Shown: one piece after another, positions 1-64,000 of the stretch
Position numbering within the stretch: position 1 is the stretch's first letter
How the letters are laid out: every line of letters starts with the position of its first letter
Origin: Owenia fusiformis
Taxonomy: Eukaryota; Annelida; Polychaeta; Sabellida; Oweniidae
NCBI GenBank assembly: GCA_903813345.2
Contig: CAIIXF020000001.1
Coordinates: forward strand, 53,275,885 to 53,339,884
Direction: 5' to 3'
Length of the DNA stretch: 64,000 nucleotides
Position numbers and translations under genes: made by a program
The notes under the pieces: model-generated
The model's database searches: none
Seen by the model: only the letters and a program-made list of their open reading frames with translations
What the model was told of the DNA's origin: nothing

Positions 1-10
1 ATATACTTAC

Positions 11-3000
11 ATCAATTGCATCTGCCTGGTCATCAACCCGGTGGCAAGTATTTTCATCTTCATCAAACCTAACGTGACCATTATCCTCAAAATTATCTCC
101 ACCACTATCACTTTCCATTACAAAGTTCTCATTTTCCACTCTTTTCTGGATACTTTGGTTGTTATCTTGATAATCACCTCCCCGTGTATAGCTACTATGA
201 CCACTATAGTTGCTACGGTAACTTTGTGAACTAGGGGTCCTGGTGTGCCCCAATAATTTACGACTAGAATAATGAGCCATATATGGAGACTCTTCATAGT
301 TAGATTGGCTATCAATGGCTGCAATGTAATCAGCAGCTTTAAGTTCCAAGTAAAATGTGATAAGACCATCAGCAACAAGATCGTGAATTGTGTCAAATCT
401 TTTCTCTCCAACATAGTGTTGACCATCATAATATAGCTTGAAATTCTTTGTAGCGCCATTAAATCTAAAATAAGATAAAAATAAAAAATATAAATTCAGA
501 ATGACTGATATGACAAATTCACTGTACATTTGTGAGATTTTATAACATATGTAATTCACCATTATTTAAGATACTAGTATCATAAAATGAATTATTTCAC
601 ATGATACTTGGTACTGGAACAAATCCATCAACCTATAGTAACCTATTTCTCTTTTTTAACAGGAAATGTCAAAGGGAGATGACTGAATTCAAGATTGTCT
701 TAGATGATAGCACCCTATCCCTATGAAAATGTTTGCATCAATCACATTAATAAATGATTGCATTAAGTACCTTAAAGCTAGAGTATATGTTCCAGGAGCC
801 CGCTGGCTTTCTCGCACAAGGTAACAACCATCACAGATGTTCAACAGTCTGTCTGCAGTCTCCCTGGATATTGCACCATGGAACCTATGGGCAAAACATA
901 ATTATGTAGGGGTAAAACAAACTAAACAAGGGGTTAATATGCAAAATGTCACTACCTGCCATTTGTTACTTACACTGAAAACACCGACCACCAGATACCA
1001 ACTGCTGTCACAAAAAAGTTTCAGACCATTTTTCATCTAATATACATGTAGAGTTAACACTATACATGAAACAAAACTAAATTATATAAAAAATAACTTA
1101 CTCTCTGCCATAATACATGGGCTTGCCAGGAATCTGAAAACACAAAAATATTCCTATATAAAGCACAGGAACCAAATACTAAGTATACACATGAATATAC
1201 AAGTATATATATGTGCATTCTTCTGATTCTGACCTGATAACAGAAATGACATACTCTTTTAGTTCACAATACAATTGACCATTTAAAGAAATGAGACATT
1301 AAGGATTATGCACAAATGTCAAAAGTTGTTTTGGGACAAGTTAAGTTTGCTAACTGTATACGACAATTTTATTAGTGAAAAATGTTGAATTTTGAAAAGT
1401 TTCAAGTGAAAGGTTAATCAAAATTTTCAGGGAAAAGAGGGGAGGGGTTCAACCATAATGATTTTAACTGCATTTTTCCACAACTGTTAACAATCGACAC
1501 TATCCCAAAATACACTAGAATATGACAAAAGGAATGCTTGTATATCAAGGTGTTGAATATCAACAACATGGTATGAGTAAGCATGCAGTACATGTATTTC
1601 AATGCAACATATAAAATAGGTCTTACCTCTTTTTGACACACAATTCGCTTAGGTTTTGGTGACTGCTGTTGTAGATGATACACTAAAAAATATATATAAA
1701 AAGAACATTGTTTGACACTGAGCGAAAGACCAACCTATTTTAAACACTTTTTTATATCCACCACTTTATAAGTATAATTTACTGTAAAACGGGTATTGTT
1801 AGCGAGGGGTAATTGTTAGCGATCGCTATAGTTTCGCTAAAAATTCAATTCGCTAAAATAAACTGGGGTTAAAATAAACCGGGCGCTAAAATTTGCAAAT
1901 TCCCGGGAAACTACGTGAATACTAGTATTTAAGGAGCTTTTCGTTCAGTGCTCGACTTCCGGTTTGTAATTTGAAAAAGGTAAATATTTTTAAAGTCGTA
2001 TGTTTCTTTCAATATTTTAAATGCTACTGTGATTTTGTGATTAGTCAGATGAGATTACAGTAGTTTGGACCAATACCATGTGCGTTAGACGTCTTACATT
2101 TTGATAATTCCTCTGTCATGCCCGTTATTCATTCTTCTGCCATAAATGATAAAATTTCTAATGCATTTCACTAATTTGATTTTTCAAAGATTAATCTTCA
2201 TTTCGCTAAAATTTCCCGCGCTAAAACCCCCTAAAATTGAATGAAGGACCCACGGTCCTATGCTCACACAGTTTGGAACCTTCAGAGGAATTTATATCCT
2301 GACTTTCAAACAAAAATATTGATTTGGATTTGTAGTCTCGAACTTTGAGAAACTTAGATAGCATAGTTGTGTGACCTAGTTTGATGACCTTTGACCTTGA
2401 AAATTTTACTTATTCAAAGCTCAGTAAGGTCTTTTGTGATTAAGCTGACCAAAATTTACATCCAACAATCAATTTGAAAAATCAACTTTTTTGACCTTTC
2501 GAAGGTCACTGAAGGTCAAGTAAAGGTCAAATCCTAAAACTAATGTCAGATTTGAACTCCTGGTAACTTGTAGATGATTTTCAAAAAAGAATTTGGTCAA
2601 ATTGAAGCAAGTTGAAAAATAACTTATTTTTAATGTTTTTTGACGTCACTCAAATATCTCAAAAACTGTAAAAATTTGATGCTGACATATATTGAAAAAT
2701 ATGTAGGGAATGCTTAAATCTATTAATGATGTAATTTATTGCAGGAAATGATCAAGTATAAGGCAAACTTTAAGAATCTTGTCAATCACAAAACCTGCCA
2801 TTGACTTTATACATGAGAAAGTTTCCTGAAAATAACTAAGTCCTACTTTTTTTCAAATTTTACAGAGTAAACACCAAAAACCGTAATTCCAAGAGCTTTG
2901 AAATCTTCAGAGGACATAAGTTGCATATACACCAACTACTAAAAGGTATTTGAAAGTTCTACTTCAACAAAGTGTCTAGTATTTACAGAAAATTTGACTT

Positions 3001-4705
3001 TTTGACGTCAAAATCCGCAATTTCTCGGAAACCGGGCGAACTTGGGAAATGGCGATGATAGGTCAAATAGGCATTATGGATATGCATAAAATGAATGTGG
3101 ATAGGACTCAATCCGAATAGCAGTTTTAATTTGTGCGGCCAATGTTGACGGACGGACCAACGGACGGACGGACGGACCAATGGATGGACGGACGGACCAA
3201 CGGACGGACGGACGCCTGGTCAATCCCATAGGCTCACTGTGTGAGCCAAAAATCGCTAAAATTTCCCGGTGTCAAAATTACCCGTTTTACAGTATATCAT
3301 ACTCAAAATGGCAGAATTATTAACATAATGTTGAACTTAATTTATCAAGTCACTGTCACTGCATCCCCTCTCGATATCAATTCAACAACATGTATTGAAG
3401 GGGAAGAATTTAAGGGATTTTGACATTTTATTTGTATAACTGACATGATAGGTTTGCTCAAAATTGAAGTTCAAAAAATGAACAAATTAGAGGTATGTTG
3501 AAAAATTAGAGCCCCTTCTTAAAAATAAGAGCCTCATAAAAGCGGGTTATAAGCCTGTATCAAGGCAAGACCCATCAAAATATGATAGAGTTAGCACTTA
3601 CAATAAGACTTCCATACTGGCAGCTCTCTTGAAGATTCAGTTCTGTTAGGATTGTAGGAACCTGAAATACAGTACAATATTTGTAAATTTCTGGATACTC
3701 CTAGCTAGAAAAGGTTCTTAATAATTTCTAATGTGGTTATCAATACCATGCACTGTACGAGTTTACTCTCAGCATCACTATAAATATTGCCGGGCAATCC
3801 ATTCTATTAAGCGAGGATTTGAATCAATTAACTTTGGGTCCCACAGTGTTTCCTCCTATCAGCAATCATAAGGGACTGAACCATGTGGAACTAAGTAACT
3901 TGTTATATGCCATTAAATATGGACTTAAAAGGTGGTTCGGGTCTTATTAAAAATGTGATGGTGTATGTGTGAACTGTTAAGTCTGGTGAAGTCTGATGGA
4001 GACTACATGTACTACCGACTGCCTGACTGGGGAATGAGCTTCCATGGTAACAGAGGCCTTCGCGCATGACATCACACGTTCTTAGGGGATTTCACTGGAC
4101 TCAACAGAACTCGATCAAACTTGACAGGACTTCATCGGACTCAACAGACCTCAGGAGGACATATTAGTCTACTGTGCAAGGGACTTTTCGGTCTTTTCAG
4201 GTCTCTGGAGTACTCAATATGTCTGTTAAAAAGACCTGTCAGTGAAAATTGGCCTTTAGGGAACTCAGGTTTTTTATTTATATACATGTATACATATTAT
4301 TTCTTGATCTATAACGATTTCAATGACTAATTTATCAATGCGGAAACACTCTGCCTGACATCTGCGAAATGTGTTATTGTTTGTAAAATCAAAAAATACA
4401 ACGGACACATTAGCGACTTACAAATCTTACAAAAACAAAAGGCTGTCTTGCAGCATTATAGCGCATAAAAGGATACAAACAAGCCAAACAAACAAACAAT
4501 GTCTTGGAAAGTGTATGAGGTTTCTCTTGAAGGCCCATGGATTAATTATTTTGATTTATCAAAGTCTTTTATTATAACTGGAAAGAATATTGCATCGCTA
4601 GTCCAGTAGACTTTTGTATGAAAACAGTGAAAGGAAACATTCAGTTTGAATGGCTGACTGAAAAAATACTGACACTTTAGTCCTACCTGAAATATAAGTC
4701 GCCAT
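11..4705 (-). CDS. CHN: Chimaerin (Rac GTPase-activating protein), 5' part, partial at window edge
   Basis: Coding exons in transcript order: 4705-4687, 3661-3602, 1682-1627, 1133-1102, 884-771, 464-11 (735 nt, 245 codons); a GTAAGT donor lies at the left edge, so the gene continues outside. The start is an ATG followed by G; the first exon leaves one base that fits the next exon exactly. The N-terminus carries PVWKSYLYHLQQQ and MYYGREFHG, hallmarks of SH2-containing chimaerins. A full SH2 domain follows, with [18 protein letters not shown] (phosphotyrosine-binding FLVR-type motif) and [17 protein letters not shown]. After the SH2 the exon continues for about 105 residues rich in Ser, Tyr and acidic residues. 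The C1 and RhoGAP domains expected in this family lie outside the window. Chimaerins are diacylglycerol-responsive Rac-GAPs in cytoskeletal signalling (family knowledge). Whether it is nearer CHN1 or CHN2 cannot be decided here. Confidence 0.95.
923..1025. repeat. Dispersed repeat family A, copy 1
   Basis: Contains ATGCAAAATGTCACTACCTG and CATTTGTTACTTACAC, the core of a 100-150 bp family present about seven times in the window. Confidence 0.65.
2380..2640. repeat. Dispersed repeat family B, copy 1
   Basis: Shares GTCAGATTTGAACTYCTG, AACTTGTAGATGATTTT and GAAGCAAGTTGAAAA with two further copies near 37580-37830 and 49250-49550. It has many TGACCTT/AAGGTCA half-sites. Confidence 0.65.
3147..3215. 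repeat. GGAC-rich minisatellite
   Basis: Tandem variants of GACGGACGGACCAAYGGACG, roughly 3-4 copies, within the 1.5-kb element. Confidence 0.75.
3663..4686. other. Chimaerin intron 1, no other gene
   Basis: Mostly unique sequence. A short degenerate repeat of GGACTCAACAGACCTC-like units lies near 4090-4165. Nothing coding was supported. Confidence 0.5.
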
Positions 4706-5084
4706 TTTGATCCACTTTTAGTCCACTTAGGTAGTCTTAAGTTTGTCGAATATTAATTCGAACTGCTTCCTAACCACAGACCTAATCAAACAGTCGCTTT
4801 TGAAGTCATTTCCTCGGGAAATTTTTGTCCAGATTTTACTTCCTGGTTTGATAAAACTACGGAGTGAATATAATGTGACACGCCACAAATTGGTTTGATC
4901 TAGTTTGCAAATAAACAAAACAAACTTGAGTTATCATATACTACTACTTATCAAATTGTCTTATGGTGTACAGGAGTTATCATCGTCAATGAGCACACAG
5001 CCAGTCTCCCATTACACAGAAGGACAAGTGGCAAGAAAAACGTGAACAGTTTAAATTGCAACTTGAAAGTGAAAAACTGCAAAA
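4706..5084. promoter_or_regulatory. Putative bidirectional promoter between chimaerin and MANBA
   Basis: Only 379 bp separate the chimaerin start codon (minus) and the MANBA start codon (plus), so both 5' UTRs and core promoters must share this interval unless upstream non-coding exons exist. No convincing TATA box was identified. The assignment rests on gene geometry alone. Confidence 0.5.
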
Positions 5085-8000
5085 ATGATTTACAAGTTTT
5101 TCACAGTCTTTACTCTGACTGCATTGCTGTTGTTATCATATGCCTTTTGCCAGAAGATTGCACTTAATGGTGAATGGAAGCTTGTCAATTCCAATGGAAG
5201 TGAGTATTGTTGGTTTTTCTCACTGTTTGATTCGAACTCCCGTGCAGTGATACATCACTGCGGCGGGCAGGTGTCTCACCGTAAGCATGGTAACATCGTA
5301 ATAAACAACTGACGTGATTGGTTCTAGTCCCATGCTCAGGTCGCGTGATTGTAAAATGTAGACAATTTCATTGGTTGAATTGCGCGTATTAACTAATAAA
5401 CAACACGTGCGGTAAACTTTTATCAACACAACTTTTACTCAGAATTCCTTCCGCGGGGATTTGCTCTTATATTTCATTGATTTTGGAATATTTTGACAAA
5501 ATAATTATTGGTGAACATAAAAGAACATTTATTTTATAAGTTGTGTGAAAAACAAGTACATCTGTGACAAAAAGGGGGACTATCTTCCCCAAATTTTGGG
5601 GATTCCATAATCTGCCCGCCGCAGTGTCTATACCGAGACACTGCATAGGAGTTCGTGTTTGATTTTGTCATGACAGCTGGATCTTACTTAGTTTGCACAA
5701 AGCTATCTCTCTAAAAGATGGGAGACCCTATCTGTTGCAAGACTAACGCCTGGCGTAACCGTCACCATGTTATTCAGTGTTTTTTAAGTAGCGCAAGGAT
5801 CCTGCCATGACCGTGGTAATGTTATCGTGAAAGCCTGTATAACCGCGACAATGCTGTATTATATTGCAATGCCTGCCATGACCGTGACAATGTAATATAG
5901 TATTGTAAGTTCAGGTATGAGAGTGGTAATGTAGAAATTTACGATTAGGACTGCTATAACCGTGACAATGTGTATTGCAAAGCCTGGCATGACCATGGCA
6001 ATGTAATATAGTATTGCAAGGCTTGGTATGACCGCCATGGCAATGTGATATAGTATTCCAAGTTTGGGTATGAGAGTGGTAATGTAGAAATTTATGATTG
6101 CTATAATTGACCGTGACAATGTGTATTTGAAAACCTGGCATGACCATGACAATGTATTATGGGATCGCAAAGCCTGGTATAACCGTGACAATGTAATATT
6201 ATAGTATTGCAAGGCCAGGTATGAGGGTGGTAATGTAGAGATTTAGGCTTAGTTCTACTATGACCGTTATAATGTATTGCAATGACTAGTAAATATGTAG
6301 GACATTAATGCCAGGAATATCCTTAACAATTTTAAGTGATCCTCATTACAATTAAACAGTTTGATACTATGATCATGGTGTTTAACTACCTTAATCATGT
6401 CAAAATCAAAATTACTCCTATACATTAATATTCACATTCGCTTATAAACCACAATAAAGGCTACGGTCGCGCCAGGCTTCCACGATGACACTTCCAGGGT
6501 CATGACAGGCCTTGCAATAGAATACAGCATTGTCACGGTTATACCAGCCTGTCACGGTTATACCAGGCTTACACGATAACACTACCACGGCCATGGCAGG
6601 ATCCTTGCGCTACTTAAAAAACACTGATTAACATGGTGACGGTTGTGGCAGGCGTAAGTCTTGCAATAGATAGCGTGTGAAAGATGGCTATGTGCAAATA
6701 TAGTAAGCTGGATCCTGGAGCACAGGCATAGGAACAGACGGTTGGTTGTCCTGAAACAATATTCGACAGTGAATAGGTTGTCTGTCCCGGTGCAGATGTG
6801 TCATAATAAGTTTATGTGTTCCGCAAAATGCAATGTACAATTGATGCACTGTAGGCTAAATTTACTCGAGTCTCTAGCCTTAGAATAAGATCCTCCACTT
6901 TATTATAAATGCATGTATGCAAGACTTTTACTTTAATTACTTACTAAACCTAATAAATGATGAATTACATTAATTACTAAAAATACATTGATTTACTCTT
7001 TTTTGAAAGTTGAATTCCTTTATAAATAACTAAGAATTATGTAGATTTATTCATATATATTTACTAAATCTAATTGCTTATAATAACTAAAAATTACATG
7101 TACTTTTTACTCACAATTACTTAATCTAATCACTAAGATAAACAAGATGAATTACTTAGATTTACTCATAATTACTTAATCTATTGAATTCCTTAAAATA
7201 ACTAAAATTACTTAGATTTAGTCATAATTACTTAATATATTGAATTTACTAATTAAAAAAAAATTGAATTCCTGTATAAACAACTAAGAATTATGTAGAT
7301 TTAATCATATATATTTACTAAATCTAATTGCTTAGAATAACTAAAATTACTTTTATTTACTCATCATAACTAAATCTATGAAATAACTAAACATAACTTA
7401 GAATTGCTCATTATTATTAGATCTATTGAATTCCTTAAATAGCGAAAAATCATCATGACTAAATCTATAAAATAACTAAACATTATTTAGAATTACTCAT
7501 AATTATTAGGTCTATTAAATTCCTTAAATAACAAAAATTACTTAGATTAACTCCTAATTACATCTATTAAAATTCTTAAGATATCTAAAAATTACTTAGA
7601 TTTAGTTACAATTACTATTGAATTCATTTAAGTAACTAAAAATTACTTAGAATTACTCCTAAATATATTCAATTCTACTTAAATTTACTCATAATTGCTT
7701 AAATTTACTTATAATTACTTCATCTTATTACTTAAGATAAATAAGAATTACCTAGATTTACTCAGAATACTTAATCTATTGAATTACTTAGAATAACTAA
7801 AATTACATAGATTTACTCATCATAACTAAATCTATAAAATAACTAAACATTACTTAGAATTACTCATACAGTAATTACTAGATCTATTGAATTCTTTAAA
7901 TAACAAAAAATTACTTAAATTAACTCCTAATTACTAAATCTATTGAATTTCTTAAAAAATTAAAAAATACTTAGATTTAGTCATAATTACTTAATCTATT

Positions 8001-11000
8001 GAAATCATTAAAGTAACTAAAAGTTAAATATATTCAATTCCTTAAAATAACTAAAAATTACTTAGATTTACTCATATTTACTAAATCCATAGACAGAGCT
8101 CTGTCATGGTTTACAATTTTTTAATGCATGTTTTAAAATTTCAACTAACTCTTTCCTGGTGTATGCATGCTTGTTTATTTTACGTATGGCTTTGTTTGGA
8201 AAGGAGAGTGTCAAAGGACCTTTTATTGTCAAAATTACGCTGAATTCATAATATTGTAGTTTGAATGTAAAATGATGAAGATGATTTTTATTTAAAAATT
8301 AAATGTGAATACATATAAACAAGGAACAATGTTTGAAGGGATTGTTGAAGGTTTCTAAATTTGATAACTTAAGGTCAGACAGGGTCATGCCCTATGGTGC
8401 ATGTGATGCCCTTATATCACTGATATAGATATTTTATCATGAATTTAGAAAAATGTTGTTGATAAAACAATGTCAATGGATGTCAAGTATCATATTCATC
8501 AAAATTCAAAGTTCAACTGAAATACTGGATAATGTAACAAAATGAAGTAAAATGTTCAGCGAACATAAAAGGCAACACATAACAAAACAAACACATCCAT
8601 TAGTCCAAATATAAAAATCCAAGAGTGATCTGAATGCATTTTTTTCCTTCCACTAAAATGTGACACTGGGTTGTTCAGGAAAGATAATATGTGATTGAAG
8701 TAAAACCTGTGGAAGTGGAACACCCATGGTGTAAAAGTGTTCCATGTAGGAACAAATTGTAGAGGTTCAATAACATGAAGTTACCCTGTGTGCAGAGTCT
8801 AGTTAAACTACAAGACGAAGCTCTCTTTTAAGAAGTGAATGAATGCAAAGGGTAACATGAAGTAATAGGGTCATGGGACTAAAAAGTGTTCCAATTACAT
8901 AGGCATTCTACTTTATTGACAGGTTTCACTATTTTGTAGTCATCCTACAATGTTGTTTTTGTGTTATAATTTTCTATTGTTTTTCCAGGATTTATTAAGA
9001 GAATTGAATATTTTCAGGTATCTCAATCAATGCTAAGGTGCCAGGGTCAATGTATACAGCCCTGTGGGAAAACAAAATCATAGATGATCCCTACTACAGA
9101 TTCAATGATGTCACCACACGATGGGCAGCATATGATGAATGGACATTTTCAAGACAGTTTGAAAGTAAAAAAAAGTTCAATATTCTTCTATAAAATGCTT
9201 GATGTTTCAGGGGGTCATTAACAGAAACTTTGTAAAGTTAAGAATTCATTAAAGTTCATGTTTCATATCCATGTTTACATGCAAACATTACAGTTTTCTA
9301 CTTTTAGAAGTTGTACACTTTCCTCCAAATTGAAAAAATATATTGTATACGCTGTTTCAGTATCCGATGCCATCAACAAGCAGCCAAACATTGAGTTGCT
9401 ATGTGGAGGCCTTGACACCATAGCAACCATCATGATCAATGGTCAGGTTGTAGGTACTGCAAACAACCAGTTCAGGAGATATGTCTTTGACATTAAGAAA
9501 TATGTAAAGGTGAGAAAATGGTGACCAAAATGGCAAATTTGCTGAAAATAGACTAAAATAATTATTGATAACAATTGCTAAGAAACTTTTGACAAAATCT
9601 TCCAATTTTCATAAAATATATGCCCAATCTATGCAATATGTTCATCAGAAGGGACTCTCAATTTATGCACTTTTTGTACCATATATATTTGGATATGTAC
9701 CACATAATGTTCAACAGGTATCATGCTTCAATTGTAGGTTGGAACAAACAGTATTTCAGTGAAGTTTGCCTCCCCAGTGAAGTATGCAGCTAAGCAGGCC
9801 TCTGCCTACTCTTATGTGGTACCCCCTGAGTGCACTGCACCTGCACAGAATGGAGAGTGTCACGCTAACTTTATCCGCAAGTCTCAATGCTCATTTAGTT
9901 GGGACTGGGGCCCAGCATTTCCTACTATGGGAATATGGTGAGTGTCATAAGAATTTTTTGTATGCTTTTCTGTGTGGGTTGAAATGGGCCTCAACATGAG
10001 TCTTAAATAGCAATACATGTACTGTATTTCCAGTTAAAAACAAAATGGGCACACAACATAAAGTATAGTCTTAATTGCTTCAAGACCCTGGACTCTCCTC
10101 TCCTATCTACTTTTGTTGTTAAAGTAGATACATGTAGCAGGGGGGGGGGGGGGGGGTTCTTGAAGCAAGACTACATAAAGTATAAACTGTGCTAAACACC
10201 TTCTTACAAAAGAATCTATACTTTATAGGAGAAATATAACTCTAGAAGCGTACGGTGATGTGGCAATGAGATATGTAGCTCCACAGCCTTTAAAAGGTAA
10301 CACATTAGATAATTACTCGTATACATCTACAGTAAAACTTGACTAAAGCAAGCATTGTTGGGACCTGCAAGAGTTTGTTATATTGAGAAGTGTTCATATT
10401 ATAGGTTCTTGCAATACGGGAGTCGTTGGGAAATTCAAAAAGGATCGTTGTGGACTATAGTTTTGAGGTGTTCACTTTTTAAAGGTTTATTGTATGTTGT
10501 ACATTTAGATTGAAAGTACATGTTAATGATAGAATTATTGCTTTGTTTCATGCATTCAATGAAAATCATGAATCATTGTTGTTTTATCTTTAGGTATGGG
10601 GGCTGCAGAGTGGGTATTGGTTGTGTATGTAGAGTTTGGTTTAACAGATGACAAGACCCATACAGGTTACCTAGATATCTCAATAGAGGGCATTCCAGAC
10701 ATATCTAACAGTCGACTGATACATATCAACAAAACCAACTTGAACACAACCGCACTAGTACCAATTGGAAAGGTATATTTTTGCATTTTATGACTTATAG
10801 ATAAGCTACTAGGGAGTTTAAGCTAGCAATGTTTTTCACAACCTAAATGTGAATGGAAAATATTTAAGCGATGCATTTTTATAGGTGATTGGTCATACGT
10901 ATAGGTTGGCATTTTGATTTTATATGCAAGCTTAAACTCCCTAATGTCTCAATTCATACTCAAATCTGAATGTGGGTGAAAATATTTTTCAGTTTCCTTA

Positions 11001-14000
11001 ATAGTAGGTATTCAGTTGTTATTGGGGTTTTGCAAGAATTGGCTTAACTGTTCTCTTTACAGCTAAGCTGGTGCTCTATCAGTTAATACAGTTGACTGTG
11101 TGTAACATTCAGAAGAAAATGTTTGAGATGAAACCTAGGTCTTAGTGTTTTACTTTTCAAACAGTAGAAATATCAACCTTGTGTAAATCTGTTGAACAAA
11201 CACTTTTATTCTTTGATTACATTACAAAATTATTAATATTACATTTTTCATTTAAATTCTAGGGAGCAGTGAAGACCTGGTGGCCAAATGGCTATGGTGA
11301 ACAACCTTTGTATAACATAATCGCTAAATATTCCCCAATGAAGTCATACTCTCAAGTAATGAAGAAGGTTAGGTTTGGCTTCAGAACTGTGGAAATAGCT
11401 CAGAATCCAGTTCCATCATCCCCAGGTATGAAAAACATATTATTAGTTAATCAATCATCATATTGGAAGTCCTTTGAAAATGTACAAAGTGTATTGTCAG
11501 TGAATAATGATGCTCATTGCATATGGATGAATGCTATTTCCCTTTCACAGTTATTTAAAAAATTAAAAGAGGTTCGAGTTAAATTTGGATTATTTCCAGT
11601 TTGACAAAATAATTTGATAGTATTTGTTTCGATTAAAGGCTCAAGAACACACAACATGTGTTCAAAGGGATGCAACCTTGGGTGCCTTACTAAGAGAAAA
11701 AATCAGTAAAAATCAAATCAACCTCATACATGTATTAACTTAGTTATTGGTAAACCTGATACACTTACCATCCTTTCTGTAAATATCAATGCTTGTAAAA
11801 TTGTGAAAGAGGGTGATTCAGTTTAACTTTATTCCAGGTTTGAGTTTCTACTTCAAGATCAATGGTTTTCCTATATTCATGAAGGGTTCAAACTGGATCC
11901 CTGCAGACAGCTTCCAAGAGAGGATAACCCCATCTTATCTGAGGAGGATACTCCAGTCAGCCAAGGATGCCCATATGAACATGCTGAGAGTATGGGGTGG
12001 AGGGGTATGTAACTTGTATGTACCATTATCTACATCACTGGGCGAAGTGACTAAATATAAACAATTTAATCACAAATAATCAGTGAATAAATTATTATTA
12101 TCTGGTTAAAACCTATTATCAAGACTATTATTGCTGGTTATCACTGATTATCGAGACTTATTAATCAACAATAACCAGTGTTTTAACTGGTTATTACGAT
12201 AATCAATTCTTATTAATGTGTAGCCAATGGCAAAAAATCCAACTGATTATCGAGTCAAGTGATTATTATTTGTTTTCATTAGGAATTAAGAACTGTCTGC
12301 CACTTATCCATCCAGTCCTTCCAATTATTATCCGCTAAATAAACAAATAGCTTTTGTTTAGCTTAAAGGAATATTCCTTTCCAGACTATTTCTCTCCTGA
12401 TATGGTAGCTATAATCAAATATATACTCTACATATTTAGCAAAACACGGGAAAATGTTTCGAAATGGTCAATATTGTTAATTCAAAATTGTATTACTCAT
12501 TTCAAGTAAGCTGCCATCTATTAAGATTTCATTCAGGAAGTGATGTCATCGACTCTCACCTGTTATAACCTTGCCTATTACAGTATAGGAAAGAAGCACA
12601 AAATCACTTCTTGACAAGAATCCCTTATCTTCTGTGCAAAAATATTTTCAGGGCTTGACAACTTAGAATTAAAGAAGAGATTACAAGAAGGATTTAAATC
12701 ATATACCAAATTGAAAAAATATTCAGCTGGTTTTGTAATTCCAATAGCTCCTTACCTAATGCTATATGCAAAGTTGAGAGTCGATGACATCACTTCCTGA
12801 GTGAAATCTTAAAAGATGGCAGCCTACTGGGATTGAGCAATATATTTTTAAGTTATCAATATTGACAATATCAAAACATTTGTCTATGTTTTACTAAACA
12901 TGGAAAGTATATGTATGGTTATAGCTACCATATTAGGAGAGAGATGGTCTGGCAAGGAATATTCCTTTAAGAATATGAATTTTTGCGAAATTGAATTGTT
13001 TATTCAAACATCATATTTTTAAGTTCATTGTCAACCAAATGAAACAAACATATTTTTATGATTTCATTTAATGTTAGATTTTATTTTCATTTTATTTAGC
13101 TGTCCAAAGTCAATCACCTGGATTCAAGATTTTTCATTAGCAATTATCATTCAGCATTTTCCGTAATTTAATCTGAATCTTAATTTACTAGGATTGAGCA
13201 TTGACAAAATCACAGGCCATGTTTTGCTATATCACAGGCCTTTAGACAAATTTGTAAGATAACAGTGAAAAATCGCAGGCCATAAACTGCTATATCAAAG
13301 GCCTATAAACAAGTATGTAAGATTACTATGAAAAATCACGGGCCATGTAGTGCTATATCACAGGCCCATAGACAAATATGTAAGATAATAGTGAAAAAAC
13401 ACAGGCCACAAACTGCTATATTACAGGCCTATAAACAAGTATGTAAGATTACAGTGAAAAATCACAGGCCATGTATTGCTATATTACAGGCCTATAAACA
13501 AATATGTAAGATTACAATGAAAAATTACAGGCCCTAGAGTGCTATATCACAGGCCTATAAACAAGTATGTAAGATAACAGTGAAAAATTACAGGCCATGT
13601 AGTGCTATATCAAAAGCCTATAAACAATTGTGTAAGATCACGCCCGGTGATCGGACAAAATGAACGGAGGGGGAGTAGGCGATCTCTGCAAGAAAATCCA
13701 ACAAATCTTGAAGATTTATTTTTTCAACAGAAAGTTTAGAACTGAATTGCCAAATGAATAGGCGCAGTACATGTGAAAATATGTTAGGACTTCTAGTACA
13801 AGGGGGGGGGGACATGTCTGAGATATAAGACATGTTTCTTGAATTTACTCATATTTATTTATTCTTGTCATGCGAGACATACATGTATCTCTAAGAAAAA
13901 TATGGTTTAAGCTTAATCATGGCAAGTTTTAAATGATTTCCGTTCTTGACGGTTCAGAATATACAAATACTTTCTCTAAAAGTTGCCTAATTTGAATAAT

Positions 14001-17000
14001 ATTTCTTTTCAGGTTTCGCATCTAAATTACAACACATTTTCATCAAAATGACAAAATATTGGAAATTATATCAAAGTTTTAAAAGATACTTTCTATCTCA
14101 GACAAGTTGATCATTTTATTTAGACAAGAGATTATATTCCAGCCGTGTCATTTGTAATTAGCCCTTTGAAGTTTAATCAGTCTCAATAATCAGTTGGTCG
14201 GTTATTCAGTAAATAATCTAGCCTTTAAAAGTAATAATTAGGTCAGGACCAGACTATGTCTAGTTATTAATGATTATTCTGAAAAATTAATCGCTGATTA
14301 TTATGTGTTAATTCCAACCTGTTTGTCCAGTGCATGACATTTTTGATACCCAAAGTTGGATGAAGGTTGAGTATAATATGATAAAAATTGAAAAGAAATT
14401 ATTCTGGTGTTAAAGGTTCAAGAAATATTTTTATGGAGCCAGTATTTTGTTTCAGAGTTCCAAAATCTATTTATTTAAGATGTTTATTTTAATTAGATTA
14501 AACTGTAAATATTGTTACATATATCAATACAGTAAAACCTGCTAAATCCAAATGCCAGTGGAACTGTCCAATAATGTTTAGATTTGCAGGTACCCACAGT
14601 TCAAGGTTTTGCATGTAAGTTTATGGCAGTTTAAAAAATGGAACTGAAAAAAGTGTTCAAATTGAGAGGTGAGCAGATTAGAGAGGTATTTGGATATATG
14701 TTTTACCATATCAGTATTATTCAATTTTATTAATTGTGATCATTTTCAGATATATGAATCTGAGGCATTCTACTCCATCTGTGATGAGCTTGGAATAATG
14801 ATATGGCAAGATCTAATGTTTGCCTGTGCCATGTACCCAGCAAACACAGACTTTCTTCAAAATGCAAGGCAGGAATTTGTCCATCAGGTATAATGGCTGT
14901 ATCCAGGTACTATTTGTATATGGTAGATTTTTGTCAGCAACCTTTTACACTTAAAGCATTCTGGATCATTTCTCTGGATTTCAGGTTGGATTGACCATTT
15001 TCGATGAATGTTCATGTACCATAAATTAGTATGCACTTGTACATGTGTATAGCAGATAAACAGTTGTCATCTAAACCATATAAAGTTATGTTTTGGATTG
15101 CATTGTGATCAATTTTGATGTTTCAATTACAGCCAGTTGTGCTTCAGCCTAAATTGCAGTTGTCCACTTCACATGCTGTTTTACTATTTGTTTATGTTGG
15201 ATTTAACATATTTTGTAGGTTCTCAGATTGCAGAGGCATCCATCTATTGCAGTATGGAGTGGAAATAATGAAAATGAGGCTGCCTTGGCACAGAATTGGT
15301 AGGTAATTTCTGAATCTACACGTTCATGTATTTTCATTGCCATCATTTTAAAATATATACAGGGTGAGCCCAAAAAACAGTGGTTAATATTTATAGATCA
15401 TTTATCAGGATCATTTATAGAATCTACAATGAAGATTAGGCATTGGGATCATAATAACCATGTACTGGTATATGTACACCACTGTTTGACTAAAAGACAT
15501 GGTACACTCCCTTGCACAGCTTGAGATTAACATTTTCCACATTCTTCTTAAATTTTGCTGTCTCCCCCATATAAAATAAAAGAAGCAAAGTTTCATGTAA
15601 ATTCCAAATATATTTGTAGATACTTTAATTTAATACATACTGACATATTGACTTTATTTTATTTTATAATGTAAAGCAACCACACATGATTATTTCGTAT
15701 AATGCCAATACCCTAGAAAGTCAGTACTTATACTGACCAATTAAGCACTGTACATGTATACCATAAGAGGAACTTAATGTATTAATTCAGGTATGGGACT
15801 AAACCAAAGTTTGAGGCCTACAAAAAAGATTACCTGGCCCTGTATATAGATACTGCCAAAGATGTGATCACCAAATTAGACAAGAGCAGACCATTCATAG
15901 GTTCCAGTCCAACTAATGGGGTAGAGTCGGAAAGAGAGGGATGGGTTGCTCAGAATCCTGCTGATACCCACTTTGGTGATAGTATGTCTATTTTACAGTA
16001 ATTATTCCATTGAACCATGGGCTTTCAAAAGAAAGAGAAAGCCCACAACTGAACAAAGTTTGGAAGGGGTATAGTAAAGCCCTGTCTGTCTAATCGAATA
16101 CAATAAGACTTTTCTTCATATGTGATATATTTCAGATTATAAACTATCACCTTAAAAACTTTCAAATACAGTGCAGTACTAGTACTCAGTGTTTTTACCT
16201 ATATACACCCTTGGTATACGCAGCTAACGAAAATTGACCGGTACGGGTCAAAAGCTGGACCGGTACGGGTTAACGGTTTTATTTGAATTTAAAACAGCCA
16301 TAACTTGCTCAATATTGACTTCCTCATGTCTAATTTGAAATATATGATGCCTCTCGATGCTTTTAAGTACCCCAATTTTTTACAGATTTTTAAACGGACC
16401 AAAACTCTCTAAATGCGCATTTATGCTCTTTTCTCTCGAGAACGACTGTCTCATTTTCACGATAACTTTTATTTAGTACTTCTAACATATAAGATCTATT
16501 TTCCCCATCAAGGTATGATGTAAATGACATGCTATTTACATCTTGTGAGTTTCAATGACGCGCGTTTAATTTTATAAAAAATGCCAAACTTTGTGACAAA
16601 GAATTTCATCAGCTATTGCCCCGAACCGGTCCGTCTTCTCGCTGCAAGCAGATTGCCCCGAACCGGTCCGTCTTCTCGCTGCAAGCAGGATGAAATTCTT
16701 TGTCACAAAGTTTGGCATTTTTTATAAAATTAAACGCGCGTCATTGAAACTCACAAGATGTAAATAGCATGTCATTTACATCATACCTTGATGGGGAAAA
16801 ATAGATCTTATATGTTAGAAGTACTAAATAAAAGTTATCGTGAAAATGAGACAGTCGTTCTCGAGAGAAAAGAGCATAAATGCGCATTTAGAGAGTTTTG
16901 GTCCGTTTAAAAATCTGTAAAAAATTGGGGTACTTAAAAGCATCGGGAGGCATCATATATTTCAAATTAGACACGAGGAAGTCAATATTGAGCAAGTTAT

Positions 17001-20000
17001 GGCTATTTTAAATTCAAATAAAACCGTTAACCCGTACCGGTCCAGCTTTTGACCCGTACCGGTCAATTTTCGTTAGCTGCGTATACTAAGGGTGTATATA
17101 GCGAGGTCAGCAAATGTGGATTTAGAGTACTTTTTAATCTGATGGTGTTCTGCTTCCAGTGCATTGGTATGACTACTCTGCTGATGGATGGAGCTGGAAA
17201 AGCTACCCTAGAACAAGATTTGCTTCAGAGTTTGGCTATGAAGCTTGGTCATCATTTGAGACGGTTGCTAAGGTATCTGTGAAAGAGGACTGGAGTTACT
17301 ATAGTAATTTCTCTTTACACAGACAACATCACCCAAATGGTAAGGAATTGTTTAATGCATACTGAATGTTTGAGATATCAGAGGTACATGTAATACACAG
17401 CTGTTCAAAATGACATAAAAACACAACCCTCTCATTTGTGATAACCTTCTGAATTATGATTTATCAATTGTCAGAGTAATCACGTACACCATAATCATCA
17501 TCCTGTACTATTTATTTGTAACAAAGGAATATTCTGAGTCATAAAGAACTTGAACGTGACAAAGGTTAACAAGTGAATTTTCTTTTTGAATTTTGACATA
17601 TGAAAGTCCCCTATCAGACCACTTATTAAGCCTGTTAAAGCCTCCATGATAAAAAGTCAAAATTGTCTCATCCAACCTTTTATCCATGAACAAAATGAAT
17701 GTTAAAGAATAAGCACTTGTTGAAGGATATCCAATGCAGACTTTTGTTGCCAAACTTCTGATGGGGGTGTATATACACACAAGTACAATGCACAAAAATA
17801 ACATGTACATTGTATTCCAGGTAATGATCAGATGCTAAAGGAAGCTGCGAAACACATCAATCTTCCAACAGGAGATGATGAGGTTCAGCAGTTTAAGGAT
17901 CTCATCTATGTTACACAGGTAATATTTTATGGGAAATCTAATTTTGTCCCATAAAATGGTTACCATTTTCTAGATAAAAGGCTCAAAATCGGGAGACTTT
18001 ACCAAGACAAAATTATTGACATCATGAAGAATAAATCCAGTCTAAAAATATGAGAAATATTAATATCTATTGAAGTGTTACTCAATAAGTGTCATATTGG
18101 AAGAAAAAATTCGCTAAACTCTTCTTTCATTTGATGACCTTATTTAATGACTTTAAGGCATTATATTATCTTATATATCTTATATATTTAATCTAGATCA
18201 ACCAAGCTATGGGGGTGAAGACAGAGGTGGAATTCAATCGCCGAATGCAGAGTCTAATAGTGGATGGAGAAGGCGGGTGTATGGGCTCCCTCTATTGGCA
18301 GCTGAATGATATATGGCAATGTCCAAGCTGGGCATCTATTGGTAAATATAAAATTGCTCAGTTTTCTATCTGGCATCTAAATAATTAGAATCAAGACTAA
18401 ATCAAAAATCACAGGTCATAATATGACAAATGACCTTCTTATTGTCAAAATGAAAATTGAAGCTTGTTTTAACATACCGTACTTTATCCATACATGTATA
18501 CTATATTATTTGCACATGATGGTATTAAAATTAAATGAACATATTGGCTTTTTTCATGAAACGTTCTTTAAGAACATGGATCCAGTATTTGTACATGAAT
18601 TACAATTTCTTTGTATTTTTTATCAGAAATATCCAATGGTAGTTCCTTTAAATCAATAATTATTTCAAATGTTTATCCTTATTATAGGCTATAGGAAATC
18701 TTGTTATTACAGAATATGGAGGCAAGTGGAAAATGCTGCAATACTATGCTCTAAAGTTCTACAACCGTACGATAATATCCCCATACATAGAAGCAGACAA
18801 TAAAACAGTATCTGTGTACTACATAGAGGATAAGCTCCCCATGAAGCTACCACCACATGATCACCACCCAGACACCAACCTTAAGTTCAAGCCTAGAGAT
18901 GGGGCCAAGGGTCTGTATGATGTACTTATGGATGTGAGTGTGGATGATGCCAACCAGGTTGGGGATAGCAGGGAGCCTGAGGCTCATTCACTCTTCATCG
19001 ATGTATATTCATGGGATGGTACCCCATCTAAGCCATTGATGACATATCAGGAGAACTTTTGGAATGTATGTTTACACTTTTACTGTTCTGTTACTGTTTT
19101 GAAATATTGTTACTAGATACGTTTATAGTATATTTTGAGTGGATGAAAATATCACAAAAATATTGGAAGTCCCTTTAATTTTTAATTCAGAAATATCTTC
19201 TGCATTTTGAATCTGATCAAATGAATCCTACCTCAAAATATTTTCGAAACATAAAACAGCTGATTTTACATACTTCTTTCACATCAATTCATAGAAGAGT
19301 TGATATCTGACACACAAAATAACTATATGTTGATATTAAGCAATGCAATTCTATATAAATGTACAACTATTTATTTGAAACAATCTTAATTTATTTTGAG
19401 AAAATAGACCTTTCAAATGAACCCTCCTACCTTTTGGTTTGTGTTGAAACAATTTTATCTGAAAGATTTTTATTTTGAGCACAGGGAATTGCATGGAGGG
19501 TCGGACAGAGCTCTCATGAGTCTTCAAAGTGTCAATCTTTAGATTGAAGACTTACATGTAGAAGACTTACAAGGACTCTGCCTGATCTTCCATACCATCC
19601 CTGTGATTTTGAGAAGATTAAGGACTATTCAGGCAAACAGAAAAAGACGGAAACTCTAAATGGATTGCTTGCACCTTTTATTTGTCATTACAAGTAGCCT
19701 TTTATTTGTAGCCTATAATGTAGTGAATCTTAATCTATTCCATATATTTCCATATAGCCGCAAATCGCCAGTACAAAAGTAATGGACTTCCAACTGACTG
19801 AAGAGGCTGCAAAAGCTGCAGGGTGTACCTCCTTGTCCCACTGCTTCTTGCACTTCTACCTGGACAACCCAGATAATTATGGCCCTAGCAACTGGCTCAC
19901 CCCTGTAGAACTTAAAGATGCACAAGGAATGAAGAAAGCAAACACAAAGGTGAGAATTTGGTGCAGTTGTTAATGTTAAGGCATGCGTTTTATGTTTAGA

Positions 20001-20824
20001 AAGTTGTGTGGTTCTACAAAAGTGTATGTTGCAAGAAAGTTGTATGGTAAAAGAAAGTTATGTGTTGCAAGAATTTTGCGTGTCCTATGACAATTTGTGG
20101 TGCAAGAAAATTGTAATGTGCAAGAAATTTTGCGGTGCAAGAATCTTGTATGATGCAAAAAATCTTGTATGATGTACAGTATGTTGTAAGAAATCTGAAT
20201 GGTGCAAGAAAGTTGCATGGAACAAGAATTGTTAAAAAATGTGTGATCCAAGAAAGTATTGCGATGCAATAAAAAATGTGGTGCAAGAAAGTTCTGTGAT
20301 GCAAGATATTACATGGTGCAAGAAAGTTTTGTCTGTGGTGCAATAATCAGCAAGTTTTATCAGTAATTTGACAGCTATCAATTAACTTACAAGTATACAA
20401 TATTATCACAAGATGTATTCATAGTATGTGTACATTGATTTATGACTTAAAATCCATTGACATACCAATCATGAACATGCATGAAAATTTTGTTCTACTC
20501 CATAAAGTAAGCCATTAATTTTTCAAGTAATTAACATCTACCTAAATGCTAGTGATTTAGAGACAATAAAACATAAATTTTCCATTTCAGATCATAGATG
20601 TGAAACATGTAGAAGACAGAACATTTTCCTTTACGGTTACTACTGATGCTATAGCCCCTTTTGTGTGGATGGAGGCCACGGGAATACAGGGTCGATTCTG
20701 CTGTAATGGGTATATGATGGTAGAGGCCTCCATAAAACACATGTTCTATGCATGGGAGGACACGACTGTAGAAAAATTACAAGCTGCTTTGAAAGTTACA
20801 TCTTTAATGGATATTTATCGATAA
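5085..20824 (+). CDS. MANBA: Beta-mannosidase (glycoside hydrolase family 2), complete, 17 exons
   Basis: Exons: 5085-5199, 9018-9164, 9361-9509, 9738-9937, 10229-10296, 10594-10772, 11263-11425, 11838-12004, 14750-14887, 15219-15298, 15791-15981, 17160-17339, 17821-17918, 18197-18341, 18713-19065, 19758-19949, 20591-20824. All junctions are GT/AG and in phase, giving 932 aa. Lysosomal beta-mannosidase removes the terminal beta-1,4-mannose left by N-glycan breakdown. Residues 1-22 form a hydrophobic signal peptide. Family signatures in order: [59 protein letters not shown], then WSGNNENE with the predicted acid/base Glu near 460 and [11 protein letters not shown] with the predicted nucleophile Glu near 556. 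[19 protein letters not shown] and [13 protein letters not shown] follow. The human enzyme has about 879 residues; the extra length is mostly in the C-terminal part. The introns are full of repeat elements, with intron 1 (3.8 kb) the longest. Confidence 0.97.
5225..5664. mobile_element. 440-bp MITE in MANBA intron 1
   Basis: Inverted ends: TTTGATTCGAACTCCCGTGC on the left and, on the reverse complement of the right, ATCAAACACGAACTCCTATG. Both continue to CACTGCGGCGGGCAG. It begins 26 bp after the exon 1 donor. Confidence 0.7.
5676..6718. mobile_element. 1-kb inverted-repeat element with internal minisatellite, MANBA intron 1
   Basis: The arms at about 5676-5880 and 6535-6718 are inverted copies sharing GTGTTTTTTAAGTAGCGCAA and ACCGTCACCATGTTA. 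Between them lie degenerate tandem units of 35-40 bp built on GCCTGGCATGACCRTGACAA. The reading frames across this array are repeat artefacts. Confidence 0.72.
6890..8090. repeat. AT-rich minisatellite, MANBA intron 1
   Basis: About 1.2 kb of degenerate repeats of AATTACTTAGATTTACTCAT and CTATTGAATTCCTTAAA, with a repeat length near 55-60 bp and over 80 percent A+T. Confidence 0.75.
8091..9017. other. Rest of MANBA intron 1
   Basis: No repeat or coding signal was recognised before the exon 2 acceptor at 9017. Confidence 0.4.
10066..10180. repeat. Small foldback repeat with G-run, MANBA intron 5 (family E)
   Basis: TAGTCTTAATTGCTTCAAGA on the left is inverted at TTCTTGAAGCAAGACTACAT on the right, with a run of about 17 G between. 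G-run plus TTGAAGCAAGACT recurs near 28625-28680 and 61855-61905. Confidence 0.6.
12363..12970. mobile_element. TTAA-flanked inverted-repeat element, MANBA intron 8
   Basis: Arms of about 200 bp: TTAAAGGAATATTCCTTTCC on the left and its near complement on the right, both running through AGCTACCATAT-like sequence to GATGACATCACTTCCTGA. The TTAA at each end fits the target duplication of piggyBac or Kolobok elements. No transposase is inside. Confidence 0.75.
13196..13625. repeat. Minisatellite of about 62-bp units, MANBA intron 8
   Basis: About seven copies of a unit containing GGCCTATAAACAAGTATGTA and AGTGAAAAATCACAGGCC. Even-length open frames across it are repeat artefacts. Confidence 0.82.
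16200..17100. mobile_element. 901-bp near-perfect palindrome, MANBA intron 11
   Basis: Left arm 16200-16610 and right arm 16689-17100 are inverted copies with only a handful of mismatches over about 410 bp. The 78-bp centre is two identical 37-bp direct copies (16615-16651, 16652-16688) containing CCGAACCGGTCCG. The ends read TATATACACCCTT. Each outer arm carries two GACCGGTACGGGT motifs. It ends 59 bp before exon 12. Confidence 0.9.
20000..20345. repeat. Degenerate short tandem repeat, MANBA intron 16
   Basis: About 17 variants of a roughly 20-bp unit, GTGGTGCAAGAAAGTTGTAT. It produces two overlapping long minus-strand frames that are not genes. Confidence 0.75.
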
Positions 20825-21439
20825 GGTGTTCAGCATTTTCAGTGGTGATTCAGTGGCATATCATTTATATTTTTTATAAAATTATTAGATTTGATTTTAT
20901 GAAAGCAGAGTTGACTGAAATAACAAGGGCTACATTACCATAAGATTATGATGCCAAGATTTCCATAAAATGGATTTAGTAGCGTAACTAAAAATGTTCT
21001 GGTAACGTGTTATGTACCTGTCGTTAATTAACTTATTTCAGAGGTGACACTGTTACTGTAAGATATTCAAACCTTTAATGATGATGATGGATGGAGAAAC
21101 ACAGGGTTGATGCCAGACTACATGTGTATATCATATGGTATATTAAACATGAAGAATTATCTATGCAGCTGTAGATTTTATTTTTTATTGCAGTATTAGT
21201 AGCCATTAAGAAACATAATAAATAACAGAATAATCAGTTCTGAAATGGTAGCAATGTAGAATTTATGGAATTAATTCTTGCTCATTTCCATATGTAATAA
21301 TGCCAGAAACATTCCGTAGATATTTTTAATACATATATTTTCTATTTTTGTACCAGAATTGTACAAATAGATTTGTGTGCAATAATATATTTGTTAACAT
21401 CTTTTTTAAATACTGTATACTCAAACATGAAAATCTTTC

Positions 21440-21541
21440 AATAAATATATGATATGGACTGTTATAAAATGTTTTGAAAAAATATGCTCATGAAAAATGT
21501 TATTTCTATATACTGAACAAGTCTTAAAAAGACGAAATAAA
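21440..21541 (+). terminator. Candidate MANBA polyadenylation signals
   Basis: AATAAA occurs at 21440-21445 and again at 21536-21541, about 620 and 710 bp after the stop codon, in AT-rich DNA. Either could end the transcript. Such hexamers are common by chance at this base composition. Confidence 0.4.
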
Positions 21542-21694
21542 ATGTTTTAACAAAAAAAAGATTTCTTATTTATTCCTTAATTATATTATTAATGTCATTG
21601 ATGAAACCTCTTCAATAAAAACTAGAAAAACAGCAACTCCACAGAGTAGCAAATCCAACTGAACAAAACATGTTTTGAGAAATAGCGGCCATAT

Positions 21695-22145
21695 AACCAA
21701 ATCCATCCACTGGTATTTCATGTATTTGAGTTATCAAAGATTATGTTTTTTATGAAACATGGCCATTTTGAAAATCAACTGCCACCTATCATATGTCCCT
21801 AGGCATCAGCATATAAAATTTGATCCAAATCTTTCAAAGATTACATTTTCAATGAAAAATGGTGGAGATTTTGATAAATAGCAGCCATCTTGAAATTCAG
21901 TGGCCATCTCAAAAATCTTCTGGAGCAAGACTCCTTTGTCCCTAGGCAACAGCATATAAAATTTGAACCAAATCGGTCCACTAGTATTTGAGTTCATGAG
22001 TATTTGAGGTCCTACACCCATAAGGCATAAGCATATAAAATTTGAATCAAATCAGTCAATTGGTATTGAATTGAGTTATTGACCGGACGGACCTCTTGTA
22101 ATATATAGATACATATATCCCCCTCAAACTTTGTTCGGTGGGATA
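21695..22145. repeat. Dispersed repeat family D, copy 1
   Basis: Internal repeats of GCATATAAAATTTGA(A/T)CCAAATC and ATTTGAGTTATCAAAGATTA. The end, AACTTTGTTCGGTGGGATAATG-like, is shared with 32866-33052. Confidence 0.6.
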
Positions 22146-22447
22146 ATGAAGATCTAATACAAATATTTCTATACTTCAAGATTTTTTTTATTCATCTGAT
22201 GTCCAAAAAGCCACTAATTTGAGACATGGTGTAATGCACAATATCCTAGAATGGTTTTCCAAGTTTACAAGTCTCCAGTTTTTATTTATTTAAGCAGAGG
22301 TATATTTGTTTGTATGTTGAGAGTCTTTCAGTTGTAGAATTCACATATAAAATATACCTAAGAATTTGACACAAAGATTACTGAAAGCATCCATTCTAGA
22401 GAGGTTAAATGTCAATGTTAAATAGAGCTCATAAAAGGAGTGAAGAA

Positions 22448-22575
22448 AGAAAAGGCTCAACATTACCATGCAAAATGTCACCACCTGTCATTTGTTACAG
22501 ACACCAACCACCAAATGCCAAAAACATTCAAAAAAGACTATAAAGATAAAATATGCCACCACTTGGTGGTGACAT
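22448..22575. repeat. Dispersed repeat family A, copy 2
   Basis: ATGCAAAATGTCACCACCTG near the start and CCACCACTTGGTGGTGACAT at the end; the inner end is itself a small palindrome. Confidence 0.7.
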
Positions 22576-22612
22576 AAAAAAAATTATAGTAATATAAAAT
22601 TTCTTTGTTATT

Positions 22613-23172
22613 TACGCCAGGGGTGTAGCAATGATCCAAAATTAGGCAAGGCAAAGCCTCGAAGGATTTGGTGAAAAACCTTGAGATGCTGTATTGCTTA
22701 GTTCTAAGTTATATTGATCAAAAATAACTAGTAAATTAAAGAATACTGTCTCAACTCCTAATATACAATTTTTAAGTTTACAATGCCTGAAAGTTAAAGA
22801 TAATTGGCAACCAAACTTTGTGATTTTTCTCTCTAAAAAATATCTGTGGAAGATTAGAAATCTCAAACTATTTTTCCATATTTGTAACTTTTTAGATATC
22901 AATCCACTAGAAAATGTTCTTGACGTATCATTTACCTACATGTATATCTAATTTGTCATTAATAAAGTCTAGAACTTGGCTAATAGAAACAGCATCTCAA
23001 AGTTTTTCACCAAACCCTCTGATGCTCTTTGAATAGGTGAGGCAGAACTTTGGGCATGGGCTTTCAATCTAGTTGGGCAATAAAATACAATCAAGTCGAC
23101 TTCATTTAAACGATTTTTATTTTTCTGTAAAATTTTGAGCCTCGTCTGCCTCATTCCTGGCTACGCCCATGT
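22613..23172. mobile_element. MITE-like element overlapping the 3' end of the zinc-finger gene
   Basis: The left end GGGGTGTAGCAATGA resembles the reverse complement of the right end GGGCGTAGCCAGGAATGA. An internal inverted pair is clearer: GGTGAAAAACCTTGAGATGC near 22670 against GCATCTCAAAGTTTTTCACC near 22992. No coding sequence of its own was seen. The right end supplies the last codons, stop and an overlapping AATAAA of the finger gene. Confidence 0.6.
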
Positions 23173-24718
23173 AATGTATCTTGATATCATGTTTCTTTAA
23201 ACTTGCATTTGTTGTAAATGATTTTTGACAATACTGGCATTGGAAAGGTTTTTCTCCTGTGTGGGTCTGTTGATGACGCTTCCAGTTACAGACAGATGAA
23301 AAATATTTCTCACAGTATTTACATTTATGAGGTTTGAGACCATCGTGAATCACTCTTACATGTTCCAGTAAACTAGCAGAACGTGGGTAGGATTTATCAC
23401 ATAATTTACATTTGAATGGTCTCTCCCCAGTGTGTTTTCTCTCATGGATCTTGAAAGTAGAAGCATTGAGAAAACCTCTTTCACAATAAGAACATTTATA
23501 AGGTTGTTCCCCAGTGTGTTCTTTAACATGAGCCAACAAATGGGTTTGACGTGAAAAACATTTGTCACAAAAATTACATTTAAATGGTTTCCCTACAGTG
23601 TGTATTTTCTCATGGGCATTTAGTGTTTCAGGGCTCTTTAAAACCTTATCACAATATTTACATTTGAAAGGGTTTTCACCAGTATGTAAAGCTTCATGGG
23701 CCTTAAGCCTTGCAGCTTGGTTAAAGCTTCTTTCGCATGAACTACATTTATATGGTGAGTCACCAGTGTGTTTCCATTCATGAATTCTCATTGAATTACG
23801 ATGTTTAAAAACCATACTGCAATATTTACATTTGAATGGTTTCTCGTCAGTATGCATTCTCAGATGAGACCTTAGATTAGCAGGACGTGTGAACGCTTTT
23901 TGACAGATTTTACATGGATAGGGTCTAGATCCACTGTGTGTTTTTATATGTTCACTTAGATGATGTGGTTGAGCGAAATACTTTTCGCACTCCTCACATT
24001 TAAAAGGTTTATCGCCAGTGTGAATCCTCATATGGATTTTCTTATTACCAGAATGATTAAACGTTTTTTCACAATGGTCACACTTGTATTTTTTCTCAGT
24101 GTGTACTTTTAAATGTACTTTGAATTTTTTGTCTGTTTCAAATGTTTTTCCACATTCCAAACATCTTAGAGTCTCTGCATTTGTAGCAACAACACCTAAA
24201 TTGATTTCAAATCCCCCTCTAATATTCTCAATAGTTTTAGGTTTGTTGTTATTTGTTTGGTCAGATTTTATATTTTCTTGGAAAGCAGATACTGCATGAT
24301 CAAGTCGGGTTATATTATTTGGTTCAATGTCATTTACACAATCAATGTGTTCCTCTTTGAAACCATCCATAAAAACATGATTTTCAATGTCAACATTTTT
24401 TGCCCCAGATTCAAAGGCATAAATCATGTCACTAGAATTTGTCTCCACTGGCTCCTGCTTGACAGTATAATTAGCACCATTGCCTTTGATTTCATTATTT
24501 TCTTCAAACTGCGTACTTCTAGAGTCCTGGCTAAATGAAGTATAGGTGTCACTGTCAGTGCCACCTCTACTGTCCTGAGTACTTCTGTCAATAATAGAAG
24601 ATCCTGGGTTGTAAAATTGTTCCAAAGAAGTGTCTGGCATAAAACTGTCGACTGTCTCCCTTTTTATATTCAGCTCTAAAGAGATGTCTTTCCACGCAGC
24701 TGTTCTTGACAAATCCAT
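23117..24718 (-). CDS. C2H2 zinc-finger protein, 12 fingers, single exon
   Basis: An uninterrupted 533-codon reading frame. Residues 1-183 are acidic, Ser/Asn-rich and without a recognisable KRAB, SCAN, ZAD or BTB domain; VKQEP near residue 86 fits a SUMOylation consensus. Twelve consecutive C2H2 fingers run from about residue 184 to 515, most joined by TGEKP-like linkers (TGDKP, TGERP, TGEKP), as in sequence-specific DNA-binding factors. Fingers 10 and 12 have an extra residue between the zinc-binding histidines. The last 16 or so codons (GVARNEADEAQNFTEK) and the stop come from sequence resembling the end of the adjacent MITE-like element. The minus-strand stop TAA overlaps an AATAAA hexamer. 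An intronless frame could mean a retroposed copy or simply the usual one-exon finger array. Its orthologue cannot be named. Confidence 0.92.
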   Translation of the reverse strand: MDLSRTAAWKDISLELNIKRETVDSFMPDTSLEQFYNPGSSIIDRSTQDSRGGTDSDTYTSFSQDSRSTQFEENNEIKGNGANYTVKQEPVETNSSDMIYAFESGAKNVDIENHVFMDGFKEEHIDCVNDIEPNNITRLDHAVSAFQENIKSDQTNNNKPKTIENIRGGFEINLGVVATNAETLRCLECGKTFETDKKFKVHLKVHTEKKYKCDHCEKTFNHSGNKKIHMRIHTGDKPFKCEECEKYFAQPHHLSEHIKTHSGSRPYPCKICQKAFTRPANLRSHLRMHTDEKPFKCKYCSMVFKHRNSMRIHEWKHTGDSPYKCSSCERSFNQAARLKAHEALHTGENPFKCKYCDKVLKSPETLNAHEKIHTVGKPFKCNFCDKCFSRQTHLLAHVKEHTGEQPYKCSYCERGFLNASTFKIHERKHTGERPFKCKLCDKSYPRSASLLEHVRVIHDGLKPHKCKYCEKYFSSVCNWKRHQQTHTGEKPFQCQYCQKSFTTNASLKKHDIKIHYMGVARNEADEAQNFTEK

Positions 24719-24974
24719 ATTGATTTAAAGATCTTTTTGTTTTTTTGTAAGGGATTGCTTTATGAATGTCCATCAATGGTTAACTGTTATTCTAATACAT
24801 TCCATTTCATTTATGACACATTTCTGTCAGGGATGTTTGTGAAACAGTCTGTTTATCTACTCCTAGTCACCAGCACTTACTTCACAATCCATCTCTGTAA
24901 TTATAAAATAAAATTATAAGACTAAACATCTCTACATTTATTTACCTTTGCACATAGATGAAAAATATTGTCTA

Positions 24975-25312
24975 TTATCACTGGCGGATCTGGGGGGGGG
25001 GGCCCAGGGGCCCGGGCCCCCCCCCCTTGGGTGGGCCCAGAGAAAAAAAATTGTGCCCAAAAAAAATTTTGAGCCAAAAAAGGCCTTAAGGCCCCAAAAA
25101 GTAGGCCTTTTTGGTCATAAATTGGCCTTCTAAGGCCTTATTTTTTAATTTTAGACCAAATTTTGAAGAAAATGGGCCTCAAAATTTCAAAATTTGGGCC
25201 CACTTTTGGGTTTTTGGGGCCCAAAATTTTTTTCCGCGCAAGCGCGGACGTTTTTTCCACAGACCAGAAATTTGGGCCCCCCCCCTTGTTGGTTCCCAGA
25301 TCTGCCCCTGAT
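24975..25312. mobile_element. G/C-run-ended MITE, 340 bp
   Basis: The left end CACTGGCGGATCTGGG plus a G-run is inverted at the right end as a C-run plus CCCAGATCTGCCCCTG. The interior is built of GGGCCC and AAAATTT palindromic words. Overlapping reading frames are artefacts of this composition. Confidence 0.7.
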
Positions 25313-25522
25313 TATTATTTGTTTTGTACTAACCATCCTCCATGCAGCAGTATACCTGGGGGTTCACTGTATACAAACTTTGGTAGTGGTCCTATGCTGA
25401 ACCCTCAGACCTCAATATCTTCCCATACCAATCAATTAACTTAAATATGTTCCTATACCAACCAATTTGTACAATTTAAACCCCACTAAGGTAGCAACAC
25501 AATAGAATGAAATGTTGTATAA

Positions 25523-26030
25523 TTTAAAGAATATACATGAGTATCAAAAAGAGTGCATTCTTTATCTATTGTTTTTAAAGAATTAACACTTGGCAAGCTA
25601 TCCAAAACCAATGCAGTACAAAAGACGATTGCCTGTCACATGCACTAAAGCTGAGCTAATCACTCAACCATCACTCATACAGTAGTTGAATAGTAAACAC
25701 AAAAGAAATCAAATTTTAAACTGTACTTGGCCTGTTACATGCAGTGCACTGAAGCTGAACATCCACTCACTTCTCAAAACACCTCATATTCAATTATACA
25801 AAATAAATCATATTTTCCAAAAACTGGAACATGTGCCATTTACCTTTGATAAGAGTCACTATTGGGTTTGAGTAACTAAGTGTTAAAAACATCAAAAATG
25901 ACTGAGGTGTAAATCTCATGCATTTTGATGGGCTTAAGTTAGATAAAGCATACATACTGGGTTTTATGACCCTCGGGCATTATTTCTCATAAAACCCAGT
26001 ACTCATGATTTATATCCAGAACATGATTGG
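25523..26030. repeat. Dispersed repeat family C, copy 1
   Basis: About 500 bp shared in direct orientation with 49555-50060: GAGTGCATTCTT, GTAAACACAA, ACATGCAGTGCA(C/T)TGAAGCTG, and an end with ATTATTTCTCATAAAACCCA. Confidence 0.7.
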
Positions 26031-26141
26031 CAGTTACATGTACATAACACCCCAAGACCCAATGCCATACCAAATGTCAAAATATGGGACCAAATGTCTC
26101 ACAAATGATCAAAAACAACCTAAAATTAAGGACATATGTAA

Positions 26142-27534
26142 GGCTTACGGACAACTCATCCCCTAGACAACTCATCCCTGGACATCTCATCCCCTGGACA
26201 TCTCATCCCCTGGACAACTCATCCCCTGGACAACTCATCCCCTAGACAACTCATCCCCTGGACAACTCATCCTTCATCACATGAAGCTAAATTGTTAAGG
26301 GTGTCTTGAGAAAAATTACTTAGTAAATACATCTTAGATTATTCAAAACATTATTTTTCACTTTACTGACACAAATAAACAGTCAAACGATGTCATGAAA
26401 ACTCTCATCTCTTATTCTTATATTACATGACTTAATATTTCCTGACCAAACAAATAAAGTTATCTTAAACTTAAACATCATCCTTCTTCAAAGGACTTCA
26501 TTTATGCTTAAATTCATATACTTGTAAAATACCCTTGCAGCAAGGATGCTTAAACATGGACTTCATTAACTTCATCTGTGAATGCTGTGAAAAAAAATCT
26601 TTGGATTAAAGAATATTTGAGCTATGAACAACAAACATATTATAACATCAAAGGAACTTCTTCAATCAATGTTAATACAGAGACATATAATGTTTTATAT
26701 GTCTCTGGTTAATATGAAAAGCAAATATTTACAAAACAAATCACAGATTAATTGATTGATTATCTCTTTGTTTTTTAGCAATTCCCCCCCCAGAAAGTTT
26801 TTGTTTATCACTGGTACTCCACTAGATTATGCTGGTTACCGAAACGGAAAGTAACAAAATGTCGGAACCTCAAAGTAACGATCGATTTTGATTTTTACCT
26901 AATTCCGGTGTTGCAGGCAGAATTCCCACGACATTTTTATCACAAACGTTTGTCGGTATCATAATATGTTAAGGAAAATGTACATGTTTGCAAACAAAGT
27001 ACAGAAGACAACAGAACCATTGATTTAATACCTCACTATTGTTACATAAACGGAACAGATTTTAGAAGTTCTGTTTACATAAAGTAACAAAAGTGAGACA
27101 TAGAATGTCATGGGAATTCCGCCTACAACTCGTGAAATAAGGAAAAAAGAAAAATCTTGTATATGTTCGAGGCTCCAACATTTTGTTACCCAAACAGATC
27201 AACAGCGTAATCGAGTGGAGTAACGGTGTTCATGTAATATATGTTTTTTGAAACTTAAAGCTGACCATATTCACAACCAAAACATTTAAAAATCATTTGA
27301 GTATCAAATATGAATAGGTAATATAATATTAAATTACTATACTCAAACATGCCAAAAGATTAGTCCTCCAGGGGATGAGTTGTCCAGGGGATGAGTTGTC
27401 TAGGGATGAGATGTCCAGGGGATGAATTGTCTAGGGGATGACTTGTCTAGGGGATGACTTGTCCAGGAGATGAGTTGTCTAGGGGATGAGTTGTCCAGGG
27501 ATGAGTTGTCTAGGGGATGAGTTGTCCGGTTACC
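26142..27534. mobile_element. Foldback element with tandem-array terminal inverted repeats
   Basis: The left end is GGCTTAC then about 8 head-to-tail copies of a 16-bp unit, GGACAACTCATCCCCT. The right end is about 11 copies of the same unit in reverse orientation, ending GTTGTCCGGTTACC. The element is bounded by the exact 8-bp direct repeat ATATGTAA (26134-26141 and 27535-27542). A second palindrome is nested at 26815-27222. No transposase was found. Confidence 0.85.
26815..27222. repeat. Nested palindrome within the foldback element
   Basis: Left TACTCCACTAGATTATGCTG and right (reverse complement) TACTCCACTCGATTACGCTG. The arms then share GTAACAAAATGT and GGGAATTC-type stretches, and a further inner pair GTTACATAAACGGAACAG / GTTCTGTTTACATAAAGTAAC meets at the centre. 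Confidence 0.75.
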
Positions 27535-28111
27535 ATATGTAACTACTGGTCCATGTCATACCACACATGTTAGATAATATATCTTCCATAACCATTCTCA
27601 TTGAAGTGGGACGATCCAATCATTGCTTTACCTAAGAAGTCATATATTTTGGGGGCATTGTGATAGCATCATGAAATCATGAAATTTGGGTCCATTACCA
27701 CATATACTAAATATTAAAAAAGATACTCATGTGTGCCAAGGATCCGTCAATATATACAGTGAACCCCCTGGGAGCACGCAATGTAACAGTTAAATGTCGT
27801 GTCAAAGTCACCTCATCTCTAATAACGCTGCCAGTATTGCACCAGACACATATATATAAAACATATTTATGAAATGTTCAATTCCTTGTTCTCTACAAGG
27901 GTGCAGATTTCAGGCAATGCGCTTTATATTACCATTATACTAAATGATATCAGTCCAAATTAATAAACCCTCCATCAGTGACATATTAGAGACTAGATTT
28001 AGAACTCACGGGTGTTTGTAAGAACAAAAGAAAAGTTGAACAGCTTTTTGAATAAAATAATTTTTCTGGAAAAATAAAGCCAAACATTCACAAACTTACA
28101 TTCATTTGTAC

Positions 28112-28247
28112 CTGGTATCTCACCTTCTCGGTTGAAGTATAGCTCTTTCCCACCTTGGCTGCTCCAATCGATGGCAATTACTTTTGGTTTCAATCCAATT
28201 ATCAATAAAATACAATAAATCAGAAAACTAAAATTTCCTTTTGCCAT
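28112..28247 (-). CDS. Possible first coding exon of an unidentified secreted or membrane protein
   Basis: An ATG at 28247 opens 45 codons ending at a GTACAA donor-like site. The peptide starts with a short polar stretch (MAKGNFS) and a strong hydrophobic core (FLIYCILLIIGL), like a signal peptide, followed by AIDWSSQGGKELYFNREGEIPG. An in-frame ATG also lies upstream at 28259. No downstream exon on this strand could be identified before the zinc-finger gene, so this may be a gene fragment or chance. No family was recognised. Confidence 0.28.
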
Positions 28248-28742
28248 GACACACCACATAAAAGTTTATTGGTTTTAGCACTAGTTGGCAGTGTGTGTGG
28301 AGGGGGGGGGAGCAGAACATCACCTGAGTTTGTTTTCTGGTCTGTGATACGATCACCTCATTTAATTGTGTTTCTTAGGATTATGACATATTGTGATCCA
28401 TGTGACAGCTCAATCTAGATTGTGATTATCTAGTTCCAAGACAATTAGATAAGATTGTGATTGCATTTCTTTGCATTATTACTGCTCAACAAGATTGTGT
28501 TTCTCAGGATTATGGCTAGTCTTAGATCAAGCCCTTTTGACCCTCTCATAGCCTTTCCCAATGGCCATGATAGTAGGACAAGGGCTATCTTGAAGTCTAC
28601 CCTCTCATGACACACCACCATCGCTATGTTGTTGAAGGGGGGGGGGGTCCAGAGACTTGAAGCAAGACTTAAATTATGACATCTCAAACTTCCCTAAGTC
28701 TGTGACAGCTCAACCTAGATAGTTATTATATTTCTTGGTATT

Positions 28743-29035
28743 ATTACAGCTCAATCAATATTGTGTTCCCTTTTATGACATCTCAATCAATATTGTGTTC
28801 CCTTTTATGACATCTCAATCAAGATTGTGTTCCCTTTTATGACATCTCAATCAAGATTGTGTTCCCTTTTATGACATCTCAATCAAGATTGTGTTCCCTT
28901 TTATGACATCTCAATCAAGATTGTGTTCCCTTTTATGACATCTCAGTCAAGATTGTGTTCCCTTTTATGACATCTCAATCAAGATTGTGTTCCCTTTTAT
29001 GACATCTCAATCAAGATTGTGTTTCTTAAGATTAT
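28743..29035. repeat. 32-bp minisatellite, about 9 copies
   Basis: Head-to-tail near-identical units containing GACATCTCAATCAAGATTGT and GTTCCCTTTTAT. Diverged units (CAGCTCAATC...ATTGTG) spread outward to about 28335 and 29460. Confidence 0.88.
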
Positions 29036-30584
29036 GAATGGTCAATTAGATTGCGTTTCCAATAGTTATTACAGCTCAATCAGGATTGAAGTGTTTATTT
29101 TGACTGTGAATGGTCTTTCTGCTCAATCAAAAGGTGTGGTCGGCAGTGTATGCCCTAAGGATTCCAGAGCTGCTGGTCAAAAAGGCATTACTGACCAGTT
29201 GCAATGTTATTTTCCTATACCTAGTGAAAAAATCAACTGGTCAGTATCAAAAGTAGCCAGATAATGACCAGCTGTCCGACGCTTAAGGCGTGCCCTGGTG
29301 GTCGGTCAGAAAAGATTGACTTTTGAATATTGAGAAAGGGCCATCAAGATTGTGTTTCTTAATTACGATAGCTCAATCAAAGGGTATGATTGATCAGTAA
29401 ATATTGACTTTTGAATATTGTGAAAGGGCCATCAAGATTGTCTTTTTTAGGATCATGTCCAATCAAAATGAAAACAACAAAACAACAGTTCAAATACTTT
29501 TGTTACAGATATATTCAATATGTACTACAGATCATTCTATACTGTACAATATACTGCACATTTACATGTATATTCAATAAATACATTACAATACACATTG
29601 TATTTACAAATTGCACAATATTAGTCATGTAAGTCATATTAATGTATAAGAGAAAGCCAACATTTGAAATGGATATGTACATGTCATGATGGATTCCATT
29701 GATCGTTTCCTATATAATATATTTTACATTACAGAAGGATGTAGCTAAGATTGCAAAGATAATGACCAATATATATGAGTGATATAAAAGAATTTTCCTA
29801 AGAATCAACATTGCCTTGTAGCTGCTCTCAACCCAAATTTTTTTTTATTTGAAACATATAGACTAATATAGTGTATAGGATTGAGAAAATATTTAGTGAA
29901 GAAAGTGAATTACAGTATTTGCCTTTTAAAAATTTTTTTTTTTCAAATTGGAACTTGTTTTTGTATCCAAGTCCATTGATAATGTAGGTGACATATCACT
30001 ATGTATTAAAGTGGTTTAAAGCACAGTCTTTCTCTTGAAAGCACTTGTTTAGGGTGATTTAGGATGAGAGGCTATTGGTCCTGTAAGACTTAAACGCACC
30101 CATTGTATTTTTATTTTACAATGTCCATGGTAAATGAGTGGTAATTAACTCAAGAGAAAATTCTTCTGTGTATGTTACTGTATGTATGTATAGAAGCTGT
30201 TCATTAAACATACTGTAGGAAACGTCCATGTGTATATGAGACAGAGAGTTGTCTCAATGAAACTTGTTTAAAAGAGTTAGGGTAGGCTACTTTTTGATCA
30301 TTTTGTAATAAGTATTCCTATTGACTTTACTAGCTAAACAGAATAAATTAGATAAGTGATAAACTAGCCCTAAATGCTATATATTACACATACACTTACT
30401 ACAATGTAAGCAAGAAAAATATTCAACAGCTCAAAACAGTTGGTCCATTTTTATCCATTATAGGACGTCTGTTCTGCATTGCATTGAACACCATTTTCTT
30501 TTTAATGTTAATGTATTATCACAGATCTTAATGGTTCAGTTAAAATGGTCCACAAAAGTTAATAATACTGCACATTCAGCATTT

Positions 30585-30654
30585 TCAACAGGCAAGTATA
30601 AGCTCTGCTAGTTCTACTATGTAATCTTCAGTTACCATCAGCTCTAGTATATCC
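30585..30654 (-). CDS. SLC35E1: Alternative last exon of SLC35E1
   Basis: A TTTTCAG acceptor precedes GGATATACTAGAG, and the frame fits a splice from the GTAAGT donor seven bases before the default stop region of exon 6 (exon end 30877). It would replace the last two codons (SK) with RDILELMVTEDYIVELAELILAC and a TGA stop. The tail is not recognised in vertebrate SLC35E1. This is inference from splice signals and phase only. Confidence 0.4.
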
Positions 30655-30868
30655 CTGAAAATATAAAATAAATATACATCAAGAGTTATTCCAAGTTTTT
30701 TTTCAAAAATTTTACTTTCAAAAGTTCTGTCAAAAAATTCAAGAATTTTCACTATCTTTCTTATTTTCAAATGGGTTTTTGGAAAAGTCCATTTACATTG
30801 TTGCGTTACTCGATACCATGTGACAGTCATATGACCTTATTTAGAAGCATAGGTAGGTAGCTAAATGA

Positions 30869-33800
30869 CTACTTACTAGGAGTTCCATTTGGTACATGAA
30901 TATGTTCCCCTTGGAATTCGTCATTCTGCGGAACTATTTTAAAATAGTCTTCCATATCGTAAGAAGAGGCAGAAGGGTGTAATATACTATTAGTTTGAAA
31001 GGTCACATGATGACGTTCTAGGTTAGTATCAGTGCGGACATAAGGAAGGATAGCCTGTTTCTTCAGTGTTTGGTTCTGATCATACTTGGTCTGAAATAAT
31101 AAAATCACAAAATACATTGATTATTAAGTAAATTCAATAGGCATTCCAGCTATTTAAACAAGGCATTAACATACAAAATGACACCACCTGCCATTCATTA
31201 CAGACACCAAATGCAGACTGACAAACATCAATCACCAACAGCCAAATATTGTCCTTAAAAAAGTTGGAGACTATAACAATATATCACCACTTCTGGTGAT
31301 GACATAAAAATTCACCATGACCTCAGTTTGAAAACATTATAAGCAATGATCCCATGTAAGAGAGAAATAATTTTTATAAGGTTCTCAAAAACATCCATAC
31401 CACACTCTCAAAATTGAAACCCTACTTTAAAGGCTTATATGGTAATTTTTTGGCATTTGAACACTCACTAAAGCAAAAACTATAAAACTTACCTTATTGT
31501 ACAATAATACTCCTGTTATAGCAGTCAACATTCCAAGTACATTGTATATTGTCACTGGATTTCTGAGCATCATGAGTGAGACTGAGATTATAGCGATCCT
31601 CTTGGTTGCATTGGCAACAGCATAACTGAGTGGTGTTACCATGGCGATCACAGTAAATGCAACAACATTTTGACCAAAGTTACATGCACCATCTATTATC
31701 AATAAGGCTAATATCCTTGGTGCATGCGTACTGTGGAGCTAAAACAGAAGTATTTAGATTAAATTATGTATACAAAGTTTACGAAAACAGAAAGTGCAAC
31801 ATTCAACATGTTTAATCTTCTAAATGAGCATTATTTGTACACATGACTCATATTTCTCAGGAAAAAGTTATAAGGACCACTTTTTACTTTGTTTCCGTTT
31901 TTGTGGGTTCATGTGCATGATGAAGTATACATACATATTAGGTACATAGTATTAGCTTACCATGGGTGAATCATCCCATATCCTAGTGACATCATACAGC
32001 AGCCACACAGGGAGGGCCATAAGTGTAGCCAGACGAGCAAGGATGACTAGTAAACGTAAATGATGAATACCTGTTTCTCGTAAACACTGAAATGTAAAAA
32101 TTAATATTATCTAAGATTAATTTATCATAATAATACTATGAATACCTGGTTCAAAACTGAAATGTAAACATAAATATTAATATTAAAGAATAATTTAAAG
32201 AGAGAATCAGATCAAGCAAGCAGCCTATTACAAAATTGTTTCAATTTTAGAATGTTTCTGGTTAATGCAATTCTTTTTCTTGTCTATTTTCTAAAAATCC
32301 CCGAAGTGCACACTTTATTTCAGGAAAACTAAAGATTTTTATAATAACGAATTACTTTTTATTTGGGAGAATTTGAACATTTTTCACCCATTTTTACACT
32401 TTGAATCTATTATAACTTCACCAATTTAACAAATAAATAACAAATCGTGAATCTTTAGGGAGATAGAGACATGTTGTACATTGTACATGTTGCATGTAAT
32501 TTTGTCACCCCCATAGATCTGGTTCTGCCTTTAATGTTCCATTTATAATCCATATAATAAAAAATCTGACACAGTGCCTAAAAGATCAAGAAAATATTTG
32601 CAAATAAAATACAACCATTGTATGGTATCTTTACTAGACAGAGGCTGCTGGATAAACAATAATTAAAAGCTAATTGACTAATTACCTTTTTTGAAAATAT
32701 ATTTAAGACAGCAAATCCCAATGTTGCAACGAGAGCGCTAACTAAACCTGTCACATTGAACGATAGCTCTGTTATGGTAGCTATGGCAACACCACCTATA
32801 ATTGGCACCAATGATAAATATACCTGAAAACAACAAATAATTATATATACTGTACATTACATATAATACAACTGGTATTTGAGTTATCAAAGATTACATT
32901 TTTATAAAAAATGTCAGCCTTTTTGAATCGAGTGGCCATATTGGAAACTCTTCTAGCAAGATTTTTTCTCATAAGACAAACATGTGGATGTACAAACAGA
33001 CAGATAGAGGAGCAGTTTCTTTATATGAACTTTGTTCGGTGAGATAATGATAACCTTTATGCCAAATCACCAAAATAAATGAGTTGCAGATTAATTCCCA
33101 TTGTTCATATTCATATTGGATTTTGTCTGTAATAGATCCATATTTGGTTTTGAAACCCATTTTGGTTGGTATACTGAAGTCTCTGTATTGAACAAGACAG
33201 GGTATGTAACAAATATATTACATGTACATTACATGTATATAAAATGCACATGTTGTACTCACTTTAGTTGTTTGTTTTTCACCGAGAATTATTCTGGCTA
33301 ACAATACTGTAAACAATGGCATTGTGGCTTTCACTGGAAATATAAAAAATCAATAAATTAAAAATTATTTGAAATGCTGGTAGTGTGCATGGTGCATTGC
33401 TGCATGGTTGTTAGCCATATACTAATTAATATAAATAAATTAGAAGAGTTTTATTGAAGTCTTAGCCCCTATAATCCCAAGGTACATACTTCTAGAGTCA
33501 CTAAACACCTGCTTAGAAAATCAGCTTTTAGACAAGATAGTTTACAAGAAAGCTTTAAGATCTATAGAGCAAGGCCTCTCCCTCTCACCAAAAGTTATAT
33601 CAAAATCATGCATTTTTCGCCATTCTGAGCTCTTTTCAGAGTGATTGTCAAAAGTGAACCCCCCTAGAATTTTTTGAAAATTGAGCCCCCATTGGCAAAA
33701 ACTGGCTATAGGCCCAAGAGCTCTATGTTTTGATTGACAATTAAAAGACTAGAGTAGTACTGAAATTGTCATAATTTCCCTCATTACTGTCAGATCTATA

Positions 33801-35763
33801 TTGCCATGCACAATTTATTGTTTGACAGCATCCAACCCAAATTTCAAGCTTCCTTTCCTGAAACATAATGACACATTTGCTAATAGTTAAAGTTAAAGGT
33901 CCAAAGGTTCAATATGATTCTCCTGTACTCCATGGAAAACTTATTTTTAAGTTATCTATATGATACCCCTCAGTAAATACATGATCACACCCCCAAGAAC
34001 AACTAGCATTCCATATTCAAAATATTCACACATGGATTTGAGTCATCATTCTGCAAAGGATAGGCCTAGTATCAACAAACCTTTAGGATTGGATTCAAGA
34101 TTCAAGTCTATTTCAAGACCGCCAACTCTCGTTGGGCTATTTATCACTATTACCTCAGTTATTCATCTAGTTTTACGTACCTTAGATGCTTCTTAATCTC
34201 TGTAGATATAAATATTGTTTCCAAAATTGTTGTGATGTGTGATAATTAGGACTAAATGTACTTTGAACAGGTCAACTGAAAAGAATGCAACGGATCTGGC
34301 AAAAAGTCTTGTGAGATATTCTCGTTCTAAAGCGGGAGATTGAAACTTTCAAATAAATTCAAATTAAACAAATCAGCGTCGAGATAGAATTGATCATGTG
34401 ATTTGCACATGATTGAACCATAGGTCAAAATGAGGTGAAGAGTCATCCATCGTGCCATTTGGGTTTAAGGATCTTATCAGTCCACAAAAAAACAGTGAAA
34501 TCATGTTTAAAATACAACTAATACTTTAAAATTGAGGCTGATTGGAACTAGCTGTGCAAGTTACAGTCACCAAGATGAGCTAATTTGCTTGTTGATACTA
34601 TCCTTCGAAGAATGATGACTCTGATCCATGTATTCGCATAACTATGAGAAGCCATAAAGGGGGAGGGGAGAGGTTAGCGGAACCATGGGCATTAATATTG
34701 AAAGCCCATGGCGGATAGTAACACTATAAATAGTAACACTTTCTTACTTTAGATGGTGCTGAAGGTCCTTGTTTATGTCTATATGTGAATAATCTGCAAA
34801 AGGCTAATAAGCCCATATAAAGCCCCTCCTTGGGAGGGGGTAACTAATATGTCTTAAAATATTTTTCAGCTGCTGTCCGACGGTTGAAAAATCCATTTAT
34901 TTTCTCATTTGGCCGTATTCTTAAGTTTTTCCCCCATATATAATAAATTTGGCCCATGACCTGTCTACGTAGAATTATGTCCAATGACATTTTCTTCTTC
35001 TTAATCCTCTAAATTTCAAAATGGTGGATGATTCAAAAAAATTACATGACCGACTAGGCGAATAGGCACACATTTGACTCCAAAAAATAAGTCATGTACA
35101 TTTATCTCATACCAGGACTATAGTCCTGCATCGAGCGCAATCTTTTGCCTGTACGATTACAACTTGGGAGAATTTGCTACGCCCCTTACACCTAAGATAC
35201 CTACTTCAATAGATTCCTGGGTATTTTGGCATTCCAAATTCCATCACTTTCCAAGATGACGGTTGGATTAAAAAGGGGATTCCCCGTTTGACTGACTCGG
35301 AAGCACCAATAAATGGAGGAATTTGACGGTTGAAATAAGTTAAATATTACACGCAAATATTGCGATCAAAAACGAAAATTTCTTTTTCTACTGTCGGACA
35401 GAAACTGAAAAATATTTTAGTGTATGTAAGACAAAGTCACTTACCTGTATGAGCATATGAAACTGGTACTTTCCAGAGACTTATGTGTGCTGAAACTGAT
35501 GAGAAGAACTTCCCGAAGGCCAGGGGCCCTATCATTGTAAAGTAATACCTCCAACTCAGGTTGCATTTTGGAACGTCTCTAATTTTTAAAAGTGGTATCA
35601 AATATAAAGATATTGAGAATAATTGTACCATTGAAACTGTCATAGGATACGGAAAATCACTAAGTAGTACTTTCCCCACAACATTGTTAGCTGAACTTAC
35701 AGCATACCACGCTAAACACAGTAAAACAATCCGAATTGCATCGGAGTATCTTTTTTCTGCCAT
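30869..35763 (-). CDS. SLC35E1: SLC35E1-like transporter (triose-phosphate/nucleotide-sugar transporter family), 6 exons
   Basis: Exons in transcript order: 35763-35445, 33333-33263, 32823-32686, 32086-31961, 31738-31493, 31090-30869; 1122 nt, 373 aa, all junctions GT/AG and in phase. The sequence follows SLC35E1 throughout: [124 protein letters not shown] and GVLLYNKTKYDQNQ. It should be a roughly ten-helix membrane protein, probably in the Golgi; the substrate of SLC35E1 is not established. ATG 35763 is preferred; an in-frame extension upstream would need a GTG start. An alternative ending exists: a GTAAGT donor just before the stop (exon end 30877) joins in phase to 30654-30585, giving the tail RDILELMVTEDYIVELAELILAC. 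Human SLC35E1 is about 410 aa. Confidence 0.95.
31160..31312. repeat. Dispersed repeat family A, copy 3
   Basis: AAAATGACACCACCTGCC at the start and ATCACCACTTCTGGTGATGA at the end; inside SLC35E1 intron 5. Confidence 0.65.
32866..33052. repeat. Dispersed repeat family D, copy 2, in SLC35E1 intron 2
   Basis: TGGTATTTGAGTTATCAAAG at the start and ACTTTGTTCGGTGAGATAAT at the end match the larger copy near 22 kb, shortened inside. Confidence 0.6.
34855..35421. mobile_element. 567-bp MITE in SLC35E1 intron 1
   Basis: The left end AAATATTTTTCAGCTGCTGT runs into CCGACGGT; the right end is its inverse, TCGGACAGAAACTGAAAAAT. It stops 23 bp from the exon 1 donor. The preceding 33.96-34.63 kb contains another diverged inverted pair around GAGTCATCATTCT. 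Confidence 0.65.
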
Positions 35764-36524
35764 GCCAGCAGTTTCCGGTTCCTGATGCCGGGTAATACTA
35801 AATACCACCTAGGTGTCCCGCACCTAGGTGCCCCCACCTGGGGACACCTAGGTGTCCCCTAGGGCACCTGGATTTTTAGACTACTGATTAACGATGTTTT
35901 AGTTAAGGAAAATCTTTGAAACTTTACAGTAACTTAAATGGCTTTTTAAATATTCCGTTGGTTGATAAATTAATACGACTCTGACATTGTATAGCATGAA
36001 AAAAGTGTTAAAGAAGTGGGCTTCGACGAAAAAAAATAAAATGGCCGCCACTTGGGTTTACGAGTGGTCGTGTATGGTCGAAATACATAATGTTTAACGA
36101 CGATATGCTCAATAAATTTGCTCAAAATACCGAAATATTATCCACAAAAGTCATGAACTAGTATTTTTTGCGAAATTATGTCGCATAATGAGGTCAATCG
36201 ACGGTCATAAAGACTCATAATATATCAACTTCTGATTTATAAATTTGTAGTCACATACAGTACATGTACTGTAGACTAGAGTCATTTCCGATTCGATTAT
36301 GTCAGTCACTGTGTATATTACACTCTAATTCTGTATAGAAATAGCCCATTTGTGTTGCGATTGTTCATTATAACACAGTAGCACAAGCTTTCCAATTTTA
36401 TGATCGTCTCAGCCAAGACCCATTGTATCCACATGACATGAATAATCAGATAATGAGGCCTGAATGGTGACTATAATCATAGTTCAAAATATATATATAT
36501 ACTGTTAGAAAGACTGCACACCAT

Positions 36525-36730
36525 TTGTCCAAATCGCAATCGACTAAATCCCACTGGATTCAGATTTGGACCGATGGAATTTGGCCTCGGATGATTCGGA
36601 TTGGATATGGGTTTCAGACAATTTGGATGATTGGGATTCAGCAATTGCGATTCGGACGACTGGGATTCAGACCAGTGAGATTCGAACCAATGGGATTCAG
36701 ACCATTGGGATTCAGACTAATTTCAGACCT
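36525..36730. repeat. Short tandem repeat GGGATTCAGACCAxT
   Basis: About ten degenerate units of 18-21 bp such as CCATTGGGATTCAGACTAAT, inside the 7.3-kb element. Confidence 0.7.
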
Positions 36731-37579
36731 ACCCTGTCAACATAAGTGTTGCTAGTAATACTGTAGTAGGTGAGGCCAGAGATGAGGCAATATTGCCTCA
36801 CCTTACAAAGCATAGTACATTTATCTAAATAAAGTCCTTGCTATTATATTATATTAGATATATTATAGAGTTCACAAAATTGGACAATGCCACATCTTTT
36901 AGTCACTTCAAATATAAAAAAACATCTGTTAGATTGAAATTGAAAAATCAGAGGTTGTGAGACTTATGTGGTTTTATAACATGGGGCCTATGGGGAATCT
37001 CCCTGAACTAGAAATCACATTTTTCCCATAGATTAAATACTCAAAGTTGATAAGCAATTTTCAAAACCATATTTCTAAAAGTGTTTTAACATGTAGATTT
37101 TAAGACTGAATTTTGACTGAATTATGAATATTTAATGACATAAATCAAAGAATTTCTACTCGCATCTAGTCTATTGTTCATCATGTATTAAGTATGGGGA
37201 ATGGACAAAATATTATAAATATTGGAAAACAAATCAGAACAACATAAACAGAGTGCATATATTTTAGGACACCCTGTATGTTAAAAACTGATCAAGTGCA
37301 CTATAAGATGAAATTCACAGGGAGGGATTCAACAAAATTTTAAGTGGCATGCAGTGGTTTGTTGGCCGAAACCACCATTACTCCTTCCTAAAAACGATAT
37401 TGACTCAAAATCTTTTGTGTGTATAAATGAATTTTATTAGGACAACTTGTTTTCTACATTCCACATGTATTTTTAAATGATAAAAAATAATGAAATAAAA
37501 CATTGAATATTTAATATTTAAACAACATAGTTTCATGTACATAATAATTAGATGTTAAAGATTAAACCAGGCTTAGTAA

Positions 37580-37830
37580 TTGTAATTGAAGGTCAAATCT
37601 ATGGTCAGATTTGAACATTTGAGAACTTATAGATGATTTTGAAAAAAGAAATTGGCCTTGAAGCAAGTTGAAAGCATACCCTTTTTGATCTTTTTTGACT
37701 TGAGAGGGTCAGTCAAGGTCAAACATAAATGTAAAGTCAGATTTGAACTTCTGAAAACTTTTAGATGATTTTGAAAAAAATTGAAGTCGGTCTAAACAGT
37801 ATTTGTTAAGTTATTGGAAGTTGTAAGAAT
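37580..37830. repeat. Dispersed repeat family B, copy 2
   Basis: Two internal units of the GTCAGATTTGAAC...TAGATGATTTTGAAAAAA motif with AAGGTCAA stretches; located inside the 7.3-kb element. Confidence 0.6.
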
Positions 37831-37839
37831 TTGTTACAG

Positions 37840-37913
37840 ATGCTGATTTCCAACCGTCAGCCACCAACCCCTGTCAAAAAATGGAGTATGTCACCACTTT
37901 TTGGTGGTGACAT
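37840..37913. repeat. Dispersed repeat family A, partial copy 4
   Basis: Only the right half is present, ending in GTCACCACTTTTTGGTGGTG. Confidence 0.55.
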
Positions 37914-38535
37914 AACAAAACTACAAGTCAATTATTTCACAAAGTAACAACATGATGCATCAATAGCAGTAGATCCTATTTTTATAACTATAGATACCAT
38001 AGTAGTTCAAGTTTGAAATTATGCAAACTTCAAGCTTAGCTCTACAGTTCATTACAGGGACTAATGATTGTCATTCTCCCTAATCTATATGTTGGAGGAG
38101 GAGGAGGTAGTCAGACAGAGTCAGTCATAATTGCTGATACAGTCAGCTTGAAGTATATGATCCATAATACACTATATAACTCAGGATGTAGTTTGAACTA
38201 CATGTATATACATGTAATCCTCAATGCAGAATACAATCCATGACGTAGTACATTCATAATAATCTCTGTTGTTATCCAGACTAACTCATTATTGATAAAG
38301 TAGTTCACTTCATATATTAACAATCCGAGTGGTTATGGTTGATCAGATGCAGCTAGATTCTCACTAAGTTTTATCTGCAGATCAAGGTACAACTGTTTCT
38401 ACATAGGACCGTCCACACCTGGAATAAGGACTATGAGAGATGGCAACAGGGTATTGCTGGTGGTAGTCATAGTTGGTTGTATAAATTTCATTCACCCTGT
38501 GCCAAGGCCAGATGGAGCAAGATGTTACGGCAGCA

Positions 38536-41182
38536 TTAAAGTGGAGAACAGTTTACCTGCGACCTTCTCATAACTCTGTATCCTGCAATTACAGTATCAA
38601 GACACAAATTATGTGTTATTCCAAACATCATCAAGTTTTTTTTACATGGGATACCCTTTTATCTCCCTATGCAATGATTACTAAGAAAGTTCATTTTTTA
38701 CTGTCATTTGAAAATAATCCCCTATTAGAAATCTTATGTATGACTTATAAAGTTAAAGTTTTAATCATTGTAGTCATCTAAAAATTCATATGCCCAATGG
38801 TATATATTGATATTGTAAAATGTATACTTCTTTAAAATAGTTAATCTCTTTCTCTAGTTGAAGAAGATTAGAATTTGATAACAGAGGCATTATACAACAG
38901 CATTTGTAAACAAGTCAAGGCATTGTTTTGAGAACTATCATTGAAGAAAATATTTTATAATCCTTAGTCCTTTGAGATATTTAAAGGGTAATATGCTACA
39001 TGTTAATGCAAACAATTAAGTCAAAGCATTGTTTATAAATGCTATAATGTAAGAATGTATTGTATAATCATAAGTTCTTTGAAAATTTTAATCTCTTTCT
39101 TTTTGTCAAGATGAAATAGATTTTGCTTTGATTGGATTCTTTACTGGGAAAAAGGAAAATCAAAGTTGAAAAATGTTGTTGTATTACAAGGAAAGAACAT
39201 TAGAATGTCAAAAATAAAGCCAGCGAATGGTTTTGGGTTAGAGCCGTTTTTTCAGTTTTGAACATTTTACATTGAGATCAGATCCCTAAAATTGATTTTC
39301 TCTTAGTTACATCTTCTAAATTGGATATTGTTTTTGAAATTCTTTTTATAATACTTTTCTTTACTAGGAAAAGGAAAATCAAAGTTGAAAAATGAATTTT
39401 TTATTTTTGTTATATTTCACTCCAACTGCATTAGCATTCTATAGGCTACAGAGGCTCACCAAACCATCAAACGCAAATAACCGTAAAATGTTGAAATCAT
39501 GAAATAATTTAGTGATTTTTTTCAAAAGAGTGCGCCATGTTGTATATTACAAGAAAAGAACATTAGAAAGTCAAAAATAAAGCCAGTGAATGATTTTGGC
39601 TAAGAGCCGTTTTTTCAGTTTTGATTATTTTACATTGAGTTCCGTAGGACCGATCCCTAAAATTGATTTTCTCTTAGTTACATCTTCCAAATTGAATATT
39701 GTTTTTGAAATTATCTTTATAATACATTTCTTTACCAGGAAAAAGGAAAATCAAAGTTGAAAAATGAATTTTTTATTTTTGTTATATTTCACTCCAACTG
39801 CACTAAAGCATTCTATAGGCTATAGAGGCTCACCAAACCATCAAACGCAAATAACCGTAAAATGTTGAAATCATGAAATAATTTAGTGATTTTTTTCAAA
39901 AGAGTGCGCCATGTTGTATATAACAAGAAAAGAACATTAGAAAGTCAAAAATAAAGCCAGTGAATGATTTTGGCTAAGAGCCGTTTTTTCAGTTTTGATT
40001 ATTTTACATTGAGTTCCGTAGGACCGATCCCTAAAATTGATTTTCTCTTAGTTACATCTTCCAAATTGAATATTGTTTTTGAAATTATCTTTATAATACA
40101 TTTCTTTACCAGGAAAAAGGAAAATCAAAGTTGAAAAATGAATTTTTTATTTTTGTTATATTTCACTCCAACTGCACTAAAGCATTCTATAGGCTATAGA
40201 GGCTCACCAAACCATCAAACGCAAATAAACATAAAATGTTAAAATCATGGAATAATTTAGTGATTTTTTTCTAAAGAGTGGGCCACCTTGTATATTACAA
40301 GGAAAGAACATTAGAATGTCCAAAATAAAGCCAGTGAATGATTTTGGGTAAGAGGCATTTTTTCTGTTTTGAACATTTTACATTAAGAGTTCAGTAGGAC
40401 CGATCCCTAAAATTGATTTTCTTTAAGATACATCTTCCAAATTGAATATTGTTTTTGAAATTCTTTTTATAATACCTTTCTTTACCAGGAAAAAAAGAAA
40501 TTAAAGTTGAAAAATGATTTTCTTTGTTTTTGTTAACTTGCTTAAGCTTGATGACATCACAATATTATATTATATCCTACCTCTAGTTATTTTTGAGACT
40601 ATTGTTGCCTGGTTTTTTAAATGAGTCAGCACAAACCACTGTTCATCTTTCTTGTTTTGTGTTGTGGTGTCCAAAACATTGAATTGCTCTTCTGGCTGAA
40701 ATAACAGAAAAATCAACATATCTGTTTGAAAGGGTTTTGACCACTGGATTATACTTTGACAAGTATAGTAATGATACTTTTAAGTGCATACTCACAAATT
40801 ATCATTATACATATTATGTTATATTATTACAAAAGAGCTACATGTTATACACAATGACACCATGAGGCATATATCAGGATTTACAAGAGCAAAATCCAAT
40901 TAGACTATAAACTTAATGAAATATTGAGGAATCTGTTCAATCAAATGAAATCCAGTATTAGAACAATTTACATACAGATGTAGATACTAGAAATTTCTTT
41001 TAGGTTATGCCTGGAACTAGTAACAATAATTATTTGAACATTAATATCAAACCTGATGACGATTCTAGTCTTGGGGAAAGCTTGGGTGGATGGAGGCAAG
41101 CTAACACTTTCACACAGCCTTTTACTATTTCAGCATCATTTGGATTGGACTTTGTACAGCACTTCGATGGCGAGTTGTAATG
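38536..41182 (-). other. Exon-like segments of unknown gene inside the 7.3-kb element
   Basis: Three minus-strand segments have acceptor and donor signals and open frames: 41182-41053 (HYNSPSKCCTKSNPNDAEIV and onward, 43 codons), 40695-40581 (PEEQFNVLDTTTQNKKDEQW and onward, 38 codons) and 38582-38536 (26 nt to a GTAAAC donor, or read through to a TAA). The second and third join in phase, giving SKITRGYRVMRRSQVNCSPL and then a stop. The first does not join the second in frame, so either an exon is missing, the transcript is non-coding, or these are decayed pieces. They could also be 5' UTR exons of SLC35E1, on the same strand downstream. No family was recognised. Confidence 0.3.
39183..40510. 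repeat. Tandem array of about 370-bp units
   Basis: Units begin near 39183, 39547, 39921 and 40296 at AAAGAACATTAGAAAGTC-like sequence; the two central copies are nearly identical. Each contains AAGCCAGTGAATGATTTTGG and CTAAAATTGATTTTCTCTTA. The last copy is partial. Confidence 0.85.
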
Positions 41183-41650
41183 CTGAAAGTGAACATTGAA
41201 TGATTAGGATACAAGAATACTGAATTATTAAAAAAAATGATGACTTAGAGAATGTAGATCTTATCAAGGCACTCATGAATGGAGAATCTTGACATGGAAG
41301 TGGTCGTATCTTGGTAGCAAAATGATATATAACAATATTTGAGCTTTAAAGCACTCTCATAACTGAGATGTTGAGATCGCAGGTGACACACATGTGTATA
41401 ACGTTGAACTACCCTTTGCATTCGTTTGACTTCACTTCTGAAAAGAGAGCTTCATCTTCACTCTTTCATTTTACAATAAATCTCACCGAGCCAATCGAGA
41501 GTTCATCGTCCAAATACGGACGACTTTCTATATGGTCATTTCCTCTGACATCCCCGCACAGTTAATGAGCACGTACATGTATTTTGCGTGTGTTCCTTCC
41601 ACTTTGCTGATTGGTTGAGAAAGGATCAGCATGGTAGATTTGAAATTATT

Positions 41651-42379
41651 GGGTTTACGAAAAAGACCGACCCCACCGACCACCGACCGGTCGATGTTTT
41701 CCACTGGTAGCCTCAAAACAGGGTTTGAAGAAAATGTGTAAAAGACCTACCATATCATGTAAAAGACCGAACATATTTGTAGCCTTAAAATATTAATAAT
41801 TTGATTTTGAATGTCAATCGTTGGGACTAGGCAACGGTTTTTACCGATTTTGTACCTTGCAACGAATGGCAAGCAAACAAATTGGGCATGACCGTCTCCT
41901 CTCAATTAATTGTCCTGCCTTAGGTCCTAACCTATCATTAACCAACCTATCGTTTCTACGGGAATCTATCCTAATTTTTTACTGAAATTTAACAATTTCG
42001 AAACAAAAATGATTTGTTATCGTCATAGCCTACTGAATACTGAACACGATATTACATGCGTTCTCTTATCGGGATTAAAAGTGACTTGCCATTTCAGTAC
42101 ACCATTAGAAAGCTTTTTTTTGTCATATCAAATGTAGTTTTTACCAGTTGACGTTTGACAACTGAGAAATCAAACATAACGTTACGACGTCAACATCGAC
42201 GATGTTTGTGTGTTTTTGTTATTGCGTTTCATATGAATGAACTTAATGCAATGTTACGTGCGTTTTTTTCCAAAGTGACTAAACAGGATGAAATTGGTCT
42301 TCTAACTAATCACGACCTAGTAAAGGTACTATAGTCATTGGATTCCCAGTGGTCGGCGGTCAGTGTTTTTCGTAAACCC
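41651..42379. mobile_element. 729-bp MITE with 9-bp target duplication, nested
   Basis: Ends GGGTTTACGAAAAAGACCGA and, inverted, GGGTTTACGAAAAACACTGA. They are flanked by the exact direct repeat GAAATTATT at 41642-41650 and 42380-42388. It lies within the 7.3-kb element and has no coding capacity. Confidence 0.87.
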
Positions 42380-42465
42380 GAAATTATTTATTACCCGGGC
42401 TGTCACAGGCACCAATCTTCGGGGCGGGGTTGCTAAACTGAAGTATACATGTAGTCTATACTAGC

Positions 42466-42530
42466 TGAGACTAACATTTATGTTAGTCTCAGATACAAAA
42501 GGCAGAGTGTAGTTTATAACTACACTCTGC
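42466..42530. repeat. Two adjacent perfect short hairpins
   Basis: TGAGACTAACA with its complement around TTTA (42466-42491), then GCAGAGTGTAGTT with its complement around three bases (about 42502-42530). Confidence 0.7.
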
Positions 42531-43119
42531 GCGCAGGGTAACGTTGAACTGACTTGACAGCAGGATCTCTGACTTACATGTACACTGGCTGCCTAGTCTA
42601 TATCCAATATCAGACTAGAGGATACAGTATTAGTCTAACTGACCAGGAACTGATATCTGGCTTTTGCTAGAGAAAATCTGTAGGATAGGGTCCTGGGTCA
42701 TCTTTGACAAGACAGTTGAATCTTTAGACTTGTTGTAAACATCTCATATAAATGATATAACGATGAACACATACAACAACTTTTGGTTTTGTAATTACAA
42801 AGACCAGTGTTGGAAATGCTGATAAAAAGTTGAGAAATTTTTATTTTCCGAAAGCAACATGGCGTCAGAAAAAAGTCTCGAAAAAAATACTTTTTTCTCT
42901 CTAAAATGTCACAAAACTACTTTTATTCTTACCTCATCAAGTAAAGTACAACTCCATTCATACTCTAGTACTATTATTTGACTTATATCAAAGTCTAATC
43001 AACCAATATTTCCCTATATTCCAAGCCCCACGCCGCCACCTGAAAAGGGACACCTGGAAAGGGGCACCTAGGTGTGGGACACCTACACCTAGGTGGTATT
43101 TAGTAACACCCCTGATGCC

Positions 43120-43525
43120 AAATTTAGGAAAAAACGAAATCAATATAATACATCCATAATATTGAACAAATTGAAAGTAAAGAGTTTCAAATACTATGTC
43201 AACAATTTTATTACTACTTCTATTATTTTATGTCTGATATGATTGATTGATACCTTTTTTGTGACTTTTTTCATCAGATGGTTTGACAGCTAGTTTGACA
43301 ACAATAGTTTGACATATAGACTTACAAAATGTCAGCGCCCATTACTTTTGATTTTTAGTCAAGTATATCTTGGCTTTACCGCAGTATGGGTTCGCATTGC
43401 GATCAAACAGTAAAAGTGGAAGTGATTAGAGGACTTCAAGACAATTATTAGGCCAAATACTTACAAATGACTTGTCCAGATGTGAAGGAAATAAAAATAT
43501 TCCGAATTTTTGAAAAAAAATAAAA
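43120..43525. promoter_or_regulatory. FKTN promoter; former shared promoter with SLC35E1
   Basis: This interval lies between the right target duplication of the 7.3-kb element and the fukutin start codon. Removing the element leaves only about 435 bp between the SLC35E1 and FKTN start codons, the geometry of a bidirectional promoter. No clear TATA box or named factor site was seen. The role is inferred from position. Confidence 0.45.
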
Positions 43526-46500
43526 ATGCGAAAAGTTCATGTCTTGTTTATCCTGGCAATTGTGAGTGTTCTCTACCTACTAATACAATTCTTCTTCGCC
43601 AAAGATGTTTCTCAGCATAAGCGCCAGCTATATGAGGTAAGAACTTTACATTTAGGTGTTTTGATTAGTATCGTCAGATTCTGTATATTTTGCACAGATT
43701 GGAGTCAACGTTCTTCCCAAAGTTTGACTTAAATCTAATCCAGATGGGTCATTCATCAAGCTATAGCAATCACTGCGGCGTCACAGACACTGCGACCACC
43801 GTGCGAGGTCGCAGTGACTGCGACTATTGACCTTATGCGATCAGAATTCCGGAATTTTGTTTATGGATACTGTTGTCACGTATTTCGTCTTATTGATGTG
43901 ACGTCATATAGAAATGATATAAGACATGATGGAATCACAAAATGGCGGACACGTGGCAGTTTTGAGCAAAAAATATTGTTGTTTCTCTTATGAAAACCAT
44001 GGGTCGGATATTTACCAGGTATGCCGATTTGACTAGATCATGAGTATATCTATATAAGTGCGAAGTTTGGGTGAAATTGATACTAAACATCAATGCCTAT
44101 AAGCGCCCCCCGTTTTTGTCAAGATCGGGGGGCGCTTAACCGCTATCTAAATCATGTCAGTACGATCTTAGACTTGGTATGTGCTCAGGATGAATGTTGA
44201 TCTAGTCAAATCGAACGCTTTCGTGAAAAATAAATCAACAAAGCACGAAATATAGAAGATAAACTCTCAAAACCAAGCATCTAAAGCTGGATGGCCTAAT
44301 TGTGACGTCACTAAAAGATAGAATCCATTCGGTGATCGCAAATCATCAATTGCGACCTCATTAACAAATTGCAGTCTGCGATGTCCCTGTGACCAGTCGC
44401 AGTGATTACTACGTGCACGTGCTTGTACACGTGTTAGCTATCCTTTCGAGACTTGGTCATGACTCATGTGACCAGACATTCTGCCAAACCTCTAACTGAC
44501 TTTTCTGTTGACCTGTTCTAAATACATTTACTCCTGATTATCCCATGTCAGAACAATCTTGAATATTGTATTTTCTATCGACATCAATTACAAAATATCT
44601 CAGGTATGTAAAACAATGGACAATTGACCTGAATAGTGCTAAATAACCCCACGAGAGTTGGTAAACTCGGGTTTTCTTTCCAATCCTCCCTGGACTTTAG
44701 TGTCAAATTTTCGAAAGAACATTGATTGAAATACGTCATATTTTGAATGCTTTTAATGTATGACCCATGTACAAGATGTTGATGGCTATCACAACAGGAA
44801 GTTCAAAGGCTTTACCTCTCAACTTATGTACTGCTCTCATTTTCATTTCAAATTTAGAAATGGATTTTCAGGGTAAAGATTAAAAGGTGGATAATGGATC
44901 GAGTTAAAGTTTATGGAAGTAAAAATGTTTTAGTATCTTCTGATTTATATATTTCCAGGTTCCAAACAAGCCTAAAAAGCCCTATGATGCAACTGATATA
45001 ATATCTGAGTTGGAATCACATCCAGCTGACATAAACACTGCACATGTTTCTTATGTAAGTTTTCAAATTATTATCATCATACTAAAGGAGGTACATTGTA
45101 AATCAAAGTTCATAAATGGTCTTAACATGCAACTCTCCCATTTGTCTCTTTTGTGTTATAGACTTTCCATAATTTGAACTTTTTGTTGTGTTCTTTGTAT
45201 GTTCTGTAATGTTAGACAAAAATAATTAAAATACCAAATATTTCAAAAACATTGCATAAGGCCATGGTATTACAGTAGATTTTCTACCTATCTTTTTCAG
45301 ACAATCTGTCGTGTTAATGCCTTGTTATTATAATATACCTACTACAGTAATGTTTAGGAACATTCTTCTTTTGAAAGTGTCATTTTCCAGACTGACATCA
45401 AATTGTTTGTGAAGCTTTCCAAAGACCATGGACTTCACCTGTTTGTGGTGGACCCTGTCATACTTGGACAAGTTATGTCATCAAATACGTCACATGAAGA
45501 CTGTAAATATTTGTGCCATAGTAAACTTGTGACATCATTTGGTGTGTTATCAACAGGATGGAAAAGTCAGGTAAGATGATTTATTGCATCGAGCTTGTGT
45601 CTTGCTCCCTCTCCCATTCTTTATTTTACAGGCTGAATGTGAAAATACATGCAGGGAGAGAAAGCTCAATACAAGACAAATTTTAAATACTATTGCAGCT
45701 GTCAAGGAATGCCTTAATGAAATAATCGCAATTCCTAGAACTTTTGGCACTTGAAATGTATATTTATCTCATTATGTGTAATATGATTCTGAATAGTTAA
45801 GATCCTTAAAAAGCATACCTCTTTATAAAATTGAATACAGTAGACAATCACTTTTTGAAATTAGAATGGTCCCATGTTATTTCTTGTTTAACATCCAAGT
45901 ACTGCATCTTCATTGAAAGTAAAATATATATTCTATACATGCATCCTATGTAACTAAGTACATTTTCACTTTATCTGAATTGGAACACATTATTTTATTC
46001 CAGGGATTTAGGTTAGAGGACTTCAAAGCTAGCGGGTTTGATGTAATATCTCTAGCAAGTAATGACCCAAGGAGTAATGTAATAGACTCTCTTACTCACA
46101 AAGAAATACCATCTCACTACATGTTCTCTCGAAGTAGAACACATGTTATACATGTGGTAGTATTCCATGAACGTTCTAATTCATATCTATGGCATGCACC
46201 AATCAAGTGGTCTCTAAATGAAGTCATGGTTGTTGGGAGGTCAAAGGTCAAACTGAGTGATCTTACATTTGGTATTAATGCAGGTGCATATGACAAGTAA
46301 GCTTGATTTTTATATTACTTGACTTTATTTTTTAATTTTCAAATAACTAAACTTACTGTGTTTACAATGTTTTATTTGAGAAATTAAAATCTTAGAAAAG
46401 TTTTATGAAATGAAATTAGTCTTCCCATTGAAGTATTTACTGAAAACACTAGCAAACATTCAATATTATAATAATTAATTACATTAATTACACATTATAA

Positions 46501-49500
46501 AGATAATAATTTTCACACATTAAAGGTATTAGAAGGGTATATCTAGTTTAAATGTTGGAAGTAAACTTTTCAAAAATCATGTCAATCTTAACTTTACAAT
46601 CCTAATTTTATTTTCTGAAATAAAAATTGAGTTATACATCTGGTCAAATAAAGAAGTTATTGAAGTTTTCAGAAAGTAAAAAATGTCAAAATTCATCGGA
46701 ATTGAAAAAGGGGACATCTTTTTTAAAACCATTGACAAAATGCCTTGAGAATTAAAGTCTGTTAGACTTTTTAGAGAAAAGGCATGACAGGGTATGATTA
46801 GACCAAAATATATTGTGAATTTGTGACAATCAGAACTCATCTCTATCTCTTCTAGTTCCTTTAATTGCACCTCATAAAGATGAATTATTTTTCACAAAGG
46901 AGCACGTAAGATATGGCAAGCCATTTTCAAAGGGCTATATCTTTAATTCTAAGAATACTTTAACCACAAAAACAAATGGTTCTGTTAGATCCATGTCTTG
47001 TCTTCAATAAATGACAGTAGGATAATAATCAATTTGAATGGATTATCTCTTAAGCTGTTCCTAATCCAACCATCTTCACCAATTTTCCCTAATTCAGACG
47101 CAATTTTCACCTAAAATGCAGCATTTTATTTCAGCTTTTATGGCAAAATTACAATTTATTGTAAGGAATGATCTACCTTTAAAAAGGAAAACTTGATTAC
47201 TTTGGGATTAGGATAATCCAAAAACAATAACTTTTTTTAGGCCGAATTTTTTACCTAAAAGTAGCAATTTTTTAATGAGATTAATGCACGAAAACATTGA
47301 GCTATGTCACATGATTGATTTCCAAAAAGAAATAAATGATCTAAATGAGATAAGCATTATCTGATAATCCATTTGTCATTTTTACCTCATAGGCCATGAC
47401 CTTAGTGTGAAGTGTATGAAAAGATGTCACTTAGAGCGACATTTAGATGTACCCTATTTTATGCAATCATGTTTATAGATAGAGTTATATATGTTCCATA
47501 GATGGCATGATATATTCTACATGGGTGAGTGCTAGATACTCTGTGTATTCATTGTTGCATAATTGCGCATTATAGAAATGAGCATGGATATGTCAACATG
47601 ACTGGGTCGTGTAAAGTATGTACAGTAAAACATAAATATGTTTAACACCTAGTAAAACACATAAGAGGAAATACTTGTTCATATATTTGAATTGTATAGT
47701 GTAAATGAATATTTGAAATATTACACATTTGCGATGTTTCAACAAACATGATTCAATACCATCTTATTTGAATTAACTCTTCCCATGTGTATCTTTCTTT
47801 ATCATCAACCATATTGGGGGTTTCGAAAGTGCCTTATGTAAAGGAGTTTGCAGTAAATGATCTTTCGAATAGTGTTATATGTAGTAGGTATTGATACAGG
47901 TACCACTGTATACAGAGTACATGCAAATAATAATTTTCTCCAATGGTTTGGCCAAACATTTGTTGCATTTTTTGTTCATTTCAAATTTTATTGGATTGTT
48001 TTTGCTGATTGGAATTTTTATGGAATAAACAGTTTAATGCGTTGGGTTTTACCCTTTGACAATATGTATATGGCCTTGTGTAATTATGGCCTTGTGTAAT
48101 TATGATATTGTCACGTACTCGATCACTCTATATTCTCAGTCAATACTTCGGGCTTTGTATAAAAAACCTTATACCTTGTACCCACGTGCCGGCGTACTTG
48201 GGGCATGATACATTCTTTGAAGAGTTCAATTCTAACGTTTCAGATTATTCTGATCATATGAATTGTAGGTGCATTAATGCACTTGTAGACCTACGTGTAT
48301 GTCTTATAGATCCAACATTTTTCTAGTCATAAATAAGGCCAGAATTGCAAAATTGTTTACCTTTGCTATTTCGATAAAAATTGCCTAATTGAAATGCTCG
48401 TTCACTATAGAACCAATCTACACTAAAACGTGAATTTACGAATCCTGAGACTACAATTATCTTTAATTCAAACATGACCGTGCTCTAATTGAATTTCTCA
48501 ACCAATCAGAATGCAGCATATCCAATATAGAACGTTCTCTAATTCTCCATAGATGCACGACCGTGCTCTATCCAAACATCCGGGAATCTACGTATTGTAT
48601 TTGCATTGTGACGTCACACCTGGGAATGGCAAAAATAACAGCGAGCTCGAGTTTGGTGTATCTCATGTAGCTCCAATCCCCAATTCCTCTGAACAATGTT
48701 TTCATTTTTTATATGTTTGAATCGGAATAAATAATGATAGGCCATTCAATATGGTGAAATTCAGCACTCGTTGGACAGAATGTCAGTACAAATGCACTCA
48801 CCTTCGGTTCGTGCTTTGTACGACATTCTGTCCAACTCGTGCTGAATTTCACCATATTGAATGGCCTATCATTATTTATTCCTTAATCATGCTGTGATTG
48901 AATAAAATGATACCCTGACATATTTAAAACTTATTTAGAATGGATTTTTCTCTATTGAAAAGTCCTTTGAATGGCGCTATTTTGACAATCAATGAAAATC
49001 AAAAAATTAACAATTCTGGCTTTATGTTATGACTCTGTATCTATCTATCTTTCACTAGACGAAGTTCACATCTATGGATACTATGAATGTATTTATACCT
49101 CAGATAGCATTAAAATTGAATAATCTTTTAAAACTTTAAAAATTGAACCCTTCAAAAACTGCATCACCACCCACGTACATGGGTATGAGGTACGAAGCCA
49201 ATACTTCGTAAAGAAATCATGAAATAACAACATGTAGAACAAGGCATTGCCATTACAAAATGTCATCACCGTGCAGTTCAAGTCAAATCTTGAAAAGAAA
49301 ATGATTATATGAAGCAAGTTGAAAAATGCCTTTTTGAACTTTTTGAACTTGAGAGGTCAAATGTCAATTTAAAAGTCAGATTTGACTTCTGAGAACTTGT
49401 AGGTGATTTTGAAAATTCGGTCAATTCGAAGCAAGTTGAAAAATACCTTTTAGACCCTCTTTACTTTGAGAAGGTCATTGAAGGTCAATTGTAAAATTTA

Positions 49501-52500
49501 AAGTCAGATTTGAATTTTTGAAAAATTGGTCAATTTAAGACCGTTTTCACCTTAAAGAATATGAATGTACAGTAGTAAGAAAGAGGAGTGCATTCTTGTT
49601 GTATTGTTTTTGAAGAATGGACACCGCAGCTATCTAAAACCAGTGTGGCACAAAATATGATTGACAGTGTTTGGCTCAATATTTACACCTTGACTGTCAC
49701 ATGCAGTGCACCGAAGCTGTTCTTATTAAACCATTTTCAATCACTCAATAGTTGAATTGTAAACACAAAATAAATACAATTTTCAATGTACCTTGCCTGA
49801 TACATGCAGTGCATTGAAGCTGAACCAATCAAACCAACCCACTTCTCTACACATTTACCACATAGTTAATACAAAAGAATTTTTCTAAACTTGGATCATG
49901 GGTCAATTACCCTTCATAAGAATCAGTGTGGAGTTTAAGTTAGATAAACTATTCGAAATGGGTCATATGAGAACTAATAGCCTCAGGCCAAGGCCCTTTG
50001 CTATTATTTCTCATAAAACCCAGTAGTCATAGTTTATCCGTAACTGAATGAACGATTAGAGGATTCAGTGACCTTCTATAAAATTACAAACTGAACATGT
50101 TGTTATACCTTAGATGACTACCTGGTTGTTATTCACTAAAGGGGGTCTCATTATAGGTTGGCACATAAAAATGCCTTTGGGTTCAATGACTGCCACTTGG
50201 TTCGGGGTTGTTGCTTTTAGGGGCTGTAATTAGAAATAGAGGTTTTGGTTTTAATAAGGGATCCCAAACTTATCTTTAGGCCATAGGTCTATGTAAAAGT
50301 AGTAAAGAGTAAACTTATGCCTTCCTTCCTACTACTTTTCCCTACTGATTCCAGAAATCAATAAATGCTGTATCTAATATAACACCATTCTTGAGTCGAT
50401 TTGACCTAGGATGAAGAAACTACATAGGTGACCACGGGCTTTGAAACCCCATTACAAGTATTAATAGCGAATTCAACTAACAACTGCCAGATCAACCTAC
50501 TATTTTGTGGCTCATTAAATATAAATAGTACCTGCCACTATTTCATTCATATTAAAATGAATTTGCCATCAAAAGTAGGTTAAATCATCGCCTTTTACCC
50601 AACATATGACATCATAAATACTATCAAAGCGCAGTCTAATACCGAGTGAGCCAAAAATGTAGCCCAAACTAATTCCGCATCTGTTAAAATGTTATTTCGC
50701 ATATAATAATAAAACCTTGTTTAATGTTCTTTCATTTTACTAAGTTTAAGTGGCCCTGCCCCAATAGTCGGGATTTTATGGCTATAAAACGAAACATGGT
50801 CCAAAATGCCAGCCTCATCTCATGACTACGGGCTATCTCTGAGATAATGTCAACCCCTACAACAAGTAGGAGAACAATTTCTGTGACCATGAACTTACAA
50901 CCTCAACCGACCAGTGCAGGTCTGCCTGAAGGGACGAGGCTGAAATTTGTAGAATGGCCATAGAATTGTGACCTTGAGGAATGGACACATGAAACATGGT
51001 AAAATGCAAAAAGATTTTACATGGTAAAATTAACTAAATATGATTTCAACTCATACTGGATGAATAAGTTAATAACATTTCTTTGGATGACATTTTTGCC
51101 TCACCCTGTAATTCATTTTATTTTCACTTATTCATTTCAGCCTGCCCTAATATAACAAAGACTCTAGGTTGAATAGCCAAAACCAGGCACATGTAATTAC
51201 AAAGAACTATTCAGTATATGAATAGCTATACGTGAATGACACAACTGTTTTATACACAAACAATACAAGGTTAAATACAGGATTATAATCCATAACGCTG
51301 AGTAAGTCACTATCTGAGTGTTGTAACAAACAAATTATTTATGGCACTTAGCTGCCCTCTATTTTGTAATTGTATAATATTAGTATGAAGCACTTTAAAA
51401 TATCAGAAAAAAATACGAAAAAATCACGAAAAAAATATCAAAAAGTAGGTTTACAATTAACTTTTCCCCTTTACAGTTTAAATCATGTCTTAAAGTTCAA
51501 TACAACTTTGCACTAAAAATTATTAAAAAGGCCTGCACTTTTGGTGAAAATTGCATCTGAATTAGGGAAAATTGGTGAGGATGGGTGGATTAGGGACAGC
51601 TTAAGAGATAATTCAATCAACTTGATTATCATCCTTATGTCATTTATTGAAGATAAGACATGGATCTAACAGAACCATTTGATTTTGTGGTTAACTTATT
51701 CTTCGAACTAAAGATATAGCCCTTTGAAAATGGCTTGCCATACCTTACGTGCTCCTTTCAATATCTTGAATTATACTTTAACATTATAGGTTTGAGGTTG
51801 TGAAGGTTTTCATGGATCACCTACAGTTGTATGCACCAAGATATCCTCTAGTCTTTTTACACCAAGTGCCATATTCTCGCTTTATTGAATGCAACCACTC
51901 CAGGGCTGACAGTTTCCATTCCAATTATGGAATCAGTTCAGATCCAGAAGCTTTCAAATTCAAATCTAATGCAAGGAAACTATTAGCTGTTGCCAAGGAG
52001 ATTCTTGACCAATTGGGTATCAGATTCTGGCTGAGCAGTGGAACTTGCCTAGGTGATTATGAAACTCATTGTTGAAGTTTATTTATTGTAAGATCAATTT
52101 ACCTTAATTTTCTTAATATTTATGTCACTACTACAAGTGGTGACATATTTGTCTCCAACCTTTTTTGGATATTTCTTGCAGTTGGTGTTTGGTGGTCAGT
52201 GTTCAGCATTCAGTGTCTGTAACAAAATGGCAGGTGGTGACATTTTGCATGTTAATGCCTTATTTGATTATTATTGCAGGCTTGATTTTGCACTCTGCTT
52301 AGATCTACTGCAAATATTTTCCTTGATCGATATATGATTTAAGACGTTATCCATCCCATCTCATAAAATACAGCATAACTTTCCGGAATGATTTTTGATT
52401 GACCTAACTGCTGTGCATCATGTATTTTCAGGGTGGTACAGGCAGTGTGATATAATCCCATATAGCAAGGATGTGGATATTGGGATCTGGATTAAAGATT

Positions 52501-54749
52501 ACAAGTCTAATATGATCTCTGCATTTGAGATGAATGCTCTGCAGTTGAAACACTTATTCGGAAAGGTGAGAATTCTTTATTGTAGATATGATATCACTTG
52601 AATCGATGTATACATTGATGCAGTAAAATTGAAGATTTTTCTTAAATGTAACATGGTAAAGCTATTTTTTTCAATATGCATTATTATCCAACTGAATGAG
52701 GTTCATGGGGATATTGAGAACAAAATGCCTCCATCCATTTGTCTGTACCTATAGTTGTCTGTTTGGTCATGCATTGTCTAGTTTCAATGTCCTATGGCAC
52801 CTGATGTACCTTGGTCATGAAAGTAGTAAATTATAGTTCCTCTCTTTTTACTTTAACCACATGCCTCTTATTTTCAATGTCTTGCATGAATCTTTTCCAA
52901 AATTGATTTTTTTCTTTGTTGGATAGTTGTCTCACATATATGTTGTGCTGCAGTACAATGTATTCCTCACTCTCTAAGTTGCATTGTAGCCAGGTTGGCA
53001 AATCTGCACTGTTAGGATCTCTGGAAAGAAGTATTTCAAATGAAGGGTTATGGATCTGAATTAAACATCATTTAAAACCAATGGAAAAGTTCCAATGTAG
53101 CATCAAATACCCCAACCTGTTGCTTAAGTATTTTTAGATATTTAATGCATTTTATGATACAAAATATTGAGTAGATTCAGATAGAGCAGATGTTTTTCCT
53201 TTAATCTAATTTATCTCTAGGCCAAATAAAGCACTTAAAAAAACCTTGTAGGAAATAACTTTTGATTACTGGAAATTTAAATTAATTTTTCTTTTTGGAG
53301 ATTCAACTTCTCTTTTTGTCAGATCTTACCCATTTTTCGCAATGTTGCTCCTTAGATCCATTTTAGTGAACATCAATACAGAAAACTCCCCTATGACTCC
53401 TGGTTCAAAAGCTCACCTATTTTCAAAATGGTCGCTAATTTTGCCTCTGTAAATTCACTTTTGGCCCATTTCCTAGCTTTACATATAATTTCAGGTATCC
53501 TGCATTGTCATGTCACTGTAAAGAGTAGTTTAATGAAATAATTTTGTTACAAAAATCGGCTAAAAATTACCATCTGTCTCGCGAAATCCACTTTTGGACC
53601 ATTTGCCTTAAAACCTCTGTCGATAGGATTCCCGTTTTAAGTTATTTTTATTCAACATCAATACAGAAAACTCCCCTATGACTAATGGTTCAAAGGCTCG
53701 CCTATTTTCAAAATGGTCACTTTCCTAGCTTTACAAATAATTTCAGGTGTCGTGCATTGTAAAGAGTAGTTGTATGAAGTAATTTTGTTACAAAAAATTG
53801 GCAAAAAATTATATCCGCTTTTTTTATTTTCTGCCATTTTAGCCATCATTCATTTTTGAGCAACACCATGTGAGCCCAGTACCCACGGTACTATTTATTA
53901 TTACTTAGTTAACTTAGGTAATAAACTAAATTATGTTTTCAACCCAACATAAGTTAGGGAGATAGAGAATGCCTCTGTCCATCCGTCTGTCAGGGAATTG
54001 ACTCAAATCCCATTGATCTTATATTTACACATATGCATATACCTGCACATAAATCTATATGCTCACTCGTCTAGATATTGATATCAACACTGTCCCTGTA
54101 CGCAAGGCAATTGTGTATAATTTTTAATCTACTTTTCAGGTAGAGGACAGCTTTGAGTTGTCCTTTCAGCAGGGTGGTCTTAAGCTGGATGTCTTTTTCT
54201 TCTACACAGAATCTGATTACATGTGGAATGGTGGGACACAGGCCAAGACTGGCAACAAATATAAGTAAGTCCATAATCAATAGCATCAGTAGCAGGGAAT
54301 CAATGATACGAAAAATTCAGAAACCCAACATTATTCAGATTGTAAAGTTTTGATTATTTTTGAATCCCTGTAATATCTTTATTAATTATTTCTCCACAAG
54401 CGACTATATAACCAGCACATTCCCAGCAAGTAAAACTGAAACCCATACCCACATTGAGACATACATGTATACGGTACATGTTATCAGGTCATGTGAATGG
54501 TCTTACTTGTATTTCAGGTACATTTTTCCAAAGTTTGACCTTTGTTGGACGGAGCTACTTGACTTGAAAGTGAGGGTTCCATGTCAGACAGAATCATACA
54601 TACAAGCTAACTATGGAAAGAATTGGATTGTTCCAGTAAAGGAATGGGACTGGAAGAAAAGTCCTCCAAATGTTCGGGAAAATGGACGGTGGTCAACAAA
54701 GGAATGGGACAAAGTGATTCAGCTATATGAGATTAATAAAAATGAGTGA
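43526..54749 (+). CDS. FKTN: Fukutin (ribitol-phosphate transferase family, LicD-like), complete, 8 exons
   Basis: Exons: 43526-43636, 44959-45054, 45391-45570, 46004-46296, 51790-52052, 52432-52565, 54140-54264, 54518-54749; 1434 nt, 477 aa, all GT/AG and in phase (human fukutin is 461 aa). Residues 5-25 form a type II membrane anchor ([20 protein letters not shown]), then a short stem and the lumenal domain. Diagnostic stretches: [64 protein letters not shown] followed by SKDVDIGIW with the metal-binding DVD at about 328-330, [38 protein letters not shown] and [14 protein letters not shown]. Fukutin adds ribitol-5-phosphate during alpha-dystroglycan O-mannosyl glycan synthesis (family knowledge). 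Intron 4 (5.5 kb) holds a large inverted-repeat element ending about 30 bp before exon 5. Confidence 0.97.
43766..44410. mobile_element. 645-bp MITE in FKTN intron 1
   Basis: Inverted ends around AATCACTGCG and GGTCGCA, with internal inverted GATTTGACTAGATCA. A central perfect 12-bp-stem hairpin, AAGCGCCCCCCG and its complement, lies at 44101-44136. Confidence 0.7.
48724..48882. repeat. 159-bp near-perfect hairpin
   Basis: Arms of nearly 70 bp run from GGAATAAATAATGATAGGCC through ATTCAGCAC and GGACAGAATGT to a short loop containing CACCTTCGGTTCGTG. The right arm is an almost exact inverse. Confidence 0.88.
49250..49550. repeat. Dispersed repeat family B, copy 3
   Basis: Repeats GAAGCAAGTTGAAAAA and GTCAGATTTGA, and immediately precedes a copy of family C. 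Confidence 0.6.
49555..50060. repeat. Dispersed repeat family C, copy 2, FKTN intron 4
   Basis: It shares GTGCATTCTT, TACATGCAGTGCATTGAAGC and ATTATTTCTCATAAAACCCA with the copy near 25.5 kb, in the same order and orientation. Confidence 0.7.
52118..52262. repeat. Dispersed repeat family A, copy 5, reversed
   Basis: ATGTCACTACTACAAGTGGT opens it and GGCAGGTGGTGACATTTTGC closes it, the reverse orientation; in FKTN intron 5. Confidence 0.65.
53353..53817. repeat. Tandem duplication, FKTN intron 6
   Basis: Two copies about 290 bp apart share ACAGAAAACTCCCCTATGAC, TATTTTCAAAATGGTC and AGTAATTTTGTTACAAAAA-like sequence; the second copy has internal deletions. Confidence 0.75.
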
Positions 54750-54906
54750 TACGCGTTATGATATATTTTAATCAGACTATTCTGATTAGATGAGGGATCT
54801 ATCTATTTAAAGAGCCTAGGTGAATCTCTCTCAAAGCTAAATCAGCTTTTGAAAAGGGCAGGATGTGACTCATGTAGTCATTAGACATGCTAGTTAGAGG
54901 GAATAC

Positions 54907-54912
54907 AATAAA
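54907..54912 (+). terminator. Candidate FKTN polyadenylation signal
   Basis: AATAAA is found 158 bp after the fukutin stop codon. It is the nearest good hexamer, but the 3' end is otherwise unsupported. Confidence 0.35.
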
Positions 54913-56319
54913 AGAGAATGGTGCCAAACCAGACAATCATGTCAAATTGTTGCAATATCCCAAAATAATATGATGAAGTAAAGTTCCAATCTCTACACAA
55001 TATATGTATTATATTATGTATGTTGTATTGTAGTCTTACATTCAGTGTCGCACATTATTGTAGTCTTACATACAGTGTGGCACATTATTGTGCTCTTGTT
55101 AAATTGTACTGTCAAGGGCAGTATGGCTGGCTGTGTTGGCTAACAATGTGTCTGATATTACTGTGAGACCTACTTTCTGCCATCCAACAAAGGCAAATTC
55201 TATTTCTTGTTTGCAAGCATTAAAAAGCTTCAAAGCGATGGGAATCAGAATGTATGGACCATGATAGGCCAATAATGTATGCATTCTTAGGCCTTCCCTT
55301 ACATAGCATCGTGAAAAATGTCATGCAAATATACCGTGTAAGTGGTAATCTTGCCTAATCATTTAATCTGCCTATTGCCTAATTTTTGTCAGGTTCAGAA
55401 AATTGAAGTCTGAAATATTATCTTTATAATGATCCAATGGGAAGTTTCTTGTCATTGGGAAAATTAAAATTAGGAAAAGGATAAAATTTGAACATTTGGC
55501 AAATTAACCACTCAGATTAAATACCACTTGTACAGTATATATTTATATAACACTTTAACCTTTAAAAACCATGGTAGTGCAATAGATTATTTATGACATT
55601 CCTGTTGTGAAGTTTATTCATAAACACATACAGTATTCAATTGAAACATTGCAATTTCATGATGTCACCACATATGGGCAGATAGGACATATACATGTAC
55701 ACGCCATCATTTTACATTTACAATGTATTTGTACCATGTTGGGCTTTGTCAGTGTTTAGACTTCTGAAATAATTGAAATATTTTAAGCCAGCAAAGTATG
55801 AATTCAGTGCCAATTTATTTTTTGTTTTTGTACATTTTTAAAGTTAAAGTTAGTTTTATTTTGTTCTAGCAACCGTTTTTTATGTATTAACATTAGCAAC
55901 TGTAACAAAAGGGTTACATTTTTGTAATTGCAATCAGATCACTGACATTTGTAATGTTATGTAACTGTAGATAATTGTAAATGTATTATGTTTTATGTAA
56001 ATATGATTTTATATTATTTATAGGTGTGTTTTGTATGTCAAGATAGACATAAACTATCTCTTTACATATTACATATTATGAATCATTTTTATATTGATTT
56101 AACTGAAATAGTATTCAAGGAAATACAAAGCAAAAATATAATACTAGTAATTTTTTGTTGTACCTTGTATCTTAAAGTTATCCCTCCCCTACCTATCCTC
56201 ACTGTGAAAAAACCCAAAATAAATAACATCATATCTTACTCGGTTGGAGTGATGGATGCCCAGGAGGGTAGAATGTAGAAACAAAACACCCAGCAATATC
56301 ATGTTTCATACCACCAGAA

Positions 56320-56428
56320 GTTGTAGTCTCCAGCTTTTTTTGTGGACTGAAGTTGGCAGTTGGTGTTTGGCAGTTGACATCTGTAACAAATGGCAGGTGG
56401 TGACATTTTGCATGGAAAATGCCTTGAT
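56320..56428. repeat. Dispersed repeat family A, copy 6, reversed
   Basis: Ends in TGGCAGGTGGTGACATTTTG and contains GTTGGTGTTTGGCAGTTGAC; intergenic after FKTN. Confidence 0.65.
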
Positions 56429-57779
56429 ATTTGATAGACCAGCCACCAAGTTTTTAGCTAATTTTTTTTGCCTCTGATTTTTTGCATAGAGAATAAGTGC
56501 AAAAATATGAGACAATCGATGTAATATATATCACAGCCTCACAGACAGCCCTGTGATTCAGAAGTCATCTATACATGTAACATATCAAAATGGAGTAATG
56601 CTAAGTTCTAAAGTGTGAGTGAAAATCCCCCTCCCCCTATTGCTTGAAATACTGTGCTTGAAATGAAACCGAAAATTTTCAACATTTATTGATATCGTTT
56701 GAAACAGAAACACTGGAAGAGACTGAGTAATCTATGATCTTTTGAAATGATCAAAACTTGATGTTTGTGATAAGTTTCATTTTCGCAGTTATGTGTAGTC
56801 CATGTGACACCCGAGGCTTTCAATTGTGGAACAGAAGATCAAAGGTAATTTTGAGATTTTCTCTAAATCTTTCTCTCAGGAACAGTTAAAATGACAAACA
56901 TGTCTCAGCACATCTCATACATGTTCACTGTATTATGATAAACAGGGCTTAATGGATATATTCTCCTGGCTTTCATTGCCTCTGTCTATGATATAACTGA
57001 AAGGAGTATGGGAATTTAGAGTGGCCTTATTTTGTTGAAAACCATGAACCTTACATTTGTACAAGTCCATGATCTGTGAATTTAAACAGTTTTTACTTTA
57101 CCATCATTTATTCACACACAGTCAATGTTTTACACTAGGAGCTTCTAATAATTTCATTGAAAATCAACAAAAACACATTAAATTTAAATATTGTACCATG
57201 CTATATTCATTTTACAGATTTACATCATGTAATTCCCTCCTTATTTTCAGTTTTTCTTACTACTGTTACACAAACATTTTGATTTTCTTCTTTTGTTTTT
57301 AAAACTAATTAATAAAAATGTGATCATGAACAGAAAATATTTGAATAGTACTGTGTAAAGTATACCTATCACTCCAATATTACATAAATTATGTTAATAA
57401 GTGTTTAAAACAAACAAATTGTTTGAGATAATTTGTAACCCAAACAAATTGTTTGTTTCATACATGATATCACAATTTACTTGACAATTTTAAAAGTTTA
57501 AATGGCTTGATTTGTTTATTAATATTGAGTACAGTGAAATACACTTTGAATACTATTTAAAGCTATGTTGAATCCTTATCATCTAATTTTTTGTTCTATT
57601 AATGCTCATGAAAAAGTCAAGAAGATCTAAACTGTAACTGATCTCTCAAAATACTAAAATGTAATACTGTATAGCACACAAAATTGGTTTTACTACATTA
57701 CAAAAATATTATATCATAATACAAGTAAATGAACTGAAGTAAGTTTTGAAGTTTATATTTCAACATTTCTCAATAATTA

Positions 57780-57893
57780 TAGCCTTGCCCAAGTCGGTCT
57801 CTTTTACTTATATTGATTTCTATTATGACAGCCTACAAGGCGGTAATAATTCAAGATCAGATAAGTAAAAAAATACCGACTTGGGCAAGGCTA
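57780..57893. mobile_element. 114-bp hairpin MITE with 9-bp target duplication
   Basis: The ends TAGCCTTGCCCAAGTCGGT are exactly inverted, and the arms continue to ACTTAT. It is flanked by CAATAATTA at 57771-57779 and 57894-57902. Confidence 0.87.
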
Positions 57894-58018
57894 CAATAAT
57901 TACTGTAATCGCATTTATTCAGAATTATAACACAATGCTACATATTATGATTCCTCCAACAACAATTTATTGTAGTAAGAATTATTCATTTACTGAATGA
58001 AGGAATGTGCACATACTT

Positions 58019-58135
58019 TAAACAAAATGTCACCACCTATCATTTGTTGCAGATGCAAAACACTAACCACTAGACACTGTCCACATAAGAGTTGGAGACC
58101 ATAAGATTATGTCATCACTCGTGGTGGTGACATAA
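58019..58135. repeat. Dispersed repeat family A, copy 7
   Basis: AAAATGTCACCACCTATCAT opens it and ACTCGTGGTGGTGACATAA closes it. Confidence 0.65.
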
Positions 58136-59106
58136 TTATATGCTGTACAAGTTCAATTCATATAATCATTCTCCATTTTGCTATATGCTTGTAAAAATAG
58201 TTCAAATATGTTTATTCTATATCCATGTCTTAAACATGAACTTTTTATTTAATGCAGTTCAAGAGATACTCAATGAGATAATGTTGAACATTTCATTATT
58301 TTATCCTAGCCTTAAACTCAAAAACAATGTTATGGACATACCCTCTTTACGGCATATACATGTCGACCAGATTTAATAAGTGATATCCTGAGTAAGGTGT
58401 GCATATGACTTAATATGTATATGTACGAAGCAATCATAAAACCAGTGTATATCCCACAAACAATGTTTCATTGATGTATGAATACACCAGTGCAGTAGAC
58501 AGGTAGATATGCCTAGTATTCTATACTGGAATTCATTTACTGATTGTGCTAAAAGTACCATATATACAATCTCATGTATTAGGTAATAATACACCTGTCA
58601 TGTACACCAGAGATGCTGATATATTTGTTTGTGTATGGAATCACTCTACAATGAACTGGGCTGGTAATTAAAGCAATGAGGACCATGAATATCATAATCC
58701 AATTGACATGACACTCAATCTCAATATTTCGACATCTTAATTGTCAGTCTTAAGCAACCATGATTTTTAAAAAACTGAAATTAGTGTACAACTAATTCAA
58801 GATGTTTAGAACTTATTGTGACTTGTATGTAATTGTGATTCTAAATAAAATAACTTTACAAACATTAATGACAAGATGATTGAATATTTGGTTAACTGCA
58901 CAGCAACAAGAGATGACTACAATTGAATACACTAAAATCAATATCTAAATAGGTTAACAATTGATTAATTAGACAACTTCATTCTTCAGACAACTTTTAT
59001 TCTATTGTCCCATTTACACCATTCTATTCACTGATATCCCTTTACTTTCTATACTACCTTGTTTAAAGCCATATGAATAGGTCTTCCATAATTATCAGGT
59101 AGTCCA

Positions 59107-59112
59107 TTTATT
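59107..59112 (-). terminator. Candidate CMPK1 polyadenylation signal
   Basis: TTTATT on the plus strand is AATAAA on the transcript, about 100 nt after the stop codon. The position is reasonable; there is no other support. Confidence 0.35.
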
Positions 59113-59211
59113 CAGAATCATATAACAATAGTATACTGGTATAGTCCCTCTCTATCCACTATATATATACAATGAATCCATTGAGATAAATTTGTACTAT
59201 GTCCATATTCA

Positions 59212-64000
<4,789 letters not shown>

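Follow-up and report, generated by a model that had tools for sequence, protein, structure and literature searches.

A 7.3-kb transposon insertion, probably Mutator-like and non-autonomous, between the head-to-head genes SLC35E1 and FKTN of Owenia fusiformis

In the annelid Owenia fusiformis, the start codons of a transporter gene and of the fukutin gene FKTN are held apart by a segment of 7.3 kb, and we asked what this segment is, how it came to lie there and what it may have done to the gene beside which it landed. The window, by which we mean the whole stretch of DNA analysed, measures 64,000 nucleotides (GenBank assembly GCA_903813345.2, contig CAIIXF020000001.1, positions 53,275,885 to 53,339,884 of the forward strand), and coordinates of the locus are given within it. 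At a probability of roughly 0.75, we read the segment as a non-autonomous, cut-and-paste, Mutator-like (MULE) deletion derivative of an ancestor with a Ulp1/C48 domain, which a transposase supplied in trans placed in an 8-bp target near the SLC35E1 start. The features that define the locus are the following.

35445..35763, minus strand: coding exon 1 of an SLC35E1-like transporter (Pfam TPT), with the ATG at 35763 and the end placed by eye at a GTAAG donor
35782..35789, unstranded: left target-site duplication (TSD) CTGATGCC, exact over 8 bp
35790..43111, plus strand: DNA transposon, predicted to be non-autonomous, 7322 bp, with a longest stop-to-stop frame of 98 aa
35790..35815, plus strand: left terminal inverted repeat (TIR), 26 nt; bp 1-40 of this end are identical in 11 of 11 long copies
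43086..43111, minus strand: right TIR, 26 nt, differing from the left TIR at 2 positions
43112..43119, unstranded: right TSD CTGATGCC, exact over 8 bp
43526..43636, plus strand: coding exon 1 of FKTN, with the ATG at 43526 and the end placed by eye at a GTAAG donor

The original prediction had argued for a transposon insertion from inverted ends with TACTAAATACCACCTAGGTG in common and from an exact 8-bp flanking repeat, and both observations hold: the same CTGATGCC stands at 35782-35789 and at 43112-43119, and the 26-nt TIRs, of which the left reads GGGTAATACTAAATACCACCTAGGTG and the right, inward from the right, GGGTGTTACTAAATACCACCTAGGTG, mismatch only at positions 5-6 (AA/GT). Similar ends, which that prediction expected to recur elsewhere in the genome, do recur. 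The ends of the long-copy family can be written as GGGTNNTACTAAATACCACC. Genome-wide, the end pattern with up to two mismatches allowed is matched 66 times on the forward and 66 times on the reverse strand, 132 together, against none in either direction for a control in which the pattern was read backwards. Since pairs of 8-mers drawn at random from the window agree in only 93 of 2,000,000 draws, and since the 132 end matches face none in the control, the TIRs and TSD of the window copy are not a product of chance. The idea that the segment is an assembly artefact or a chance inverted repeat is left with practically no probability by the same 132-to-0 comparison and by the long copies elsewhere, at least 10 in number, which carry these ends too; of all 11, nine are flanked by TSDs of their own. 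A second haplotype did not come to light in searches with 43112-43600, the right-flank stretch that includes the FKTN start, and with SLC35E1 exon 1, each of which matched a single place. The TIRs, the exact TSD and the long copies elsewhere confirm that 35790-43111 is a DNA-transposon insertion, and the event at SLC35E1/FKTN is one of an ordinary kind.

We then describe the family to which the element belongs. Used as a genome query, the first 91 bp returned 66 candidates, and all 40 that were scored match (40/40); because 40 of the 66 were scored, the copy counts that follow are lower bounds. There are at least 11 long copies including that of the window, from 7322 to 11,800 bp, each with different flanks (at least 10 others, of 7.4-11.8 kb). 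Their ends all start GGGT, and an exact TSD, 8 bp long in eight cases and 9 bp in one, surrounds nine of them, the copies at C11:29.4 Mb and C5:27.6 Mb having none; the TSDs of the long copies are variable 8-mers. The same ends are found on shorter elements, some miniature (557-601 bp) and some intermediate in size (1.1-4.5 kb). Among these, a first batch of 19 loci, three of which (L016-L018) yielded no end pair, showed a TSD around every one of its 17 end pairs, two of which represent one duplicated site, and a second batch showed TSDs in 10 of 12. Locus L015 contains two miniature elements, at about 500 and 5840, which lie 5340 bp apart with the same TSD and near flanks, and which probably reflect a tandem duplication that took in the insertion.

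The conservation of the family is concentrated at its edges. At the left end, mean pairwise identity across the 11 long copies is 1.000 for bp 1-40, 0.996 for bp 41-86 and 0.947-0.963 further in; at the right end, across 10 long copies (C11:6.44 being omitted), it is 0.984 for bp 1-40 and 0.915-0.965 further in. Near-invariant ends around a less identical interior are what one would expect if the ends are read by a transposase, and in the mechanism that we propose a transposase would recognise these ends and insert the element into an 8-bp target.

The interior of the window copy holds three further features.

35840..35859, unstranded: perfect palindrome GGGGACACCTAGGTGTCCCC, 20 bp, around one subterminal CACCTAGG site
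39173..40535, plus strand: tandem array of a 374-bp unit, 3.7 copies
41651..42379, unstranded: nested MITE of another family, with GGGTTTACG ends and a 9-bp TSD, GAAATTATT, at 41642-41650 and 42380-42388

Other subterminal CACCTAGG sites start at 35806, 35821, 43065 and 43086, and the set may include binding sites for the transposase. The tandem array, with a period of 372-379 bp, occurs in nine of the 11 long copies; C10 is without it, and none is listed for C6. The nested MITE, which belongs to a high-copy family of its own (434 first-look candidates, 40 of them scored), is common to the window copy and four siblings, one copy being without its first 188 bp, and has no match in the remaining six long copies. 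The window copy is accordingly a member of a five-copy subfamily that shares the nested MITE. It differs from the four siblings by 1.69-1.75% substitutions (96.0-96.4% identity once gaps are counted) and from the other six long copies by 5.0-7.4%, and the siblings differ among themselves by 0.63-0.92%. Given that the window copy stands about 1.7% substitutions from its siblings, the family has probably been active recently, and the insertion may still be polymorphic. Against C1:56.4, substitutions per 500 bp range unevenly along the element from 0.0% to 5.4%, so that conversion or misaligned repeats may bias any age drawn from these figures.

What could have moved such an element? The 11 long copies yielded no transposase. 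In one of them alone, the 11.8-kb C5 copy, a 260-aa frame gives a Peptidase_C48 (Ulp1) match over the cut-off (E 7.5e-6), and PHD models give no match in that copy up to E 0.1. Three copies, those of the window, C3 and C10, are without the C48 stretch, their left breakpoints falling at about 6030, 5821 and 6360 in C5 coordinates; because the breakpoints differ, we infer repeated loss and not one gain, and the stretch is probably ancestral. In a genome search the C5 frame matches itself, three weak places and a relative family, and the best relatives of its C48 stretch are found in this other transposon family, at 53-57% identity for the main pieces. One copy of the relative family can be placed as follows.

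G000:C1:9446400-9456300 (C1:9.45 Mb): copy of the relative family, L037

A 928-aa frame of L037 is 57% identical to the C5 C48 stretch over 249 aa. It matches C48 over the cut-off (2.2e-6), MULE under it (E 2.6e-4, 21.8 bits against a cut-off of 27.6) and, insignificantly, SWIM (E 0.7) and a PHD-like model (E 0.2), and by eye its residues follow a D / D / C-x-x-H / E layout, which presumably fits MULE transposases. The preceding frame, set off by a stop codon, holds a CG-1 domain over the cut-off (2.7e-6); PHD-like matches in the relative family, at E 0.081 and 0.2, fall under the cut-off. The ends of the relative family start GGGACG or GGGTCC/GGGTCA, and 14 ends among the matches listed form six pairs, every one with an exact TSD (five of 8 bp, one of 9 bp). 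The first frame of L037 also contains a long coding tandem repeat, with about 53 residues per unit.

When the transposase frame and CG-1 region of the relative were compared by tblastn with the 11 long and five intermediate copies, nothing matched except the C5 copy, in its C48 stretch. An autonomous copy was sought with the transposase core of the relative and set aside, the genome search returning the relative family only; the CG-1 region found that family and two C1 places at 41-47% identity. The Pfam MULE model has eight matches genome-wide, with the relative family not among them and none near the listed ends, and a search of solved structures with the relative's core gave one match, at chance level. 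The transposase would be supplied in trans, probably by kin of the CG-1/MULE-like/C48 protein encoded elsewhere in the genome.

The label non-autonomous Mutator-like is drawn from the TIRs, the TSDs, the C48 domain and the CG-1, weak MULE and C48 matches of the relative, evidence that we consider good but incomplete. Against the label count the failure to find a catalytic domain in the family itself, the MULE match of the relative, which is under its cut-off, the absence of the relative from the places listed by the genome-wide MULE search, and the two of 11 long copies that have no TSD. KDZ (Zisupton-type) elements, in which a Ulp1 domain and 8-bp duplications can also occur, offer another account, in which the segment would be a non-autonomous member of that group: the 8-bp TSDs of the long copies and the C48 domain of one of them fit it, and the genome has 10 KDZ domain matches. 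None of these 10 places, however, lies near the 100 ends listed of the 132, and the closest protein relative matches MULE and CG-1 with no KDZ match up to E = 1, so that a KDZ origin appears quite improbable. Other superfamilies were rejected on their ends or targets. Ends of hAT elements, the superfamily to which Ac/Ds belongs and which has other ends, begin CA(G), against GGGT in all 11 long copies; Kolobok and piggyBac duplicate TTAA, against the variable 8-mers of this family.

A Mutator-like origin can also be set beside described elements. The family has TIRs as MULEs do, and its 8-bp TSD lies within the 8-11 bp that PMC6446971 gives for MULEs. Its C48 domain in the C5 copy recalls the Ulp1 domains that PMC2836005 reports in hydra, lancelet and plant Mutator elements; a figure legend there refers to Ulp1 and PHD domains aligned from Ginger1 and Mutator transposases. 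Unlike Ulp1-bearing MULEs, the window copy has no recognised protein and no MULE domain was found in the copies of the family, and the relative family departs from them by a CG-1 domain ahead of the transposase. A full-text literature search found no published Mutator-like element with both Ulp1 and CG-1; among papers judged by title and the start of the abstract, none on a transposon-borne CG-1 was found; and a topic-based literature search, with subjects and not the family sequence as the query, found no published description of the family.

Rehavkus, known from arthropods and annelids and placed as an outgroup to MULEs, combines a PHD finger with a minisatellite according to PMC6446971 and PMC13359780; the first of these lists it with 9-bp TSDs. 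Its minisatellite lies ahead of the 3' TIR, and its PHD finger is in the transposase. By description, our family differs from it in the TSD, which is 8 bp in eight of nine long copies with a TSD and 9 bp in one; tandem arrays are present but lie mid-element, and PHD is weakly matched, in the relative family alone. In life-style only, the elements resemble maize Ds as non-autonomous partners; Ds elements, according to PMC3260210, share short ends with autonomous Ac and vary greatly in size, some being internal deletions of it. Mutator-like elements of animals are little described. This family extends what is known of them: its ends have no known transposase, one copy retains a Ulp1 remnant, and its relative shows matches to CG-1 and, weakly, to MULE.

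How the insertion bears on its neighbours depends on what they are. On one side, three exon-bearing frames are open, each matching Pfam TPT, and we take this TPT-family transporter to be SLC35E1; on the other, Pfam FKTN_N is matched by two of the three pieces tested, which represent later exons, and the piece at 54354-54746 has no family match. The head-to-head order that had been predicted, transporter on the minus and FKTN on the plus strand, is thereby upheld, and so are its distances: 26 bp (35764-35789, TSD included) lie between the element and the SLC35E1 ATG, and with the flanks joined around one TSD the start codons are 432 nt apart, where about 435 had been estimated. Of the original upstream DNA, SLC35E1 retains 26 nt and FKTN 406 nt. 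With the element or without it, the transporter ATG is the first in-frame Met after a stop codon and a CCGGAA site stands 15 nt before it. That site and the 26-nt distance make it probable that the element landed in the SLC35E1 core promoter or in its 5' leader. The CpG observed/expected ratio of the joined interval, 0.68, reaches the 85th percentile of 434-bp window tiles (median 0.32); high CpG was dropped as a mark of the interval, the value being unremarkable against 0.72 in random genome stretches.

An effect on the SLC35E1 promoter is plausible from this arrangement. Transcription might begin in the 26 nt still present, or inside the element with an element-derived leader, or expression might be reduced; FKTN, with 406 nt of upstream DNA kept, is probably little affected. 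Should the leader begin in the element, the 120 nt that run up to the SLC35E1 ATG would fold with a predicted -56.1 kcal/mol (z -3.39, 1 of 200 shuffles being as stable), and the nearest upstream ATG would stand at -224. Such a strong predicted hairpin, the 26 nt of original DNA left upstream and the low divergence within the subfamily are also what one might see if SLC35E1 were silenced or lost on this chromosome and the insertion were a rare allele. We consider this unlikely, as the three frames are open with their TPT matches and exon 1 is single-copy. With a clean, apparently recent insertion beside that single-copy exon, and with an empty state that can be inferred exactly, the locus makes a test case for the way a gene gets by with almost all its upstream DNA moved 7.3 kb off.

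A bias of the family towards promoter cores, compatible with a Mutator-like identity, would make the SLC35E1 insertion an instance of typical targeting and not of chance. Any of five promoter-type motifs occurs within 40 bp of the TSD at 14 of the first 33 sites (long copies 5/11, CG-1 family 2/6, short and intermediate elements 7/16), which are mostly copies most like the query and omit the second L015 copy. The corresponding counts are 32 of 643 among tiles of the window and 6 of 120 among tiles cut from 20 stretches drawn at random from the genome. CCGGAA/TTCCGG occurs at seven of the 33, compared with 6/643 and 0/120 (Fisher p against window tiles: long copies 0.0068, CG-1 family 0.0019, first MITE batch 0.00091). 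For the three groups, the CpG observed/expected ratio within 60 bp lies between 0.85 and 1.07, as compared with 0.72 for 20 stretches of 560 bp taken at random, with per-site p of 0.02 for long copies and 0.012 for the first MITE batch. The five motifs, however, were picked after the first sites had been viewed, and 12 held-out MITE sites gave two with any motif, one with a CCGGAA-type motif (p 0.12) and a CpG ratio of 0.81 (per-site p 0.27). Nor is there a per-site CpG excess in the CG-1 family (p 0.63, with shorter flanks), and 21 solo ends, scored for CpG alone and some of them by eye in other repeats, stand at 0.62. Because the enrichment at the first 33 sites was not confirmed at the 12 held out, we keep promoter targeting as a lead, at slightly less than even odds, and do not claim it. 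A broader proposal, in which an animal Mutator-like family would aim at promoter cores and repeatedly swap gene leaders for its near-invariant, hairpin-forming end, with SLC35E1 transcribed from or through transposon DNA, is for now doubtful.

Other parts of the window yielded minor observations. An uninterrupted C2H2 zinc-finger frame of 535 aa on the minus strand at 23120-24724 is possibly a single-exon gene. The stretch at 7001-8000, where G+C is as low as 0.185 and the GC skew is -0.395, is perhaps of low complexity. GPPPLLVPRSAPD is present in frames both at 25121-25444 of the window and at 3521-4477 of L040, and its presence in both places marks it as probably a dispersed repeat.
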